Of a DNA stretch of 64,000 bases, positions 1 through 64,000 are shown piece by piece. The notes below the pieces were generated by a model. It was not told the origin of the DNA. It did not search any database and worked only from the letters and a program-made list of their open reading frames with translations. Where the stretch lies: assembly GCA_003605175.1 (NCBI GenBank), contig QWDA01000011.1:1-64000 (forward strand). The letters are read 5' to 3'. Position 1 is the first letter of the stretch. Every line of letters starts with the position of its first letter. Position numbers and translations under genes: made by a program. Source of the DNA: Paracoccaceae bacterium. GTDB lineage: Bacteria; Pseudomonadota; Alphaproteobacteria; Rhodobacterales; Rhodobacteraceae.

Positions 1-121
1 CGATCACCCGCACCCAGAAGCCCCGCTCCTCGGCATTGGCCGCCGCCACCGCCTTGATCACCGGCAGCGTCAGCTTCCGCTCGCGGAAATCGTCGCCGAC
101 ATTCTTGCCGGTGGCCGTCAT
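1..121 (-). CDS. polyprenyl diphosphate synthase, C-terminal fragment (partial)
   Basis: The minus strand from about 121 down to 1 reads TATGKNVGDDFRERKLTLP followed by VIKAV, which is the conserved GKN-x-GDDF-x-E-x-K-x-TLP block after the second Asp-rich motif of long-chain polyprenyl (octa/decaprenyl) diphosphate synthases, the enzymes making the ubiquinone side chain. Forty codons are visible before the window edge. Everything upstream (both DDxxD motifs) is missing: above about position 125 this frame stops resembling the family and the SMC gene begins in another frame. The fragment has no start signal of its own. The family call is firm; whether the truncation is biological or an assembly join is open. 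Confidence 0.75.
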   Translation of the reverse strand, partial: MTATGKNVGDDFRERKLTLPVIKAVAAANAEERGFWVRVI

Positions 122-1473
122 GTCGCCGTGGCCAGCGCCGCCTCTGCCGCGCCGAAGGCCGCCGCCGCGCCCGCCTCGGCCGCCTTCGCGGCCTCCGCCG
201 TCTGGTCGGCCCGCGCCGCCTCGGCCTCGCCGCGCTCGACCGTCTTCTTCTCGTCCTCGACCATGCGCTGCGCCGACTGGTGACGTGCCGCCAGCCGCGC
301 CGCGTCCTCGGTCAGCCGCGTGTATCCCGCCTCGCGCTCCTGCAGGACCTGCGCCGCCTCATGCGCCGCCGCCGCGGCCCCGGCCAGCCGCGCCTCGTGG
401 CCCTCGTTCTCGGCCTCGAGCCGCGCCGCCTCGTCCTCGAGCCGCGCGATGGTGTCGCCCGCGTCCCGGCTCAGCGCGTGCTCGCGCTCGATATCCCGGT
501 CGAGCTGGGCGATCCGCGCCGCCAGCGTCTCGATGGTCGCCGCGACACGCCGCTCCTCGTCGTCCAGCGCCTCGCGCTGCAACACGAGCCGCTGCAGCAC
601 CGCCTCGGCGATCGCCGATTCCTCGCGCAGGGGCGGCAGGGCCTCCTCGGCCTTGCCCCGCGCCGCCTCGGCCGCCCGCGCCAGCCGCTCGGCCTCCGCC
701 GCGCCGCGCACCCGCTCGGCAAGCTGCGCCCGCGCCGCCACCTGCGCATCCGCCGCCTCGCGCCAGCGCCGGTACAGGAGCACGCCTTCCGAGCGCCGGA
801 GCTGCTCGCTCAGCTCCCGGTACCGCGCCGCCTGCCGCGCCTGCCGCGCGAGCTGCTGGAGCTGTTGCGCCAGTTGCTCGATCACGTCGTCGACCCTGAG
901 AAGGTTCGCCTCCGCCCCCTTCAGCTTCAGCTCCGCCTCGTGGCGCCGCTGGTAGAGCCCGGAAATCCCCGCCGCCTCTTCCAGGATCCGCCGCCGCGCC
1001 TGCGGCTTGGCGTTGATCAGCTCCGAGATCTGCCCCTGCCGCACCAGCGCCGGCGAATGCGCGCCGGTCGAGGCATCGGCGAACAGCATCTGCACGTCGC
1101 GCGCGCGCACGTCCTTCTGGTTCACCTTGTAGGCCGAGCCCGCATCCCGGGTGATCCGCCGGGCGATCTCCAGGTGATCGCTGTCATTGAATCCCGCCGG
1201 CGCCAGCCGGTCGGAATTGTCCATCGACAGCACGACCTCGGCATAGTTCCGCGCCGGCCGCCGCGAGGTGCCGGCGAAGATCACGTCTTCCATGCCGCCG
1301 CCGCGCATCGCCGAGGGCCGGTTCTCGCCCATCACCCAGCGCAGCGCCTCGAGCAGGTTCGACTTGCCGCAGCCATTCGGGCCGACGACACCGGTCAGCC
1401 CCTCGGCGATCACCATCTCTGTGGGATCGACGAAGCTCTTGAAGCCGTTGAGCCGGAGTTTGGTAAACTGCAC
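118..1473 (-). CDS. smc: chromosome segregation protein SMC, N-terminal part, truncated
   Basis: This is the SMC ATPase that organises the chromosome. The N-terminal head is intact: FTKLRLNGFKSFVDPTE, then the Walker A motif GPNGCGKSN near residue 35, the Q-loop region and a QGQIS segment, followed by a long Ala/Glu/Arg-rich coiled coil. I place the start at the GTG at 1473, preceded by AGAAGGA with good spacing and matching the usual SMC N-terminus; an ATG at 1551 gives an extension without family similarity. The frame stops at 118-120 after about 451 residues, whereas SMC is normally about 1150. The hinge, second coil, signature motif and Walker B are absent, so this product could not be a working SMC. 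Confidence 0.88.
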   Translation of the reverse strand: MQFTKLRLNGFKSFVDPTEMVIAEGLTGVVGPNGCGKSNLLEALRWVMGENRPSAMRGGGMEDVIFAGTSRRPARNYAEVVLSMDNSDRLAPAGFNDSDHLEIARRITRDAGSAYKVNQKDVRARDVQMLFADASTGAHSPALVRQGQISELINAKPQARRRILEEAAGISGLYQRRHEAELKLKGAEANLLRVDDVIEQLAQQLQQLARQARQAARYRELSEQLRRSEGVLLYRRWREAADAQVAARAQLAERVRGAAEAERLARAAEAARGKAEEALPPLREESAIAEAVLQRLVLQREALDDEERRVAATIETLAARIAQLDRDIEREHALSRDAGDTIARLEDEAARLEAENEGHEARLAGAAAAAHEAAQVLQEREAGYTRLTEDAARLAARHQSAQRMVEDEKKTVERGEAEAARADQTAEAAKAAEAGAAAAFGAAEAALATAT

Positions 1474-1572
1474 GAGGGCGTCCTTCTGCCGGGTGATTCC
1501 GCCGCGACAACCTTCCGACCCCGGCAGCGCCCTGTCAACGGCACCCATCAATCCCTGCCCCTGAACCGGACA

Positions 1573-1624
1573 TTATCCACAATATATGGATAAATCCTGC
1601 CGAATTGCGGGGGCTTTATCCACA
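1573..1624. promoter_or_regulatory. cluster of DnaA-box sequences upstream of smc
   Basis: Two exact TTATCCACA nonamers (1573-1581 and 1616-1624, plus strand) flank a third, inverted, one-mismatch copy (1585-1593, reading TTATCCATA on the minus strand) in an unusually AT-rich patch. TTATCCACA is the DnaA consensus. The spacer lies between the divergent smc and acetyltransferase genes. DnaA could bind here as a regulator or titration site. No dnaA, dnaN, hemE or parAB gene is nearby, so I do not call it oriC. Confidence 0.5.
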
Positions 1625-1742
1625 GGCGGGCCGTTCCGCTTGACCGCTGCCGCCCTGCCCCGCGAAGTGTGAGCCGGGGGAGAGGCCCGGGCCCGGCCCG
1701 GCGCCCGGAGACGATTTCGCAACGCCTGTGGGAACTTACGCC

Positions 1743-2162
1743 ATGCTCGACATTCCGACGCTCTCGATCTCGGTCGAATCGCCCCTGGCCGGTGGGGTCC
1801 GCGAACTGATCAGCCGCGCCGCCGGCGGCGATGGCGATGCGCTCGACGACCTGGTCGCGCCCAATGCCGCGCTGCTCGTCGCCCGCGTCGAGGGCCGGCC
1901 GGTGGGCTGCATCGCGCTTGTCGACCATCTCCGCTTCGGCGAGGCCAGGCGCCTCTATGTGGATCCCGATGCACGCGGCAACGGCATCGGCGCGGCACTC
2001 GTCGCCGCGCTCGAATCCGCCGCCCGCGATATCGGCCTGCGGGTGCTGACCGCCACCCCCGGCGCCGGGCACATGTCGCCGGACAGGCTCGCCGGCTATG
2101 GCTACCGGCTGGCCGAGACGGTGCGCGGCCGCAGCGGGGTGCTGGTCGAGAAGCGGCTCTGA
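1743..2162 (+). CDS. GNAT family N-acetyltransferase
   Basis: This is a 139-residue GCN5-related acetyltransferase. The acetyl-CoA binding motif A is visible as RLYVDPDARGNGIGAALV near residues 65-82, followed by a C-terminal GYR-x(15)-EK tail typical of the fold. The start is taken at ATG 1743, with GGGA about ten bases upstream; a GTG at 1728 would add five residues. It is divergent from smc and convergent with the lipoprotein gene that follows. The acyl acceptor cannot be told from sequence. Confidence 0.8.
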   Translation: MLDIPTLSISVESPLAGGVRELISRAAGGDGDALDDLVAPNAALLVARVEGRPVGCIALVDHLRFGEARRLYVDPDARGNGIGAALVAALESAARDIGLRVLTATPGAGHMSPDRLAGYGYRLAETVRGRSGVLVEKRL

Positions 2163-2169
2163 GCCCGGC

Positions 2170-2463
2170 TCAGACAGGGCAGTCGATCTCGGCGGTCACC
2201 ACGCCTTGATCGCCTTTCATGCTGCGCGGCCGCACCGGGCACCCGGTGGCGATCTCGATCGCCCGGATCGCGCCCAGAAGCACGTCGCGCTCGCGCGGGA
2301 TGCCGCCGCCCCTGCGATGGACCTCCACCTCGTCGGCCCGGCGATACACGGTGAAGCGCATCCCGCCGGTCTCCACCACGCCGATCCGGGCGCCGTGGAA
2401 ATAGGGCGAGGGCGCCGAGCATCCGGCGAGGGCCAGGGCGGCCAGGGCAGCGAACCTGTGCAT
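2170..2463 (-). CDS. small lipoprotein of unknown function
   Basis: A 97-residue protein with a type II signal peptide: a short positive N-terminus (MHR), a hydrophobic Ala/Leu stretch and the lipobox LAGC, giving Cys at about residue 14. The mature part is about 80 residues with two further cysteines near the C-terminus (ATGCPV and IDCPV), possibly forming a disulfide. I do not recognise a named domain. It ends only seven bases from the convergent acetyltransferase gene. Confidence 0.7.
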   Translation of the reverse strand: MHRFAALAALALAGCSAPSPYFHGARIGVVETGGMRFTVYRRADEVEVHRRGGGIPRERDVLLGAIRAIEIATGCPVRPRSMKGDQGVVTAEIDCPV

Positions 2464-2554
2464 TTCCGCAGCATGCCCGGTTCATGGTTAACGAATCCCT
2501 TCTTCTTGCCCTCGGCGCTGCGGCGACTATCCCTGTGAGGAAAAGGACCCCTCC

Positions 2555-3082
2555 ATGCTGCTCTGCATCTCCGGCGCGCTCAGGCGCGACTCGACCAACA
2601 CGAAACTCCTCCGCGAGGCGGCCCGGCTCTATGGCGGCGACCACGCCTTCGCCGATCTGCGTCTGCCGCTCTACGATGGCGATCTCGAGGACGCCGAAGG
2701 CATCCCCGCCCCGGTCCAGGCGCTTGCCGACGCCATCGCGGGCGCCGAGGCGGTGGCGATCTCCTGCCCGGAATACAACCAGTCGATGACCGGCGTGATG
2801 AAGAACGCGCTGGACTGGGTGAGCCGCACGAAGGGCGGGCCGTGGAAGGACAAGCCGGTGGCGATCATGGCCGCGGCGGCGGGCCGGGCGGGGGGCGCGC
2901 GGTCGAACTACATCCTGCGGCTCGCGCTGAACCCGTTCCGGCCCCGGCTCCTGACCGGCCCCGAAGTGCTGGTCGCCGACGCGCGAAACGCCTTCGACGA
3001 AGCCGGCCGCCTCCGCGAGGAACGCTACACCAGGGCGCTTGCCGAACTGATGGACGCGCTCCGCGCCGACGCCAGAAGATAG
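2555..3082 (+). CDS. NADPH-dependent FMN reductase family protein
   Basis: A 175-residue flavodoxin-fold reductase. The N-terminal phosphate-binding loop (CISGALRRDSTNTKLL) and the signature PEYNQSMTGVMKNALDW near residues 76-92 identify the NADPH-dependent FMN reductase family, which includes azoreductases and chromate or quinone reductases. The ATG is preceded by AAAAGGA with ideal spacing. The physiological acceptor is unknown. It is followed on the same strand by the hotdog dehydratase gene after 35 bases. Confidence 0.88.
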   Translation: MLLCISGALRRDSTNTKLLREAARLYGGDHAFADLRLPLYDGDLEDAEGIPAPVQALADAIAGAEAVAISCPEYNQSMTGVMKNALDWVSRTKGGPWKDKPVAIMAAAAGRAGGARSNYILRLALNPFRPRLLTGPEVLVADARNAFDEAGRLREERYTRALAELMDALRADARR

Positions 3083-3117
3083 GTCCGCCGGAGTTTCCCC
3101 CTCCGGACCTGCGCGCT

Positions 3118-3924
3118 ATGGTCGCGCCGATGGCAGGGGCACAGGAAAGCACGGTCGAGGACCGCATGGACATCGCCCGGGCGGCGGCGCTCCAGGCGGC
3201 ATTGGGGCTCGACCTGCCCGCGCCCGAGACCGGCGACCCGCTGCCGCCATTCTTCCACCAGGTCTATTTCTGGGATCCGCAGCCTCCCGCCGCGCTCGGC
3301 GCCGATGGCCACGCCGCGACCGGCGGGCTGATCCCCGACCTGGGCCTGCCGCGCCGGATGTGGGCCGGAAGCCGGCTGAGTTTCCACGCGCCGCTCCGCG
3401 CCGGGATCCGCGCCACACGGCACAGCCGCCTTCTCGCCGCCACCCGCAAGACCGGCCGCAGCGGAGAGCTGGCCTTCGTCACCCTCCGGCACGAGATCCA
3501 CCAGCGCGGCGGTCTCGCGCTCACCGAGGACCAGGACCTGGTCTACCGCCCCGAAGGCGCGCGCCCCGGTCCCCCGCCCCGCGCGCCGATCTCCGCCGAG
3601 GCCCGCGAGAAGCGCCGCTTCGACCCGGTGCTCCTGTTCCGCTATTCCGCGCTCACCCTGAACGGCCACCGGATCCATTACGACGCCGATTATGCCCGCG
3701 AGACCGAGGGCTATCCCGGCCTCGTCGTTCACGGCCCGCTCCTCGCGCAGCACCTGATGCTGATGGCCACCCGCGAGCTCGGCCCACTTGCCGGCTTCGC
3801 GTTCCGCGCCACCGCGCCGCTCTGCCTGCCCGAGGCCGCGACCTTCGCTCTGTCCGGCACCCGGCTCTGGGTCGCGGGCGAGGACGGGCGGCAATGCATG
3901 GAGGCGGACGCGGTTCCGGCGTAG
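3118..3924 (+). CDS. FAS1-like / MaoC-type hotdog dehydratase
   Basis: About 268 residues resembling the HTD2 / mesaconyl-C4-CoA hydratase branch of the MaoC hotdog family. The C-terminal hotdog carries the hydratase block YSALTLNGHRIHYD and GYPGLVVHGPL (about residues 180-212), where the Asn-Gly-His and Val-His-Gly segments are the catalytic region. The N-terminal half is the FAS1-like dehydratase domain. The start is uncertain: ATGs at 3118, 3130 and 3166 are in frame. It probably hydrates or dehydrates an acyl-CoA; the precise thioester is not indicated by neighbours. Confidence 0.78.
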   Translation: MVAPMAGAQESTVEDRMDIARAAALQAALGLDLPAPETGDPLPPFFHQVYFWDPQPPAALGADGHAATGGLIPDLGLPRRMWAGSRLSFHAPLRAGIRATRHSRLLAATRKTGRSGELAFVTLRHEIHQRGGLALTEDQDLVYRPEGARPGPPPRAPISAEAREKRRFDPVLLFRYSALTLNGHRIHYDADYARETEGYPGLVVHGPLLAQHLMLMATRELGPLAGFAFRATAPLCLPEAATFALSGTRLWVAGEDGRQCMEADAVPA

Positions 3925-4301
3925 CCGGTCCCGAGGCGACCTCCGCCGTGGCATGGAGCGAAGCCGGGCGGGCGCCTGCCCGTGGGAGTGAGCCCCGGTC
4001 CGGCGCAGCCGGCGAAACGTCCGGGGGACGTTTCGAGGGGCGAACGGGCGGAGCCCTTCCGCCGCCACCAAGCGCGAAGCCGGGCGAGCGCCTGCCCGTG
4101 GGATGGCGCCGCAACGGCTTTCCACTCACTTTATGGCGCCCCCCACCTCCGACCTCGAAGGTCCGCGCAAACGTCACCAGAGCGCCAGCCCGTCGGGGCG
4201 GGCAGGCGCTCGCCCGGCGCCTTCGGCGCGATTCGGGCGGGGCTGCCGCACAGCCGTTGCGTTGGAGCGGCGCCAGCTTGCGGTTTCGCCGAGGCGGCAG
4301 G
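3925..4301. repeat. gene-free spacer with dispersed inverted-repeat element, copy A, plus an extra arm
   Basis: No gene is seen in this spacer. A left arm at 4077-4115 (core GCCGGGCGAGCGCCTGCCCG) and a right arm near 4181-4242 containing the reverse complement CGGGCAGGCGCTCGCCCGGC bracket about 65 bases of unrelated sequence, so the unit can fold into a long hairpin. The same two arms recur at 53670-53836. A third, single left arm with one mismatch lies at 3960-3987. This looks like a REP/BIME-type or miniature mobile element rather than a simple terminator. Confidence 0.7.
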
Positions 4302-5339
4302 TTACAGGCTCGCCTCCACCCGGAACCCTTCCGGCACGCGGTCCCGCCTCTCGAGCACCAGGTCGGCCACAAGATCCGCCACGCCCCAGGCCACGCCCAG
4401 CCCGATCTTGAACCCGCCATTCGCCACCACATGGCCGGGCCGCCCCGGCCAGGGCCCGACCATCGGCGCCCGGCTCCGCGCGCGCGGCCGCACCCCGGCC
4501 CAGCGTTCCGCCACCGCCGCGCCGTGCAGGATCGGCATCGCGGCCACGGCCCGCTCCAGCAGCTCGTCGGCCGCCCCATCCGTTGCCGCGGGATCGTCGA
4601 ATTCCCGCTCGCTGGTCGAGCCCACCGCCACCGTGCCGTCCGCATGGGGCACGATATGCAACCCCTCGACGAAAACCTGCGCCGCCCCGGAAGGCGCCGC
4701 GTGGCGCAGGAGCACCGCCTGCCCCTTCACGCCGCCGCCCGCCGGCCGGCCCAGCGCCTCGGACAGGTCCAGAAGCCCGCGCCAGCCTGTGGCATGCACC
4801 ACCGCGCCCGCTTCCGATCCCTCGGAAACGAGCTCGCCGCCAAGGGCCGCCACCGCGCCCGCGAGGCTCGCGCAGGCGCGGCGCGGATGGATCCGCGCGC
4901 TCAGGCTGTCGAGAAGATACCGCCCGGTCGGCGAGGCCGGCGCCCAGCCCGGCGCCTCCGCCACGACCTCCCAGCGATAGGCCCCGCCCCAGTTCTCCGC
5001 CGCCGCCCCGGCCCGCGCCTCCGCGAGTTCCACCGCGCGGTCATCCGCCAGCGGCTGCACCCGCCCGGTGCGCCCGTAGCCCGTGGCGATGCCGGATACC
5101 GCCTCGACCCGCGCCCAGCGCGCCGCCGCCTCCACGAGACAGCCCAACTGGAACGCCTTCTTCGCGTTCCACGGGTCGGGCACATGCGGCGCCAGCGCGC
5201 CCACCACCCCGCCCGAGGCGCCGCCGCCCGGCCCGGCCGGGTCGATCACCCGCACAAGCGCGCCGCGTTCCAGGCAGACGAAGGCGGTGCAGAGCCCGAA
5301 CACGCCCGCACCCAGAACCGTCACCTCCGGAGTTGCCAA
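4302..5339 (-). CDS. FAD-dependent oxidoreductase, MnmC oxidase-domain type
   Basis: A 345-residue D-amino-acid-oxidase-fold flavoprotein with the N-terminal dinucleotide motif VLGAGVFGLCTA and a C-terminal HVVANGGFKIGLGVAWG segment that closes the FAD site. It lies head to head with the MnmD methyltransferase (53 bases apart), so I infer it is the separate MnmC(o) oxidase, which removes the carboxymethyl group from cmnm5s2U34 in tRNA before methylation. In gammaproteobacteria the two activities are one fused MnmC protein. Another glycine-oxidase-like function cannot be excluded. Confidence 0.75.
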   Translation of the reverse strand: MATPEVTVLGAGVFGLCTAFVCLERGALVRVIDPAGPGGGASGGVVGALAPHVPDPWNAKKAFQLGCLVEAAARWARVEAVSGIATGYGRTGRVQPLADDRAVELAEARAGAAAENWGGAYRWEVVAEAPGWAPASPTGRYLLDSLSARIHPRRACASLAGAVAALGGELVSEGSEAGAVVHATGWRGLLDLSEALGRPAGGGVKGQAVLLRHAAPSGAAQVFVEGLHIVPHADGTVAVGSTSEREFDDPAATDGAADELLERAVAAMPILHGAAVAERWAGVRPRARSRAPMVGPWPGRPGHVVANGGFKIGLGVAWGVADLVADLVLERRDRVPEGFRVEASL

Positions 5340-5392
5340 ATCCCCGCTCCTTCTTCAGTGTCCGCGCGGGCCCCATCTAGGACAGAAGCGGC

Positions 5393-6055
5393 ATGCGAGA
5401 CCAGAGCGCAGACCTGAGCTGGTCCGGCGGGGTGCCGGTCTCGGACCGCTATCGGGACCCGTATTACTCGCTCGAGAACGGGCTTGCCGAAACCACCCAT
5501 GTGTTCCTGAACGGCAACGGCCTGCCCGCCCGCTTCCGCCCCGGCTTCCATATCGCCGAACTGGGCTTCGGCACCGGGCTGAACCTGCTGGTGGCGCTCC
5601 GCGCCGCGCGCGCCGCCGGGGCCCTGCCGCTGCGCTATACCGGTTTCGAGGCCCACCCGATGGCGCCCGAAGACATAGCCCGCGCCCTCGCCGCCTTCCC
5701 CGAGTTCGGCCCCGACGCCGCCTGGCTGGCACATGCCTGGGCGAAGGGCCCGCGCATCGACACCCCCGAACTCACCGCCGAGATCCTGCTCGGCCCCGCC
5801 GCCGAAACGCTCCCGGCCTGGCCGGGCAAGGCCGATGCCTGGTTCCTCGACGGTTTCGCGCCGGCCCGCAATCCCGGCCTCTGGTCGGATGCGCTGATGG
5901 CCGAGGTGGCCCGCCACACCGTGCCCGGCGGCAGCTTCGCCACCTACACCGCCGCCGGCCATGTCCGCCGCGCGCTCGCCGCCGCCGGGTTCGAGGTCAC
6001 CCGCCTCCCGGGCTACGGCCGCAAGCGCCACATGAGCGCGGGGCGGCTGAAATGA
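5393..6055 (+). CDS. mnmD: tRNA (5-methylaminomethyl-2-thiouridine) methyltransferase, MnmD type
   Basis: A 220-residue SAM-dependent methyltransferase of the DUF752/MnmD family. It contains the family start WSGGVPVSDRYRDPYYS, the SAM motif ELGFGTGLNLL near residue 52, and the diagnostic DAWFLDGFAPARNPGLWS near residues 148-165. It catalyses the last step of mnm5s2U34 formation in tRNA. No oxidase domain is fused to it. The stop overlaps the next gene (ATGA). Confidence 0.92.
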   Translation: MRDQSADLSWSGGVPVSDRYRDPYYSLENGLAETTHVFLNGNGLPARFRPGFHIAELGFGTGLNLLVALRAARAAGALPLRYTGFEAHPMAPEDIARALAAFPEFGPDAAWLAHAWAKGPRIDTPELTAEILLGPAAETLPAWPGKADAWFLDGFAPARNPGLWSDALMAEVARHTVPGGSFATYTAAGHVRRALAAAGFEVTRLPGYGRKRHMSAGRLK

Positions 6056-6984
6056 GGGAACAGAACACCCGCGCCGGCATCCTCCTGATGATCGCCACGA
6101 CCCTTGTGTTCTCGGCCCAGGACGGCATCTCCCGCCACCTCGCCGGGACCTACAACGTGCTGATGGTTGTGACGGTCCGATACTGGTTCTTCGCCGCCTT
6201 CGTCATCGCGCTTTCGGCGCGCCGCAAGGGCGGGCTCCGCAAGGTCGCGGCGACCCGCCTCCCCTGGCTCCAGTGCTTCCGCGGCGTGCTGCTGGTCGCC
6301 GAGATCTGCGTCACCGTCGTCGCCTTCGTGCTGCTCGGCCTCGTCGAATCCCACGCGGTCTTCGCCTGCTACCCGCTGATCGTCGCGGCGCTTTCCGGCG
6401 TGGTGCTGGGCGAGAATGTCGGCTGGCGTCGCTGGACCGCCATCGGCATCGGCTTCCTCGGCGTCCTGGTGATTCTCGAACCCGGCGGCCGCGTGGTTTC
6501 GCCCGCCGCCCTCGTGGCGCTTGCCGCCGCGCTGATGTTCGCGCTCTACGGGCTTCTCACCCGCTATGCCGGGCGGATCGACAGCGCCGCCACCTCGTTC
6601 TTCTATACCGGCGTCGCGGGCGCCGTCGCGATCACACCCCTCGGCCTCTGGGCCTGGGAGCCGATGAGCGGGCCCGACTGGCTCTGGATGTCGGCGCTCT
6701 GCGTCATGGGCGCCACCGGGCATTACCTGCTGATCCGCGCCTACGAGGTGGCCGAGGCCAGCGCGATCCAGCCGTTTTCCTTCCTGCAACTGGTCTTCGC
6801 CTCGGCGATCGGCATGACGGTCTTCGGCGACAGGCTCGAACCCAATGTCGCGCTCGGCGCCGCCATCGTGGTGACCGCGGCGCTGTTCACCCTGTGGCGC
6901 GAGGCGCTGGCCCGCCGCCGGAGCCGCCGCGCGGGCGCTAGTTCGCCAGCGCCCGCCGCACCAGGTTCAGCCCCGCCAGGATGA
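6052..6984 (+). CDS. DMT family (EamA) transporter
   Basis: About 310 residues with roughly ten hydrophobic segments arranged as two EamA repeats; helices are obvious from residue 8 to about 290. The start ATG 6052 overlaps the mnmD stop, so it is translated from the same message. The tail after the last helix is Arg/Ala/Pro-rich and overlaps the convergent TauE gene by 47 bases. The substrate is unknown; the family exports amino acids, metabolites or drugs. Confidence 0.88.
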   Translation: MREQNTRAGILLMIATTLVFSAQDGISRHLAGTYNVLMVVTVRYWFFAAFVIALSARRKGGLRKVAATRLPWLQCFRGVLLVAEICVTVVAFVLLGLVESHAVFACYPLIVAALSGVVLGENVGWRRWTAIGIGFLGVLVILEPGGRVVSPAALVALAAALMFALYGLLTRYAGRIDSAATSFFYTGVAGAVAITPLGLWAWEPMSGPDWLWMSALCVMGATGHYLLIRAYEVAEASAIQPFSFLQLVFASAIGMTVFGDRLEPNVALGAAIVVTAALFTLWREALARRRSRRAGASSPAPAAPGSAPPG

Positions 6985-7696
6985 GCACCGCCAGCGTCAG
7001 CTTGCGGAACAGCGCCTGGTCGATCCGGTCCTGCACCCGGACGCCCACGGACATCCCGGCGAGCGCCGGCACCAGCATCGCGGCCGAGCCCGCCGCAGTC
7101 TCGAGGGTGAGCACGCCCGAGCGGATATGCGACAGGGCCAGCATCACCGCGCCCGCGCCGTAGACCACCCCCTGCACCCGCACGCTTTCGCGCTTCCCGG
7201 TGTCGAGCGCGGTGAGGTAGAGCACGGTCGGCGGGCCCCAGACCCCGGAAAGCCCGCCCACGAAGCCGGCGAAACCGGCCACCGCCACCTCGACCCGCCG
7301 CCGCGCCTCGGGCGGGAACCGCAGCCGCCAGCCCGCCAGCTGGAGCGCGGCGAACAGCACCACCGGCAGGCCCAGGATCAGGAGAATCGCCCGCTTCGGC
7401 AGGACGTTGATGAGCTGACCCGAGATCAGGATCGCCAGGAGCAGCACCGCGAGGAACCGCCAATGGGTCACGCAGGAGGCCCGCGCCGCCGCCGCGCCGC
7501 CCCGCACCGCCTGCCAGAGATTGGTCGCCACCGTGGGCAGGATCAGAAGCGCCAGCGCCAGCGCCGGATCCATGATCGAGGCGAGGCCCGAGATCATGAG
7601 CATCGGCATCCCGAAGCCGACGACGCCCTTCACGAACCCCGCAGCGAGCGTTATCGCGACGGCCAGCCCCCAAAGCTCCGGCGCCAGATCGGGCAT
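6938..7696 (-). CDS. TauE/SafE family sulfite/organoacid exporter
   Basis: A 252-residue polytopic membrane protein with about eight hydrophobic segments and two family repeats: an N-terminal GFVKGVVGFGMPML segment and a second GFAGFVGGLSGVWGPP segment near residue 145, both characteristic of TauE/SafE (DUF81). Members export sulfite, sulfoacetate or related anions. It is convergent with, and overlaps, the DMT transporter gene. No sulfonate catabolic gene is adjacent. Confidence 0.88.
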   Translation of the reverse strand: MPDLAPELWGLAVAITLAAGFVKGVVGFGMPMLMISGLASIMDPALALALLILPTVATNLWQAVRGGAAAARASCVTHWRFLAVLLLAILISGQLINVLPKRAILLILGLPVVLFAALQLAGWRLRFPPEARRRVEVAVAGFAGFVGGLSGVWGPPTVLYLTALDTGKRESVRVQGVVYGAGAVMLALSHIRSGVLTLETAAGSAAMLVPALAGMSVGVRVQDRIDQALFRKLTLAVLILAGLNLVRRALAN

Positions 7697-7808
7697 CGGC
7701 TTTCACCTCTCCCCGGCAACGGCCCGGGCGTCCTGCCGCCAGTCATGGCACCGGCCCCGCCCGGCAGCAAGCCGCCCCGAGGATACGGCCGCGCCGTCTC
7801 GGCGGTGC

Positions 7809-7991
7809 CTACCTGTCCAGGCGGCTTCGGCCGTTGCCGGCCGCGGACCCGCGATCCGGGCCCGTCTCCGTGGCCAGGACCTCCAGAAACTGGTCGATCA
7901 GAATGGCGGATCTCTGGTACCGATCCCTGGCGCAGACCGTCCTCAGATCCTCGAGGACCGCGACCACCCATTCCGGGGTGTGTTCCCTCAT
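7809..7991 (-). CDS. small conserved-looking protein, unknown
   Basis: An open frame of 60 codons starting at ATG 7991 (MREHTPEWVVAVLEDLRTV), preceded by GGGAG at good spacing. The first 45 residues form one amphipathic, Leu/Ile/Val-patterned helical region (residues 7-40, including QRSAILIDQFLEVLATETG), which looks genuinely coding. I do not recognise a domain. It lies alone between tauE and the MBL gene; an in-frame ATG at 8063 has no ribosome-binding site. Confidence 0.5.
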   Translation of the reverse strand: MREHTPEWVVAVLEDLRTVCARDRYQRSAILIDQFLEVLATETGPDRGSAAGNGRSRLDR

Positions 7992-8312
7992 CTTGGCTCC
8001 CGTGAAAATTGCCCGTCCCAGGCGTTCACTGCCGAATGCAGGCGAGTTGTCCCGCGGCGCCACGTTACACGCATGGGATGCGCGGCAAAAGCCCTACTGA
8101 AGTATCGTTTCGAGACAATCTTCGTATCGTTTTCGAACAGGTCCGGCGCCAAGGCGCGCAAGGGATGTTGCGTGCAACGCCCCGCTCCCCCGCTCGACGC
8201 CACGCGGAGATTTCCGCTCCGTCCGCCGGATGGTTCGCCGTTTCCGGGCAGGCTGCTGGCGGGGGGGGGCGACCGGCCGGGGTGTACCCGGCCGGCCGCC
8301 AGTTCCTCGGGC
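7992..8312. other. gene-free spacer with direct repeats
   Basis: No convincing gene on either strand. Two near-identical direct repeats, GTATCGTTTCGA (8102-8113) and GTATCGTTTTCGA (8124-8136), start 22 bases apart, about two helical turns, and lie upstream of the small gene at 7809-7991. They could be an operator for that gene; nothing else supports this. Confidence 0.35.
8273..8295 (-). terminator. GC-rich hairpin after the MBL gene
   Basis: A perfect 9-base stem CCGGCCGGG / CCCGGCCGG around the loop GTGTA lies 17 bases past the stop codon of the minus-strand MBL-fold gene. No U-tract follows, as is common in this high-GC genome, so termination efficiency is uncertain. Confidence 0.5.
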
Positions 8313-9203
8313 TCAGCCCCAGGTCATTTCGCCCTTTGCGACCTTGGCACCGATTTCCAGGGCAACCTCGAGCCCGGCATCCGGATAGAGCTCCTTCATC
8401 GCCGCAATGAGTTCGGCGCTGTCGGCGGCCTTGGCGAATTCCTTCTCATAGGCGATCAGGTATTCGCGCGTGAAGGTGACGCCGGAGAGATCGGTCGGCC
8501 AGTCCGGTGTCATGTGGCCGGGCACGACGACCTCGGGATCGCGCGCGATGATGCCGTCGAGGGCGCGGACCCAGGCCGCACGGTCTTCCGGCGTCGGGAC
8601 ATCGGCGATCCAGGGGTGCAGGCCCCCATAGGTCAGCACGCCGCCAAACACCGCTTTCAGCGAGGGCACCCAGAGGTAGCGGCGGTCCTTCATGTCGTCG
8701 ATGGTGACGATCTCCACCGTCTCGCCATCGACGGTCAGCGAAGTCGCGTCGGAGGCTTCCGGCATGACCACCTCATCGACCGATTGCGGGCCGTTCTCGC
8801 CAAGCTGCGGGCCCCAGGCCTCGATCTTGCCGGCGACCTTTTCCTTGATCAGGGCAACCGTTTCGGGAGCGGCGATCACGCGGGCATCGGGGAACGCGGC
8901 TTTCACCGGGCCGAGGCTGAAGTAATAGTCGGGATCGTTGACGCCGACATAGACGGTGGTGAGGTTCAGGCCCGTCGCCTTGATCGCATCGGCCACGGCC
9001 TGACCGTCGGAGAGCGTGAAACCGCCGCCGACGAGTACCGCCTCGGACGACCCCTTGAGGAGCACGGGCGCGCGGAGGAACCCGCTGTCATCGGTCGGGA
9101 AGTAATCCCAGGTCAGCGACGACTGGCCGAAGGCCCGCTGCGAAACGAGCGTGGCGGCGCCGGCCGCGAGGGTGGTTTTCATGATCTGTCTTCTCGAAAA
9201 CAT
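8313..9203 (-). CDS. Tat-exported MBL-fold protein lacking the HxHxDH metal site
   Basis: A 296-residue protein with a twin-arginine signal (SRRQIMK, hydrophobic stretch, cleavage near AFG-Q at about residue 27) and a metallo-beta-lactamase-like fold. The place where the family carries HxHxDH reads YVGVNDPDYYF (about residues 87-97), so the first metal-binding histidines are replaced; a later VVPGHM retains one His. It is therefore probably not a dinuclear Zn hydrolase in the usual way. It forms a minus-strand run with the small gene at 9233 and the DsbA-like gene (gaps of 29 and 21 bases). Confidence 0.75.
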   Translation of the reverse strand: MFSRRQIMKTTLAAGAATLVSQRAFGQSSLTWDYFPTDDSGFLRAPVLLKGSSEAVLVGGGFTLSDGQAVADAIKATGLNLTTVYVGVNDPDYYFSLGPVKAAFPDARVIAAPETVALIKEKVAGKIEAWGPQLGENGPQSVDEVVMPEASDATSLTVDGETVEIVTIDDMKDRRYLWVPSLKAVFGGVLTYGGLHPWIADVPTPEDRAAWVRALDGIIARDPEVVVPGHMTPDWPTDLSGVTFTREYLIAYEKEFAKAADSAELIAAMKELYPDAGLEVALEIGAKVAKGEMTWG

Positions 9204-9232
9204 GGGTCTCTCTTCTGCTTGGGATGATGAAG

Positions 9233-9397
9233 TCAGTCGATGCGCGTCCAGTCGCCCTTCAGGGCAAGGGAAGTCTTGGACGCGAAAGGCGCCCAGCGAA
9301 TGACCTTGCCATCGGCGTCGAGCGCCACCCGAAACACCGGATCGCCGTAATCGGCCTTGTAGACATGGCCGAGGTCGGGGAAGGCGGTGTCGGTCAT
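9233..9397 (-). CDS. 54-residue protein, unknown
   Basis: ATG 9397 to TGA 9233 encodes a compact protein beginning MTDTAFPDLGHVYKADYG and ending LKGDWTRID. Alternating hydrophobic residues (DPVFRVALDADGKVIRWAPF) suggest beta-strands; the pattern loosely recalls the start of MoaF/lipocalin-like calycins but is too short to assign. Codon usage matches neighbouring genes and it fits neatly between the DsbA-like and MBL genes on the same strand. Its ribosome-binding site is weak. Confidence 0.5.
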   Translation of the reverse strand: MTDTAFPDLGHVYKADYGDPVFRVALDADGKVIRWAPFASKTSLALKGDWTRID

Positions 9398-9418
9398 TTC
9401 GGGTTTCCGCCTGCGGGC

Positions 9419-10063
9419 TTACGCGGCGCGCAGGGCGTCGAGCAGCGGCTTGGCGCTGCCATAGAGCGCGCTGGAGTTGACGACACGGGCATCGGCGCCG
9501 GAGCCGACGATCAGCGTCGGCACGCCGCGCGCCCCGAAGCGCCGCATCTCGGCCTGGGCGGCCTCGATCCGCGACCGGTTGGCCGCCCTCAGTTCGTCGT
9601 CGGGCGCGGCAAGGCGGGCAGCGGCGGCATCGAGCCCCAGCTCCGCCAGCACGGCCGCGATCACCGCCGCGTCGCCATTGTCGCGCCCATCGACATAGCG
9701 CGCGCTCTGGATCGCCTTCAGGGCTTCGAATTCGCGCGCGGGCTCGGTCAGATGCACGGCGGTCAGCGCCAGGGTGGCCGGGCCGGAATCGACATTGCCC
9801 GCACCGCTTTCCAGCAGGTTGCGGCGGTATTCCTCGGTGAAGGCCTGGCCGGTGAGCTTCGCGATCCGCTGGTCGGCCTCCCAGGCATGGGCGGCGAAAC
9901 CGGCATTCATCGGGAAGGCGCCCGACCCGGAGAACAGGCCGGAGGGCACCGCGGTGACGGTGATGTCATCCTGCTGCATGAGGGTTTCGACCGCCGGCGC
10001 GGCGCCATAGCACCAGCCGCAGAGCGGATCGAAGATATAGGTGAGATGGATCGTCTCCGACAT
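9419..10063 (-). CDS. DsbA family oxidoreductase
   Basis: A 214-residue thioredoxin-fold protein with an active-site motif CGWC in DPLCGWCYG (residues 12-20) and the cis-Pro loop RGVPTLIVG near residue 178, between which lies the DsbA helical insertion. There is no signal peptide, so it is a cytoplasmic relative (FrnE / 2-hydroxychromene-carboxylate isomerase branch) rather than periplasmic DsbA. It is the first gene of a minus-strand run with the 54-residue protein and the exported MBL-fold protein. Confidence 0.85.
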   Translation of the reverse strand: MSETIHLTYIFDPLCGWCYGAAPAVETLMQQDDITVTAVPSGLFSGSGAFPMNAGFAAHAWEADQRIAKLTGQAFTEEYRRNLLESGAGNVDSGPATLALTAVHLTEPAREFEALKAIQSARYVDGRDNGDAAVIAAVLAELGLDAAAARLAAPDDELRAANRSRIEAAQAEMRRFGARGVPTLIVGSGADARVVNSSALYGSAKPLLDALRAA

Positions 10064-10132
10064 GGGAATTGAACTCCGGTCGCGATCGGGCAGCGGGCGG
10101 AACCGGACCGGCCGCTGCCAGATACCTGGGTG

Positions 10133-10744
10133 TCAGTAGCCGACGGTGAACCGCTGGCGGATGTGTTTGGGGTTCTCGATCTCGTCGACCATGGCGATGG
10201 CGTAATCCTCGAACGAGATGCTCGAGCCGTTCTCGTTGCTCAGCAACGCGTCCTTGCCGAGCCGGAACTTGCCGGTGCGTTCGCCGGGCACGAACATCGC
10301 CGAGGGCGACAGGAAGGTCCACTCGAGGTCGTCGAGCGTGCGCAGGTAGTCGAGGGTCGCGGCTCCGTTGGTGGCCTCTTCCTTGTAGGCTTCGGGGAAG
10401 TCGGGCTGGTCGAGCAGGCGCTGGCCCGGAGCGATCTCCAGGCTGGCGGCGCCGCCGACCACCAGATAGCGCGTGACGCCTGCCTTGCGCAGCGCATCGG
10501 TGATGATCGAGAAATCGGTGCCGGTGAAGCGGACGGAGCTGATCACGGCATCATGTCCCTGCACCAGCCCGGCCAGCGACGCGGCGTCCTGGGCGTCGCC
10601 CGCGGCGGCCGTCACACCCGGCAGCGCAGCGATCTTCTCGGGATTGCGGGCGATGGCGGTCACCTGATGGCCGCGATCCGAGAGTTCCTTGAGAATGCGC
10701 GACCCGGCATTGCCGGAGGCGCCGATGAGAGCGATTTTTGCCAT
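10133..10744 (-). CDS. NAD(P)-binding NmrA-like protein
   Basis: A 203-residue Rossmann-fold protein beginning MAKIALIGASGNAGSRILKE, whose GASGxxG motif is the dinucleotide-binding loop of atypical SDR/NmrA-like flavin reductases and redox sensors. No Tyr-x3-Lys catalytic pair is obvious. It is divergent from the HxlR regulator with a 150-base shared promoter, a typical arrangement in which HxlR proteins control a neighbouring oxidoreductase. Confidence 0.85.
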   Translation of the reverse strand: MAKIALIGASGNAGSRILKELSDRGHQVTAIARNPEKIAALPGVTAAAGDAQDAASLAGLVQGHDAVISSVRFTGTDFSIITDALRKAGVTRYLVVGGAASLEIAPGQRLLDQPDFPEAYKEEATNGAATLDYLRTLDDLEWTFLSPSAMFVPGERTGKFRLGKDALLSNENGSSISFEDYAIAMVDEIENPKHIRQRFTVGY

Positions 10745-10823
10745 TGTCCCGTCCTTGTGTTCAGGTTTGCGATCAAGTCTATTTTCTGGACCTTGCCAGC
10801 CATGTAGCCTATCGTGACCGCAC

Positions 10824-10842
10824 TGCAAGACGTCATTTTGCA
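10824..10842. promoter_or_regulatory. candidate HxlR operator
   Basis: An inverted repeat TGCAA-N9-TTGCA, whose spacer includes GACGTC, sits in the divergent NmrA/hxlR promoter region, 52 bases before the hxlR start. Position and symmetry suit a winged-helix dimer; assignment to HxlR is inference. Confidence 0.4.
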
Positions 10843-10894
10843 ATGACCAGGTCAGCCCGGCGTGACCGCCCGGCCATCGACAAGGAATGCCCCG

Positions 10895-11278
10895 ATGAAC
10901 CAGGATACGCGCGTTGCGCTGCCCTTCGAGTTCGACCAGCCCTGCCCGATCCGCGATGTGCTCGACCGGATCGGCGACCAGTGGAGCCTGCTCGTGTTGC
11001 AGTCCCTGGAACACGGAGTCATGCGGTTCAGCGCGATCCACCGCGCGATCGAAGACATCTCCAAGCAGATGCTCTCCAAGACCCTGAAGCATCTTGAGGA
11101 AGACGGGTTCATCCGGCGCACGATCTATCCGGAAGTCCCGCCGCGCGTCGACTATGAACTGACCGATCTCGGCCGCTCCTTCCTGGTTCCGATGAAGGCA
11201 CTCATCGCCTGGGCCGACACGAACCACCGCGCGATCTGCCATTCGCGCGAAGTCTACGCGGGCCAGGCCGGGGCGTGA
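10895..11278 (+). CDS. HxlR family transcriptional regulator
   Basis: A 127-residue winged-helix regulator of the HxlR type: CPIRDVLDRIGDQWSLLVLQSL (residues 16-37), then the recognition region ISKQMLSKTLKHLEEDGFIRR and the wing YPEVPPRVDYELTDLGRSF. The conserved Cys at residue 16 is the one used for redox or aldehyde sensing in several members. The start ATG 10895 has AAGGA upstream. It probably controls itself and the divergent NmrA-like gene. Confidence 0.9.
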   Translation: MNQDTRVALPFEFDQPCPIRDVLDRIGDQWSLLVLQSLEHGVMRFSAIHRAIEDISKQMLSKTLKHLEEDGFIRRTIYPEVPPRVDYELTDLGRSFLVPMKALIAWADTNHRAICHSREVYAGQAGA

Positions 11279-11301
11279 ACGGTTCGGGGCTCCGGCCGGC
11301 C

Positions 11302-11317
11302 GGGGGAGAGTTCCCCC
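11302..11317. terminator. bidirectional hairpin between hxlR and the dioxygenase genes
   Basis: Stem GGGGGA / TCCCCC with loop GAGT lies between the convergent hxlR (stop 11278) and the intradiol dioxygenase beta gene (stop 11343), flanked by further CCGG/CCGG pairing. It is well placed to end both transcripts. Confidence 0.55.
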
Positions 11318-11342
11318 AACCGGCAGGGGCTCGACGGGACGC

Positions 11343-12011
11343 TCATTCGAAGAAGGTCGCGTTGCGCCCGCCGACGACGATGTCGAAGCGGAATCCCTGC
11401 TCCACGTCCTGGTCGGGCGTTGCGTAGGGATTGCCCAGGTTGCGCTCGAAGGCATCGCCCATGAGGATCGCCATCGGGTCCGTCGCGTTGTTGGGCTCGC
11501 CGGGGAAGTACATCTGTGTGATCAGCCGCGCCGCGCCGCCGCTGATCGACAGGTGGATGTGCTTGGGCCGCCAGCGCCCGATGTCGGGCCGTGCCAGATA
11601 GGCGCCGGGGCTGATGGTCCAGAACCGGTAATTGCCCTCGTCATCGGTCAGCACCCGGCCCATGCCGAAGAAATTCTCGTCCAGCTTCAGCCCGGAATGA
11701 TCGTCGATATGGCGGTAGCGGCCGTAATGGTTGGCATTCCAGATCTCCAGCAGGGCGCCGCGCAGGGGCTTGCCGTCGGCGGTCCTGAGCGTGCCGCGAA
11801 CCTCGATCGCCGCACCGTCTGCGCGGGGCAGGTCGGGGGCGATGCGGGTCATGTCCCATTCGTGCTGGCGGGTGATGGCGCGGGCCGGAACCACCGGCAC
11901 GAAGCTCTCGCGCACCGTTTCGGGAATCAGCCGCAGACGCTTGCGGGGGGTGCGCTGATCGGAGGTGTTGTCGGTCGGTCCGATGCCGATCTGTCTGCCG
12001 AGTCTGGTCAT
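11343..12011 (-). CDS. intradiol dioxygenase, protocatechuate 3,4-dioxygenase beta-type
   Basis: A 222-residue catalytic beta-type subunit. The Fe(III) ligands expected for this family are visible: Tyr in NHYGRYRH, Tyr in SPGAYLARP, and two His in WRPKHIHLS, with the substrate-contacting Arg of WRP. It would cleave an ortho-dihydroxylated aromatic acid such as protocatechuate between the hydroxyls. It follows the alpha gene with an 11-base gap. No other beta-ketoadipate-pathway gene is in the window, so the true substrate may be a different catechol. Confidence 0.88.
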   Translation of the reverse strand: MTRLGRQIGIGPTDNTSDQRTPRKRLRLIPETVRESFVPVVPARAITRQHEWDMTRIAPDLPRADGAAIEVRGTLRTADGKPLRGALLEIWNANHYGRYRHIDDHSGLKLDENFFGMGRVLTDDEGNYRFWTISPGAYLARPDIGRWRPKHIHLSISGGAARLITQMYFPGEPNNATDPMAILMGDAFERNLGNPYATPDQDVEQGFRFDIVVGGRNATFFE

Positions 12012-12022
12012 CAGGTGTCTCC

Positions 12023-12628
12023 TCAGCTTTCGAGGTCATCGAAGAACGGGGTTTCGTTGTCGCCGGCCATCACGATGTCGAAGCGGTAGATCTCCGCGCC
12101 ATCCTCGGCGGTACCGTCGCGCCGGGCCATCAGCCGGGCGCGGTCCTCCGCGTCCAGTTCCCGCAGCAGCGGGTCGCCGTCATTGGCCGGATGACCGGCA
12201 AAGAACATCTGGGTGACGATCCGGTTGATGCCGTCGGAGAACAGCGTCACCGTGATGTTGGGCGCGCGGCCCGGCGGCGGCCCCGGCAGGATGGTGCGGA
12301 AGGCATAATCGCCGCCGCGGCTGCGCAGCCGGCCATAGCCGTGGAACCACGGGTCGATATCCGCGTGACCCTCGGTCGCGGGGGTGCGGTAGATCCCCTT
12401 GGCATTGGCCTGCCAGAACTCCATCACCACGCCATTGGCCAGGCTGCCGTGGCGGTCGAGCACCCGGCCTTGCAGGATGATATGCTGCCCGGCGGGTCCG
12501 GCCACCACGCCGGGGTGGACACGGGTCAGATCCTCCAGGCTGTCATCGCCGAAATAGATCGGGAAATACGGCCCGCAGGTATCCTCGTTGGTAGGTTGCA
12601 GGGTGTTGGCCCCTCGCGTCTCACGCAT
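12023..12628 (-). CDS. intradiol dioxygenase, protocatechuate 3,4-dioxygenase alpha-type
   Basis: A 201-residue alpha-type partner of the preceding enzyme. It has the N-terminal TNEDTCGPYFPIYF segment and the alpha fold, but the position of the beta subunit's HxH reads NITVTLFSDG, so it lacks iron ligands, as structural alpha subunits do. The start ATG 12628 is preceded by a strong GGAGGAAATGA. It shares a divergent promoter with the IclR regulator, with an operator-like palindrome at 12654-12669. Confidence 0.87.
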   Translation of the reverse strand: MRETRGANTLQPTNEDTCGPYFPIYFGDDSLEDLTRVHPGVVAGPAGQHIILQGRVLDRHGSLANGVVMEFWQANAKGIYRTPATEGHADIDPWFHGYGRLRSRGGDYAFRTILPGPPPGRAPNITVTLFSDGINRIVTQMFFAGHPANDGDPLLRELDAEDRARLMARRDGTAEDGAEIYRFDIVMAGDNETPFFDDLES

Positions 12629-12653
12629 TCATTTCCTCCATTGAACGGGATGC

Positions 12654-12669
12654 GTTTTGCATCTAAAAC
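12654..12669. promoter_or_regulatory. IclR-regulon operator candidate, site 1
   Basis: GTTTTGCATCTAAAAC is a perfect GTTTT-N6-AAAAC inverted repeat between the divergent dioxygenase alpha gene and iclR. Near-copies occur at 15758-15773 and 22566-22581, in front of the other two transcription units of this island. Confidence 0.6.
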
Positions 12670-12706
12670 ATCCGCACGCTCCCCGGTGAAAGCCCGATCT
12701 CCAAAG

Positions 12707-13498
12707 ATGTCCGAATCCGCCAATCATTCCATATACTTCGTTCCCGGGCTGCAACGCGGCCTGCGGGTGCTCGAAATCCTTGGCGCGGCGGCCGAGCCGA
12801 TGTCGCTGAGTGACATTGCCCGCGAGATGGAACTCAGCCGCTCGTCGGCATTCCGGCTGGTCTATACGCTGCGCTACATGGGCTTCATCAAGGAGGCCGA
12901 GCAGAAGAACACCTTCACGCTGGGCGCACGGGTGCTGAATCTCGGCTTTGCCTATCTCAACCAGTTGCCGATCACGAGCATCGCGCGCCCGCACCTTGCG
13001 GCGCTGCGCGACAAGACCGGCGTCAGCACGCATCTGAGCGTGCTCGAGGGCCATGACGTGCTGTATCTCGGCAGCCACCAGGCCCGGACGGGATTTGTGT
13101 CCAACATGGTGACCGGCACCCGGGTCGACGCCTATGCCTCGGCCATCGGCTGGTGCCTGTTGTCGTCGCTGGACGAGGCGGAGCTTGCGGCGTTCTGCGA
13201 GGGCCTGGCGATGCCCGCCAAAACCGAACACACGCCGACCAGCGTCGCCGAACTCAGGGCGCGGGTCGATCAGGTGCGCGCCGACGGCCATGTCTTTTCG
13301 CGCGGGTTTCACGAGCCGGGCGGCTCCAGCGTGGCGGTGCCGGTTCGCGACCACACCGGAAAGGTCGTGGCCTGCGTGAACATCTCGGGCCCAGACAGCG
13401 GCTTCGATTTCGACCGGATCGACACGTTCTACGTGCCGGAAACCCGGGCCTGTGCGCTGCGGATCTCGCGCGAACTCGGATATGGCGGCCCGGGATAG
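12707..13498 (+). CDS. IclR family transcriptional regulator
   Basis: A 263-residue regulator. The N-terminal winged helix spans about residues 8-70 (VPGLQRGLRVLEIL, SLSDIAREMELSRSSAFRLVYTL), and the C-terminal IclR effector domain includes GTRVDAYASAIGWCLLS and FSRGFHEPGGSSVAVPV. The start is taken at ATG 12707; an in-frame ATG at 12650 would place the operator palindrome inside the coding sequence. It is divergent from the dioxygenase genes and is the likely controller of island 1 through the shared palindrome. The effector is unknown; aromatic acids are typical for the family. Confidence 0.9.
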   Translation: MSESANHSIYFVPGLQRGLRVLEILGAAAEPMSLSDIAREMELSRSSAFRLVYTLRYMGFIKEAEQKNTFTLGARVLNLGFAYLNQLPITSIARPHLAALRDKTGVSTHLSVLEGHDVLYLGSHQARTGFVSNMVTGTRVDAYASAIGWCLLSSLDEAELAAFCEGLAMPAKTEHTPTSVAELRARVDQVRADGHVFSRGFHEPGGSSVAVPVRDHTGKVVACVNISGPDSGFDFDRIDTFYVPETRACALRISRELGYGGPG

Positions 13499-13507
13499 CA
13501 TGGCGCT

Positions 13508-14383
13508 TCAACCCAGCCCGAGGGTCTGACGCGCGTCATCCGATGTGGCGATATCGCCGCCGAGGCTGGTGATGATGCCCACGGCCTTTTCCACCAGTTG
13601 CGCGTTGGAGCGGCAGTGTTCGCCCCTGCCGATATAGGCGGTGTCCTCCATGCCGATCCGGCAATGCCCGCCCAGCAGGAAGGCCTGCGCCAGCATGGGA
13701 AAGGCCATGCGGCCGATGCCGAAGGCCGCCCATTCGGTGCCTTCGGGCAGTTGCCCGGCGAGATAGGCCATGGTTTCGGGGTTGGCGACCGCGCCGAACC
13801 GCACGCCCAGCACCATCTGCACCATCAGCGGGGTCCTGATGACACCGCGGGCGATGAAGTCCTTCAGCATGTGCAGATCGCCCGAGTCGAAGATCTCCAC
13901 CTCGGGCTTGACGCCGGCGGCGTAGATGCGCCCTGCCATGATCTCCAGATTGCGCGGCGCGTTGATGACGCTGGCCTGACCGGACCACATGGTGTTGAAA
14001 TCCAGCGTGCAGATATCCGGGCGCAGCGCCTCGACATGGGCGACGCGTTTTTCCGGCACACAGAGCGTGGAGCCGGCGGCGGCCACCTGCGGATTGTCCT
14101 CGGAGGGCACGAACCGCCCGCCCTCGCCGGTGGTGAGGTTGAGCAGCACATCCTCGTTCTTCTCGCGGATGCGCTCGACCAGCTCACGATAGAGCGCCAG
14201 TTCCATCGAACCCCTGGCGGTCTCCGGATCGCGCACGTGCAGATGCAGGATCGCGGCGCCCGCCTTGGCGGCATCGAGCGCCTGTTCGGCGATCTCGGCC
14301 GGGGTGATCGGCAGATGGGGGCTGATCTCCGGCGTCATCAGGTTGCCGGTGATGGCGGCGGTCAGGATCGTCTTGCGGGACAT
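13508..14383 (-). CDS. beta-keto acid cleavage enzyme (BKACE, DUF849)
   Basis: A 291-residue TIM-barrel Zn enzyme of the BKACE family, which condenses a beta-keto acid with acetyl-CoA and splits it into acetoacetate and a new CoA ester (prototype: 3-keto-5-aminohexanoate cleavage enzyme). The Zn ligands HLHVRD (about residues 47-52) and the C-terminal GMEDTAYIG with its catalytic-site Glu are present. It is co-directional with, and two bases downstream of, the aminotransferase gene, so deamination probably feeds a beta-keto acid to this enzyme. Confidence 0.9.
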   Translation of the reverse strand: MSRKTILTAAITGNLMTPEISPHLPITPAEIAEQALDAAKAGAAILHLHVRDPETARGSMELALYRELVERIREKNEDVLLNLTTGEGGRFVPSEDNPQVAAAGSTLCVPEKRVAHVEALRPDICTLDFNTMWSGQASVINAPRNLEIMAGRIYAAGVKPEVEIFDSGDLHMLKDFIARGVIRTPLMVQMVLGVRFGAVANPETMAYLAGQLPEGTEWAAFGIGRMAFPMLAQAFLLGGHCRIGMEDTAYIGRGEHCRSNAQLVEKAVGIITSLGGDIATSDDARQTLGLG

Positions 14384-14384
14384 G

Positions 14385-15725
14385 TCAGGCCTCCACCGGG
14401 GCCAGCGCGGCCTCGATGGCGGCGGCGGTCAGCTCGACGATCCGGGCGATTTCCTCGGGCGTCGAGGTATAGGACGGCGCCAGCAAGATGTGATCGCCAT
14501 TGGTGCCATCGGCGCAGCCCTGCGCCGGGTAGCACATCAGCCCCAGGGCCAGGGCGGCCTTCTGTATGCGCTGGGCCAGTTTCGCCGAAGCCGGGAAGGG
14601 CGTCTTGCCGGCCTTGTCCTCGACCAGCTCGATGCTCCAGAACAGCCCGCGGCCACGGATGTCGCCGGCATGGGGGTGCTGGCCGAACCGGGCGATCAGG
14701 GCCCCGTGCAGTTGCGCGCCGCGCTGGCGGACATTGTCGAGCAGGTTGTCGTCCTCGATGACCCGCTGCACCGCGAGCGCCCCCGCCGTGGCGACGGCAT
14801 GGGACATGTAGGTATGGCCGTTCCAAAGCTGGCCGCTGCCATTCGCAATGGCGGTGACGATCTTCTCCGCCGCCAGGACGGCGGCGATCGGCTGGTAGCC
14901 CGCGCCGAGACCCTTGGCCAATGTGGTGATGTCGGCGGCGATGCCCTCCTGCTCCAATGCGAACAGGCTGCCGGTGCGGCCCATGCCGCACATGACCTCG
15001 TCGGCGATGAACAGCACGCCATGGGTGTCGCAGATTTCCCGGGTGCGCCTGAAATAGCCCGCGGGGGCAGGTTGCGTGCCGAGCGAGGCGCCGACCACCG
15101 GTTCGGCCACGAAGGCCATCACCGTATCAGGGCCGAGCGCGCGGATCTGCGCGTCGAGCAGGTTGGCCATGCGCAGGGCAAAATCGGCCTCGGACTCGCC
15201 GTCCTTCCGCATGCGGTAGGCATAGGCGGCGTCGATGTGGTGGGTCTCCATCAAGAGCGGCTGGAACGGCGCGCGACGTCCGGCATGGCCGCCGGTCGCC
15301 AGCGCGCCCAGCGTGTTGCCGTGGTAGGAGGGGGCCCGTGCGATCACCTTGTGGCGCGCCGCCTCGCCGCGTTCCAGATGGTATTGCCGTGCCAGTTTCA
15401 GCGCCGCTTCCATCGCTTCCGAGCCGCTGCCCAGATACATCACACGGCCATCGCCGGTGCCCTCCGGCGCGCGCGCCACCAGGAAGCGCGCCAGCTCCTC
15501 CGCCGGCGCGTTGGTGAAGAAGCTGGTATGGGCGAAGGCAACGCCGTCGATCTGCGCCTTGATGGCCGCGCGGACCCGTTCATTGTCGTGACCGAGGCAG
15601 GATACCGCCGCGCCGCCGCAGGCATCCAGGTATCGCTTGCCGCTATCGTCGATCAGGTGGTTACCGTCGCCACCGACGATGGTCGGCAGCGATGCGCTGA
15701 GTGTTCGGTGGAGCACGTTGGACAT
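14385..15725 (-). CDS. class III PLP-dependent aminotransferase
   Basis: A 446-residue omega-amino-acid/diamine-type aminotransferase. Visible are DEVMCGMGRTGS with the cofactor Asp, and TLAKGLGAGYQP with the Schiff-base Lys near residue 270. It would move an amino group from an omega-amino acid or amine to pyruvate or 2-oxoglutarate. It starts from the divergent promoter region that carries operator site 2 and is followed immediately by the BKACE gene. Confidence 0.9.
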   Translation of the reverse strand: MSNVLHRTLSASLPTIVGGDGNHLIDDSGKRYLDACGGAAVSCLGHDNERVRAAIKAQIDGVAFAHTSFFTNAPAEELARFLVARAPEGTGDGRVMYLGSGSEAMEAALKLARQYHLERGEAARHKVIARAPSYHGNTLGALATGGHAGRRAPFQPLLMETHHIDAAYAYRMRKDGESEADFALRMANLLDAQIRALGPDTVMAFVAEPVVGASLGTQPAPAGYFRRTREICDTHGVLFIADEVMCGMGRTGSLFALEQEGIAADITTLAKGLGAGYQPIAAVLAAEKIVTAIANGSGQLWNGHTYMSHAVATAGALAVQRVIEDDNLLDNVRQRGAQLHGALIARFGQHPHAGDIRGRGLFWSIELVEDKAGKTPFPASAKLAQRIQKAALALGLMCYPAQGCADGTNGDHILLAPSYTSTPEEIARIVELTAAAIEAALAPVEA

Positions 15726-15757
15726 GGGGCCGACAACCGTCTTGCATACTGAATTAT

Positions 15758-15773
15758 ATTTTGTATATAAAAC
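15758..15773. promoter_or_regulatory. IclR-regulon operator candidate, site 2
   Basis: ATTTTGTATATAAAAC matches site 1 at the arms (one change) and at the central AT. It lies between the divergent aminotransferase and CoA-transferase genes in a markedly AT-rich patch, flanked on both sides by direct CATACTG copies. Confidence 0.58.
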
Positions 15774-15828
15774 ATACTGCGCGAACTCAAGAGAGTTTCC
15801 GCCCGACCGCGAAGAACGAGGGAATCCG

Positions 15829-16995
15829 ATGCTGGGCGCGCTGACGGGGATACGGGTGATCGAGCTGTCGCAGGTACTTGCGGCGCCGTTCTGCGGTTAT
15901 CAGTTCGCGCTCCTGGGGGCCGAAGTCATCAAGGTCGAGCTTCCCGAACAGCCCGATTGCGCGCGCGGTCGCGGGCCGGTGCCCGGGCTGAACGCCAAGG
16001 GAATCGGCCTGACCTACCAGGTTCAGGGCGGCAACAAGCAGTCCCTGGCGCTGGATATCCGCAAGGAGCCGGGGCGTGCGGCGCTGCTCAAGCTTGTCGA
16101 AAGCGCCGACGTGTTCCTGGAGAACTATTCGACCGGCGTGCTGGAGGGGCTCGGGCTTGGTTACGAGGCGCTGCACGAACACAATCCGCGCCTCGTGTAC
16201 TGTTCCATGACCGGCTATGGCGATCAGGGTCCGCAGGCAGCCAGGGGCGCCTATGACAATACGATCCAGGCCGCCTCCGGGATCATCGCGCAAAGCGCCG
16301 GGCACAAGCCGGGCGTGTCCTTTGTCGATTACGCCGCCGGCTATTCGGCGGCCTTCGCGATCGCCGCGGCGCTGTTGCAGCGCGCGCGCACCGGGCAGGG
16401 CTGCCATATCAGCGCCTCGATGCTGGAGGTCGCGATGACGCTCATGGCGCCCGAGGTGGCGGCCAGGCAGGCCGCCCCCGGCGCCCCGAAGCAGAAGGAG
16501 GCGGGCATCTCCGCCTTCGACACCACCGATCACAAGCTGATGCTCGGGTCTTTCAAGCCGTCGCAATATCGCAAGCTGGGCGCCTGCCTGGCGGCGCAGG
16601 GCTACCGGGTGCCATTGCTGGACGACATCAACGACTGGACCGACATCTGGGACAACTCCGATGCGATCCGGGTGGCGTTGCAGGATGTCTTCATACTGCG
16701 CAGCGCCGGTGAATGGCAGTCCGTGCTCGAGGCCGCCGATATCCCCGCCGAGCCGATCGTCACGCTGGACCGGGCGATCGCGGCGCCGCAACTGGCCGAG
16801 CGCGGCTATTTCGCGCCGTCGCCGGAAGATCCGTCGCTGTCGCTGCCGCTGGCGGGGTTTCGGATGTCCATGGGCGGTGCCGGGTTGCACAGCTCGCCGC
16901 CCGAACTTGGGCAGGACAGCCGCGCGGTTCTGGAAGGCGCCGGGCTGAGCGCCGCCGAGATCGACGCGCTCTTCGCCGAAGGGATCGCCCGATGA
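15829..16995 (+). CDS. family III CoA-transferase (CaiB/BaiF)
   Basis: A 388-residue class III CoA-transferase. It starts GALTGIRVIELSQVLAAPFCG, has GAEVIKVE and NKQSLALDI segments, and has an Asp in GAYDNTIQAASG near residue 142 at the position of the catalytic Asp. It activates a carboxylic acid with CoA from another thioester. The start ATG 15829 follows GAGGGA. It is the first gene of a tightly packed plus-strand operon extending to the SDR at 22360; its stop overlaps the next start (ATGA). Confidence 0.9.
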   Translation: MLGALTGIRVIELSQVLAAPFCGYQFALLGAEVIKVELPEQPDCARGRGPVPGLNAKGIGLTYQVQGGNKQSLALDIRKEPGRAALLKLVESADVFLENYSTGVLEGLGLGYEALHEHNPRLVYCSMTGYGDQGPQAARGAYDNTIQAASGIIAQSAGHKPGVSFVDYAAGYSAAFAIAAALLQRARTGQGCHISASMLEVAMTLMAPEVAARQAAPGAPKQKEAGISAFDTTDHKLMLGSFKPSQYRKLGACLAAQGYRVPLLDDINDWTDIWDNSDAIRVALQDVFILRSAGEWQSVLEAADIPAEPIVTLDRAIAAPQLAERGYFAPSPEDPSLSLPLAGFRMSMGGAGLHSSPPELGQDSRAVLEGAGLSAAEIDALFAEGIAR

Positions 16996-17867
16996 TCCGC
17001 CTCACCGCCGCCCCCGCCTTCAGCCTGCCCGAGGAACACCGCCACAGGGGCGAGCCTTCGGCCTGGGCGAAGATGACCCGCCCCGGCCAGCCGATGCATT
17101 CCTTCCTGGAGGCGGCGTTCTTCGACGAGGCCCGCAACCTTTGGCTTGCCGACGTGCCCTATGGCCGGGTCTTCCGCGTCTCTCCCGAGGGCGACTGGCA
17201 GCTCATGCACCGGATTGACGGCGAACCCCATGCCATGCGCATCGCACCGGACGGGCGCCATATCGCGGTGGATTACCGCCACGGGCTGATCGAGCTGACC
17301 GGGCCGGAGCGTTTCGAGGTGCTGAGCACCGGGATTGCGGGTCAGCCGTTCCTGGGCCTTTCGGACATGTGCTACGGCGAGGATGGCAGGCTGTGGTTCA
17401 CCGACAGCGGGCGCAGCTCGCTCAGCGATCCCGGGGGCCGGGTCTATTGCCTGACGCCTGCGGGCGAGCTGCGGCTGCTGCTGGATTGCGTGCCCTATTC
17501 CAACGGTATCTGCCTGTCGCCCGATGGCGCCTGGCTCTATGTGGCCGCGACCCGCGCCAACCAGGTCTGGCGCCTCTCCACCCTTCTGCCCGAACACGGC
17601 CAGCCGATGGCGGGCACCTTCCTGCAACTTTCCGGCGGGCTCGGACCGGATGGGTTGGCCTGCAACGAACGCGGCTGGCTCGCCGTGGCGCAGGCGCAGG
17701 CCGGTCGGGCCTATGTATTCGACGCGCTCGGCGATCCGGTGGCCGAGATACGTCTGCCCGAGGGCCAATGGACCACATCGGTCGCCTTCCACCCGGACGC
17801 GCCGGGCCGCCTTTACATCGTCGATGCCCAGACGGGCAGCGTCCTTGCCGCCGACATTCCTGACTGA
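16992..17867 (+). CDS. SMP-30/gluconolactonase family protein
   Basis: A 291-residue six-bladed beta-propeller of the SMP-30/gluconolaconase/LRE family, which hydrolyses lactones using a single divalent metal. The expected ligand positions are present: Glu in HSFLEAAFFD, Asn in YSNGICLSPDG and Asp in GPDGLACNE. In this operon it could open a lactone formed during catabolism. It overlaps the CoA-transferase stop; the DHDPS-family gene follows after 12 bases. Confidence 0.87.
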   Translation: MIRLTAAPAFSLPEEHRHRGEPSAWAKMTRPGQPMHSFLEAAFFDEARNLWLADVPYGRVFRVSPEGDWQLMHRIDGEPHAMRIAPDGRHIAVDYRHGLIELTGPERFEVLSTGIAGQPFLGLSDMCYGEDGRLWFTDSGRSSLSDPGGRVYCLTPAGELRLLLDCVPYSNGICLSPDGAWLYVAATRANQVWRLSTLLPEHGQPMAGTFLQLSGGLGPDGLACNERGWLAVAQAQAGRAYVFDALGDPVAEIRLPEGQWTTSVAFHPDAPGRLYIVDAQTGSVLAADIPD

Positions 17868-17879
17868 CGGATCAGACCC

Positions 17880-18779
17880 ATGCAAAAACAAGACCTTCAC
17901 GGCTATGTGCCGGCCATCGTGACGCCCTTCAACGACAAGGGCGAGATCATGGAAGACGCCTTTGTCGACCTGTTCGAGTTCCTGGTCAAACGCGGCGCGA
18001 CGACAATCTGCATCGCGGGCGACAACGGCGAAAGCTGGGCGCTGTCGGCGGCGGAACGCGGCCGCCTGGTGCGGCTGGCCAGGGACACTGCAAAGGGCCG
18101 GGTCAAGGTGATGATGGGCATTTCCGCCCCCACCATCGACGCCTCTCTGGCCTATGTGAAGGCCGCCGAGGACAACGGCGCCGATGTGCTCCTCTCGATG
18201 CCGCAGACCTATGTGCTCAAGGCCTCGGAAGCGGAGCTGATGGCGCGTTTCGACAAGGTCTCCGCCGCGACGGACAAGCCTCTGGTGCTCTACAACTCGC
18301 CGCGCCGGATGGGGTTCTCGCTGACCGTGGATCAGACCGAGACGCTTCTGAACAACCACAATGTCATTGGCATCAAGGAAAGCCAGCGCGACTTTTTCTA
18401 TCATACGCACCTGCTGCAACGGCTCGGCGACAAGCTGTCGGTGATGACCGGCCCCTGCCATTATATCCTGCCGAACTTTGCGCTTGGCGCCAAAGGCTTC
18501 ATCGCCACAGGGCCGGAATTCACCGATCTGAAACCGTCGGAAATGGCGGCTGTGGGCGCGGGCGCACCGGATGACATCTGGCGTCACGCCCATTACCAGC
18601 TGACCGTGCTCTATGAGCTGCTGATGGGCACCGCGACCTGGCCGGCCTCGTTCAAGGCGGCGCTGAACCTGATCGGCCTGCCCGCAGGCGTGCCGCGCGA
18701 CCCGGTCCTGCCCGCGACCGGCGCCGATATCGACAAGATCAAGCGGACCTTCGACCAACTGGGGATCAGCTACGAATGA
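17880..18779 (+). CDS. DHDPS/NAL family aldolase or dehydratase
   Basis: A 299-residue TIM-barrel lyase of the dihydrodipicolinate synthase / N-acetylneuraminate lyase family. The Schiff-base Lys is in GIKESQRD and the catalytic Tyr in LYNSPRR; the usual GTTGE loop reads GDNGESWAL. Family members act on pyruvate aldols or, as in hydroxyproline degradation (LhpC), deaminate a pyrroline. Its close linkage to an HcnABC-like dehydrogenase recalls that pathway, though no epimerase or semialdehyde dehydrogenase is present. It overlaps the next start by four bases. Confidence 0.85.
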   Translation: MQKQDLHGYVPAIVTPFNDKGEIMEDAFVDLFEFLVKRGATTICIAGDNGESWALSAAERGRLVRLARDTAKGRVKVMMGISAPTIDASLAYVKAAEDNGADVLLSMPQTYVLKASEAELMARFDKVSAATDKPLVLYNSPRRMGFSLTVDQTETLLNNHNVIGIKESQRDFFYHTHLLQRLGDKLSVMTGPCHYILPNFALGAKGFIATGPEFTDLKPSEMAAVGAGAPDDIWRHAHYQLTVLYELLMGTATWPASFKAALNLIGLPAGVPRDPVLPATGADIDKIKRTFDQLGISYE

Positions 18780-19072
18780 TCCGCCTTGTCCGCGATCAGT
18801 CGGCGCAGATCAAACGCGCGTCGGAGGTGCGTTTCACCTTCGATGGCGCGCAGGTCCCTGCGCATTCGGGCGAGAGCCTGTTGGCGGCGCTGATCCGGTC
18901 GGGGCACCTGCATCTGCGCGACGCGCCCGAGGATGGCGCGGCGCGAGGGGGGTTCTGCTGCATGGGGCTGTGCCAGGAATGCGTGGTGCGGATCGAAGGT
19001 CAGGTCGTGGAAAGCTGCCGCGCGATGGTGACATCGGGGCTGGCGGTGACCTCCCTGAAAGCGCGGACATGA
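18776..19072 (+). CDS. small [2Fe-2S] subunit of an HcnABC-like dehydrogenase
   Basis: A 98-residue ferredoxin-like subunit with the cysteine cluster GGFCCMGLCQEC and a distal Cys in VESCRAM, the pattern of HcnA and of the gamma subunits of opine, sarcosine-like and D-hydroxyproline dehydrogenases. It transfers electrons between the two flavoprotein subunits encoded next. It overlaps both neighbours (ATGA at each end). Confidence 0.87.
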   Translation: MIRLVRDQSAQIKRASEVRFTFDGAQVPAHSGESLLAALIRSGHLHLRDAPEDGAARGGFCCMGLCQECVVRIEGQVVESCRAMVTSGLAVTSLKART

Positions 19073-20490
19073 CGGAACACGTCGATATCGCGGTGATCGG
19101 CGCGGGACCGGCGGGCGCGAACGCGGCACTGGCCGCGTCGCGGCACGGGCTGTCGGTGACCCTGCTCGACGAACAGTCCAAACCCGGCGGCCAGGTCTGG
19201 CGGGCCAGGAGCGCCGCCATCCTGGATGCACCCTCCACGCCGGAGAGCGCGGCGGGCGGAGCATTGCGCCAGCGGTTGCAGAACAGCGCCGTGGCCCGTC
19301 TGGGCGATACCCGCGTTTGGCAGATCGAACGTACCGAGGATGGCTGGGTGCTGCATCTGCTGCGCCAGGGCCGGGTGGAGCAGCGGCGCGCAAGGGCGCT
19401 GGTGATCGCCACCGGCGCGCGGGAATTCGTGCAGCCGGTGCCGGGCTGGACCACGCCGGGCGTGCTGGGGCTGGCCGGGGCGACGGCGCTGTTCAAACAG
19501 GACCTGACGCTGCCGGGGCAGCGCACCGTCGTCTCGGGCACCGGGCCCCTGGTGTTCTTTGTCGCCGCCGAGATCCGCCGCCTGGGCGGCGAGGTGGCGG
19601 GGGTCATCACGCCCAACGGCCGGGGCGATTGGCTGCGCGCCCTGCCCGCGATGCTGTCGCGGCCCGACCTGTTGCTGCGCGGCGCCCGCTGGGTCGCCGA
19701 TCTGATGCTGGCCGGGGTGCCGATCCACTGGCGCCATGCGGTGAGCACGGTCGCGGGGGACGGGCGCGTCGCGGCGGTCGGCTTTCGCCCGCTCGATGCC
19801 GATTGGTCGCCCGTGGGGGCGGAACGAGGGATCGCGGCCGACAGCCTGTGCCTGGGCAACGGCCTGATCCCCGCCGTCGAGGCGGCAGAGCTGGCCGGGG
19901 TCGCGCTGGAGCATCGCCCCGAGCTGGGCGGCTGGCTGCCGAGGCGCGGCGCGGATGGCGAGACAGAGGTGCCGGGCCTGTTCCTCTGCGGCGATGGCGC
20001 GGGCATACGCGGTGCGGCCGCCGCCGAGATCGACGGGCGGCTGACCGGCCTGCGCGCGGCGCAGCATCTCGGCGCGGAGACGGCTTCCGAGCGGGCCGCG
20101 CTTCGCCCGAGATACGCGCGCGCGGCGCGGTTCGGCATGGCGATGACGGCGCTGAGCATGCCGCGCAAGGGGCTGGCCGAACTGACGACACCCGACACCA
20201 TTGTCTGCCGCTGCGAAAGCCTGACGGGCGGCGTGATCGCTGCAGAGATCGCCGCCGGCGCGGGCAGCACCAATGCGGTGAAATCGGGCCTGCGGGCGGG
20301 CATGGGCGCCTGTGGCGGCAAGTTCTGCCAGACCGCCGTGGCCCGGATGATCGCCGCCGCCGAGGACCGGGCCGAGGCCGAAGTGCCGCCGCCCACCGCG
20401 CGCCCGCCGCTGCGCCCGGTGCCGGTTTCGGCGCTGGCGGGCGAATTCGATTATTCCGACCTTCCGATCCCGAAACCGGCGCCGCTATGA
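19069..20490 (+). CDS. NAD(P)/FAD-binding subunit of an HcnABC-like dehydrogenase
   Basis: A 473-residue HcnB-like subunit. The N-terminal FAD motif AVIGAGPAGANAALAA, the glutathione-reductase-type fold, and a C-terminal BFD-like [2Fe-2S] domain with CRCE near residue 383 and GGKFCQT near residue 420 are all visible. The Gly-x-Gly of the internal NAD-type motif (VVSGTGPLVFFVAAE) is intact. The subunit cannot act alone; the substrate-oxidising flavin is in the next gene product. Confidence 0.9.
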   Translation: MTEHVDIAVIGAGPAGANAALAASRHGLSVTLLDEQSKPGGQVWRARSAAILDAPSTPESAAGGALRQRLQNSAVARLGDTRVWQIERTEDGWVLHLLRQGRVEQRRARALVIATGAREFVQPVPGWTTPGVLGLAGATALFKQDLTLPGQRTVVSGTGPLVFFVAAEIRRLGGEVAGVITPNGRGDWLRALPAMLSRPDLLLRGARWVADLMLAGVPIHWRHAVSTVAGDGRVAAVGFRPLDADWSPVGAERGIAADSLCLGNGLIPAVEAAELAGVALEHRPELGGWLPRRGADGETEVPGLFLCGDGAGIRGAAAAEIDGRLTGLRAAQHLGAETASERAALRPRYARAARFGMAMTALSMPRKGLAELTTPDTIVCRCESLTGGVIAAEIAAGAGSTNAVKSGLRAGMGACGGKFCQTAVARMIAAAEDRAEAEVPPPTARPPLRPVPVSALAGEFDYSDLPIPKPAPL

Positions 20491-21584
20491 GCCAGGAGTT
20501 CGACATCGCGGTGATTGGCGGCGGCATCATGGGATGCGCCACGGCCCTGCGGCTTTCCGAGGGCGGGATGCGGCCGATCGTTCTCGACCAGGGCGATCTG
20601 GGCCAGGGCGCCTCGGGGGTGAACGCGGGCACGCTGAGCCTTCAGATCAAGCGCGTGAAGCTGATGCCCTATGCGCTGAAAGGCCATCACGCATGGGAGG
20701 CGATGGGCGAGGCGGTGGGCTTTCACAAGACCGGCGGCTATACGCTGGCCTTTACCGAACGCGAGGCGGGGCTGCTGCATGAGCGGCAGGCGTTAAAGGC
20801 CGGGGCGGGCGCGCCGATCAGCTTCGTTTCGGAAAGGGAGCTGCGCGCCGCCGAGCCGATGCTGACCCGAAAGGTGCTGGCCGCGAGCCATTGCCCGGAG
20901 GACGGCTATGCCAATTCCTCGCTGACCGGGCAGTATTACCGTGGCCGGCTGCGCGACCAGGGCATCGCCTATCGCGAACGCTGCCCGGTGACGGCGATCG
21001 ACCGGGACGTGGGCTTTGCCCTCACCACTGCCGGGGGGCCAATCCGCGCGCGGCGCTTGCTGCTGGCGGCGGGAGCCTGGCTGAAGCCGGTTGCGGCCCT
21101 TCTGGGGGTCGATCTGCCGGTGCGGGCGCGGATCAACACCGTCTCGGTGACCGAGCGGATGCCGCCCCTGACCGCCAGCGTGATCGGCCATGCCACCGGC
21201 CTCCTGACCATGAAGCAAAAGCCCAACGGTACCGTGCTTGTCGGCGGCGGCTGGCAGGGGCGCGGCACGCCGCAGGCTGGGCGCGGGCAGGTCAGCGCCG
21301 ACAGCGTGATGCCCAACCTGGCGCTGGCCCAATACGCGCTGCCCGCGCTGGCCAGGGCCCGCGTCCTGCGCAGCTGGACCGGCTTCGAGGCCAATGTGCC
21401 CGATTTCTACCCGCTCGCCGGGGCGCTGCCGGGGGTGGAGGACGCCTTCGTGCTGGGCTGCGTGCGCGGCGGCTACACCATCGGCCCCTATATCGGCGGG
21501 CTGATGGGCGATTTCATTCTGGGCCGGGAGCCGGAACTGCCCCTGTTCGACCCCGCCCGCGACTTCAACGAGGATACGATATGA
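20487..21584 (+). CDS. FAD-dependent oxidase subunit (HcnC/DAO-like)
   Basis: A 365-residue DAO-fold flavoprotein with AVIGGGIMGCATALRLSE at the N-terminus and a C-terminal CVRGGYTIGPYIGGLMGD FAD segment. In HcnABC-type complexes this subunit oxidises the amine of an amino acid, opine or cyclic imino acid. Only a secondary-amine or D-amino-acid type substrate can be proposed. It overlaps the SDR start by four bases. Confidence 0.88.
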   Translation: MSQEFDIAVIGGGIMGCATALRLSEGGMRPIVLDQGDLGQGASGVNAGTLSLQIKRVKLMPYALKGHHAWEAMGEAVGFHKTGGYTLAFTEREAGLLHERQALKAGAGAPISFVSERELRAAEPMLTRKVLAASHCPEDGYANSSLTGQYYRGRLRDQGIAYRERCPVTAIDRDVGFALTTAGGPIRARRLLLAAGAWLKPVAALLGVDLPVRARINTVSVTERMPPLTASVIGHATGLLTMKQKPNGTVLVGGGWQGRGTPQAGRGQVSADSVMPNLALAQYALPALARARVLRSWTGFEANVPDFYPLAGALPGVEDAFVLGCVRGGYTIGPYIGGLMGDFILGREPELPLFDPARDFNEDTI

Positions 21585-22360
21585 CAAAGCATGATCCGGC
21601 CCGCCTGGACGGCAAGCTTGCCATCGTCACCGGCGGTGGCAGCGGCATTGGCGCAGCGACGGCGAAGGTCTTTGCCGCAGCGGGCGCAACCGTGGTGGTC
21701 ACCGGCCGCCGCCTGGAGCCGCTGCAAAAGGTGGCCGAGGAAATCGGCGGCCACGCCATCGCCTGCGATGTCTCCGATCAGGCGCAGGTCAAGGCGATGT
21801 TCGCGCAGGCCAGGCAGATCACCGGCACCGTTGATGTGCTGCTGAACAACGCCGGCGGCCCGGGCCCGATCGCGCCGGTGGCCGAGGTGGACATGGGCGA
21901 GTGGGTCGCCTGCATGAACATCAACCTGGTGGGCGCGATGTATTGCCTGCAGGAGGCGGCCCGGATCATGTCGGCGCAGGGGGCCGGCTCGATCATCAAC
22001 ATGTCGTCGCTGATGGGCATTCAGGGCTATCCGATGCGCTCGGCCTATGTCGCGTCGAAATTCGCGCTGATCGGCATCACCGAGACCATGGCGCGCGAGC
22101 TCGGCCCGGTGGGCGTTCGCGTGAATGCGCTGATGCCCGGCGCCGTCTCGGGCGAGAACATGGACCGGATCCTGGCCCGCCGGGCCGAGGCCGAAGGCCG
22201 CCCGGCCGAAGAGATCGAGCGGGAGAACTACACCGACGTTGCCGCGCTGAAGCGCTGGGTCGCGCCCGAGGAAGTGGGCCGCGCGGCGCTCTATTACGCC
22301 TCCGACCTCAGCTCGGCCATCACCGGCGACAAGATGAAGGTCGATTGCGGGCGGTTCTGA
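21581..22360 (+). CDS. SDR family oxidoreductase
   Basis: A 259-residue classical short-chain dehydrogenase. TGGGSGIG cofactor loop, NNAG, catalytic Ser in NMSSLMG and Tyr/Lys in YVASK are all present. The last gene of the CoA-transferase operon. It would oxidise a secondary alcohol or reduce a ketone in the route; preference for NAD or NADP is not clear, although Arg after the second strand (TGRR) is compatible with NADP. Confidence 0.9.
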   Translation: MTKHDPARLDGKLAIVTGGGSGIGAATAKVFAAAGATVVVTGRRLEPLQKVAEEIGGHAIACDVSDQAQVKAMFAQARQITGTVDVLLNNAGGPGPIAPVAEVDMGEWVACMNINLVGAMYCLQEAARIMSAQGAGSIINMSSLMGIQGYPMRSAYVASKFALIGITETMARELGPVGVRVNALMPGAVSGENMDRILARRAEAEGRPAEEIERENYTDVAALKRWVAPEEVGRAALYYASDLSSAITGDKMKVDCGRF

Positions 22361-22451
22361 GGCGCGGCCGAACCATTCCGAAAACCTGCTCGGCCCTGCC
22401 GGAAGGTGGCCGCGATTCCCTATGCCCGATCGGGCAGAATCGCCGATCTGG

Positions 22452-22466
22452 CCGGGGAATCCCCGG
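22452..22466 (+). terminator. possible hairpin after the SDR operon
   Basis: CCGGGG-AAT-CCCCGG lies about 90 bases beyond the SDR stop and before the operator and start of the USP operon. It is a short stem without a U-run, so support is modest. The rest of this 267-base spacer holds no gene that I can see. Confidence 0.35.
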
Positions 22467-22565
22467 TCGACGGGCGCGATGTGGCCAGTGGCCGGCCCTG
22501 CGCAACCGGGAATCCCTTCGGTATTTCAGCGCCTTGCCGGGATTGCCCGGCAGAACTCAATCAAT

Positions 22566-22581
22566 GTTTTACATACAAGAC
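22566..22581. promoter_or_regulatory. IclR-regulon operator candidate, site 3
   Basis: GTTTTACATACAAGAC repeats the GTTTT-N6-AAAAC pattern with one arm mismatch, 46 bases upstream of the USP/transporter operon. A degenerate second half (GTTTAGTATAC, 22585-22595) follows directly, so the site may be a tandem one. Confidence 0.55.
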
Positions 22582-22627
22582 AACGTTTAGTATACGGTCT
22601 TCAACCGAGCCTGGTGGGAACTGAGTC

Positions 22628-23455
22628 ATGGCGATCAAGAATATCCTGATTGCGTATAACGGCGGGGAGGCGTCGGATGCGGCGCTGCACTTGGCCTTGC
22701 AGATGGCCCGCAAATACGACGCCCACCTCACCGGCATCGTTGCGCATGGGGCATCCAACGTCACCCGCAACATCCCCAAATGGCTCAGCGAGTCCATGCG
22801 CAGTTCGATCACCGAGATCACCGCGCGCCGCACCGACGAGCTGGCGGTGAAATTCGGCGACCGCACACAGGGCCATATCGCCGAGGACCGGCTGCATTGG
22901 ATCGACGTTCGGGAAGACCCCGACCGCGCGGTTTCCGACTATTCGCGGCTCTTCGACATCACGGTGCTGGGGCAATACGAAAACCTGATCGCGGCCGACG
23001 AGCTGGTGCTGCACCCGGACCGCATCGCCTATGAGTGCGGCCGGCCGATCCTGGTCGCGCCCAAGGGGTTCCGGCCGACCGAGATCAACGAGAAGGCCGT
23101 GGTCGCCTGGGACGGGCGACGCACCGCCGCCCGCGCCTTCTTCGACGCGATGCAGATCCTTGAAACCAAGCAGGAGGTCGAGGTCGTCACCGTCGGCCGG
23201 GCCGAGCGCTCGCCGGTCCCCAAGCCTGTCGATCTGGTCACCATCCTGGCCCGGCACAATGTGAAGGCCCGGCACCATTTCATTCCGCTGTCGGGCTCGG
23301 TCGCCGATTCCATCCTGGGCTTTTGCGACGAGGTGAAGGCCGGGCTGCTGGTAATGGGCGCCTACCAGCATTCGAAACTGTCCGAGGATCTGCTCGGCGG
23401 AGTCACCGCATCGGTGCTGCGCAAGACCGCGCTACCCCTGTTTCTATCGCACTGA
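22628..23455 (+). CDS. tandem-domain universal stress protein
   Basis: A 275-residue protein with two UspA domains: residues 1-145 (IKNILIAYNGGEASDAALHLAL) and 150-275 (KAVVAWDGRRTAARAFFDAM), with a nucleotide-loop-like GAYQHSKLSEDLLGG segment at the end of the second. It heads the operon of the TTT transporter (17 bases to the next gene). USPs linked to TRAP and TTT transporters are known and may tune uptake in response to ATP; that role here is inference. Confidence 0.87.
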   Translation: MAIKNILIAYNGGEASDAALHLALQMARKYDAHLTGIVAHGASNVTRNIPKWLSESMRSSITEITARRTDELAVKFGDRTQGHIAEDRLHWIDVREDPDRAVSDYSRLFDITVLGQYENLIAADELVLHPDRIAYECGRPILVAPKGFRPTEINEKAVVAWDGRRTAARAFFDAMQILETKQEVEVVTVGRAERSPVPKPVDLVTILARHNVKARHHFIPLSGSVADSILGFCDEVKAGLLVMGAYQHSKLSEDLLGGVTASVLRKTALPLFLSH

Positions 23456-23472
23456 ACCAACGGAGGAAGATC

Positions 23473-24426
23473 ATGAAGATCACGAGGATTCTCAAGGCGA
23501 CGGCCTGCGCCATCGCGGTCGCGATGCCCGGCGCGGCCCTCGCCGACTGGCAGCCGGATGGCCCGATCACCTTGCAGGTCGGCTTCGGCGCTGGCGGCAG
23601 CACCGACACCCTGGCCCGCGCCGTGGCCGCGGAAATGGAAGACGCCACCGGCTGGGACGTGATCGTCGAGAACAAGCCCGGCGGCGGCGGCATTGCCATG
23701 TTCTCGCAGCTGGTGGGGAAACGGCCGGATGGCCGGACCCTGGGCATGGGCGTCACCATTCCGACGCTGATCAACCTGGCCGAGCGCGGCGAGACCCTGC
23801 CCTTCAAGGCCGACAGCTTCGATTACCTGGCGACGGTCGTCGTCGCGCCGCTGGCCGTGGTGGCCCCGGCCGACGCGCCCTATGACACGATCGAGGAACT
23901 GGTCGACTATTCCAAGGAGAATGGCGGCGCGCTGGTCGGCTTCGACGGCGGGGAAATGCGCCTGATGATGCAGGCGATCAACAACACCGAGGATGCCGGG
24001 TTCGAGCTGGTCAGCTACCAGAGCGGCGCCGAGATCATCCAGGGGCTGCTCGGCGGGCAATTGCAGGCCGGCTGGGGCGCGGGTGCGCATATCCAGTATG
24101 TCGACTCCGGCGATCTGAAGATGCTGGCGGTGGCCACCCAGACCCGGCAGGACTATTCCTCCGAAACGACCTCCTTCATCGAGCAGGGCTTTCCCTATTC
24201 GGCAGAGCCCTATTTCTACTTCGCCGCGCCCAAGGGGCTGGAGCCCGAAGCCCGCGAGGCACTGGCGGCGGCGCTCGATGCGGCCATCACCTCCGAGGCG
24301 CTGACCCAGCTCGTCGGCAATGTCATGCAGACCACGCCGACCAATCTGGGCGCCGAGGGCACCGAGGCCAAGCTGGTGAACGGCCTGACCGAAATCACCT
24401 CGTTGATCGAGGCCGCCGGCAACTAG
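23473..24426 (+). CDS. tripartite tricarboxylate transporter, substrate-binding protein (TctC/Bug)
   Basis: A 317-residue periplasmic binding protein. The signal peptide runs to about ALA-D at residue 25, followed by the TctC signature PITLQVGFGAGGSTDTLAR and ENKPGGGGIAMF. It captures a small carboxylate for the TctBA membrane complex encoded next. The operator-like site 3 upstream of the operon suggests co-induction with island 1, so the ligand may be the island's substrate. The start follows GGAGGAAGATC. Confidence 0.92.
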   Translation: MKITRILKATACAIAVAMPGAALADWQPDGPITLQVGFGAGGSTDTLARAVAAEMEDATGWDVIVENKPGGGGIAMFSQLVGKRPDGRTLGMGVTIPTLINLAERGETLPFKADSFDYLATVVVAPLAVVAPADAPYDTIEELVDYSKENGGALVGFDGGEMRLMMQAINNTEDAGFELVSYQSGAEIIQGLLGGQLQAGWGAGAHIQYVDSGDLKMLAVATQTRQDYSSETTSFIEQGFPYSAEPYFYFAAPKGLEPEAREALAAALDAAITSEALTQLVGNVMQTTPTNLGAEGTEAKLVNGLTEITSLIEAAGN

Positions 24427-24487
24427 GCGGTCCGGCACAAGACCGGTCGGGCCGCACGCGGCCCGGCCCTTGCGGAGGGAGGGGAAG

Positions 24488-24907
24488 ATGTCATTCGAAC
24501 GCATCGTGACCGGGGGGATCCTGGTCTTTGGCCTGACATTCCTGTTTCTGGTCCTGCCGCAGCAGGTGGAGACGGTATCGTTTGGCCGCGTCATCCCGGC
24601 AACGCTTCCCACCGCGCTTCTCTGGATCATCGCCGGCGCGGCCGCCGTGCAGATGGTCACGCTGAAGGACGACACCGCGCCCGATGCAATGGTCGTCATC
24701 AAGGCGGCGGGCTTGCTGGCGCTGATGGTCGCGGCGGTCTGGTCGATGGGCCGGCTGTCCTTCGAGTATGTCGCCCCGGTCCTGGCCCTGATCCTCATGC
24801 TCTTCATGGGCGAGCGGCGCTGGTACTGGTTGCTGCTCGGCGGCATTGCCATCCCCTTGGGGGTCTGGCTGCTCGTCGAGCGCGTTCTTGACCGCACTCT
24901 GGCCTGA
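24488..24907 (+). CDS. tripartite tricarboxylate transporter, small membrane subunit (TctB)
   Basis: A 139-residue membrane protein with four hydrophobic helices (about residues 8-24, 36-56, 70-86, 90-125), the size and topology of TctB. It has little sequence conservation, so the assignment rests on position between the TctC and TctA genes. GGAGGGAGGGGAAG precedes the ATG. Confidence 0.88.
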   Translation: MSFERIVTGGILVFGLTFLFLVLPQQVETVSFGRVIPATLPTALLWIIAGAAAVQMVTLKDDTAPDAMVVIKAAGLLALMVAAVWSMGRLSFEYVAPVLALILMLFMGERRWYWLLLGGIAIPLGVWLLVERVLDRTLA

Positions 24908-24918
24908 AGGAGGCGATC

Positions 24919-26442
24919 ATGGTCGATCTCGCGACAATTCTGGCCGGTCTGGGCGATGCCCTTACCCTGACCAATATCCTCTTCGTCCTGAGCGGGGTGG
25001 TGCTGGGGCAGTTCGTCGGCGCCATGCCCGGCAGCAGCCAGGAAATGACCATCGCGATCGCCATTCCCTTTACCCTGGTCCTTACCCCGCTGTCGGCCAT
25101 CGGCTTCCTGATCGGCGTCAACAAGGGCGGGCTGGTCGGCGGGGCGATCCCCGCGATCCTGATCAACATGCCCGGCACGCCGGATGCCAGCGCGACGGCG
25201 CTCGACGGCCATCCGATGACGCAGAAGGGCAAGCCGCTCAAGGCGCTGAAAATGGCGCTCTACTCGTCGGTGACCGGGGACACGTTCAGCGATCTGGTGC
25301 TCATCACCGTGGCCGCGCCGCTGGCGGTGGTCGCGCTCAAGATGGGGCCGGTCGAGATATTCGCGCTGATCATCATGGCCTTCGCGCTGATCTCGGGGCT
25401 GATCGGTGCCTCGGTGACCAAGGGCATCATCGCAACGGCCTTCGGCCTGCTGATATCGACCGTCGGCCTCGACCCGGAACATTCGACGCCCCGTTTCCTG
25501 TTCGGCTTCCCGGACCTCTACAGCGGTTTCCCGATTTCCTCGGTGGCGATCGGATCCCTGGCGGTGTCGGTGATCATCGCCCGGCTGGCCACGATGTCGG
25601 GCGGCATGCGGCCCGCCTTGCACATTCCGCGCGACCAGACCCCGGACCAGAAGCGTGTCAGCCTCGCCGAATACCTGGCCTGCCGTTTCGTGCTGATGCG
25701 CGGCGCGCTGATCGGGGTGGGCATCGGCATCGTGCCCGGCATCGGTTCGACCGCCGCCGCCTTCATGAGCTATGCCTCGACCAAACAGGCGGCCAAGGAC
25801 CCGGAGAGCTTCGGCAAGGGCGACATTCGCGGCATCGCGGCAACGGAATCGGCCAATTCCGCCGTGGGCGGCGCCAGCCTGATCCCGCTCTTGACGCTGG
25901 GCATTCCCGGCAGCGTCTCGGCGGCGCTGCTGATCGGCGCCTTTCTGATCCACGGGCTGCAACCCGGCCCGCTCCTGTTCGAGCAACAGGGGCGGCTGGT
26001 CTATGGCCTGTTCGGCGCCATGCTCATCGCCAATGCCTGCAACCTTGTCTTTGGTCTGGTCGGGTTGCGCCTGTGGGCCCGGCTGATCACCGCGCCGGAA
26101 TCGATCGTCTTCGCCAGCGGCCTCGTTCTTTGCATCGTCGGGGTCTATCTCTCCACCGGCGGGCTCTTCGGGGTCTATGTGATGCTGATCTTCGCCGCGC
26201 TCGGCATGGGGATGAACGCGCTCAACTACCCGGTGGTGATCTTCGTCATCGCCTATTTCCTCGGCCCCAGGTTCGAACTGTCACTGGGGCAGACCGCGAC
26301 GATCCTGCGGGGCGACGTCACCAACCTGGTCAATCACCCGGTCGCCATCGTGTTGCTGCTGATGTCGGCCTTCTCGGTCTACTGGCTGGGGATCAGGCCC
26401 GCCCGCGCGGCCCGCGAGGAAAGCCCGAAGACGGGCGGCTGA
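24919..26442 (+). CDS. tripartite tricarboxylate transporter, large permease (TctA)
   Basis: A 507-residue permease with 11-12 hydrophobic segments and the TctA signatures GAMPGSSQEMTIAIAIPF (residues 35-52), GGAIPAILINMPGTPDA and GIVPGIGSTAAAFMSYA, repeated pseudo-symmetrically in each half. It uses an ion gradient to import the carboxylate delivered by TctC. It is the last gene of the USP-TctCBA operon. Confidence 0.93.
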   Translation: MVDLATILAGLGDALTLTNILFVLSGVVLGQFVGAMPGSSQEMTIAIAIPFTLVLTPLSAIGFLIGVNKGGLVGGAIPAILINMPGTPDASATALDGHPMTQKGKPLKALKMALYSSVTGDTFSDLVLITVAAPLAVVALKMGPVEIFALIIMAFALISGLIGASVTKGIIATAFGLLISTVGLDPEHSTPRFLFGFPDLYSGFPISSVAIGSLAVSVIIARLATMSGGMRPALHIPRDQTPDQKRVSLAEYLACRFVLMRGALIGVGIGIVPGIGSTAAAFMSYASTKQAAKDPESFGKGDIRGIAATESANSAVGGASLIPLLTLGIPGSVSAALLIGAFLIHGLQPGPLLFEQQGRLVYGLFGAMLIANACNLVFGLVGLRLWARLITAPESIVFASGLVLCIVGVYLSTGGLFGVYVMLIFAALGMGMNALNYPVVIFVIAYFLGPRFELSLGQTATILRGDVTNLVNHPVAIVLLLMSAFSVYWLGIRPARAAREESPKTGG

Positions 26443-26490
26443 CGGCAGGCGGGCCGCCGGATGACGCCCGGCCGCGCGCCCGGATCATCG

Positions 26491-26510
26491 CGGCTCCCGA
26501 TTGGGAGCCG
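26491..26510. terminator. bidirectional hairpin between tctA-type and RidA-type genes
   Basis: A perfect 8-base stem CGGCTCCC / GGGAGCCG with loop GATT lies between two convergent genes and marks the border between catabolic islands 1 and 2. Confidence 0.6.
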
Positions 26511-26548
26511 GAGCTGTCTGGAACGCCTGGCTCAGGCCCGGGAAACCG

Positions 26549-26944
26549 CTAGGCGGAGCAACCGATCCGGCCCATGCCTTCGATCTCCACCAGGATCTCT
26601 GGCGTTGCCAGCGCGGCGACCTGCACCAGCGAACAGGCCGGGAAGTCATCCTCGAAGAACTCCGCCCGCGCGCGCCATACCGCCTTGTTGTCGGCGATAT
26701 CGGTCACGAAGATCGTCAGTTTCAGGATGTCATTCATCGAGGCGCCCGCAGCGGCGGTGTAATGCTGCATCTTCTGGAAGATGATCCTGGCCTGCTCATA
26801 GGCATCGCTGCCGTCGATGGTCACGCCATCGTTGTTGCGTGCCGTGAAGCCCGAGATGAAGAACAGATCGTCCGACACCAGCATGTTCGACCAGGTCTCG
26901 GCGGGGGGTTCTGATACGGCATCGGTGTATATGCGTTTGCGCAT
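26549..26944 (-). CDS. RidA/YjgF family protein, catalytic Arg replaced
   Basis: A 131-residue trimeric-type Rid protein. Segments LFFISGFTARN, MNDILKLTIFVTDI and LVQVAALATPEILVEIEGMG define the family. Where E. coli RidA has the imine-deaminating Arg (PARS), this protein reads PACS, so it belongs with Rid branches lacking that Arg, some of which (2-aminomuconate deaminases) act in aromatic degradation. It is the distal gene of the minus-strand GntR island, with a promoter-like palindrome about 190 bases upstream. Confidence 0.83.
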   Translation of the reverse strand: MRKRIYTDAVSEPPAETWSNMLVSDDLFFISGFTARNNDGVTIDGSDAYEQARIIFQKMQHYTAAAGASMNDILKLTIFVTDIADNKAVWRARAEFFEDDFPACSLVQVAALATPEILVEIEGMGRIGCSA

Positions 26945-27016
26945 CGGGAGGATCCTCTTGTTTGCATCGGTGGAGAAAGCAGCCCCGTCCGGGGGGCCGC
27001 TGTCAGGGCGCGTGGT

Positions 27017-27136
27017 TCAGTCGATCAGCGCCGGTTCCCGGGCCACGACCTCGGAGCCGAAGGCCACCAGCCCGGCCTCGTTCTCGCTGCCGGTATGGGC
27101 GACCATGCGGGCGGTCAGCTCGGCCTTGCCGACAGG
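27017..27136 (-). pseudogene. C-terminal gene remnant, unknown family
   Basis: About 39 codons read PVGKAELTARMVAHTG, then SENEAGLVAFGSEVVARE and PALID, ending in TGA at 27017. The codon choice and protein-like pattern fit a real C-terminus, but a stop at 27137-27139 cuts the frame immediately upstream and no start or ribosome-binding site is present. It may be the end of a hotdog/MaoC-like protein, but that is a guess. The remnant lies between the yciI-like and ridA-like genes. Confidence 0.4.
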
Positions 27137-27152
27137 TCATGTAACATTTCAG
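27131..27152. promoter_or_regulatory. GntR-regulon operator candidate, site A
   Basis: On the minus strand this reads CTGAAATGTTACATGACC, sharing CTGAAATGT with site C (38804-38827) and AAATGT plus ACAT elements with site B (33915-33934). It contains the ATGTxACAT core common for GntR-family operators. It lies between the yciI-like and ridA-like genes and could give ridA its own promoter. Confidence 0.45.
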
Positions 27153-27200
27153 TCCCTCGGGCATCTCAACTGCCTTCGTTTCCGCCCGGACCCCGGGCGA

Positions 27201-27506
27201 TCAGATCGTCGTCTTGTTCAGAACCTCGGGTCCGCTTTGCCAGCGCCAAGCGGTCGTGCTGCAACTGCGGTAGACGCCGCCGATAACCAGCGGATCGCGT
27301 TGGGTGATCTCCCGGGCTTCCTCGGCGGTATCCGCGTGGAAAACATACATGCCGCCCAGCTTGGCCTCGCCATCGTCGCCCAAGAGCGGGCCGCCCCACA
27401 GCACGCGCGCGCCCAGCGACGTCATGAATTCCCGGTGCGCCGGCAGCAGCTCCGCGCGTTTCTCGGCAACGCCTTCGGCATCGACGTTGTAGGCTACAAA
27501 CAGCAT
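27201..27506 (-). CDS. YciI-like protein
   Basis: A 101-residue dimeric alpha/beta-barrel protein of the YciI family (MLFVAYNVD, ELLPAHREFMTSLGARVLWGGPL, GGMYVFHADTAEEAREITQRDPLVIGG). The conserved His in PAHREFM is the putative active-site residue; relatives include TftG, a dehalogenase/isomerase of chloroaromatic breakdown. Its ATG overlaps the stop of the molybdenum hydroxylase large subunit (TGATG), so it belongs to that operon. Confidence 0.8.
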   Translation of the reverse strand: MLFVAYNVDAEGVAEKRAELLPAHREFMTSLGARVLWGGPLLGDDGEAKLGGMYVFHADTAEEAREITQRDPLVIGGVYRSCSTTAWRWQSGPEVLNKTTI

Positions 27507-29836
27507 CAACCTTGTCCCTCTTTCCTGTCCCGGGCGTCCTCGATCAGCGACCAGAGCCGCGCCGGCGTTGCCGGCATCGGCACCTCGGCGATACCCAAGG
27601 GCGCCAGCGCGTCGCGCAGCGCCAGCATCAGCGCGCTGATCCCGCCGACGATCCCCACCTCGGCCCCGCCCTTGGCGCCCAGCGGATTGGTGGCGGTGGG
27701 CGTGTTGTTGAATTCGGTGCGCACGCGCGGCACCCGGTTCGCCTTGGGCAGGCCGTAATCCATGAAGGAAGAGGTCAGAAGCTGGCCGGTCCTGTCGTAG
27801 ATCGCCTCTTCGCTGAACACCTCGCCCATGGCCTGGGCAAAGCCGCCATGCACCTGGCCGTCGAGCAGCAGCGGATTCATCACCGTGCCCACATCGTCGA
27901 CGCAGAGAAACCGCGTCACCGTGCAATAGCCGGTGCCCGGGTCGATCTCGACCTCGGCCATGTGGCAGCCGCTGGGATAGTTCTGCGGACTGGCGTTGAA
28001 GTAACCCACGCCCTCAAGCCCGATACCGATTTCCATCGGTGTATCCGGGCGGCCATAGCTCATCCTGGCCAGATCCTGCAGGGTCAGCGTGTCATTGGTC
28101 CCCTTGGCCGCAAAGACACCGGCATCGAAACCGACATCCGCCGCATCGACCTTCAGGTAATGGGCCGCCAGGCGGATCCCGCGGTCGATCACGGCCTCGG
28201 CCGCTTTCTTCAGGGCGCTGCCGCCGATGCAGATCGAGCGCGACCCCCAGGTGCCCCGGCCGAAATGCACGCGGTCGGTGTCGCCCTGCACCAGCGTTAT
28301 GTCGTCGACCGGAACGCCCAGCCAGTCGGAGACCATCTGGGCGAATACCGTCTCGTGCCCTTGCCCGTGCGACGAGGTGCCGGCATTGATCCGCACATTG
28401 CCGGTCGCCTCGACGGCGATCTCCATGCGTTCGGAGAACACGCCGCAGACCTCGACATAATTGGCCAGACCCCGGCCCAGCAGCCTGCCACGGGATGCGG
28501 CCCCGGCGCGGCGGTCCTCGAACCCGTCCCAGTCGAAATGCTCCCGCGCCTGCGCCAGGGTCGCCGGGTAGTCGCCGCTGTCATAGGCATCCGCCAGTGC
28601 GGTCCGGTAGGGCATCTGGTCGGCCGCGATCAGATGCGCGCGGCGGAATTCCAGCGTATCCATGCCGATCTCGCGCGCGACATGATCCATCAGCGCCTCG
28701 ATCAGATAGGTAGCCTCGGGGCGGCCCGCCCCCCGGTAGGATGTCGTCGGCCGCCGGTTGCTGAGCACGCCGGTCACCCTGGAATGCGCCACCGGGATGT
28801 CATAGACGCCCTGCACCATGCGCGCGCATAGCAGCGGCGACACCCCGCCCGACGGGCCAACAGCGAACCCCATGTTGTAGGCGATATCGAAGTCGGCGGC
28901 GATGATCCGGTTCTCCGCATCCAGCGCCAGCCGGCCCCTGCCCTGCATGTCGCGGCCGTGGAAATCGGCGATGAAGGCCTCGGAGCGCAGCGGGCACCAG
29001 GCCAGCGGCCGATCCAGCTTTTCCGCCGCCCAGCACAACAGCACCTCTTCCGGCGAGAGGTTGCCTTTCGAGCCGAAGCCGCCACCGACATCGGGCGCGG
29101 TCACATGGAAATCCGCCTCGGCCCGGCCAAAGAGCAGGGCCAGCGCGGCCTTCAGCCGGTGCGGGCTCTGGGTGCTGGTGGTCAGGTGAAAGCGGCCGTC
29201 GCGCCGGGCGTAACGGGCATGGATCGCGCGCGGCTCCATGGCACAGGCGAGCACCCGGGGCACGGTCACGGCCTTCTCGATCACCCGCGCCGCCGCCGCA
29301 AAGGCGCGGTCGGTGGCCTCGCGGTCGCCAAGCCCGGCGGTGAAGGCGATGTTGGCGGCGCCCGGCACAACCTCGGCCGCGCCCGCGAGTGCGTCCGCGA
29401 TGGTGACGACGGCCGCGCTTTCCTCGACGGAGACGCCGACGAGCTCGGCGGCGTCGCGCGCATCCTGGGCGCTTTCGGCGACGACCACCGCGACGATATC
29501 GCCGACGCAGTTCACCCGATCCACGGCAATCGGCAGGAAATTCCCGAGATTGGGCCGATCGGTGACCAGGTTCGGCGGCAGCGAGGTGCAGACCAGCGGC
29601 CCAAGCCCGTCCGCACGATACTCGGCCCCGGTCAGCACGGCCCGAACACCGGGCGCGCGGCGCGCGTCGTCCACATCAACCGACGCCAGTTTCCCCGCCG
29701 CATGTTCGGATCGCACCATCGCGACGTGGAGCTGCCCCGCGTCGCGCAGGTCATCGGTATACTGCCCGGCTCCGGTCAGAAACCGGCGGTCTTCCTTGCG
29801 GGTCAGGGGCTGGCCTATGGACGGAAGGTGGGTCAC
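27506..29836 (-). CDS. molybdenum hydroxylase large (molybdopterin) subunit, enzyme 1
   Basis: A 776-residue xanthine-dehydrogenase/aerobic CO-dehydrogenase-family large subunit. Visible are the N-terminal GQPLTRKEDRRFLTGAGQYTDD, the Moco motif DVGGGFGSKGN, YRGAGRPEATY, HGQGHETVFAQM and GAKGGAEVGI, whose Glu is at the position of the catalytic base. The CO-dehydrogenase active-site loop (AYRCSFR) is absent, so it hydroxylates something else, probably a heteroaromatic or aldehyde. Its FAD and FeS partners lie upstream, separated by the GntR gene, an unusual arrangement. Confidence 0.88.
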   Translation of the reverse strand: MTHLPSIGQPLTRKEDRRFLTGAGQYTDDLRDAGQLHVAMVRSEHAAGKLASVDVDDARRAPGVRAVLTGAEYRADGLGPLVCTSLPPNLVTDRPNLGNFLPIAVDRVNCVGDIVAVVVAESAQDARDAAELVGVSVEESAAVVTIADALAGAAEVVPGAANIAFTAGLGDREATDRAFAAAARVIEKAVTVPRVLACAMEPRAIHARYARRDGRFHLTTSTQSPHRLKAALALLFGRAEADFHVTAPDVGGGFGSKGNLSPEEVLLCWAAEKLDRPLAWCPLRSEAFIADFHGRDMQGRGRLALDAENRIIAADFDIAYNMGFAVGPSGGVSPLLCARMVQGVYDIPVAHSRVTGVLSNRRPTTSYRGAGRPEATYLIEALMDHVAREIGMDTLEFRRAHLIAADQMPYRTALADAYDSGDYPATLAQAREHFDWDGFEDRRAGAASRGRLLGRGLANYVEVCGVFSERMEIAVEATGNVRINAGTSSHGQGHETVFAQMVSDWLGVPVDDITLVQGDTDRVHFGRGTWGSRSICIGGSALKKAAEAVIDRGIRLAAHYLKVDAADVGFDAGVFAAKGTNDTLTLQDLARMSYGRPDTPMEIGIGLEGVGYFNASPQNYPSGCHMAEVEIDPGTGYCTVTRFLCVDDVGTVMNPLLLDGQVHGGFAQAMGEVFSEEAIYDRTGQLLTSSFMDYGLPKANRVPRVRTEFNNTPTATNPLGAKGGAEVGIVGGISALMLALRDALAPLGIAEVPMPATPARLWSLIEDARDRKEGQG

Positions 29837-30507
29837 AGGATCTCCTGGACGGCATCCAGCCGCGTGAGGTGCTCACGCATGGCCGTCCTGGCCGCTTCGC
29901 TGTCGCGGTTCAGAATGGCGGCAAGAATGCCCTCGTGCTGGGATTGAACGGCTTCAAGCTGTGCCTGGCTGGAGATCGACACATGCCACAGGTAATGCGA
30001 GCGCAGCTTGAGCATTCCGATCACCTCGGCTCCGACCTCGATGCCCGAGGCGCGCGCAATGGCCAGGTGAAGCTCGTTGTCGGATTCCAGCAGCGCCCGG
30101 CGGTTGTTCGCCTTGGCATACCCGCCCGCCGAAGCGACGATCCGCTGCAAGTCCTTGCGGGTCCGGTCATCGGCAATGCGCGCCGCTCGTGCCGCAAGTT
30201 CCGGTTCGATCAGGCGGCGGATGAACAGCAATTGCGCGGCCTCTTCCGCCGACCAGGGGCGCACGAAGAACCCCTTGCGCGGAAGGACGTCGATCAGCTT
30301 GTCGTGTTTCAGCTCCATCAGGGCGGCACGGATCGGCGCCTTGCCGAAGCCGGTGATCTCGCAGATGTCGTTTTCGGTAAACAGCATTCCGGCGCGCAGC
30401 TCATCGGTAATGATGCGCCACTTTATTTCCTCATAAGCCAGGTCGCTTAACGATTGGCGTCGCGGCGCAACGCCTTTCTTGTCGGATGTGTTGTTCGAGT
30501 TGGCCAT
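29833..30507 (-). CDS. GntR family regulator (FadR/FCD type)
   Basis: A 224-residue regulator: winged helix at residues 18-85 (LAYEEIKWRIITDEL, ICEITGFGKAPIRAALMELKHDKLIDVLPRKG broken by the recognition helix) and an all-helical FCD effector domain with metal-type His residues (ELHLAIAR, QHEGILAAI, REHLTRL). It lies inside the operon it probably controls, between the FAD subunit and the large subunit genes, overlapping the latter by four bases. The palindromes at 27131, 33915 and 38804 are candidate binding sites. Confidence 0.88.
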   Translation of the reverse strand: MANSNNTSDKKGVAPRRQSLSDLAYEEIKWRIITDELRAGMLFTENDICEITGFGKAPIRAALMELKHDKLIDVLPRKGFFVRPWSAEEAAQLLFIRRLIEPELAARAARIADDRTRKDLQRIVASAGGYAKANNRRALLESDNELHLAIARASGIEVGAEVIGMLKLRSHYLWHVSISSQAQLEAVQSQHEGILAAILNRDSEAARTAMREHLTRLDAVQEIL

Positions 30508-30565
30508 TTGCCGGTCGTTCTTTCGGTGCGTTTACAGTTTGGCCTTCGGTCCTAGTCGGTTTTGT

Positions 30566-31363
30566 TCAGGATTGCATTTTCTGAATGGCCCGCGCGGCCG
30601 CGACGCGCACGAGGTTGCGCCGGTAGCGGGCATCGCCATGCATGTCCGCCAGGTACTCCCGGTCCGGCGCGGGCACATCGAGCGCCGCTGCGTGATCGGC
30701 ACCGCCGTCAAGCGCCGTTTCCAGGTCCCGGTGCCGGAAGAATTCGCTGGCCGCTCCGGTCACCCCGACCCGGTGCCCCTCGGCCAGCCGCGCCACGAAA
30801 ACGCCGGTCATGGCATAGCCCGAAGCCGGGTTCGGGATCTTTTCATAGGCCGCCGCTTCGGGGATGGCGAAGCTGATGCGGCACAGCACCTCGTCTTCCT
30901 CGAGGCTGGTGGCGAAGGTGCCCAGCAGGAAATCCCCGGCCGCCTCGGTCTTCTGGCTGGTGATCATCCGCGCGTCGAGCGCCAGGGCCGCCGCCGGGTA
31001 ATCCGCCGAGGGATCGGAATTCGAAAGCGACCCGCCCATGGTGCCGCGATAGCGCACCTGGCGGTCGGCAATGCCGCCGGCGAGGTCTGCCAGAGCCGGG
31101 ATGCGGGCCCGCACCGTCCCGTCGCTGGCAACGTCGTAGTGCCGGGTCATCGCCCCGATCTCGAGCCGGTTGTCCCGCACCGAAATGCCCCGCAGCTCGC
31201 CGATATCCGCCAGGTCGATCAGCGTCGCGGGCGAGGCGAGCCGCGCCTTCATCGTCGGCAGGAGCGTCATGCCCCCTGCCATCAGCTTGGGGTCGAACCC
31301 GGTCCGCAGCGCCTCGACGGCCTCGGCCACCGTCCTGGGCCGGAGATAGGTGAAGTCATACAT
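30566..31363 (-). CDS. molybdenum hydroxylase FAD (medium) subunit, enzyme 1
   Basis: A 265-residue CoxM-type subunit with the FAD-binding loops AGGMTLLPTMKARL (residues 29-42) and RGTMGGSLSNSDPSADYP (about residue 108). It passes electrons from the FeS subunit to an external acceptor. The start ATG 31363 overlaps the FeS gene by eight bases. An in-frame upstream ATG exists at 31417 but the extension lacks family similarity. Confidence 0.88.
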   Translation of the reverse strand: MYDFTYLRPRTVAEAVEALRTGFDPKLMAGGMTLLPTMKARLASPATLIDLADIGELRGISVRDNRLEIGAMTRHYDVASDGTVRARIPALADLAGGIADRQVRYRGTMGGSLSNSDPSADYPAAALALDARMITSQKTEAAGDFLLGTFATSLEEDEVLCRISFAIPEAAAYEKIPNPASGYAMTGVFVARLAEGHRVGVTGAASEFFRHRDLETALDGGADHAAALDVPAPDREYLADMHGDARYRRNLVRVAAARAIQKMQS

Positions 31364-31850
31364 GGCCGCCACCCTTCGCGGCACCGGCGGCAACGACCCG
31401 GAGCGCGGCATCGACAATGTGCTGATACCCGGTGCAGCGGCACAGATTGCCTTCCAGCGCGTGGCGGATCTGGCCTTCGTCCGCGCCGGGGTGCCTGCCC
31501 AGAAAATCCGCCAGCATCATCACGACGCCCGGCGTGCAGAACCCGCATTGAAGGCCGTGGCAATCCTTCATCGCCTGCTGCACCGGATGCAGCGTGCCGT
31601 CCGGTGCGGCAAGGCCCTCGATCGTCGTCACCTGCCGGCCCGCGGCCTGAACCGCCAGCATGGTGCAGGATTTCACCGCCTCGCCATCCACATGCACGGT
31701 ACAGCAGCCGCATTGCGTGGTGTCGCAACCGACATGGGTTCCGGTCAGCCGGAACTCCTCGCGCAGCAATTCCGCCAGCAGGGTGTTGGACTTCACGCGC
31801 GCGCGCCGCTCCTCGCCGTTGACCGTCAGGGTGATGGGGTGAAAACGCAT
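31356..31850 (-). CDS. molybdenum hydroxylase [2Fe-2S] (small) subunit, enzyme 1
   Basis: A 164-residue CoxS-type subunit. The plant-ferredoxin-like cluster is CDTTQCGCC with a distal Cys in VKSCTML, and the second cluster is CGFCTPG with CRCTGY, as in all xanthine-oxidase-family small subunits. It relays electrons from Moco to FAD. The CoxG-like gene starts four bases upstream in the same operon. Confidence 0.92.
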   Translation of the reverse strand: MRFHPITLTVNGEERRARVKSNTLLAELLREEFRLTGTHVGCDTTQCGCCTVHVDGEAVKSCTMLAVQAAGRQVTTIEGLAAPDGTLHPVQQAMKDCHGLQCGFCTPGVVMMLADFLGRHPGADEGQIRHALEGNLCRCTGYQHIVDAALRVVAAGAAKGGGHV

Positions 31851-31854
31851 GCCG

Positions 31855-32478
31855 TTATCCCAGCGCCATGGCGGCGAACGCGCCGATCAGGATGCCGCAG
31901 GCAAGGCCCACGCCATAGGGCAGGAGCCAGTCGTGTTTCGAGGCAGCCGGGGCCGGCCGGGCCGCAGCGGCCGGCGCGGCCCCGCCGGCCGGCCCCACCG
32001 CCATCTCGGCGGCCTGCGCCGCCGGTTCGCCCGCTTCGCGGCGCTGTAACTCGTCGGCAAAGCTCCGGAAGAACTGGTCGGCCATCTTGTTGGCGACAGT
32101 GTCGATCAACCGGCTGCCGAGCTGTGCGATCTTGCCGCCGACCTCGGCCCTGGCCTCGTAGTTCAGCCGGGTGCCTTCGGCGATTTCCTCCAGCCAGACC
32201 CGCGCCTGGCCCGAGGCATATCCCGCCACGCCGCCCTTGCCGGAACCCGATATGCGATAGCTGGTCGGCGCCTCGATGTCGGCCAGTTCGACCGCGCCCT
32301 CGAACCGCGCCTTGATCATGCCGATCCTGAGCACCGAAACCACGTCGAAATGATCCGGCGTGGGCGCGTCGAAACTTTCGCAACCGGGGATACAGGCGCG
32401 CAGGATGTCCGGATCGTTCAGGCCATCCCAGACCCTCTGCACCGGGAACGGAAGCTCGACGCTGTTGGTGAACTCCAT
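31855..32478 (-). CDS. CoxG-like membrane-recruiting protein
   Basis: A 207-residue SRPBCC-fold protein of the CO dehydrogenase subunit G family (PFPVQRVWDGLNDPDILRACIPGCE at the N-terminus, GSRLIDTVANKMADQFF near residue 125), followed by an Ala/Pro linker and one C-terminal transmembrane helix (YGVGLACGILIGAFAAMALG). CoxG proteins dock the hydroxylase at the membrane and pass electrons to quinone. Its presence suggests enzyme 1 is respiratory-chain linked. Confidence 0.88.
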   Translation of the reverse strand: MEFTNSVELPFPVQRVWDGLNDPDILRACIPGCESFDAPTPDHFDVVSVLRIGMIKARFEGAVELADIEAPTSYRISGSGKGGVAGYASGQARVWLEEIAEGTRLNYEARAEVGGKIAQLGSRLIDTVANKMADQFFRSFADELQRREAGEPAAQAAEMAVGPAGGAAPAAAARPAPAASKHDWLLPYGVGLACGILIGAFAAMALG

Positions 32479-32479
32479 C

Positions 32480-33331
32480 TCAGACCCTTTCGCGGACCAC
32501 CGGATGCGACTGTTCGCCCAGCCCGTCCGCGCCCAATGTCACGGTTTGCCCCTCGCGCAGGAACTTGCGCTCGGGGCGCATGCCGTTGCCGACGCCCGCC
32601 GGAGTGCCGGTGATGATGACGTCTCCGGGGTTCAGGGTCATGAACCGGCTGATATAGGCAACGCAATGATCCACACCGAAGATCATGTCCGAGGTGTTGC
32701 CGTCCTGATAGCGGTTGCCGTCCACCTCGAGCCAGATGCCGAGCGCATGAACGTCCTCGATCTCGTCGGCGGTGACCAGCCAGGGGCCAAGCGGGCCGAA
32801 GCTGTCATGGCACTTGCCCTTCGTCCACTGCCCGCCGCGATTCAACTGGTGGTCGCGCTCCGACACGTCGTTGAACAGCGCGTAGCCGGCGATATGCGCG
32901 GGCGCATCGGCCTCGTCGATATTGCGGGCGGTCTTGCCGATGACGATGGCGAGCTCCACTTCCCAGTCGGTCTTCTCGGAGCCTCGCGGCAGCACGATGG
33001 GATCGTTGGGGCCTGAAATCGAGCTGGTGGCCTTCATGAACAGCAGCGGCTCGGTCGGAATTTCCCGCCCGCCTTCCCTGGCGTGCTCGACATAGTTCAG
33101 GCCGATGGCGACGATCTTGCCGACATCGCCGACGCAGGCGCCGATCCTGCCGGGGCTTTCGACCACGGGCAGCGTGTCCGGGTCGAGGTCGCGAAGCCCG
33201 TCCAGAACACCGCCGGCGAGGGCCGAACTGTCAAGATCGTCGAACCTGGCGGACAGATCGCGCACCCGGCCGCCGGCATCCAGAAGCCCGGGTTTCTCTT
33301 GGCCCTCGGGTCCGTATCGGAGAAGTTTCAT
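32480..33331 (-). CDS. fumarylacetoacetate hydrolase family protein
   Basis: A 283-residue FAH-superfamily enzyme. Metal ligands are in DWEVELAIVIG (Glu residues) and NDVSERD, and the TGTPAGVG loop is near the C-terminus. Members include acylpyruvate hydrolases, 2-oxo-hex-3-enedioate decarboxylases and 2-oxopent-4-enoate hydratases, all downstream of extradiol ring cleavage. In this operon it most likely processes a ring-cleavage product. The start ATG 33331 matches the family N-terminus. Confidence 0.88.
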   Translation of the reverse strand: MKLLRYGPEGQEKPGLLDAGGRVRDLSARFDDLDSSALAGGVLDGLRDLDPDTLPVVESPGRIGACVGDVGKIVAIGLNYVEHAREGGREIPTEPLLFMKATSSISGPNDPIVLPRGSEKTDWEVELAIVIGKTARNIDEADAPAHIAGYALFNDVSERDHQLNRGGQWTKGKCHDSFGPLGPWLVTADEIEDVHALGIWLEVDGNRYQDGNTSDMIFGVDHCVAYISRFMTLNPGDVIITGTPAGVGNGMRPERKFLREGQTVTLGADGLGEQSHPVVRERV

Positions 33332-33371
33332 GCGTGCCCCCCTTTCAACCGCCACCGGCGGCGGCCGCGGA

Positions 33372-33782
33372 TCAGTCGGTCAGCGTGGTCTTGTAGGTAT
33401 CGTCGGAGTGGAATGACGGTTTGTCGTAGTAATGCGGCCCGTCATAGAACTCGATCAGCACCGACCGCTCCACCGCCATGGTCGGCCCATGCGGGTGATC
33501 CTTCGGATTGGAATAGAACGACCCCGGCGTCAGCACGATATCGCTGTCGGTGTAGTGATATTCGCCCTCCATGCAGATCATTGCCTGGTTCGAGGCATGC
33601 GCGTGCTTCACGGGGATGCCGACGCCCTTGGGGAAGTCGAGAATTGCGATCGACGCCCCGGTCGCCTCGTTCTTGAAAAGGAAATACTGCCGCAGCCCGT
33701 TGGGGAACTCGATCCAGCCGCCCGGATCCTCCTGGCTGTCTCGCAGGATCTTCTGCCAATCCTTGTGCACTTCAAGCGTCAT
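33372..33782 (-). CDS. cupin-domain protein
   Basis: A 136-residue single-domain cupin. Metal ligands fit KHAHASNQAMICMEGEYHY (two His and a Glu) and DHPHG. The protein could be a small dioxygenase, isomerase or hydrolase in the pathway. It is the first gene of the minus-strand operon running to the YciI-like gene and faces the second hydroxylase operon across a 203-base AT-rich promoter. Confidence 0.82.
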   Translation of the reverse strand: MTLEVHKDWQKILRDSQEDPGGWIEFPNGLRQYFLFKNEATGASIAILDFPKGVGIPVKHAHASNQAMICMEGEYHYTDSDIVLTPGSFYSNPKDHPHGPTMAVERSVLIEFYDGPHYYDKPSFHSDDTYKTTLTD

Positions 33783-33914
33783 GTCCACTCCCGCCCGCCT
33801 TGCCGACCGGCCTGTCTGGTTTTCTCCCTGCCCTGCGGGAGCCGATGCCCTGGCTCGCACAATCCCGGCGGGATGACCTCACAATGCCCAATGGAGGCCC
33901 GCCTCGCAAGCATA

Positions 33915-33934
33915 AAATGTCATTTAACATTTTA
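33915..33934. promoter_or_regulatory. GntR-regulon operator candidate, site B
   Basis: A perfect 7-base inverted repeat AAAATGT / ACATTTT separated by CATTTA in the divergent promoter between the cupin operon (minus) and the second hydroxylase operon (plus). It is followed by more A/T-rich sequence to about 33955, the lowest-GC stretch of the window, and is well placed to control both directions. Confidence 0.6.
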
Positions 33935-33985
33935 CAAAACATTTTTTTGTGTTAGGGTCAGACAGGTTCCGGACTGGGAGGAAGC

Positions 33986-34918
33986 ATGGGCAGGGTCCTT
34001 TTACCTTTTGCGTATCACGAGCCGAAGACGGTCGCCGAGGCGATGGAGCTCGCGAAACGTGACGCGGGCACCTACATCATGGGCGGCTGCACCCTCGTCC
34101 CGTCCCTGCGCCGCCGGCAGCGCCGCGACAAATGCCTGATCAGCCTGGCCCGCGTCGAAGGGCTGGACGACTTCGGCATCCATCCGAAATCCGGGCTGCG
34201 GATCGGCGCCAAGGTCGTGGCCTCGGCGCTTTTGCCGAACATCTGGGCCGGCAAGCGCTTTGCCGCGCTCCACGAGGCCTGCGAGCAGCTCTACCCGCCG
34301 CATATCGGGAACATGGGCTCGGTGGTCGGCAACCTGTGCAGCGCCGTGCCCTATTTCGACCTGCCCACCGCCGCCCTGGCGCTGGATGGCGAAATGCACG
34401 TCACCGGCCCGGACGGGGATCGCGTGATCGCGCTGGAAGAATTCTATGTGGCGAAATTCCAGACCGCGCTGAAGCCGGGAGAGATCGTCACGCATCTCTT
34501 CTGCCAGCCCTACAAGCCGGATACCGGCAGCAGCTTCAAGAAGATCTATCGCTCGCGCCGCACCATCGAGGACCTTCACAAGATCAACGCCGCCGCGATG
34601 GTCACGCTGGACGAGGAGCGCGACAGGATCATTGATGCACGGGTTGTGCTCGGGTCCTGGGGGCACCGGCCGAACCGCTATCGCGCCGCCGAGGCCGCGC
34701 TGATCGGCAATGCCCCGAATTTCGATCTGTTCGTTGCCGCCGCCGAGGCGGTCACCGCCGAGCTGTTGCCGGCGACCGACATGGACTGGGTGGAGAAGAC
34801 CCGCTTTGCCCAGGCGCGCGTGCTGCTGCGCGACACCATCGCCCAGGCCGCGAGCCGCGCGAAATCGCGCCACGACCCCTTTGAAGACGCAACCGAGATG
34901 CTGGAGGACGCACGATGA
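33986..34918 (+). CDS. molybdenum hydroxylase FAD (medium) subunit, enzyme 2
   Basis: A 310-residue FAD subunit of the same superfamily as that of enzyme 1 but clearly divergent. The first FAD loop reads MGGCTLVPSLRRRQ and the second GNMGSVVGNLCSAVPYFDLP instead of the usual TxGGNxxNxDPAxD, so flavin binding may differ. First gene of a plus-strand operon with the FeS and large subunits (ATGA overlap to the next). Confidence 0.87.
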   Translation: MGRVLLPFAYHEPKTVAEAMELAKRDAGTYIMGGCTLVPSLRRRQRRDKCLISLARVEGLDDFGIHPKSGLRIGAKVVASALLPNIWAGKRFAALHEACEQLYPPHIGNMGSVVGNLCSAVPYFDLPTAALALDGEMHVTGPDGDRVIALEEFYVAKFQTALKPGEIVTHLFCQPYKPDTGSSFKKIYRSRRTIEDLHKINAAAMVTLDEERDRIIDARVVLGSWGHRPNRYRAAEAALIGNAPNFDLFVAAAEAVTAELLPATDMDWVEKTRFAQARVLLRDTIAQAASRAKSRHDPFEDATEMLEDAR

Positions 34919-35400
34919 AGATGCTGGCCACATTCAACGTCAACGGACGCGACTACGACACTGTGATCGAACCGCACATGACGCTCGCCGATGTGCTGCG
35001 CGACAAGCTGCGCCTCACCGGCACCAAACGCGCCTGCACCGCCGGCAATTGCGGCGCCTGCACGGTGCTGGCCGATGAGGATCCTATCTGTTCCTGCATC
35101 ACCCTGGCGGTGCTGGCTCGCGACAAGAGGATCGAAACGGTCGAAGGGCTGGCGGCCCCCGGCGGCGCGCTGTCGCCCTTGCAGGACGCCTTCGTGAAGA
35201 ACAACGCGGCGCAATGCGGGTTTTGCACGGCGGGCATGCTGATGACCGCCCAGGCGCAGCTGCGGGACAATCCGCGACCGACGCGGGAAGAGGTCAAGCA
35301 GTCGATCTCGGGAAATATCTGCCGCTGCACCGGCTATGTGAAGATCGTCGACGCGATCATGCAGGCCGCCGAGGAAATCCAGGCGGCGGAGGGGGCATAG
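34915..35400 (+). CDS. molybdenum hydroxylase [2Fe-2S] (small) subunit, enzyme 2
   Basis: A 161-residue small subunit with CTAGNCGACTVL plus a distal Cys (ICSCITL) for the first cluster and CGFCTAG plus CRCTGYVK for the second. It overlaps the FAD gene and is followed one base later by the large subunit gene, the canonical M-S-L order. Confidence 0.92.
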   Translation: MKMLATFNVNGRDYDTVIEPHMTLADVLRDKLRLTGTKRACTAGNCGACTVLADEDPICSCITLAVLARDKRIETVEGLAAPGGALSPLQDAFVKNNAAQCGFCTAGMLMTAQAQLRDNPRPTREEVKQSISGNICRCTGYVKIVDAIMQAAEEIQAAEGA

Positions 35401-35401
35401 G

Positions 35402-37801
35402 ATGAAGACCATTCGTCTTGACGGCGGCGATACCGAAGACCTGCTCTATGTCGGCAAGGATCTGCAGAAACCCGATGTGACGCAAAAGGTCACCGGCAAG
35501 GCGGTCTATACCGACGATATCGACATGCCCGGCCTGACCGAGGGCCGGCTGCTGCACTGCCCGCATGCCTTTGCCCGCGTCAAGAGCATCGACATATCCA
35601 GGGCCGCGGCCCTGCCCGGCGTGCTGGCCGTGCTGACGGCAAAGGACGCGCCCGAGGCGCGGTTCTCGCGCTCGACCATGGCCGAGGCGCTGCCGAGTTT
35701 CGCGTTTGACGGCGAACGGCAGGATCAGCGCATCCTGACCGACATCTGCCGTTACCGCGGCGATTGCGTGGCCGCCGTGGCCGCCGAGGATATCTATATC
35801 GCCGAACAGGCGCTCGACCTGATCGAGGTCGAATACGAGCTGCTCGACCCGGTCTTCGATCCGTTCGAGGCGATGAAGCCCGGCGCGCCCAAGGTGCACG
35901 ACGATGTGCAGAACAACATCGCCTTCGAAATGGATCACCCGTTCAACATGGGCGATACAAAAAAGGCCTTCGCCGAGGCCGATGTAGTGGTGGAATTCTC
36001 CGGCGTGAACTCGCGCCAGAAACACCTGCACATGGAGACCGATTCCGCCATCGCCCATTTCGACGAGACCGGGCGGCTGACGGTGATCTCGCCGAGCCAG
36101 GGGCCGCACCTGGGCAAGAAGCACCTGTCCGAGCGGGTCTTCAAGGATCTGAGCGACGGCGACATCCGCTGGATTTCACCGGCCATCGGCGGCGGCTTCG
36201 GCGCGCGTCTGGCGCTGGGGCTCGAACCCGTTGCGGTGCTGCTCGCCCGTGCCACGGGCCGGCCCGTGCGCGTGACCTCGACCCGCGAGGAGGATTTCAA
36301 CGGCTACTCGTCGCGGACCGACCAGCACCAGAAAGTGCGGCTCGCGGCGATGAAGGACGGCACCGTGGTCGGCATCGAGCAGCATATCGTTTCGGATGCC
36401 GGCGCCTATCTCTCGCATTCCGCCACCACCTCGCTGGTCAACATGCAGAAAAGCCTGGGGCTGTTTCGCTGCGACAATGTCTTCGGGCATGTGAAGGTGG
36501 TCTATACCAACACGCCCGTCACCGCCGGTTTTCGCGGCTATGGCAATGCCGAGGGCGCGTTCGTGTTGCAGCAGGCGATCGACATGCTGGCGGAAAAGCT
36601 GGGCATGGATCCGATCGAGCTGCGCTCGAAGAATATCCGCAAGGAAGGCGAGCAGAGCTTCTTCCTGCCCTGCAAGCTGGAGCATTCCAAGCTTCAGGAA
36701 TGCATCGACGAAGGCGCTAAGGAGTTCGGCTGGGCCGAGAAGTTCCGCGGCTGGGACCGCCCGAGGGACGAAGGCCGTTTCAAGCGCGGGGTCGGCATGT
36801 CGATCCTCAACCACGCCTCGGGCGCCGGCGGCTTCCTGCTGGAGCATTCCAGCGCCATCATGAAGTTGCAGGCCGACGGATCGGCCAACCTGGTGATTTC
36901 GCCCTGCGAGATGGGCCAGGGCATCCTGGGCGCGCTGGCACAGGTCGCAGCCGAGCTGTCGGGCGTGCCCTACGAGAGGATCCGCGTCGTCACCGGCGAT
37001 ACCGACGTGACGCTGTTCGACATCGGCTCACATGCCAGCCGCTCGATGTTCGTCGTCGGCAACGCCGTGGCCGATTGCGCCCGCAAGATCAACGCGATCA
37101 TCCGCGAGCGCGCGGTGCCGCATTTCGAGAAACGCCAGATTCACGTGACGGCGGACCAGCTTGTAGCACGGGGCGGCGAGATCTACCCCGAGGGCCAGCC
37201 CGACAAGGCCATCCCGATCGGCGAGGTCGCGCATGACGAGATCTACAACTTCACGGATGCCGGTTCGCAGATCAGCGCATCCGGATCCTACCTGTCCAAC
37301 TCGCACCATCCCAACCACCAGGCCGCCTTCGCCGAGGTCGAGGTTGATACCGAGACCGGCTATGTCAGCATCATCCGCTATCTGGCGGCGCATGACATCG
37401 GCCGCACGATCAACCCCTTGCTGGTGGAAAGCCAGATGCAGGGCAGTGCCGTCCAGGGCTTCGGCTTTGCCCTGAAGGAAGACTTCGTGCTGGATCAGAA
37501 GACAGGCGAGGTGCTGAATGATACCCTGCTGACCTATACCGCGCCGACGGTCATGGACGTGCCCGAGATCGACGCCCTCATGATCGAGGATCCGTTCGAG
37601 AAGGGTCCGCTCGGCGCCAAGGGTGTGGGCGAGGCCGGTGTGGTCAATCCGGCGGCGGCCGTGGCCAATGCGATCTACGATGCAATCGGGGTCAGGCTGC
37701 ACTCACTGCCGATGTCGCCGGAAAAGATCCTAGCGATGCTGCAAAACGACGGCGAGGAACACCCGGCCGGGTCTTCGCATGTCTCTGGACAAAGACTGTG
37801 A
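35402..37801 (+). CDS. molybdenum hydroxylase large (molybdopterin) subunit, enzyme 2
   Basis: A 799-residue large subunit: DVTQKVTGKAVYTDDIDMPG near residue 25, the Moco loop AIGGGFGARLAL near residue 263, AGFRGYGNAEGAF, the catalytic-type Glu in GAKGVGEAGVVNPAAA near residue 745. It is closer to the hydroxybenzoyl-CoA reductase / xanthine dehydrogenase D style than to enzyme 1, and also lacks the CO-dehydrogenase loop. Presumably it hydroxylates a second position or a downstream intermediate. Confidence 0.88.
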   Translation: MKTIRLDGGDTEDLLYVGKDLQKPDVTQKVTGKAVYTDDIDMPGLTEGRLLHCPHAFARVKSIDISRAAALPGVLAVLTAKDAPEARFSRSTMAEALPSFAFDGERQDQRILTDICRYRGDCVAAVAAEDIYIAEQALDLIEVEYELLDPVFDPFEAMKPGAPKVHDDVQNNIAFEMDHPFNMGDTKKAFAEADVVVEFSGVNSRQKHLHMETDSAIAHFDETGRLTVISPSQGPHLGKKHLSERVFKDLSDGDIRWISPAIGGGFGARLALGLEPVAVLLARATGRPVRVTSTREEDFNGYSSRTDQHQKVRLAAMKDGTVVGIEQHIVSDAGAYLSHSATTSLVNMQKSLGLFRCDNVFGHVKVVYTNTPVTAGFRGYGNAEGAFVLQQAIDMLAEKLGMDPIELRSKNIRKEGEQSFFLPCKLEHSKLQECIDEGAKEFGWAEKFRGWDRPRDEGRFKRGVGMSILNHASGAGGFLLEHSSAIMKLQADGSANLVISPCEMGQGILGALAQVAAELSGVPYERIRVVTGDTDVTLFDIGSHASRSMFVVGNAVADCARKINAIIRERAVPHFEKRQIHVTADQLVARGGEIYPEGQPDKAIPIGEVAHDEIYNFTDAGSQISASGSYLSNSHHPNHQAAFAEVEVDTETGYVSIIRYLAAHDIGRTINPLLVESQMQGSAVQGFGFALKEDFVLDQKTGEVLNDTLLTYTAPTVMDVPEIDALMIEDPFEKGPLGAKGVGEAGVVNPAAAVANAIYDAIGVRLHSLPMSPEKILAMLQNDGEEHPAGSSHVSGQRL

Positions 37802-37811
37802 GGAGATGACC

Positions 37812-38759
37812 ATGTCCGACCGCGTTCTTCTCGATGACGTTGCCTACACCTCCTACATGGCGACCGATCTCGACCTGATGGAAAGCTTCCTGACCGATTT
37901 CGGGATGAAACGGTCAGCCCGGACCGACGACGCGCTTTACATGCGCGGCACCGGACCGGCGCATCACATCCATGTCACGCGGCTGGGGAGCGAGAACAAG
38001 TTCATCGGCGGCGCCTTCCGGGTGCAGAGCCGGGCCGAACTGGAAAAGGCGGCCCGGATCCCCGGCGCCTCGGCGATCGAGCCGATCACCGATCCCGGCG
38101 GCGGCGAGCGGGTGACGCTGATCACCCCGAACGGCCACAATCTCTGGCTGGAATTCGGTGCCGAGACGGTGCCCGAGCTGCCCGCGCGCCGGGTCTATCA
38201 GCTCAACTTCGCCTCCTCGCATCTGCGCTTCAACACCGCGGTGCGCCAGCGCCCCGAAATCACGCCGATCCTGCGGATCGGGCATTTCGTCCTCTGGGTC
38301 CCCGACGCGCCGAAGGAAATCGCCTGGTTCCGCGCGCATTTCGACCTGGTGCCGTCCGACTATATCTGCGCCCATACCGACGCGCCGGAGCCCAAGGTGG
38401 TCGGCACCTTCCTGCGCTATGACCGCGGGTCGGAATATGTCGAACATCACTGCATCCTGATCAACGAATCCAAGCATTTCGGCTGCCATCATTCGTCCTT
38501 CGAAGTGCTCGATCTCGACGCCGTGACCTCGGGGCACGATTACCTCGTCGCTCAGGGCTGGAACCTGGATGCCGGTGTCGGGCGTCACTACCTGGGGTCG
38601 CTGATCTACGACTACTGGCGCGATCCGTTCGGCAACCGCGTCGAGCACTATACCGATACCGACCTGATCAACGACGAATATGAACCGGTCTATTTCGTCG
38701 GCACCGCCGACGAAACGACCCAGTGGGGCATGGCGCCGCCACCGTCCTTCTTCGACTGA
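37812..38759 (+). CDS. VOC-family extradiol ring-cleavage dioxygenase
   Basis: A 315-residue two-domain vicinal-oxygen-chelate protein. The second domain carries the three-ligand set of type I extradiol dioxygenases: His in RIGHFVLWV, His in GCHHSSFEV and Glu in NRVEHYTDTD. It would cleave an aromatic diol (or aminophenol-type) ring next to a hydroxyl using Fe(II) or Mn(II). The start is taken at ATG 37812 because GAGGAG lies six bases upstream; ATG 37806 is inside that site. It follows the large subunit gene directly. Confidence 0.88.
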   Translation: MSDRVLLDDVAYTSYMATDLDLMESFLTDFGMKRSARTDDALYMRGTGPAHHIHVTRLGSENKFIGGAFRVQSRAELEKAARIPGASAIEPITDPGGGERVTLITPNGHNLWLEFGAETVPELPARRVYQLNFASSHLRFNTAVRQRPEITPILRIGHFVLWVPDAPKEIAWFRAHFDLVPSDYICAHTDAPEPKVVGTFLRYDRGSEYVEHHCILINESKHFGCHHSSFEVLDLDAVTSGHDYLVAQGWNLDAGVGRHYLGSLIYDYWRDPFGNRVEHYTDTDLINDEYEPVYFVGTADETTQWGMAPPPSFFD

Positions 38760-38803
38760 ACGACGGACCCGCCGGGCGGGCACGGGGGGCTTTGCGGAAA
38801 TTC

Positions 38804-38827
38804 CTGAAATGTCATGTGGCGTTTCAG
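38804..38827. promoter_or_regulatory. GntR-regulon operator candidate, site C
   Basis: An inverted repeat with arms CTGAAATG and CGTTTCAG (7 of 8 pairs) around TCATGTGG lies 53 bases upstream of the ABC-transporter operon. It shares CTGAAATGT with site A and AAATGTCAT with site B. Confidence 0.5.
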
Positions 38828-38879
38828 TAGGTGAGATCCTCGGCCAGCCCGACCGGCCGCAGGCAACAGGGAGCAAGAC

Positions 38880-40166
38880 ATGACAAGACCAATTCACCCG
38901 ATCACGCGCCGCGGCCTGATCAAGGGCGGTACCGCTGCCGTGGCCGCCTCCAGCTTTCCCCTGCCGCTCTACGCGCAGGAACGTCCGCTGAAGATCGGCT
39001 ATGTATCCCCTCAGACCGGGCCCCTGGCGGTGTTCGGCGAGACCGACAACTTCATCCTCGACGGCGTGCGCAAGGCCCTGGCCGGCGGCATTCAGGCAGG
39101 CGGCAAGACCCGTGAAGTCGAAATCATCGTCAAGGACAGCCAGTCCTCGTCCAGCCGCGCGGCCAGCGTCGCGGCCGAGCTGATCGAGCGCGACGAGGTC
39201 AACCTGATGCTGGTGACCGCAACGCCGGACACCACCAACCCGGTCGCCGACCAGTGCGAGCTGGCCGAAGTGCCCTGCGCCTCGACCGCGGCGCCCTGGG
39301 AGGCCTGGTATTTCGGCCGCGGCGGCACCCCGGACAGCGGTTTCGACTATACCTACCACTTCTTCTTCGGCCTGAACGACGCGCTGAACGCCTATACCTC
39401 CACCTGGAACCGGCTCGACACCAACAAGGTGGTCGGCGGCCTCTTCCCGAACGATGCCGATGGCGCCGCCTGGTCGCACCCGGAACTGGGCGCCCCCAGG
39501 CTGCTGCCCGAGAAGGGCTACCAGCTCATCAACCCGGGCACGTTCCAGAACGGCACCGACAATTTCACCGCCCATCTCAGCGCCTTCAAGGAAGCCGATG
39601 CGGAGATCCTCACCGGCGTCCTGAACCCGCCCGACTGGAACACCTTCTGGCGCCAGGCCCAACAGCAGGGCCTGCGCCCCAAGGCGGCGACCATCGCCAA
39701 GGCGCTGGTCTTCCCGGCGGCGGTCCAGACGCTGGGCGACCTTGCCGAAGGGCTGACCACCGAAATCGTCTGGGCGCCGAACTTCCCCTTCGCATCGGGC
39801 CTGACCGGGCGCAGCTCGGCGCAGCTCGCCGCCGACTGGACCGCGTCGTCGGGCAAGCTCTGGACCCCGCCACTGGGCTGGACCCAGGCGATCTTCGATG
39901 TCGGCGTCAACGCGCTTGCCACTGCGTCGGACCCCGACGACCGCGAAAGCATCAACGAGGCGCTGGCCGCGACCGACGTGGTCACCACGATGGGGCCGGT
40001 GAACTTCACCAAGGGGCCGTTCGGCCGCAACGTCTCGATCACCCCGCTGGTCGGCGGCCAATGGCGGCTGGGCGGTGAATTCGGCATCGCCGTCGAGATC
40101 ATTTCCAATGATTTCCTCCCCGAGGTGCCGCTGACCGCAGACCTGCGCAACCTGCGCGATATCTGA
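38880..40166 (+). CDS. ABC importer substrate-binding protein (LivK-like, Tat-exported)
   Basis: A 428-residue periplasmic binding protein of the branched-chain amino-acid/aromatic-acid type (Peripla_BP_6). A twin-arginine signal (TRRGLIKGG, hydrophobic run, cleavage near LYAQ-E at about 33) precedes KIGYVSPQTGPLAVFGE. Binding proteins of this class in degradative clusters often carry aromatic acids, amides or heterocycles. It heads the transporter operon, behind GntR site C. Confidence 0.9.
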   Translation: MTRPIHPITRRGLIKGGTAAVAASSFPLPLYAQERPLKIGYVSPQTGPLAVFGETDNFILDGVRKALAGGIQAGGKTREVEIIVKDSQSSSSRAASVAAELIERDEVNLMLVTATPDTTNPVADQCELAEVPCASTAAPWEAWYFGRGGTPDSGFDYTYHFFFGLNDALNAYTSTWNRLDTNKVVGGLFPNDADGAAWSHPELGAPRLLPEKGYQLINPGTFQNGTDNFTAHLSAFKEADAEILTGVLNPPDWNTFWRQAQQQGLRPKAATIAKALVFPAAVQTLGDLAEGLTTEIVWAPNFPFASGLTGRSSAQLAADWTASSGKLWTPPLGWTQAIFDVGVNALATASDPDDRESINEALAATDVVTTMGPVNFTKGPFGRNVSITPLVGGQWRLGGEFGIAVEIISNDFLPEVPLTADLRNLRDI

Positions 40167-40167
40167 C

Positions 40168-40881
40168 ATGCTCGAACTCAGGGACATCAGCTTTCGATAC
40201 GGTGCGCTGACGGTAACCGACAGCGTATCGCTCACCGTCGAAAAGGGCGACGCGCTCGGGGTCATCGGCCCCAACGGCGCGGGCAAGTCCACCCTGCTGG
40301 ACCTGATGATGGGCACCAAGGTCCCCGCAGAAGGGAGCATCCTTCTGGACGGCGAGGACATCTCCCGCCTCGCCGCCCAGAAGCGCGCCGAACTGGGCAT
40401 CGCGCGGGCCTTTCAGGTGCCGCGCCCCTTCCACGGGATGACGGTGTTCGAAAACGTGCTGGTCGGCGCGACTCTGGGCGGGCGGCGGCCCGAACGCGGC
40501 ACCTACGATCATTGCTTCGCCGTGCTCGAACAGACCGGCCTGATCGACCACGCCCAGGACCAGGCAAGCAGCCTGCGCCTGCTGGATCGCAAGCGCCTGG
40601 AGATGGCGCGCGCGCTGGCGACCAGGCCGCGCCTGCTGCTTCTGGACGAAGTCGCCGGCGGGCTGACCGAGATGGAATGCCAGTCGCTGATCGGGACCAT
40701 CCGTCAGGTCGCCGCCTCGGGCGTCGCGATCGTCTGGATCGAACATATCGTCCATGCGCTTCTGGCGGTGGTGAACCGGCTCTGCGTCATCGACCAGGGC
40801 GCGCAGATCGCCAACGGCGCCCCGCGCGAGGTGATCGAACTGCCCAAGGTCAAAGAGATCTATCTGGGGACGCCGGAATGA
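40168..40881 (+). CDS. ABC importer ATP-binding protein (LivG-like), atypical signature
   Basis: A 237-residue ATPase. Walker A is GPNGAGKST (residues 34-42) and Walker B LLLLDEVAGG. The ABC signature, normally LSGGQ, reads LRLLDRKRLEMARAL and lacks the glycines; a subset of LivG proteins shows this LxLxDRKRLE form, so it may be natural, with the partner LivF (LSGGQQQ) supplying the canonical site. It overlaps the next gene by four bases. Confidence 0.9.
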   Translation: MLELRDISFRYGALTVTDSVSLTVEKGDALGVIGPNGAGKSTLLDLMMGTKVPAEGSILLDGEDISRLAAQKRAELGIARAFQVPRPFHGMTVFENVLVGATLGGRRPERGTYDHCFAVLEQTGLIDHAQDQASSLRLLDRKRLEMARALATRPRLLLLDEVAGGLTEMECQSLIGTIRQVAASGVAIVWIEHIVHALLAVVNRLCVIDQGAQIANGAPREVIELPKVKEIYLGTPE

Positions 40882-41585
40882 CCGCCTTGCTGGAAACCCG
40901 CAACCTCGACGCCTTCTACGGGGATTTCCAGGCGCTCTACGGCGTCGACGTGAAACTGGAAGAAGGCCAGTGCGTCGCCCTGATCGGGCCGAACGGGGCC
41001 GGCAAGACAACCCTGCTGCGAAGCCTCGTCGGCTGGGTTCCCGTGGCGCGCGAGACGGTCCTGCTGAACGGGCAGCCGATTGGCGGCATGGGCCCGGACA
41101 AGATCGTCTCGCTGGGCATTGCCTCGGTTCCCGAAGGGCGACGGCTGTTTCCCAGCCTGACCGTCGATGAGAACCTGCTGATGGGCACGGAATCCGGCCG
41201 CGCGGGGCCGTGGACGCTGGACAAGGTCATGGAGGTCTTTCCCGCCCTGCGCGACCGCCGCCGGCATCGCGGCTCGGATCTGTCGGGCGGGCAACAGCAG
41301 ATGGTCGCCATAGGCCGGGCGCTGATGTCCAACCCGAAGGTGGTGCTGTTCGACGAGCTGAGCCTCGGGCTGGCCCCGACCATCGTCAACGATATCGCAC
41401 GGGCGCTGCCCCTGATGCGCGACAACGGCATCAGCATCGTGCTGGTCGAACAGGATGTGCGCCGCGCGCTCGCCATGTCCGACTACGCCTATTGCATCCT
41501 CGAAGGGCGCATCAACCTGCAGGGCGTCAGCGCCGATCTGGCGTTCGAAGACATCGAAAAAGCGTTCTTTGGAGCAGAGGCATGA
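40878..41585 (+). CDS. ABC importer ATP-binding protein (LivF-like)
   Basis: A 235-residue ATPase with Walker A GPNGAGKTT, a canonical signature DLSGGQQQMVAIGRAL and Walker B VVLFDELSLGLAP. It pairs with the LivG-like ATPase to drive uptake. Overlaps on both sides (ATGA) show translational coupling. Confidence 0.93.
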   Translation: MTALLETRNLDAFYGDFQALYGVDVKLEEGQCVALIGPNGAGKTTLLRSLVGWVPVARETVLLNGQPIGGMGPDKIVSLGIASVPEGRRLFPSLTVDENLLMGTESGRAGPWTLDKVMEVFPALRDRRRHRGSDLSGGQQQMVAIGRALMSNPKVVLFDELSLGLAPTIVNDIARALPLMRDNGISIVLVEQDVRRALAMSDYAYCILEGRINLQGVSADLAFEDIEKAFFGAEA

Positions 41586-42445
41586 CGGAACTCATCAACT
41601 CCCTCGCCCAGGGCGTCCTGATCGGCGGGCTCTACGCGCTGTTCGCGGCGGGGCTCTCGCTGGTCTTCGGGATCATGCGGGTGGTCAACCTCGCCCATGG
41701 CGACCTGATCGTCACCGGCTCCTTCATGACCTTTGCCACCGTGTCGATGCTGGGCCTGCCCCTGTGGCTGGCGGTGCTGATCGTGCTGCCCATGATGGGG
41801 CTTCTGGGCTATGTGCTGCAACGCGGCCTCCTGAACCACACGATCGGGACCGATGTGCTGCCGCCGCTGCTGGTGACCTTCGGGATCTCGATCATCCTGC
41901 AGAACGGCCTGCTGCAGATCTTCACCGCCGATAACCGCAAGCTCGACTTCGGCGCCATCGAGGTGATGAGCCTGCAAATGGGGCCGGTCGCGATGGGGTG
42001 GTATGCCATCCTGGTCTTCGCCGTCGCCGTGGCCACCATCTATGGGCTGCAATTCCTGTCGTATCGCACGCGGCTTGGCCGGGTGCTGCGCGCCACCACC
42101 GACGACCCCGAGGTCGCAAGGGTGATGGGGGTGCGCACCGACCATGTCTTCGGCATCGCCATGGCCATAGCGCTGGTGATCTGCGGCATTGCGGCGATCC
42201 TGTTTGCCGCCTGGACCAGCTTCACGCCGCTGTCCGGCCCCTCGCGGCTGCTGATCGCCTTCGAGGTGGTGGTGATCGGCGGCATCGGCTCGATCTGGGG
42301 CACCCTGGCGGGCGGCATCACGCTGGGCGTCGCGCAGGCGCTTGGCGGATATCTCGACCCCGCCTGGCAGACGCTCGCCGGCCACATCGTCTTTGTCATC
42401 ATCCTTGCGCTGCGGCCCGCGGGAATTCTGGGGGGGCGTCGCTGA
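41582..42445 (+). CDS. ABC importer permease (LivH-like)
   Basis: A 287-residue permease with eight hydrophobic segments and the LivH hallmarks GLSLVFGIMRVVNLAHGDL (residues 24-42) and the C-terminal GGIGSIWGTLAGGITLGVAQ, which contacts the ATPase. It overlaps the LivF-like gene by four bases and the LivM-like gene by one (TGATG). Confidence 0.93.
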   Translation: MTELINSLAQGVLIGGLYALFAAGLSLVFGIMRVVNLAHGDLIVTGSFMTFATVSMLGLPLWLAVLIVLPMMGLLGYVLQRGLLNHTIGTDVLPPLLVTFGISIILQNGLLQIFTADNRKLDFGAIEVMSLQMGPVAMGWYAILVFAVAVATIYGLQFLSYRTRLGRVLRATTDDPEVARVMGVRTDHVFGIAMAIALVICGIAAILFAAWTSFTPLSGPSRLLIAFEVVVIGGIGSIWGTLAGGITLGVAQALGGYLDPAWQTLAGHIVFVIILALRPAGILGGRR

Positions 42446-43461
42446 TGTCCGGCTATTCGATCACGCGCATCAGCCGCTATCACTATGCGGTCGGGCCCGC
42501 GCTTCTGCTGGTGCTGGCGGCCCTGATCGCGCTGCCGGGCTTTGCCGACAAGGCAACGCTCCGGCTGGCCACCGAGATGGCCGGATACATGGCGCTGGCC
42601 ATCATGTGGAACCTCCTGGCGGGCTATGCCGGGGTGATGTCCATCGGCCAGCAGGCCTTCGTCGGCGCGGGCGGCTACGCGATCTTCATGCTTGCCGGCT
42701 CCGCGGGCCTGCCGCTGATCCCCTCGGTCGTCGCGGCCGGCGTGATTGCCGCCGCGCTGGCGATTCCCGTCGGCTATATCCTGTTCCGCCTGAACGGCGC
42801 ATATTTCGCCATCGGCTCCTGGGTGATCGCCGAGATCTTCCTCTTGATCACCGCGCAATCCGACAGGCTTGGCGCCGGGTCGGGGCTGAGCTTCCCCACC
42901 GCGGTGGCCAAGACCTTCGGCAAATCCGACGAGCGCGCGGCGCTGTTCTGGTGGATCGCGCTGGCCGTGGCCGTGGTTGCCATCGCCACCGCCTATCTGT
43001 GGCTGCGCTCGTCGCGCGGGCTGGCGCTGACCGCGATGCGGGACGACGAATCCGCCGCCGCCGGGCTGGGTGTCGATGTGGTGCGCAACAAGTTCGCCGT
43101 GTTCCTGCTGGCCGCCGCGATTGCCGGCATGGTCGGCGCGGTGCTGTTCCTGGGCAAGCTGCGGATCTCGCCGACCTCGGCCTATGACATCAATGAATGG
43201 ACGGCGAGCATCATCTTCATCGTCGTCATCGGCGGGATCGGCCGGCTGGAAGGCGCGATCATCGGCACCTTGGTCTTCTTCGGCCTGCGCAGCTATCTCG
43301 CGGATTTCGGATCGTACTACCTGATGGCACTCGGCGTGATCGCGATCGTGATGATGCTGAAGATGCCCAAGGGCCTCTGGGGGTTCGTCTATGACCGGAC
43401 CGGCATCGAGATCTTCCCGATGCGCCGCAATATCGTCCGGAGCGGGGAGGGCCGGCCATGA
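42445..43461 (+). CDS. ABC importer permease (LivM-like)
   Basis: A 338-residue permease with about ten hydrophobic helices. NLLAGYAGVMSIGQQAFVGAGGYA and LTAMRDDESAAAGLGVDV, followed by IGGIGRLEGAIIGTLVFFGL, are LivM signatures. It completes the importer; the RraA-like gene overlaps its stop (ATGA), so transport and catabolism are co-transcribed. Confidence 0.93.
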   Translation: MSGYSITRISRYHYAVGPALLLVLAALIALPGFADKATLRLATEMAGYMALAIMWNLLAGYAGVMSIGQQAFVGAGGYAIFMLAGSAGLPLIPSVVAAGVIAAALAIPVGYILFRLNGAYFAIGSWVIAEIFLLITAQSDRLGAGSGLSFPTAVAKTFGKSDERAALFWWIALAVAVVAIATAYLWLRSSRGLALTAMRDDESAAAGLGVDVVRNKFAVFLLAAAIAGMVGAVLFLGKLRISPTSAYDINEWTASIIFIVVIGGIGRLEGAIIGTLVFFGLRSYLADFGSYYLMALGVIAIVMMLKMPKGLWGFVYDRTGIEIFPMRRNIVRSGEGRP

Positions 43462-44171
43462 CCGCCCTGACCGAGGAAAACCGCCGACGCCTGTTGCAGG
43501 TCACCACCGGCACCCTGACCACGGTCATGTTCCGCAAGGGCTTCCGTACCCGCTTCATCACCGGGGTCGGGCCGGTCAATCCGGATGCCGCCCGCTTTGT
43601 CGGCCCGGCTTTCACCCTGCGCTACATCCCGGCACGCGAGGACATCGACACGATGGCGCGCTATGCCAGCCCGGACCACGTCCAGCGCAGGGCCATCGAG
43701 GAATGCCCGCCGGGCGCCGTGCTGGTGATTTCCGCCGGCGACGACTGCCGCGCGGCCTCCGCCGGGGACATCATGGTCTCGCGCCTGCAACAGCGCGGAG
43801 TGGCGGCCGCCGTCACCGATGGCGGCTTCCGCGACACGCCGGACATCCGGAAACTGGGGTTCCCCGCCCATCAGCGCCAGGCCGCGGTGCCATCGTCGCC
43901 GATCACCCTGCACCCCGCCGACCTCAACCTGCCGGTCGGCTGCGGCGGCGTGGCGGTCTTTCCCGGAGACATCCTCGTCGGCGACGCGGATGGCGTGGCG
44001 GTGATCCCCGCCGAGATCGCCAACGACGTTGCCGGGGAAGCCTGGGCGCAGACCCGCTATGAGGAATTCGTCACCGAGAAAGTCGCCGAAGGTCGGTCGA
44101 TCTTCGGCCTTTTTCCAGCCGAGGCGGCCGCGCTCGAAGAGTTCAGGACCTGGCGGGAAACCCATGGCTGA
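43458..44171 (+). CDS. RraA/HMG-aldolase family protein
   Basis: A 237-residue protein of the RraA fold. The catalytic-type segment AVTDGGFRDTPDIRKLGFPAH carries the Gly-x-Arg-Asp motif of class II 4-hydroxy-4-methyl-2-oxoglutarate aldolases and oxaloacetate decarboxylases. In an aromatic pathway it would make pyruvate from a C6/C7 keto acid. The RNase-E-inhibitor role of E. coli RraA is less likely in this operon. Confidence 0.85.
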   Translation: MTALTEENRRRLLQVTTGTLTTVMFRKGFRTRFITGVGPVNPDAARFVGPAFTLRYIPAREDIDTMARYASPDHVQRRAIEECPPGAVLVISAGDDCRAASAGDIMVSRLQQRGVAAAVTDGGFRDTPDIRKLGFPAHQRQAAVPSSPITLHPADLNLPVGCGGVAVFPGDILVGDADGVAVIPAEIANDVAGEAWAQTRYEEFVTEKVAEGRSIFGLFPAEAAALEEFRTWRETHG

Positions 44172-44219
44172 ACAAGGGCCATCCGCCCAACAGAACCATC
44201 ATCCACAAGGAGGACTACG

Positions 44220-44786
44220 ATGCCAATGAAGAAACTGACCGGTGGGCTGGCCGCCGCGACACTGGCGCTTGCGTTTGCCGGAACCGCCATGGCGGAAACG
44301 CCCGAGGAAAAGCTGGCGGCACTCGGCTATCCGCAGATCAACGAAGAAAACCCGAAGCCCTTCGGCAATTACGTCAACGGCAATATCGCCAACGGGCTGC
44401 TCTACGTGTCCTCCGCGGCGCCGCAGGACGTGAACGGCGTGCTGGGTGAAAAGGACGCCTGGGTCAAGGGCCGCTACGGCGACGATCTGCAAGCCGATGA
44501 AAACGGCATCAAGGTCGCCGAAATGGCCTGCTTCCGTTCGCTGCGCTTCGCCAAGGCGGTGCTGGGCGACCTGAGCCGGGTGAAGAAGGTGGTCCGCATG
44601 GATGTGGCCAGCCTTTCGACCCCGGATTTCACTGGCCATACCAAGATCGCCGACGGCTGTTCGAACCTGCTGACCGACACGTTCGGCCCCGAAATCGGCG
44701 CCCACGCGCGGGTCAATATCGGGACGGCATCCATGCCGTTCGGCGTCGCCATGGAAATCACCATCGTCTACGAAGTCGAGGAGTGA
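44220..44786 (+). CDS. secreted RidA-like protein
   Basis: A 188-residue protein with a clear Sec signal peptide (MKKLTGG, Ala/Leu core, cleavage at AMA-E near residue 25) followed by a Rid domain (FGNYVNGNIANGLLYVSSAAP, SRVKKVVRMDVASLSTPDF, ARVNIGTASMPFGVAMEI). The Arg of HARVNIG aligns with the RidA deaminase Arg. Export of a Rid protein is unusual, since its known imine substrates arise in the cytoplasm. It is the last gene of the transporter operon, 48 bases after the RraA-like gene with AAGGAGG before the start. Confidence 0.82.
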   Translation: MPMKKLTGGLAAATLALAFAGTAMAETPEEKLAALGYPQINEENPKPFGNYVNGNIANGLLYVSSAAPQDVNGVLGEKDAWVKGRYGDDLQADENGIKVAEMACFRSLRFAKAVLGDLSRVKKVVRMDVASLSTPDFTGHTKIADGCSNLLTDTFGPEIGAHARVNIGTASMPFGVAMEITIVYEVEE

Positions 44787-44791
44787 TCCTC

Positions 44792-44825
44792 GAAATGCGC
44801 AGCGCCCACCCGCGCTGCGCATTTC
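44792..44825 (+). terminator. strong hairpin ending the transporter operon
   Basis: A perfect 14-base stem, GAAATGCGCAGCGC / GCGCTGCGCATTTC, with a six-base loop starts five bases after the RidA-like stop codon. It is the longest perfect stem noticed in the window and marks the end of catabolic island 2. Confidence 0.75.
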
Positions 44826-45148
44826 CTGTATCGGCGGCAACGGCAATCGCCTTGCCCGACACGGCCTTGGCGCGACATGCGACCCGGGCCCCATTTCCTG
44901 GCGCGCGATGCCGGGACCGGCAAGCGCGGCAAGGACCTTCGGGACCAGACGCACCCTCCTTTGCACCTCCCGCGTAAAGCAAGTCAGACGGTAGCGCGGC
45001 GCGGCCCTGCCGCCGGGTGACGCGCGCGCTCACCGCGACACCAATCAGCACGCAACTTTCGTTCAATGGGGCGACACCTGGCGAAATCTTCTTGCGCTCA
45101 CGCTGCAATTGCATTACGGCCTTCGCAGTCGCAGAAATGGAGCTGACG
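44826..45148 (+). promoter_or_regulatory. mcd upstream region with TGCAATTGCA palindrome
   Basis: About 320 bases without a convincing gene. A perfect 10-base palindrome TGCAATTGCA at 45104-45113 lies 36 bases before the mcd start. ScfR/MccR/RamB-type regulators of acyl-CoA assimilation bind TTTGCAAA-like sites, so this might be one, though the match is partial. Nothing else stands out in the spacer. Confidence 0.35.
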
Positions 45149-46831
45149 ATGGCGCATGACGGACAGGGCCCGAGAATGGACAGCGTGATCCTTCCCGATC
45201 TTCTTCGCCTCACCGAGGCGGCCCTGCCCGCCGCCGAGGCGCTGCTCCGGGCCGCGACCGATGCGGTCCGCGCCCGGCTCGCCGAGGAGGGCAAGGTCTC
45301 CGGTGCCGCCATCGAGGCCGAACAGACCGCCGCGCACGGCCTTTCCTGGATCGCCACCTATGTCGAGGCGCTGCGCCAGATGCATGCCTGGGCGATGCGG
45401 CTCGACTCCGAGGGCAAGCTCGGCGAGACCGAGACGCTGATCCTGCAGATCGCCTTCGGCGAATACCTCCTGCAGCTCCAGGGCGGCATCCCGATGAGCC
45501 AGGGCGAGATCGTCCGGCCGCAGGATCTCGGCCTCGGCCCGGACGCGCTGGCCGCCTTCGCCACGCAGCCGGTGACGACCCTTGCCCGGGGCGGCAACAA
45601 CCAGGCCGCCCGCTCGCGCCTTGTCCAGCTCATGCGCGACGGGGCCGGCGCGGTCACCGTCGGCGCCACCGGGCTCGACGACGAATTCGAGATGATCCGC
45701 GACCAGTTCCGCCGCTTCGCGCAGGAGAAGGTCGAACCCTTCGCCCACGAGTGGCACCTGAAGGACGAACTCATCCCGCTCGAACTGATCGCCGAACTGG
45801 CCGAGCTCGGCGTCTTCGGCCTGACGATCCCCGAGGAATACGGCGGCCTCGGCTTGCCGAAAACCTCCATGGCCGTGGTCTCCGAGGAACTCTCGCGCGG
45901 TTATATCGGCGTCGGCTCGCTGGGCACCCGCTCCGAGATCGCCGCCGAGCTGATCCTCTGCGGCGGCACCGAGGACCAGAAACGGCACTGGCTGCCCCGC
46001 ATCGCCTCGGGCGAGATCCTTCCCACAGCGGTCTTCACCGAGCCCAATACCGGCTCCGATCTCGGCAGCCTGCGCACCCGCGCCGTGAAGGATGGTGACG
46101 ACTGGGTGGTGACCGGCAACAAGACCTGGATCACCCACGCGGCCCGCACCCATGTGATGACGCTGCTGGCCCGCACCGAACCCGACACGACCGACTATCG
46201 CGGGTTGTCGATGTTCCTCGCCGAAAAGACCCCGGGCACCGACGAGAACCCGTTCCCGACCCCCGGCATGACCGGCGGCGAGATCGAGGTGCTGGGCTAT
46301 CGCGGCATGAAGGAATACGAGCTCGCCTTCGACGGCTTCAAGGTCAAGGGCGAAAACCTCCTCGGCGGCACCCCGGGCCAGGGCTTCAAGCAACTGATGC
46401 AGACCTTCGAGAGCGCCCGCATCCAGACCGCCGCCCGTGCCGTCGGCGTCGCCCAGGCCGCGCTCGACATCGCCACCCGCTACGCCGAGGAGCGCAAGCA
46501 GTTCGGCCGCGCCCTGATCGAGTTCCCCCGCGTCTCCGGCAAGCTCGCGATGATGGCGGTCGAGGTGATGATCGCCCGCCAGCTCACCTATTTCGCCGCC
46601 TGGGAGAAAGACCACGGCAAGCGCTGCGACCTCGAAGCGGGGATGGCCAAGCTCCTCGGCGCCCGCATCGCCTGGGCCGCCGCCGACAACGGCCTCCAGA
46701 TCCACGGCGGCAACGGCTTCGCCCAAGAATACCCGATCTCTCGCGTCCTCTGCGACGCCCGCATCCTCAACATCTTCGAAGGCGCCGCCGAGATCCAGGC
46801 GCAGGTGATTGCCCGCCGGTTGCTGGGCTGA
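45149..46831 (+). CDS. mcd: (2S)-methylsuccinyl-CoA dehydrogenase
   Basis: A 560-residue acyl-CoA dehydrogenase with the extra N-terminal helical domain of about 150 residues (LTEAALPAAEALLRAATDAV, GLSWIATYVEALRQM) that distinguishes Mcd from ordinary acyl-CoA dehydrogenases. The core begins near residue 160 and contains FTEPNTGSDLGSLRTRA, GNKTWITHAAR, and the C-terminal IHGGNGFAQEYPISRVLCDARI and IFEGAAEIQ. It oxidises (2S)-methylsuccinyl-CoA to mesaconyl-CoA in the ethylmalonyl-CoA pathway for acetyl-CoA assimilation. The start ATG 45149 has GGAG at proper spacing; longer in-frame starts lack similarity. Other pathway genes are not in the window. Confidence 0.9.
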   Translation: MAHDGQGPRMDSVILPDLLRLTEAALPAAEALLRAATDAVRARLAEEGKVSGAAIEAEQTAAHGLSWIATYVEALRQMHAWAMRLDSEGKLGETETLILQIAFGEYLLQLQGGIPMSQGEIVRPQDLGLGPDALAAFATQPVTTLARGGNNQAARSRLVQLMRDGAGAVTVGATGLDDEFEMIRDQFRRFAQEKVEPFAHEWHLKDELIPLELIAELAELGVFGLTIPEEYGGLGLPKTSMAVVSEELSRGYIGVGSLGTRSEIAAELILCGGTEDQKRHWLPRIASGEILPTAVFTEPNTGSDLGSLRTRAVKDGDDWVVTGNKTWITHAARTHVMTLLARTEPDTTDYRGLSMFLAEKTPGTDENPFPTPGMTGGEIEVLGYRGMKEYELAFDGFKVKGENLLGGTPGQGFKQLMQTFESARIQTAARAVGVAQAALDIATRYAEERKQFGRALIEFPRVSGKLAMMAVEVMIARQLTYFAAWEKDHGKRCDLEAGMAKLLGARIAWAAADNGLQIHGGNGFAQEYPISRVLCDARILNIFEGAAEIQAQVIARRLLG

Positions 46832-46848
46832 CTTTCAGGCAACGCAAA

Positions 46849-46867
46849 GCGGAGGGTTTCCTTCCGC
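46849..46867 (+). terminator. hairpin after mcd
   Basis: GCGGAGGG-TTT-CCTTCCGC forms an eight-pair stem (one G-T pair) 18 bases after the mcd stop. Two further hairpins follow before the next gene (CCGAGCT/AGCTCGG at 46874-46890 and TGTCCG/CGGACA at 46908-46924), giving a structured 145-base spacer. Confidence 0.55.
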
Positions 46868-46977
46868 AGCACACCGAGCTTGAAGCTCGGGGTTCGACAG
46901 CTGTCGATGTCCGATTAGCGGACAATGCTGCCGCTTGCTGCGGCCGCACGAAGGTTTGCTTTAGGATTGTGCCGCAG

Positions 46978-47769
46978 CTATTGATCGCTGATCCGTTGTT
47001 CCTCAACTCTCGCGTGCCAAGTTTCAATAAGAAACAGGGCCATGGAACCAGCAAGGTTAACCGTCAAAGCGGCATGACGCGGCTTGAATGGAACTCGCGA
47101 GCGCCCCCCAGCATGGGCATCACCACCTTTGTTGCGCAGAGAGCCAATACTCTGAACGACGCTCTGGCAGTTTCCCAAAATTGTTTTGAACACTTCTTCC
47201 TGGTGCTGCGATGGTGCGAGCTTCAAAACCTTTGCGGCTTCAGAATAGAGTTTAGGCACATTCCATTTTGCCTCCCACCTTGCACCGCTGTCCTCGATGA
47301 TATGTTTGCAGACCTCTTCAAGTAACGTACTTGCGGCAGTAACAGCGCCGTCCGGATCCGTTGTTCGTCTTTCCAAAGCCTTCGTCCAAAAAGCTTGGAC
47401 GGCAGGAGCATCATAGACATCAATGCCGTCTGTGATCGTGGCGTCTGCCGCACCGCCACCTGATTCTAGGAAGGTCAATAGCGGCACGAAGGCATCAGTA
47501 ACGTGGCCTCGGCGAATGGCCCAGGAACCTGAACCACTTGCAACGCTCGACAATGATGACTGCACAGAAGCGGCATCATTTGAGAATCGCACAAAGTTCG
47601 GCAGAAGCCGCTTGCTCGCCGGGTCTTCCATTAGCTTTCTTCTGGCCAATTTGTACTCGGCCTCCGATCCCCCCTTGGTCGTCAGTCCAATGATGTTGTT
47701 TCTTAGAAATAGAGCACATTCAAAAAGGTCGTCAGGAATCTCAGGTTCACCGACATCGCCATAGGTCAT
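46978..47769 (-). CDS. abortive-infection family protein (Abi_C domain)
   Basis: A 263-residue protein starting at ATG 47769 (GAGGA with good spacing). The C-terminal third matches the abortive-infection C-terminal domain: TAASTLLEEVCKHIIEDSG, LYSEAAKVLKLAPSQH, then GSLRNKGGDAHAGGR with the diagnostic RNKxGDAH motif, and a final helical segment. The N-terminal 120 residues are helical and unassigned. Base composition falls to roughly 50% GC over this gene against well over 60% on either side, and it stands alone between housekeeping genes, consistent with horizontal gain. Function in phage defence is inferred from the domain only. Confidence 0.75.
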   Translation of the reverse strand: MTYGDVGEPEIPDDLFECALFLRNNIIGLTTKGGSEAEYKLARRKLMEDPASKRLLPNFVRFSNDAASVQSSLSSVASGSGSWAIRRGHVTDAFVPLLTFLESGGGAADATITDGIDVYDAPAVQAFWTKALERRTTDPDGAVTAASTLLEEVCKHIIEDSGARWEAKWNVPKLYSEAAKVLKLAPSQHQEEVFKTILGNCQSVVQSIGSLRNKGGDAHAGGRSRVPFKPRHAALTVNLAGSMALFLIETWHARVEEQRISDQ

Positions 47770-48151
47770 CAGCTTTCCTCGAACTAAACTCTGCGCGAAT
47801 GTGATCCAAATGGTGACCCACGTGCAAGGTCTCGAACGTTTGAACGATCCATACACCGGACATTCGAGGAAACCGCAGCATCAGACAAAGCGGGCTCAAC
47901 GCAGGCTTTGCACAGCGTCCAACAGTTCGCCTTGCTGAGCGCCCCCGAACCGGCGCGCGAAGTATTCGGATACGTCTTTGCTTGCCCCGATGCACTGGAG
48001 TTCGGCCGTCAGGCCATCAAGCTCGGCGCCGCAGAGATCGAACGCGCCCGTCAGCAGGGCGAGAAGGTGCCGACCGGATCGGCGCCACTCCGATAGACGG
48101 GCCGTGCCGCCGCCCCTTGCGCCCTGGCCCGCTCTGCGCGATCACAAGCGC
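47770..48151. other. spacer with a possible small reading frame
   Basis: The first 140 bases look non-coding and are still low in GC. From a TTG at 47908 to a stop at 48096 (plus strand) a 62-codon frame reads plausibly protein-like in its second half (ACPDALEFGRQAIKLGAAEIE then RARQQGEKVPTGS), but it has no good start or ribosome-binding site and I recognise no family. It may be the tail of a gene broken by the insertion of the Abi segment. Confidence 0.3.
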
Positions 48152-48520
48152 ATGCGCCTCGCCCTCGCCGCCCTCCTCGCCGCGCTTCCCGCCGCCGCCC
48201 CGGCGCAGGAGGAGCGCCCCTAAACGCTCGAGACCATCGACGGCAAACCCTTCGCGGCCCATGCGACGATCGTCATGGATCTGGACGGAAAGGTCTCCGG
48301 CGACGGCCCCTGCAACCCACGGTCGCCCCCCGGGATCGCGCCCTATCCGTGGTTCGAGATCGGCCCGGTCAAGGCCGCCCACCGATCCTGCCCCGACCGC
48401 GCCGCCGGGAAGGCCTTCTTCCAGGCGCGCGCCGAGATGACCTCGCCGACAGGCTGGGCAAACTCCTGACGCTCGAGAACAGGGCCGGCCGCAGGATGGT
48501 GTTCCAGGCCGCCGCCCGGC
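48152..48520 (+). pseudogene. META/HslJ-domain lipoprotein-like gene, disrupted
   Basis: ATG 48152 begins a signal peptide (MRLALAALLAALPAAAPAQ). After EERP an in-frame TAA at 48221 interrupts, and the same frame continues with TLETIDGKPFAAHATIVMDL, GKVSGDGPCNP, APYPWFEIGP and a CPD segment, the layout of META/HslJ-type proteins. Near 48440 the sequence shifts to another frame for the C-terminal LGKLLTLENRAGRRMVFQAA. Two independent lesions argue for a real pseudogene rather than one sequencing error. Confidence 0.7.
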
Positions 48521-48640
48521 CGGGTGAGGCGTCCACCTCTCCCTTCTTTGGGTCCGGAAAATCCCGGGGGAGCCGCCCGGAACGGGCGGCGGGGGCAGAG
48601 CCCCCTGCCCCCTCTCCGACCCGCCCGGCGGCCTCCGCCG

Positions 48641-48673
48641 GTGTACGGGTTGTGTACAGGTTGTGTACGGGTT
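48641..48673. repeat. three tandem 11-base repeats
   Basis: GTGTACGGGTT, GTGTACAGGTT and GTGTACGGGTT follow one another directly, then a partial fourth copy GTG. The array sits just beyond the cobT stop codon on its downstream side. A terminator role is not apparent, as the units are not self-complementary enough. Confidence 0.7.
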
Positions 48674-48686
48674 GTGCCCCCCGGAT

Positions 48687-49703
48687 TCAGGCCTCCGACA
48701 CGCCCGCCTCGGCGAAGGTCGCCATCCCGTTATGGCATTCCAGCGCCGCCCGGAGCACCCCAAGGGCCAGCGCCGCGCCCGACCCCTCGCCCAGCGCCAT
48801 GTCGAGCGACAGGATCGGCTCCTTGCCGAGTTTTTCGAGCAGTTTCCGGTGCCCCGGCTCGCGGCTCACATGGCCGACGAGGCAGTGATCGAGGAAGCGC
48901 GGATCGGCGCCGTAGAGCGGCACGGTGGCTGCCGTGCAGATGTAACCGTCGAGAATCACGGGGATCTTCCGCGCCCGAGCCTCCAGCACCGCGCCGCAGA
49001 TCGCCGCCTGCTCGCGCCCGCCCAGAGCCGCCAGCATCGCGATCCCCCGCGCGCCCCGATGCAGCGCCACCGCCTCGTCCACGACCTGTGCCTTGAGCGC
49101 CTTGCCGTCCGCGTCCGACCCGGTCCCGGCGCCGACCCACTCGGCCCCGGCGCCGCCGAACCCGGCACAGGCCAGCGCCGCCGCCACGGTCGAATTCCCG
49201 ATCCCCATCTCGCCCAGAACCAGCACATCCGCCCCCGGATCCACCGCCCCCGCCCCGGCCCGCATCGCCTCCAGAGCCTCGTCGGCATCCATCGCGGCAG
49301 CCGTGGAGATGTCGCGCGTCGGCCGGTCGAGCTCCAGCGCGATCACCGAGAGATCGGCGCCGGAGGCCCGGCAGAGCTGGTTGATGGCCGCGCCGCCGGC
49401 CTCGAAATTCGCCACCATCTGCGCTGTCACCGCCTGCGGGAACGGGTTCACCCCGCGCGCGCAGACCCCGTGATTGCCCGCGAAAACAAGCGCCTGCGCC
49501 TTCCGCACCACGGGCCGCTCGGCCCCCTGCCAGCCCGCCATGAACACCGCCAGCGTCTCGAGCTGCCCGAGCGCCCCGGGCGGCTTCGTCAGGCTGTCCT
49601 GTCGTGCCCGCGCCGCGCCTGCGGCAGCCACGTCGGCAACCGGAAGCGTGTCGGCAAGGGCCGCGACCGCGTCGAGGTTCGGAAGGTCAGAAAGGATCGT
49701 CAT
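48687..49703 (-). CDS. cobT: nicotinate-nucleotide--dimethylbenzimidazole phosphoribosyltransferase
   Basis: A 338-residue enzyme making alpha-ribazole phosphate from dimethylbenzimidazole and nicotinate mononucleotide for the lower ligand of cobalamin. Family marks are LTKPPGALGQLE (residues 38-49), FAGNHGVCARGVNPFPQAVT, GEMGIGNSTVAAAL, and the catalytic-Glu loop LGEGSGAALAL near residue 310. Its start overlaps the end of cobU by 17 bases, so the two are co-translated. Confidence 0.94.
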   Translation of the reverse strand: MTILSDLPNLDAVAALADTLPVADVAAAGAARARQDSLTKPPGALGQLETLAVFMAGWQGAERPVVRKAQALVFAGNHGVCARGVNPFPQAVTAQMVANFEAGGAAINQLCRASGADLSVIALELDRPTRDISTAAAMDADEALEAMRAGAGAVDPGADVLVLGEMGIGNSTVAAALACAGFGGAGAEWVGAGTGSDADGKALKAQVVDEAVALHRGARGIAMLAALGGREQAAICGAVLEARARKIPVILDGYICTAATVPLYGADPRFLDHCLVGHVSREPGHRKLLEKLGKEPILSLDMALGEGSGAALALGVLRAALECHNGMATFAEAGVSEA

Positions 49704-50217
49704 TCGGCTTCACCCTGATCGGATAGCCCGCCACGCTGAGCCAGACCGCATCCACGGCCTCCGCGACGGTCTGGTTCAGCCAGCCGGCCGCATCGCGGAA
49801 CTCCCGGGCCAGCCTGTTTTCCGGCACGATGCCCGCGCCCACTTCGTTGGTGACGAGCACCACCGGCGCCGCCTGCCGCCCCAGCGCCGCGGCCAGCGCC
49901 GCGCCCTCGGCACGCCAGTCGGCCCCGCCGAGCATCAGGTTCGTCAGCCACAGCGTCAGGCAGTCCACCAGCCGGGGATCGCCGCCGTCGCTCGCCTCGA
50001 GTGCGCCCGTCAGATCGACCGGCGCGTGCAGGTCGCGCCAGCCCGCCCCGCGCCGCGCCCGGTGCGCCGCGATCCGCGCCGCCATCTCCGGGTCGTCGTC
50101 CCGCGCCTCGGCGGTCGCGATATAGACCGCCCGGCCGGTGGGCCGCAGCGCCAGCCGCTCGGCCAGCGCCGACTTGCCCGAGCGGGCTCCGCCGGTGATC
50201 AATATCGACTTTTCCAT
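49687..50217 (-). CDS. cobU: adenosylcobinamide kinase / adenosylcobinamide-phosphate guanylyltransferase
   Basis: A 176-residue bifunctional enzyme that phosphorylates adenosylcobinamide and adds GMP. P-loop GGARSGKSALAE at residues 9-20, YIATAEARDDDPEMAARIAAH with the guanylylated-His region, and VTNEVGAGIVPENRLAR near residue 120 are the family signatures. The start is taken at ATG 50217 by similarity; 50244 is an alternative. It is divergent from the PduX-like kinase gene by 30 bases. Confidence 0.92.
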   Translation of the reverse strand: MEKSILITGGARSGKSALAERLALRPTGRAVYIATAEARDDDPEMAARIAAHRARRGAGWRDLHAPVDLTGALEASDGGDPRLVDCLTLWLTNLMLGGADWRAEGAALAAALGRQAAPVVLVTNEVGAGIVPENRLAREFRDAAGWLNQTVAEAVDAVWLSVAGYPIRVKPNDDPF

Positions 50218-50247
50218 CCCAGCGTGGAAAAGCACGTTCGCCATGAA

Positions 50248-51078
50248 ATGGAAAGCCGGCAGACCGACACCTTGACCGCGTTCCCCGACACCCTGCCGAA
50301 TGCGCGCTCCGTCGCGGGCCATTTCGGCGAATGGCTGCAGGGCCGGCTCGGTCCCGCGGGGCCGGTGGCGTTGGTCACCATGCGCTGCGAGGCGCTCCGG
50401 GTGCATGTGGCACCGGGGTGCTCCGTGCCGCCGTTCGAGCCGGCAAGGATGGCGGCGTTCCGCGCCGCGCTCGGCCTTGACGCGGGCGACTGGCCGGCGC
50501 TCCGCCACGACATGCCGCTCGGCGCCGGCGCCGGCGGCTCGACCGCGAGCCTTGTCGCCTACGCCCGCGCGCTGGGCTTTCGCGGCCCGCCGGAGACGCT
50601 CGCGCGCGCCTGCCTCGCGGTGGAGGGCGCGAGCGATCCCTTGATGCTCGACGCGCCCGACCGGGTGCTTTGGGCCTCGCGCGAGGCCCGGGTCCTGCGC
50701 GTTCTCGCCCCGCCCCCCGCCGCGACCATCGTCGGCGGTTTCTGGGGCGCACCGGTCCCGACCGATCCGGGCGACGATGCCTTCGCCGATATCGCCGACC
50801 TCGCCGAGGCCTGGGCCGAGGCCACCCGGGCGGGCGACCTCGCCGGGGCCGCGCGCGTCGCCACCGCCTCCGCCGCCCGCTGCACCGCACTCCGCGGCGG
50901 CGCCGACCCGATGCAGGATCTCGCCCGCGACCTCGGCGCGCTGGGTGTCGTCCGCGCCCATACCGGCTCGGCCCGGGGCCTGATCTTTCCCCGGCACGGC
51001 GCGCCGGACCTCGCCCGCGAGCGCCTCGCCGATGCCGGCCTGACCGGCATCCTCGCCTTCGACACCGGCGGCGCATGA
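50248..51078 (+). CDS. GHMP-family L-threonine kinase, PduX-like
   Basis: A 276-residue GHMP kinase. The ATP loop is MPLGAGAGGSTASLVAYA (about residues 89-106) and the C-terminal HTGSARGLIFP corresponds to GHMP motif 3. PduX phosphorylates L-threonine to the O-3-phosphate that CobC decarboxylates into the aminopropanol linker. Position directly before cobD and cobC supports this assignment. It overlaps cobD by four bases. Confidence 0.82.
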   Translation: MESRQTDTLTAFPDTLPNARSVAGHFGEWLQGRLGPAGPVALVTMRCEALRVHVAPGCSVPPFEPARMAAFRAALGLDAGDWPALRHDMPLGAGAGGSTASLVAYARALGFRGPPETLARACLAVEGASDPLMLDAPDRVLWASREARVLRVLAPPPAATIVGGFWGAPVPTDPGDDAFADIADLAEAWAEATRAGDLAGAARVATASAARCTALRGGADPMQDLARDLGALGVVRAHTGSARGLIFPRHGAPDLARERLADAGLTGILAFDTGGA

Positions 51079-52013
51079 GCTTCGCCGCGATCATGCTCGC
51101 CGGGCTTGTGCTCGACGCCGCGGTTGGCTGGCCCGAGAGGCTGTTCCGCGCCATAGGCCACCCGGTCACCTGGCTCGGCGCGCTGATCGGCGCCTTCGAC
51201 CGGGGTCTCAACCGTGGCTCCCGCACCGCGCGGCTGGCGGGTGGCACGGCTTGCGTCGCGGTGACCTGTCTCGTCGCGGCGCTGCCCGCCTGGGCCGCGC
51301 AATCCTACCTCCCTGAAGGCTGGCCGGGCATCCTGATCGGCGGGCTCCTCGCCTGGCCGCTGATCGCGGCGCGGTCGCTCCACGATCACGTCGCCGCCGT
51401 CGCCCGCCCGCTCGCCGCCGGCGACATCGCCGGTGCCCGCCGCGCCGTGGCGATGATCGTCGGCCGCGATCCCGCGCGCCTCGACGAAGCCGGCATCGCC
51501 CGTGCCGCGCTGGAAAGCCTTGCCGAGAACGCCTCCGACGGAATCGTCGCGCCGCTCTTCTGGGGCGCCGTCGCGGGCCTGCCGGGGCTCGCGCTCTACA
51601 AGGCGATCAACACGATGGATTCGATGATCGGCCACCGCACCGAGCGCCACGAGGCCTTCGGCAAACCCGCCGCGCGGCTCGACGACGCGGCGAACTGGAT
51701 CCCGGCACGGCTCGCCGGGCTGCTCTTCGCGCTGGCGTCCCCCCGGCACCTCCGTACCGCGCTCGCGGTAATGCGCCGCGACGCGCCCGGGCATCGCTCG
51801 CCCAATGCCGGCTGGCCCGAGGGCGCGCTTGCCGGCGCGCTCGGCATCCGGCTCTCCGGCCCGCGCGCCTATGCCGACCGGGTCGCCGACGAGCCCTGGC
51901 TCAACTCCGGCGCCCCCGACCCGGCGCCGGGCGACCTCTCCCGCGGCCTCGCGCTCTACGGCCGGGCGATGGCACTCCTCGCCCTTGCGCTCCTCGCCGC
52001 AGCGCTGCTCTAA
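51075..52013 (+). CDS. cobD: adenosylcobinamide-phosphate synthase
   Basis: A 312-residue membrane protein of the CobD/CbiB family that joins adenosylcobyric acid to aminopropanol phosphate. Characteristic are LDAAVGWPERLFRAIGHPVTWLG at the N-terminus, SLAENASDGIVAPLFWGAVAGLPG near residue 150, and KAINTMDSMIGHRTERHEAFG. About five hydrophobic helices. It overlaps the PduX-like gene; cobC starts seven bases after its stop. Confidence 0.94.
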   Translation: MSFAAIMLAGLVLDAAVGWPERLFRAIGHPVTWLGALIGAFDRGLNRGSRTARLAGGTACVAVTCLVAALPAWAAQSYLPEGWPGILIGGLLAWPLIAARSLHDHVAAVARPLAAGDIAGARRAVAMIVGRDPARLDEAGIARAALESLAENASDGIVAPLFWGAVAGLPGLALYKAINTMDSMIGHRTERHEAFGKPAARLDDAANWIPARLAGLLFALASPRHLRTALAVMRRDAPGHRSPNAGWPEGALAGALGIRLSGPRAYADRVADEPWLNSGAPDPAPGDLSRGLALYGRAMALLALALLAAALL

Positions 52014-52020
52014 GGCGGCC

Positions 52021-53010
52021 ATGGAACAGGGCGAACGCGATCACGGCGGCAATCTCGAGCGGGCAATCGCGGCGCATGGCGGCGCGCCGGAGGACTGGAT
52101 CGACCTGTCGACCGGCATCAACCCGGTGCCCTATCCCGTGCCACCGATACCCGCCGAGGCCTGGACCCGGCTGCCGCCCCGCCCGGCGATGCGGCGCCTG
52201 ACCGGGGCCGCGGCGGCGGCCTATGGCACCGGCGCCACCGTGATCCCCTTCGCCGGCGCGCAGGCGGCGATCCAGGCGGTGCCGTTCCTCGTGCCGCCGT
52301 CCGAGGCGCGGATCCTCGCGCCGACCTATAACGAACATGCCGGCGCGCTCGCCGACAGCGGCTGGAGGGTGGCGGAGGTTCCCGACCTCGCCGCGCTCGA
52401 AGGCTCCGCGCTGGCGGTACTGGTGAACCCGAACAACCCGGACGGGCGGCGCCACGCGCCCGAGGCGCTGCTGGCGCTCGCGGGCAGGGTCGGCACGCTG
52501 GTGGTCGACGAAAGCTTCGCCGATCCGGAGCCCGCGCTTTCGCTCGCCCCGGCGCTGGCCGGCGGGCCGGGCAACATCGTGGTGCTGCGTTCCTTCGGCA
52601 AGTTCTACGGGCTCGCCGGGTTGCGGCTGGGCTTCGCGCTGGCGACCGGGAACCGGGCGCGCCGTCTCGCCGAGCTCGCCGGGCCATGGCCGGTCTCCGG
52701 CCCCGCCATCGAGATCGCCGCGCTGGCGCTCGCCGATACCGCCTGGGAGAAGGCCACCGCCGCCCGGCTCGCCTCGGACGCAAGCCGCCTCGACGGGCTG
52801 GCCGAGCGCGCGGGCTGGACGCTCACCGGCGGAACGCCGCTCTTCCGGACCTACGCCACTCCCGACGCCGCCAGCGCCCGCGAGCGCCTGGCGCGGCACC
52901 GGATCTGGAGCCGGATCTTCCCCTATGCGCCGCGCTGGATCCGGCTCGGCCTGCCGGGCACCGAGGAGGGCTGGGCCCGGCTCGCCACGGCGCTGGGGGA
53001 AACGGGATGA
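52021..53010 (+). CDS. cobC: threonine-phosphate decarboxylase / cobalamin PLP aminotransferase-like protein
   Basis: A 329-residue fold-type I PLP enzyme (class II aminotransferase-like). HGGNLERAIAAHG and WIDLSTGINPVPYP at the N-terminus are CobC marks; the PLP Lys is in SFGKFYGLAGLRLGF near residue 200 and the Asn-Pro-x-Asn-Pro motif reads NPNNPDG. It supplies (R)-1-amino-2-propanol phosphate for the CobD step. Confidence 0.92.
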   Translation: MEQGERDHGGNLERAIAAHGGAPEDWIDLSTGINPVPYPVPPIPAEAWTRLPPRPAMRRLTGAAAAAYGTGATVIPFAGAQAAIQAVPFLVPPSEARILAPTYNEHAGALADSGWRVAEVPDLAALEGSALAVLVNPNNPDGRRHAPEALLALAGRVGTLVVDESFADPEPALSLAPALAGGPGNIVVLRSFGKFYGLAGLRLGFALATGNRARRLAELAGPWPVSGPAIEIAALALADTAWEKATAARLASDASRLDGLAERAGWTLTGGTPLFRTYATPDAASARERLARHRIWSRIFPYAPRWIRLGLPGTEEGWARLATALGETG

Positions 53011-53630
53011 GTTTTTCCGAACACCACCGTGCGGCGCTCGTCGAGATCATGCGCTGGCGCCGCGACGTGCGGCATTTCCGGCCCGACCCGCTGCCCGAGG
53101 GCGCGCTCGAGACCCTGCGGCAGGCGATGGACCTCGCCCCTTCGGTCGGCAATGCGCGGCCCTGGCGGGTGATCCGCGTCCGCGATCCGGAGCTCCGTGC
53201 CGCGGTCCGGGCCGAGTTTACCCGCTGCAATGCGGAGGCGGCCGGGGTCTATGACGAGGAGGAGCGGCAGGAATACCTGCGGCTGAAGCTCGCCGGGCTC
53301 GACGCGGCACCCGAGCAGCTCGCGGTCTTCACCGAGACGGCACCCGAGGCGGGACGCGGCCTCGGACGGCGGACCATGCCGGAAACGCTGGAACAGTCCA
53401 CCGCGATGGCGATCCATGCGCTGTGGCTGGCGGCAAGGGCGGCGAATATCGGCCTCGGCATGGTCTCGATCCTGGAGCCCGCCCGGATCGCAGCCCTGTT
53501 CGACGCGCCGGAAAGCTGGCGTTTCACCGCCTATCTCTGCCTCGGCCTCCCGGAATTCGAGGACGACACGCCGCTCTTGCACCGGGCCGACTGGCAGCGG
53601 AACCTGCCCACGTCCTGGGAGGACCGCTAG
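53007..53630 (+). CDS. bluB: 5,6-dimethylbenzimidazole synthase
   Basis: A 207-residue flavin-destroying enzyme that turns FMNH2 and oxygen into the lower ligand base. MRWRRDVRHFRPDPLP (residues 15-30), DLAPSVGNARPWR with the catalytic-region Ser, and EQSTAMAIHALWLAAR are characteristic of BluB. It overlaps cobC by four bases and ends the operon. Its presence implies aerobic DMB synthesis. Confidence 0.94.
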   Translation: MSFSEHHRAALVEIMRWRRDVRHFRPDPLPEGALETLRQAMDLAPSVGNARPWRVIRVRDPELRAAVRAEFTRCNAEAAGVYDEEERQEYLRLKLAGLDAAPEQLAVFTETAPEAGRGLGRRTMPETLEQSTAMAIHALWLAARAANIGLGMVSILEPARIAALFDAPESWRFTAYLCLGLPEFEDDTPLLHRADWQRNLPTSWEDR

Positions 53631-53669
53631 GGGCGGGAACTGGCGACCCTTTCCGGATGAACGAAACGC

Positions 53670-53836
53670 AAGCCGGGCGAGCGCCTGCCCGTGGGATGGC
53701 GCCGCAACAGTTGAGCGGCGCGCTTTATCTCACCAGCCCCGCCGTACAACCGTTCAGAGCGGAACGGCACCAAAGCGCCAGCCCGTGGGGCGGGCAGGCG
53801 CTCGCCCGGCGCCTTCGGCGCGATTCGGGCGGGGGA
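53670..53836. repeat. dispersed inverted-repeat element, copy B
   Basis: The left arm 53670-53708 is identical over 39 bases to 4077-4115, and the right arm (about 53773-53836) matches 4181-4242 with one change. The inner 65 bases differ between copies. It fills the spacer between the convergent bluB and cobQ genes, so it may also serve as a transcription terminator. Confidence 0.72.
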
Positions 53837-53882
53837 CAGTACGACTGTGAAAATGCCTGTGTTTCCGCGGAAACGTCTCGCC

Positions 53883-55328
53883 CTAACTTGCAAGCTCGAG
53901 CAGACCGGCAACGTCGAGATGCGCCTCGAGGTGATCCGCCAGCGCGTCGAGCACCGCCTCCACCCGACCGTCATAGCCCAGATCCGAGGCCACGCCGAAC
54001 CCCGCGAGCCAGGCCCGGCGGAACCCGTCCTCGGCGAACATGCCGTGGAGATAGCTCCCCGCCACCCGCCCGTCGGGCGAGACCGCCCCCTCGGGCCGGC
54101 CCGCCACCGTCGCGAAGGGCCGGGCGCAATCGGCGCCCTCGGTCCGGCCGATATGGATCTCGTAGCCCGAAAACCCCTGCCCCGTCGCCGCGTGCACCGC
54201 CGCGACCCGGCTGAGCCGCTTGTCGCCGCCCATCACGGTCTCGACCGCGAGCAACCCGAGCCCCGGCGTCTCGCCCGGTCGCCCCTCGATCCCGTCCGGA
54301 TCGGCGACCGAAGCGCCCAGCATCTGGTAGCCGCCGCAGATCCCGAGCACATGGCCGCCGCGCCGGAAATGCGCCTGCAGGTCCACATCCCAGCCCTGGT
54401 CGCGCAGGAAGGCGAGATCGCCCCGCGTCGATTTCGAGCCGGGCAGGATCACCACATCGGCATCGCCCGGGATCGCCGCGCCCGGCGCCAGCATGGTGAC
54501 GCGCAGGCCGGGCTCCTGCGCCAGCGGGTCGAGATCGTCGAAATTCGCGATCCGCGACAAGCGCAGGCAGACCACGTGCAGCCCCTCCCGGCGCGGCGCC
54601 GAGGCGATGTCGAGCGCATCCTCCGCCGGCAGCCGCCAGGCCTCGGCGAACCAGGGCAGCACGCCATAGCCGCGCCAGCCGGTGCGCTCCGCGATCGCCG
54701 CATAGCCATCGTCGAACAGCGCCGGATCGCCCCGGAACTTGTTCACGAGAAACCCCCGCACCAGCGCTTCATCCTCCGACGCGAGCACCGCCTGGGTGCC
54801 GACGATCTGCGCGATCACGCCGCCCCGGTCGATATCGCCGCACAGGACCACCGGCACCCCCGCCGCGGCGGCGAAGCCCATATTGGCGATGTCGCCGGCG
54901 CGGAGATTGATTTCGGCGGGGCTGCCCGCCCCTTCGACGATCACCAGGTCGTGCCGGGCCTTCAGCCGGCCGAAACTCTCCAGCACCGCGCCCATCAAGG
55001 TCGGCTTCAGCGCGGCATAGTCGCGCGCCTTCGTGGTGGTCAGCCGCCGGCCCTGCACCACCACCTGCGCGCCGATATCGGTCTCGGGCTTCAGGAGCAC
55101 CGGGTTCATGTCGGTCAGGGGCTCCAGGCCGCAGGCTCGCGCCTGCAGGGCCTGCGCCCGGCCGATCTCGCCGCCATCGGCGGTGACGGCCGCGTTGTTC
55201 GACATGTTCTGCGGCTTGAACGGCGCCACGCTCAGCCCGCGCCGCAGCGCCGCGCGGCAGAGCCCGGCGACCAGCACCGACTTGCCGACGTTCGAGCCGG
55301 TGCCCTGGAGCATCAATGCGCGGCTCAT
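53883..55328 (-). CDS. cobQ: cobyric acid synthase
   Basis: A 481-residue glutamine amidotransferase that amidates four side chains of adenosylcobyrinic a,c-diamide. The N-terminal dethiobiotin-synthetase-like ATPase loop is [18 protein letters not shown], with [12 protein letters not shown] next; the C-terminal class I glutaminase carries the nucleophilic Cys in [10 protein letters not shown] near residue 335. It lies 124 bases downstream of cobO on the same strand. Confidence 0.94.
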
Positions 55329-55388
55329 CTCCGGCCGGGCCTCCCCTCGACCGGGAGCGCTGAAGCGCTGGCGGCGGCGTCACGCGCC

Positions 55389-55436
55389 TCCCCCTCCCCT
55401 GGGAGGGGGAAAGAGGGGGAGGGGAGTGCGGGGCCG
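55389..55436. repeat. low-complexity C/G-run hairpin between cobO and cobQ
   Basis: TCCCCCTCCC faces GGGAGGGGGA, and a further AGGGGGAGGGGAG and GGGG follow on the plus strand, giving at least four G-tracts in 35 bases. The sequence can form a hairpin and possibly a G-quadruplex in the intergenic mRNA or DNA. It lies within a 124-base same-strand gap. Confidence 0.5.
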
Positions 55437-55452
55437 GAACCGAGGGCCATCC

Positions 55453-56064
55453 TCAAAACTCCACCCCCTTCTGCGCCTTCACGCCGTCGCGGAACGGGTG
55501 CTTGACCAGCGTCATCTCGGTCACCAGGTCGGCCGCCTCGATCAGCTCGGGCTTGGCGTTGCGGCCGGTCAGGCAGACATGGGTCATCGGCGGCTTTTCC
55601 TCCAGCAGGAACTCCACCACCTCGTCGATATCGAGATAGTCGTAGCGCAGCGCGATGTTGATCTCGTCGAGCAGGACGAAGCGGATCTCCGGGTCGAGGA
55701 TCTGTTGCTTGGCGATCTCCCAGCCGCGCCGCGCCGCCGCGATGTCGCGCTCGCGGTCCTGCACCTCCCAGGTGAAGCCCTCGCCCGAAACGAAGAACCG
55801 GCACGCCCCGGAAAACCGCGTCCGGATCATCTCCGCCTCGCCGGTGATCCAGTTGCCCTTGATGAACTGCACCACCGCGCAGGGCATCCCGTGCGCGATG
55901 CAGCGCAGAATCATCCCGAAGCCGGAAGACGACTTGCCCTTCCCCGCGCCGGTATGGACGATCACCAGCCCCTTCTCCTCGGTCTTCGTCTCCATCATCC
56001 GGTCGCGCGCCGCCTTGATCTTCTTCATCTTTTCGGCGTGGCGTGTGTTCTCGTCGCTCTGCAT
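55453..56064 (-). CDS. cobO: cob(I)yrinic acid a,c-diamide adenosyltransferase
   Basis: A 203-residue CobO/CobA-type adenosyltransferase that attaches the upper adenosyl ligand. The P-loop is HTGAGKGKSSSGFGM (residues 37-51), followed by VVQFIKGNW, and the C-terminal PPMTHVCLTGRNAKPELIEAADLVTEM. Start ATG 56064. Its promoter region is back to back with the riboswitch, but the riboswitch is on the opposite strand. Confidence 0.95.
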   Translation of the reverse strand: MQSDENTRHAEKMKKIKAARDRMMETKTEEKGLVIVHTGAGKGKSSSGFGMILRCIAHGMPCAVVQFIKGNWITGEAEMIRTRFSGACRFFVSGEGFTWEVQDRERDIAAARRGWEIAKQQILDPEIRFVLLDEINIALRYDYLDIDEVVEFLLEEKPPMTHVCLTGRNAKPELIEAADLVTEMTLVKHPFRDGVKAQKGVEF

Positions 56065-56120
56065 CTTCGGTCCTCGTTCTTGACAAGCCGTGCCATGGCG
56101 GCGCAACTGCGGCCTGCGCT

Positions 56121-56298
56121 GGTGCCTGCGCAAGCAGGTGAAAAGGGAATGTGCAGCCGCGGGCGCCGCGGTCAAGCACAGCCGCCCCCGCGACCGTGAC
56201 CGGAGAGGTCGCCCGGATGCCACTGGCCCCACGGCCGGGAAGGCGCGGCGACCGCGGGCCCCGAAGGGGCCGGGATCCGCAAGCCGGGAGACCTGCCC
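56121..56298 (+). ncRNA. cobalamin riboswitch
   Basis: The plus strand carries the ordered conserved blocks of the B12 riboswitch: GGTGCC with AAAGGGAA (P3/J region, 56121-56149), GCCGCCCCCGCGACCGTGA (B12-box neighbourhood, about 56190-56208), GCCACTGG, GGGAAGGC, and the closing AAGCCGGGAGACCTGCC (56281-56297). It begins 286 bases ahead of the DUF1636 gene and should shut off the DUF1636-cobW-cobN operon when adenosylcobalamin is plentiful. Confidence 0.92.
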
Positions 56299-56406
56299 GC
56301 GCAGACGACGAAACCGGACGGGGGGTTCCGGTGTCGGGATCCGCGCCGATGCGCGCCCGTCCCGCCATCAGCCCCGGCGTTCCCTGGCGAACTGGACGGC
56401 CCGACG

Positions 56407-56817
56407 ATGAAAGACGCGCATATCCCCGCGCCCACCGAGCTCCTGGTCTGCATCACCTGCCGAGGCCAGCGCGAGCTGCCCGGCGACGACCGCCGCCCCG
56501 GCCGCCTTTTGCACGACCTCCTCGCCGCCCGCGCGCTCCCCGAAGGCGTGACGCTCCGCGCCGTCGAGTGCCTGCAGAACTGCGAGGCCGGTTGCACCGT
56601 GGCGCTGCGCGGCGGCAACCGCTGGACCTATGTGTTCGGAAAGATCGACGAAGCGTCGCAGGCGGACATGCTCCTGGACGGCGCGGCGCTCTATCACGCC
56701 ACCGAGGACGGGCTGATCCCCTGGCGCCAGCGCCCCGAACACTTCAAGCGGAACTGCGTCGCGCGGGTGCCGCCGCAGAATTTCAACGATGCCTTGGAAA
56801 GGGCCGACGATGACTGA
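56407..56817 (+). CDS. DUF1636 metal-binding protein
   Basis: A 136-residue DUF1636 protein. Cysteines at LLVCITCRGQ and VECLQNCEAGC form a ferredoxin-like CxxC...CxxxCxxxC set, so it may bind a metal or FeS cluster. Genes of this family regularly precede cobW in alphaproteobacterial cob operons, suggesting a role in cobalt handling; the activity is not established. It overlaps cobW by eight bases. Confidence 0.85.
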   Translation: MKDAHIPAPTELLVCITCRGQRELPGDDRRPGRLLHDLLAARALPEGVTLRAVECLQNCEAGCTVALRGGNRWTYVFGKIDEASQADMLLDGAALYHATEDGLIPWRQRPEHFKRNCVARVPPQNFNDALERADDD

Positions 56818-57868
56818 TCTTGCGAAACTCCCCGTCACGGTGATCACCGGCTTCCTCGGCTCGGGGAAGACCACGCTGATCCGCGAGCTGATGAAGAACC
56901 CCGGCGGACGGCGGCTGGCCGTTGTCGTCAACGAATTCGGCGACGTGGGCGTCGACGGCGAGATCCTGAAGGGCTGCGCGATCCCCGATTGCCCGGAGGA
57001 AAACATCGTCGAACTGGCGAATGGCTGCATCTGCTGCACCGTGGCCGACGATTTCATCCCGACCATCGAGGCCTTGATGGCGCTCGACCCGCGGCCCGAC
57101 CACATCCTGATCGAGACCTCCGGCCTGGCGCTGCCGAAACCGCTCCTGAAGGCCTTCGACTGGCCCGATATCCGCTCGCGCATCACCGTGGATGGGGTGA
57201 TCGCGCTCGCCGATGCCGAGGCCGTGGCGGCGGGCCGCTTCGCGCCCGACGTGGCCCGTGTCGACGCCCAGCGGCAGGCCGATGACTCGATCGACCACGA
57301 AACCCCGCTGTCGGAAGTGTTCGAGGACCAGATCTCCTGCGCCGATATCGTGCTCCTGACCAAGCCCGACCTCGCCGGCCCGGAGGGCGTCGCGCGGGCG
57401 AAGGAGATCATCGCCGCCGAGGCGCCGCGCCCGCTGCCGGTGGTCGAGGTGGCCGAGGGTGTGGTGGATCCGCGCGTGATCCTCGGCCTCGAAGCCGCCG
57501 CCGAGGACGACATCGACGCCCGCCCCTCGCATCACGACGGCGCGCCCGAGCACGACCACGACGATTTCGAGAGCATCGTCGTCGAGATCCCCGAGCTCGA
57601 CGACCCGGCGCAGCTCGTCGCCGCCATCGAGCACCTCGCCACCACGCGCAACATCCTCCGCGTCAAGGGCTACGCCGCCGTGCGCGGCAAGCCGATGCGC
57701 CTTCTCGTCCAGGCCGTGGGCGCGCGGGTGCGCCACCAGTTCGACCGGCCCTGGAAGCCGGGCGAAGCCCGCGCCGGGCGGCTCGTGGTGATCGCCGAGC
57801 ATGACGACATCGTGCCCGACGCGATCCGCGCGGCGCTCGGCGCCGTCGCCACGGAACCCGCCGAGTAG
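56810..57868 (+). CDS. cobW: cobalamin biosynthesis GTPase CobW
   Basis: A 352-residue COG0523 GTPase and likely cobalt chaperone for CobN. P-loop GFLGSGKTTLIRE (residues 14-26), metal site NGCICCTV near residue 74, TKPD guanine motif, and a His-rich stretch SHHDGAPEHDHDD near residue 245. The start ATG 56810 is inside the DUF1636 stop region; an upstream ATG at 56789 lacks similarity. Three bases separate it from cobN. Confidence 0.93.
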   Translation: MTDLAKLPVTVITGFLGSGKTTLIRELMKNPGGRRLAVVVNEFGDVGVDGEILKGCAIPDCPEENIVELANGCICCTVADDFIPTIEALMALDPRPDHILIETSGLALPKPLLKAFDWPDIRSRITVDGVIALADAEAVAAGRFAPDVARVDAQRQADDSIDHETPLSEVFEDQISCADIVLLTKPDLAGPEGVARAKEIIAAEAPRPLPVVEVAEGVVDPRVILGLEAAAEDDIDARPSHHDGAPEHDHDDFESIVVEIPELDDPAQLVAAIEHLATTRNILRVKGYAAVRGKPMRLLVQAVGARVRHQFDRPWKPGEARAGRLVVIAEHDDIVPDAIRAALGAVATEPAE

Positions 57869-57871
57869 CCC

Positions 57872-60800
57872 ATGCACGTCGTCTTCCGCGAAAGCCACGG
57901 CCTCGAAGAGACGGAGACGCCGACCGATCTGGGCCAGAGCCCGGCGGATCTGGTCGTGCTCTCCTTCTCCGACAGCGACCTCGGCGCCTTCGCGGAAGCC
58001 TGGCACCGGGCGGCGGGCGGGCTGCCCACATTGCGGCTCGCAAATCTCGCGGCGCTGAAGCATCCCTTGTCGGTCGACACCTATGTCGAGAACACGCTCT
58101 CCGGCGCGAAGGGCATCCTGATCCGGCTGATCGGCGGCGTGCCCTACTGGCAATACGGGCTCCAGCAGGTCGCGGCGCTGGCCGAGGCCAAGGGCATCGC
58201 CGTCGCCGTCCTGCCCGCCGACGGCCGCCCCGACCCGCGCCTCGACGCCTTCTCGACGCTGCCCGTCTCCACGCTCCGCCGGCTCCAGCATCTCTGCGAC
58301 GCGGGCGGCACCGTCGCCGCCGGCGCCGCGCTGGCGCAACTCGCCCTCGCCGCCGGGCTCTACGCAAGCCCCGTCCCCGGCGCCAAGGTGCTCCCCACGG
58401 TCGGCGCCTGGACCCCGGAGCACGGCGTCACCTGCCCGGTTCTCGCGCAGCGGCCCGGCGACCGGCCCCGGATTCTCCTCGCCTTCTACCGCGCCTATCT
58501 CACCGCCGCCGATCTCGCCCCCGTCGAGGCGCTCTACCGCGCGTTTGAAGGCCGGGGCTACGACGTGCTCGCCCTCTTCGCACCATCGCTGAAGGAGCCC
58601 GAGGCCGCCCTCTGGCTCCGCCGCCAGGTCGCGCATTTCGCCCCCGCCGCCATCGTCAACGCCACCGCGTTCAGCGGCAAGGGCGGCGACGGCACATCGC
58701 CGCTCGACGCCGCCGGCGTGCCCGTCTTCCAGGTGGCGCTCGCCACCTCGAGCCGCGAGGCCTGGGCCGAGGCCGAGCGCGGCCTCTCCCCCGCCGATCT
58801 CGCCATGCACGTCGTCCTGCCCGAGGTGGACGGGCGGCTCCTCGCCGGCGTGGCCTCGTTCCGCGATCCGGGCGAGCGCGACCCGGCGCTCGAATTCCGC
58901 CGCCACGCCCACCGCGCCGAACCCGAGCGCATCGAGGCCATCGTGGCCCGCGTCGAGGGCTGGCTCGGGCTGGCCCGCAAACCCGCGCCAGCGCGCCGCG
59001 TCGCCCTCGTACTCTCCACCTATCCCGGCAAGGACTGGAACCTCGGCCACGCCGTGGGCCTCGACGCCCCCGCCTCCGCCGAAGCGATTCTCGAAGACTT
59101 CGCGGATGCGGGCTACGACACTGCCCCGCCGGGCCCCGATCTCCCGGCACGGCTCGCCGCCCGCGAGATCCGCTGGAGCCTCGCAGAATACCGCGAGGCC
59201 CTCGCCACCCTGCCGCCCGCGCTCCGGACCGCGCTCGACACCGCCTGGGGCGCCCCCGAGGACGACCCCGACGCCGAAGACGGCGCCTTCCGTTTCGCCG
59301 CCCTGCGCCTCGGAAAGGCACTCGTCGCGCTGCAACCCGAACGCGGCACCCGCGCCAGCCGCGACAACGAGTACCACGACCTCGCCCGCACCCCGCGCCA
59401 CGCCTATGTCGCCTTCTACCTCTGGCTCCGCCGCGAGGTGGACGCGCTCGTCCATATCGGCGCCCATGGCACGCTCGAATGGCTGCCCGGCAAATCGGTC
59501 GCGCTTTCGGATGCCTGCTGGCCCGAGGCGCTGACCGGCGCAATGCCGGTGGTCTACCCGTTCATCGTCAACGATCCCGGCGAGGCCGCGCAGGCCAAGC
59601 GCCGGATCGGTGCCGTCACCCTCGGCCACATCCCCCCGCCCTTGCGCCAAAGCGCCACGCCCGACCGGCTCGCGCGGCTCGAAACCCTGCTCGACGAGTT
59701 CTCCAATGCCGACGGGCTCGACCCGCGCCGCCGCGACCGGCTGCAAGCCGACATCCGCGCCGAGGCGCAGGCGCAGGGCGTCGAGGACGATCTCGGCCTC
59801 GACCGCGCCGCCTCCACCGCCGAGGCGATCACGCGGATCGACCGCTTCGTCTGCGACATCAAGGAAAGCCAGTTCGGCGAGGGCCTGCATATCTGGGGCC
59901 GCCCGGCCCGGCCCGGCGCGGGCTTCGACACCGCCGCCTCCACCGCCGCCGAACGCCAGGCGCTCCTCGACGCGCTCGACGGGCGCCGGATCGCGCCGGG
60001 CCCCTCGGGCTCGCCCTATCGCGGCCGCTCCGATGTGCTGCCGACCGGGCGCAACATCTTCACCACCGATCCCCGCGCGGTGCCGACCCGCTCGGCCCAT
60101 GCCCAGGGCGTGAAGCTCGCCGAGGAGCTGGTGCGGCTCCATCTCCAGACCGAGGGCGACTGGCCGCGCGGGCTGATCGTCGACCTCTGGGGCTCGGCCA
60201 CGATGCGCACGGCCGGCGAGGAATTCGCCATGGCGCTGCACCTCCTTGGCGTGAAACCGGTCTGGGACAAAGGTTCCGAGCGGGTCTCCGGCCTCGAGAT
60301 CCTGCCCATCGCCGAGCTGGACCGCCCGCGGATCGACGTCACCCTCCGCGTCTCGGGCCTGTTCCGCGACGTCTTCCCGGCGCTCTCGGCGCTCTTCGCC
60401 CAGGCCGTCCGCGCGCTTTCCGAGCGCGACGAGGCGCCCGACTGGAACCCCTATGCCGGCCGCGCCGACCTCGCCCGGGTCTACGGCCCCGCACCGGGCA
60501 GTTTCGGTCTCGGCATGGGGCACGCCGCCGAGGATTACACGCCCGAGGGCCGCCGCGCCGCCGGGGAGGCCTGGCTCTCCGCCTCCGCCTGGGCGCTCGA
60601 CGGCGACGCCGCCGCCCGCGACGAAACCGGCATCCGCAGCCGCGTGGCCCAGGCCGACAGCTTCGTCCATCTCCAGGACCTGCCCGAGACCGACCTCCTC
60701 CTCGCCGCCGACTACGCAGCACACGAGGCCGGTTTCGCCGCCGCCCAGGCCGTCACAGGCGGCAGCGCCGCGCTCTACCATCTCGACGCGACCGACCCGG

Positions 60801-61156
60801 CCCGCCCCCGCGCAAGGCTCCTGCCCGAGGAGATCTCCCGCGTCGTCCATGCCCGCGCCGCCAACCCGGACTGGATCGCCGGCATGCGCGCCCATGGCTT
60901 CCGCGGCGCCGCCGAAATCGCCGCGACGCTCGATCACATGGCGGCGTTTGCCCATCTCGCGGGCGCTGTCGCGCCGCATCTCTTCGACCTCTACCACGAG
61001 GCCACGCTCGGCGACCCGGAGACCGACGCCTTCCTGCGCGCCGCGAATCCCGAGGCCCATGCCGCCATGCTGGGCCGCTTCGCCGCGCTCCGCGACGCCG
61101 GGCTCTGGCAGACCCGACGCAACTCCATCGCGGCGGCGCTCGAGGCGCGCGGATGA
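57872..61156 (+). CDS. cobN: cobaltochelatase subunit CobN
   Basis: A 1094-residue large subunit of the aerobic ATP-dependent cobaltochelatase, which inserts Co2+ into hydrogenobyrinic a,c-diamide with CobS and CobT-chelatase subunits (not in the window). Family blocks include GLPTLRLANLAALKHPLSVDTYV, the HIGAHGTLEWLPGK motif near residue 530, and RNIFTTDPRAVPTRSA near 725. It is shorter than the 1270-residue Pseudomonas denitrificans protein but shows no internal gap in the motifs seen. Overlaps cobG. Confidence 0.94.
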   Translation: MHVVFRESHGLEETETPTDLGQSPADLVVLSFSDSDLGAFAEAWHRAAGGLPTLRLANLAALKHPLSVDTYVENTLSGAKGILIRLIGGVPYWQYGLQQVAALAEAKGIAVAVLPADGRPDPRLDAFSTLPVSTLRRLQHLCDAGGTVAAGAALAQLALAAGLYASPVPGAKVLPTVGAWTPEHGVTCPVLAQRPGDRPRILLAFYRAYLTAADLAPVEALYRAFEGRGYDVLALFAPSLKEPEAALWLRRQVAHFAPAAIVNATAFSGKGGDGTSPLDAAGVPVFQVALATSSREAWAEAERGLSPADLAMHVVLPEVDGRLLAGVASFRDPGERDPALEFRRHAHRAEPERIEAIVARVEGWLGLARKPAPARRVALVLSTYPGKDWNLGHAVGLDAPASAEAILEDFADAGYDTAPPGPDLPARLAAREIRWSLAEYREALATLPPALRTALDTAWGAPEDDPDAEDGAFRFAALRLGKALVALQPERGTRASRDNEYHDLARTPRHAYVAFYLWLRREVDALVHIGAHGTLEWLPGKSVALSDACWPEALTGAMPVVYPFIVNDPGEAAQAKRRIGAVTLGHIPPPLRQSATPDRLARLETLLDEFSNADGLDPRRRDRLQADIRAEAQAQGVEDDLGLDRAASTAEAITRIDRFVCDIKESQFGEGLHIWGRPARPGAGFDTAASTAAERQALLDALDGRRIAPGPSGSPYRGRSDVLPTGRNIFTTDPRAVPTRSAHAQGVKLAEELVRLHLQTEGDWPRGLIVDLWGSATMRTAGEEFAMALHLLGVKPVWDKGSERVSGLEILPIAELDRPRIDVTLRVSGLFRDVFPALSALFAQAVRALSERDEAPDWNPYAGRADLARVYGPAPGSFGLGMGHAAEDYTPEGRRAAGEAWLSASAWALDGDAAARDETGIRSRVAQADSFVHLQDLPETDLLLAADYAAHEAGFAAAQAVTGGSAALYHLDATDPARPRARLLPEEISRVVHARAANPDWIAGMRAHGFRGAAEIAATLDHMAAFAHLAGAVAPHLFDLYHEATLGDPETDAFLRAANPEAHAAMLGRFAALRDAGLWQTRRNSIAAALEARG

Positions 61157-62286
61157 GCGCCGCGCCCGAAATCCGGGGCTGGTGCCCTGGCGCCCACCGC
61201 CCGATGGAATCGGGCGACGGGCTCGTGGTCCGCGTCCGCCCGCTCCGCGCCCATCTCGACGCCGCGCAGGTCATCGGCCTCTGCGCCCTCGCCCGCCGCT
61301 ACGGCAGCGGCACGCTCGACCTCACTTCGCGCGCCAACTTGCAGATCCGGGGCGTCGCCCAAGCCGATCACGAGGCGCTGATCGCCGGGCTCGCCGCACT
61401 CGCGCTCCTCGACGAGGATCCCGCCCTCGAAGCCCGCCGCAACATCCTGACCGCACCCGACTGGAGCGAAGGCGACCTCACCCACCGCCTCGCCGGCGCG
61501 CTCCTCGCCGCGCTGCCCTGGCTTCCGGCCCTGCCCGAAAAGATCGGCATCGCCATCGACACGGGCGCCGCCGCCCGTTTCCGGAACGCCTCCGCCGATT
61601 TCCGCTTCGAACTCGCCGAAACCGGCCAGCTCCTCCTCCGCGCCGATGGCGCTCCGCTCGGCCGGCGCATCGCCGAGGACGACGCCATTGCCGCGCTTCT
61701 CGACCTCGCCCGCTGGTTCGCCGAGACCGGCGGCCCGGTCGCGGGCCGCATGGCCCGCCACCTGAAAACCCGCCCGCTCCCGCCCGAATGGCAGGACAGC
61801 ACGCCCCGCCCGCAGACCGGCCCGCTGAAACCCGGCCCCGCGCCGGATGGCCCGATCCTCGGCGCCGCCTTCGGCCAGATCGACGCGACGGCGCTCGAAA
61901 CCCTGATGCAGGAAACCGGCGCCACCGCGCTCCGCGTCACCACCGGCCGGCTGTTCCAGCTTCGCGGCGCCCGCCCCACCGACGCCCCCGGCTTCGTCAC
62001 CAGCCCCGGCGACCCGCGCCTCGCCGCCCATGCCTGCCCCGGCGCGCCCTTCTGCCCGCAGGCGACGGTCGAGACCCGCGCCATCGCGACCCGCCTCGCC
62101 CGGCGCCTCGCGCCCGGCGATACGCTCCACGTCTCCGGCTGCGCCAAGGGCTGCGCCCATCCGCGCGCCGCGAGCCTCACCCTCACCGGCCGCGACGGCG
62201 CTTTCGACCTTGTCCGCAACGGCACGCCGTGGGATGAGCCCCGCCAGCGCGGGCTCGGCCCCGATGACATCGAGACCTTGATCTGA
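61153..62286 (+). CDS. cobG: precorrin-3B synthase
   Basis: A 377-residue siroheme/FeS monooxygenase-like protein of the sulfite-reductase fold that makes precorrin-3B with oxygen. The FeS ligands are in HACPGAPFCPQ and HVSGCAKGCAHP near residues 295-340; the N-terminal half shows GTLDLTSRANLQIRGV, the family substrate block. Its presence defines the oxygen-dependent pathway. ATGA overlap with cobN; cobH follows after five bases. Confidence 0.92.
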   Translation: MSAAPEIRGWCPGAHRPMESGDGLVVRVRPLRAHLDAAQVIGLCALARRYGSGTLDLTSRANLQIRGVAQADHEALIAGLAALALLDEDPALEARRNILTAPDWSEGDLTHRLAGALLAALPWLPALPEKIGIAIDTGAAARFRNASADFRFELAETGQLLLRADGAPLGRRIAEDDAIAALLDLARWFAETGGPVAGRMARHLKTRPLPPEWQDSTPRPQTGPLKPGPAPDGPILGAAFGQIDATALETLMQETGATALRVTTGRLFQLRGARPTDAPGFVTSPGDPRLAAHACPGAPFCPQATVETRAIATRLARRLAPGDTLHVSGCAKGCAHPRAASLTLTGRDGAFDLVRNGTPWDEPRQRGLGPDDIETLI

Positions 62287-62291
62287 CCGCC

Positions 62292-62921
62292 ATGCCCTAC
62301 GAATACGAAACCGACGGCGCCTCGATCTACCGCCAGTCCTTCGCCACGATCCGCGCCGAGGCCGACCTCGCCCGCTTCGATCCCGACGAGGAGCAGATCG
62401 CCGTCCGCATGATCCACGCCGCCGGCATGGTCGGGCTGGAACGCCACGTGCGCTTCTCGCCCGGTTTCGCCCGCGCCGCCCGCGCCGCCCTGGAGGACGG
62501 AGCGCCGATCCTCTGCGACGCGCGCATGGTCTCCGAAGGCATCACCCGCCCGAGGCTCCCCGCCGGCAACGAGGTGATCTGCACCCTCCACGACCCCTCC
62601 GTGCCCGCGCTGGCCAAGGAGATGAAGAACACCCGTTCCGCCGCCGCGCTGGAGCTCTGGCGCCCGCGTCTCGAAGGCGCCGTGATCGCCATCGGCAATG
62701 CCCCCACCGCGCTCTTTCACCTCCTCAACATGCTCGAAGACCCGGCCTGCCCGCGCCCCGCCGCGATCATCGGCTGCCCGGTGGGCTTCGTCGGCGCCGT
62801 GGAGAGCAAGGACGCGCTCTGGCAGGCCCGGCCGGTGCCCTGCTGCATCGTCGAGGGCCGCCTCGGCGGCAGCGCGATCACCGTCGCGGCGGTGAACGCC
62901 ATCGCCAGCCGCGCCGAATGA
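62292..62921 (+). CDS. cobH: precorrin-8X methylmutase
   Basis: A 209-residue methylmutase converting precorrin-8X to hydrogenobyrinic acid. The catalytic His is in RMIHAAGMVG near residue 44; ILCDARMVSEGITRPRLP and AIIGCPVGFVGAVESK are family blocks. It overlaps the cobI start by four bases. Confidence 0.95.
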   Translation: MPYEYETDGASIYRQSFATIRAEADLARFDPDEEQIAVRMIHAAGMVGLERHVRFSPGFARAARAALEDGAPILCDARMVSEGITRPRLPAGNEVICTLHDPSVPALAKEMKNTRSAAALELWRPRLEGAVIAIGNAPTALFHLLNMLEDPACPRPAAIIGCPVGFVGAVESKDALWQARPVPCCIVEGRLGGSAITVAAVNAIASRAE

Positions 62922-63646
62922 GCATGGGCACGATCCACGGCGTCGGCCTCGGCCCCGGCGACCCGGAGCTGATGAGCGTCCGCGCCGACCGGCTGGTGCG
63001 CGGCGCGCGCCATGTCGCCTATTTCCGGAAAGCCGGGCGCCCCGGCCAGGCCCGCTCGATCGTCGAGGGTATGCTCGCCCCCGGCGCGGTGGAATTCCCG
63101 ATGGAGTACCCGGTCACCACCGAGATCCCGCTTTCCGACCCGCGCTACAACGAACTGCTTTCCGCCTTCTACGCCGACTGCGCCGCGCAGCTGATGCGGC
63201 TGGCGGAAACCGGCGAGGACGTGATCGTGCTCTGCGAGGGCGACCCGTTCTTCTACGGCTCCTTCATGCATCTCTACGAGCGCCTGAAGGACATTGCACC
63301 GGTCCGCGTGGTGCCCGCCACCACCGGCATGTCGGCCGCCTGGACCTCCACCGGCCGCCCGATCACCTGGGGCGACGACGTGTTGACCGTGCTGATGGGC
63401 ACGCTCCCCGAGGAGGATCTCGCCGGTCACATGGCCCGCGCCGACGCGCTCGTGGTGATGAAGATCGGCCGCAACATCGACAAGGTGCGCCGTGCACTCC
63501 GCACCGCCGGGCGCCATGACGACGCCTGGCTCGTGGAATATGCCAGCATGGAGCAGCAGACCGCCCAGCGCCTCGCCGAAGCGCCCGAGAAGGTGACGCC
63601 CTATTTCTCCATCGTCGTGGTCCACGGCAACGGGCGGCGGCCGTGA
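62918..63646 (+). CDS. cobI: precorrin-2 C20-methyltransferase
   Basis: A 242-residue SAM-dependent tetrapyrrole methylase. The N-terminal GVGLGPGDPELMSVRA and the GEDVIVLCEGDPFFYGS loop near residue 100 bind SAM; VPATTGMSAAW follows. It converts precorrin-2 to precorrin-3A. The start may be 62918 or 62924. It overlaps cobJ through GTGA. Confidence 0.94.
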   Translation: MSMGTIHGVGLGPGDPELMSVRADRLVRGARHVAYFRKAGRPGQARSIVEGMLAPGAVEFPMEYPVTTEIPLSDPRYNELLSAFYADCAAQLMRLAETGEDVIVLCEGDPFFYGSFMHLYERLKDIAPVRVVPATTGMSAAWTSTGRPITWGDDVLTVLMGTLPEEDLAGHMARADALVVMKIGRNIDKVRRALRTAGRHDDAWLVEYASMEQQTAQRLAEAPEKVTPYFSIVVVHGNGRRP

Positions 63647-64000
63647 CCGGGCTCCTCTCCATCGCCGGGCTCGGCCCCGGCGCCGAGGCCCTGGTGACCC
63701 CCGAGGTCACCGCCGCGCTCGCCGATGCGACCGATGTCGTCGGCTACATCCCCTATGTTGCCCGCATCGCGCCGCGCGACGGCCTGACCCTGCACCCGAG
63801 CGACAACCGCGTGGAGCTCGACCGCGCCCGCCACGCGCTCGACATGGCCGCCGAGGGGCGCCGCGTCGTGGTGGTCTCCTCGGGCGATCCCGGCGTCTTC
63901 GCCATGGCGGCGGCCGTGTTCGAAGCGCTCGACGCCGACCCCGCCCGCTGGGCGCGTGTGGAAATCCGCGTGCTGCCCGGCATCACCGCGATGCTCGCCG
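63643..64000 (+). CDS. cobJ: precorrin-3B C17-methyltransferase (partial, runs off the window)
   Basis: From GTG 63643, overlapping the cobI stop, the frame stays open to the window end for 119 codons. It begins with LLSIAGLGPGAEALVTPEV, has DVVGYIPYV, and a second SAM loop VVVVSSGDPGVFAMAAAVFE, all typical of CobJ, the ring-contraction methyltransferase. The absence of an ATG makes the GTG start likely because of the coupled overlap. Confidence 0.9.
   Translation, partial: MTGLLSIAGLGPGAEALVTPEVTAALADATDVVGYIPYVARIAPRDGLTLHPSDNRVELDRARHALDMAAEGRRVVVVSSGDPGVFAMAAAVFEALDADPARWARVEIRVLPGITAMLA

Follow-up and report, generated by a model that had tools for sequence, protein, structure and literature searches.

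The start of this window (the whole stretch of DNA analysed, 64,000 nucleotides, G000:C2:1-64000) raises the question of whether the organism carries an smc gene that has been cut short and set, out of frame, beside a piece of a prenyl synthase gene. On the minus strand, a GTG opens an SMC N-terminus of 451 codons, which ends at a TGA; an ATG overlapping this stop opens 40 codons of prenyl synthase in a different frame. Both pieces had been described in an earlier note made from the letters alone, and the translations bear them out. The same note offered two explanations, a genuine breakpoint, by which SMC would have lost its hinge and C-terminal head, or an erroneous joining of two regions at a GCC-rich stretch. 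Position 1 of the window is the end of a contig (C2) in a draft assembly (G000) made up of 35 contigs and 4,086,153 bases. We conclude, with a probability of about 0.97, that the smc/prenyl synthase fusion is an assembly artefact at this contig end and no real feature; most likely, smc is a normal, full-length gene of about 1,150 codons in this organism, and the prenyl synthase gene is present in one normal copy, which is found on another contig, C31.

The prenyl synthase piece reproduces part of that gene exactly. The first bases of the window are 100% identical to a stretch of C31 over exactly 127 bases and diverge from it from base 128 onwards, and the source of these 127 bases lies in the interior of an uninterrupted prenyl synthase frame of 347 codons. 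Compared with prenyl synthase models, the window piece gave only weak matches (best NCBIfam E-value 7e-5; E-value 3.0e-4 for PF00348, under the family cut-off). The intact C31 gene passes PF00348 (257.3 versus 27 bits) and aligns with the octaprenyl diphosphate synthase model NF008140 over positions 4-321 of 323. It scores under the NF008140 cut-off (300.6 versus 412 bits), and because of this its chain-length label is not certain; we refer to it as an octaprenyl-type polyprenyl diphosphate synthase (NF008140, PF00348). A search of the whole genome with PF00348 returned three matches: the C31 gene, a different second gene on contig C30, and the tail at the start of the window, the last of these below the cut-off.

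The part of SMC that is missing from the window was found at the start of another contig. A genome search with PF02463 gave 30 matches, most of them other ATPases; it placed an SMC N-terminal head in the window and an SMC C-terminal head in a frame of 733 codons right at the beginning of C29. The first 127 bases of C29 are themselves foreign, being an exact copy of C9:25162-25288, which belongs to a 690-codon frame with DnaG zinc-ribbon, DNAG_N and Toprim domains (dnaG-type); the 42 residues of the dnaG tail matched no family in Pfam. Beyond this tail C29 reads SMC. On the SMC model TIGR02168 (1181 positions), the window part covers positions 1-445 and the C29 part positions 483-1181. Scanned apart, the two parts scored 386.7 and 433.2 bits, both under the cut-off of 567.35, as halves of one protein would. 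The window translation contains VVGPNGCGKSN, which we take to be the Walker A motif of the N-terminal head, and the C29 translation contains LSLLSGGEQ and VLDEVDAPLDD, which we take to be motifs of the C-terminal head; the hinge presumably lies within the C29 profile span (483-1181). The proposal of a real breakpoint that deprives SMC of its hinge and C-terminal head is thus not supported, since the remainder of the protein begins C29 with an open frame.

Comparison with related genomes allows an estimate of how much of smc is left unread between the two contigs. G001 is the sole genome of the same genus, besides G000, in the set compared. Its SMC frame has 1201 codons, to which the N-terminal part aligns at 50-501 and the C-terminal part at 508-1201. 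C2 and C29 align collinearly by blastn with a single stretch of G001, and the collinearity extends into the flanks beyond smc on each side. The SMC alignment to G001 reaches codon 451, so bases 121-126 of the window suit both SMC and the prenyl synthase; the C2 break therefore lies inside a few bases of microhomology (Table 1).

Table 1. Features at the start of the window (coordinates are those of the window).
Feature	Positions	Strand	Description and basis
False contig-end tail	1..127	-	100% identical to G000:C31:272495-272621, a stretch inside the intact prenyl synthase gene; contig end
Junction	118..127	-	The ATG of the tail (121-119) overlaps the spurious smc stop (120-118), and bases 121-126 fit both genes; based on the translations, on the native prenyl synthase and G001 smc sequences beside it and on the G001 SMC alignment
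True 5' part of smc	128..1473	-	GTG start (1473-1471); based on the TIGR02168 profile, the G001 alignment and collinearity; it resumes on G000:C29, past the first 127 bases of that contig, with an estimated 7-10 codons unread in between

The size of the gap was also estimated from relatives. The best 80 of 572 confirmed relative loci in one collection were used, and 76 of these 80 were usable (three of the dropped loci had frames of less than 1100 codons and one lacked the motif used to find the frame). Among these 76 loci, 45 imply 10 unread codons, 11 imply -4, nine imply 6 and four imply 8; the last seven imply other values. This spread is taken to reflect variation in coiled-coil length, together with the placement of alignment ends. 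From G001 and the commonest value among the relatives, we estimate that 7-10 codons are unread. The two contigs jointly cover positions 1-445 and 483-1181 of the 1181 of TIGR02168, and SMC would here be divided over two contigs by the assembly, with the estimated 7-10 codons between them. In 24 of 30 other genomes the smc match lies within an open frame that is 1,148 codons or longer. Among the remaining six, one has a frame of 544 codons (in an assembly that is 82% complete and in 330 contigs), one gave a weak match, and four gave no smc match at the threshold used.

The length of 127 bases recurs at other contig ends of the assembly. All 70 contig ends were examined; 16 of them, from eight contigs, read N, which left 54 readable ends. 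A terminal stretch is shared with the last 400 bases of another end in 37 of these 54, and the longest such stretch measures exactly 127 bases in every one of the 37. Three contigs are 255 bases long, that is, 2x127+1. Contigs of de Bruijn graphs overlap by k, and we regard these overlaps as the mark of a de Bruijn graph built at k = 127. This is the largest k usually used by SPAdes, and our guess is that SPAdes was the assembler. In assemblies of this type (SPAdes-type, k = 127) ends share exactly k bases, and a chimeric read creates a false edge between unrelated loci. The RegCloser abstract gives chimeric reads as a cause of erroneous k-mers in de Bruijn graphs (PMC10265787). The smc junction shows what such an artefact would show: it is located at a contig end, the foreign stretch is k bases long, the source is intact elsewhere, and the broken gene is resumed on another contig. 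We see nothing here that differs notably from chimeric edges of this kind; both sides of a single gap are tailed.

The position of the break is suggestive of a coverage failure. The 150 bases beside it have a G+C content of 0.80 on C2 and 0.81 on C29, which corresponds to the 98.5th and 99.5th percentiles, respectively, of 150-base windows in the 64-kb window (mean 0.686). We propose that short reads failed to cover a few tens of bases in this very G+C-rich part of the SMC coiled coil, and that, because of this failure, no true 127-mer path crossed the stretch. Rare chimeric reads, joined at short microhomologies, would then have been the sole paths leading out of each loose end, and the assembler would have kept each chimeric path as far as the first shared vertex, one 127-base k-mer, and halted there. 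Microhomology at a junction is expected of chimeric reads made during library preparation; the shared bases are less clear at the C29 junction than at the C2 junction. The evidence supports the second explanation of the earlier note, an erroneous joining at a GCC-rich stretch, in the precise form of one 127-base k-mer added at a contig end, with the rest of smc on C29. The note also suggested looking elsewhere in the assembly for a full-length smc and for the 5' part of the prenyl synthase; the prenyl synthase gene is intact on C31, and the 3' part of smc is on C29.

Seventeen contig ends, including the starts of C2 and C29, have no partner end. For 11 of the other 15, no second copy was found at E <= 1e-40 among the candidates scored (40 of 712, so that copies may have been missed); nine of these 11 have a G+C content of at least 0.76 in their last 127 bases, and the other two have 0.66 and 0.64. 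The last four lone ends gave matches. The end of C31 has an exact 127-base match in C11:626300-627177, about 0.4 kb from the end of C11, in a stretch that we read as the duplicated elongation factor Tu gene, usually a true repeat. The end of C8 carries 127 bases that are, with one mismatch, a near-copy of a stretch within C29:46800-47600. This tail reads gamma-glutamyltranspeptidase (PF01019), and no Pfam family matched the inner part of the same end; tail and inner part form one open frame, which can mimic a fusion protein. About 126 bases at the start of C30 match the interior of C29 (C29:449700-450500) with one gap and one mismatch, and this start is probably another false tail. At the end of C7, about 200 bases repeat C31 (within C31:261400-262300) with four mismatches before the sequences differ; low-quality reads may have produced this tail, or it may be a short duplication. 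Several lone ends, but not all, thus carry false or doubtful tails.

These data can be set against the explanations that assume a real junction. It is very improbable that a chromosomal rearrangement truncated smc and brought a duplicated piece of the prenyl synthase gene next to it. The junction does exist in the assembled sequence, with its clean stop and overlapping ATG, but the copied piece is exactly one k-mer and stops at the contig end, an intact prenyl synthase frame exists on C31 as well, and the other part of smc bears a different 127-base tail of its own (C29). Both parts of smc keep open frames and jointly match nearly the whole of SMC. A gene-truncating rearrangement was rejected on two of these points, the tail that stops after one k-mer and the presence of the missing smc part with an open frame, and a duplication of the end of the prenyl synthase gene was rejected with it.

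An equally slight chance is given to the idea that, in a minority of the cultured cells, breaks occurred at a real fragile site in the coiled-coil region of smc and were joined by microhomology to other genes, the assembler having followed these rare molecules. Different partners on the two sides of one smc site would agree with this, as would the few bases shared at the C2 junction; however, similar tails are carried by the unrelated contig ends of C8 and C30, and chimeras formed in the library or by PCR account for these tails without any special biology. That the junction was supplied by a contaminating or second strain is the least probable of all: none of the data examined here spoke for it, both tails match genes of this same genome at 100% identity, and the assembly is listed with a contamination of 0.06 and a completeness of 99.96.

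In conclusion, the artefact reading, a false tail added at a contig end, gives the smc/prenyl synthase junction no biological weight, as both genes are, in essence, intact in the assembly. A short foreign tail at a contig end, exactly k bases in length, can mimic a gene fusion or a gene truncation; at such a junction, the first checks are how far it lies from a contig end and whether the length of the copied stretch equals k.
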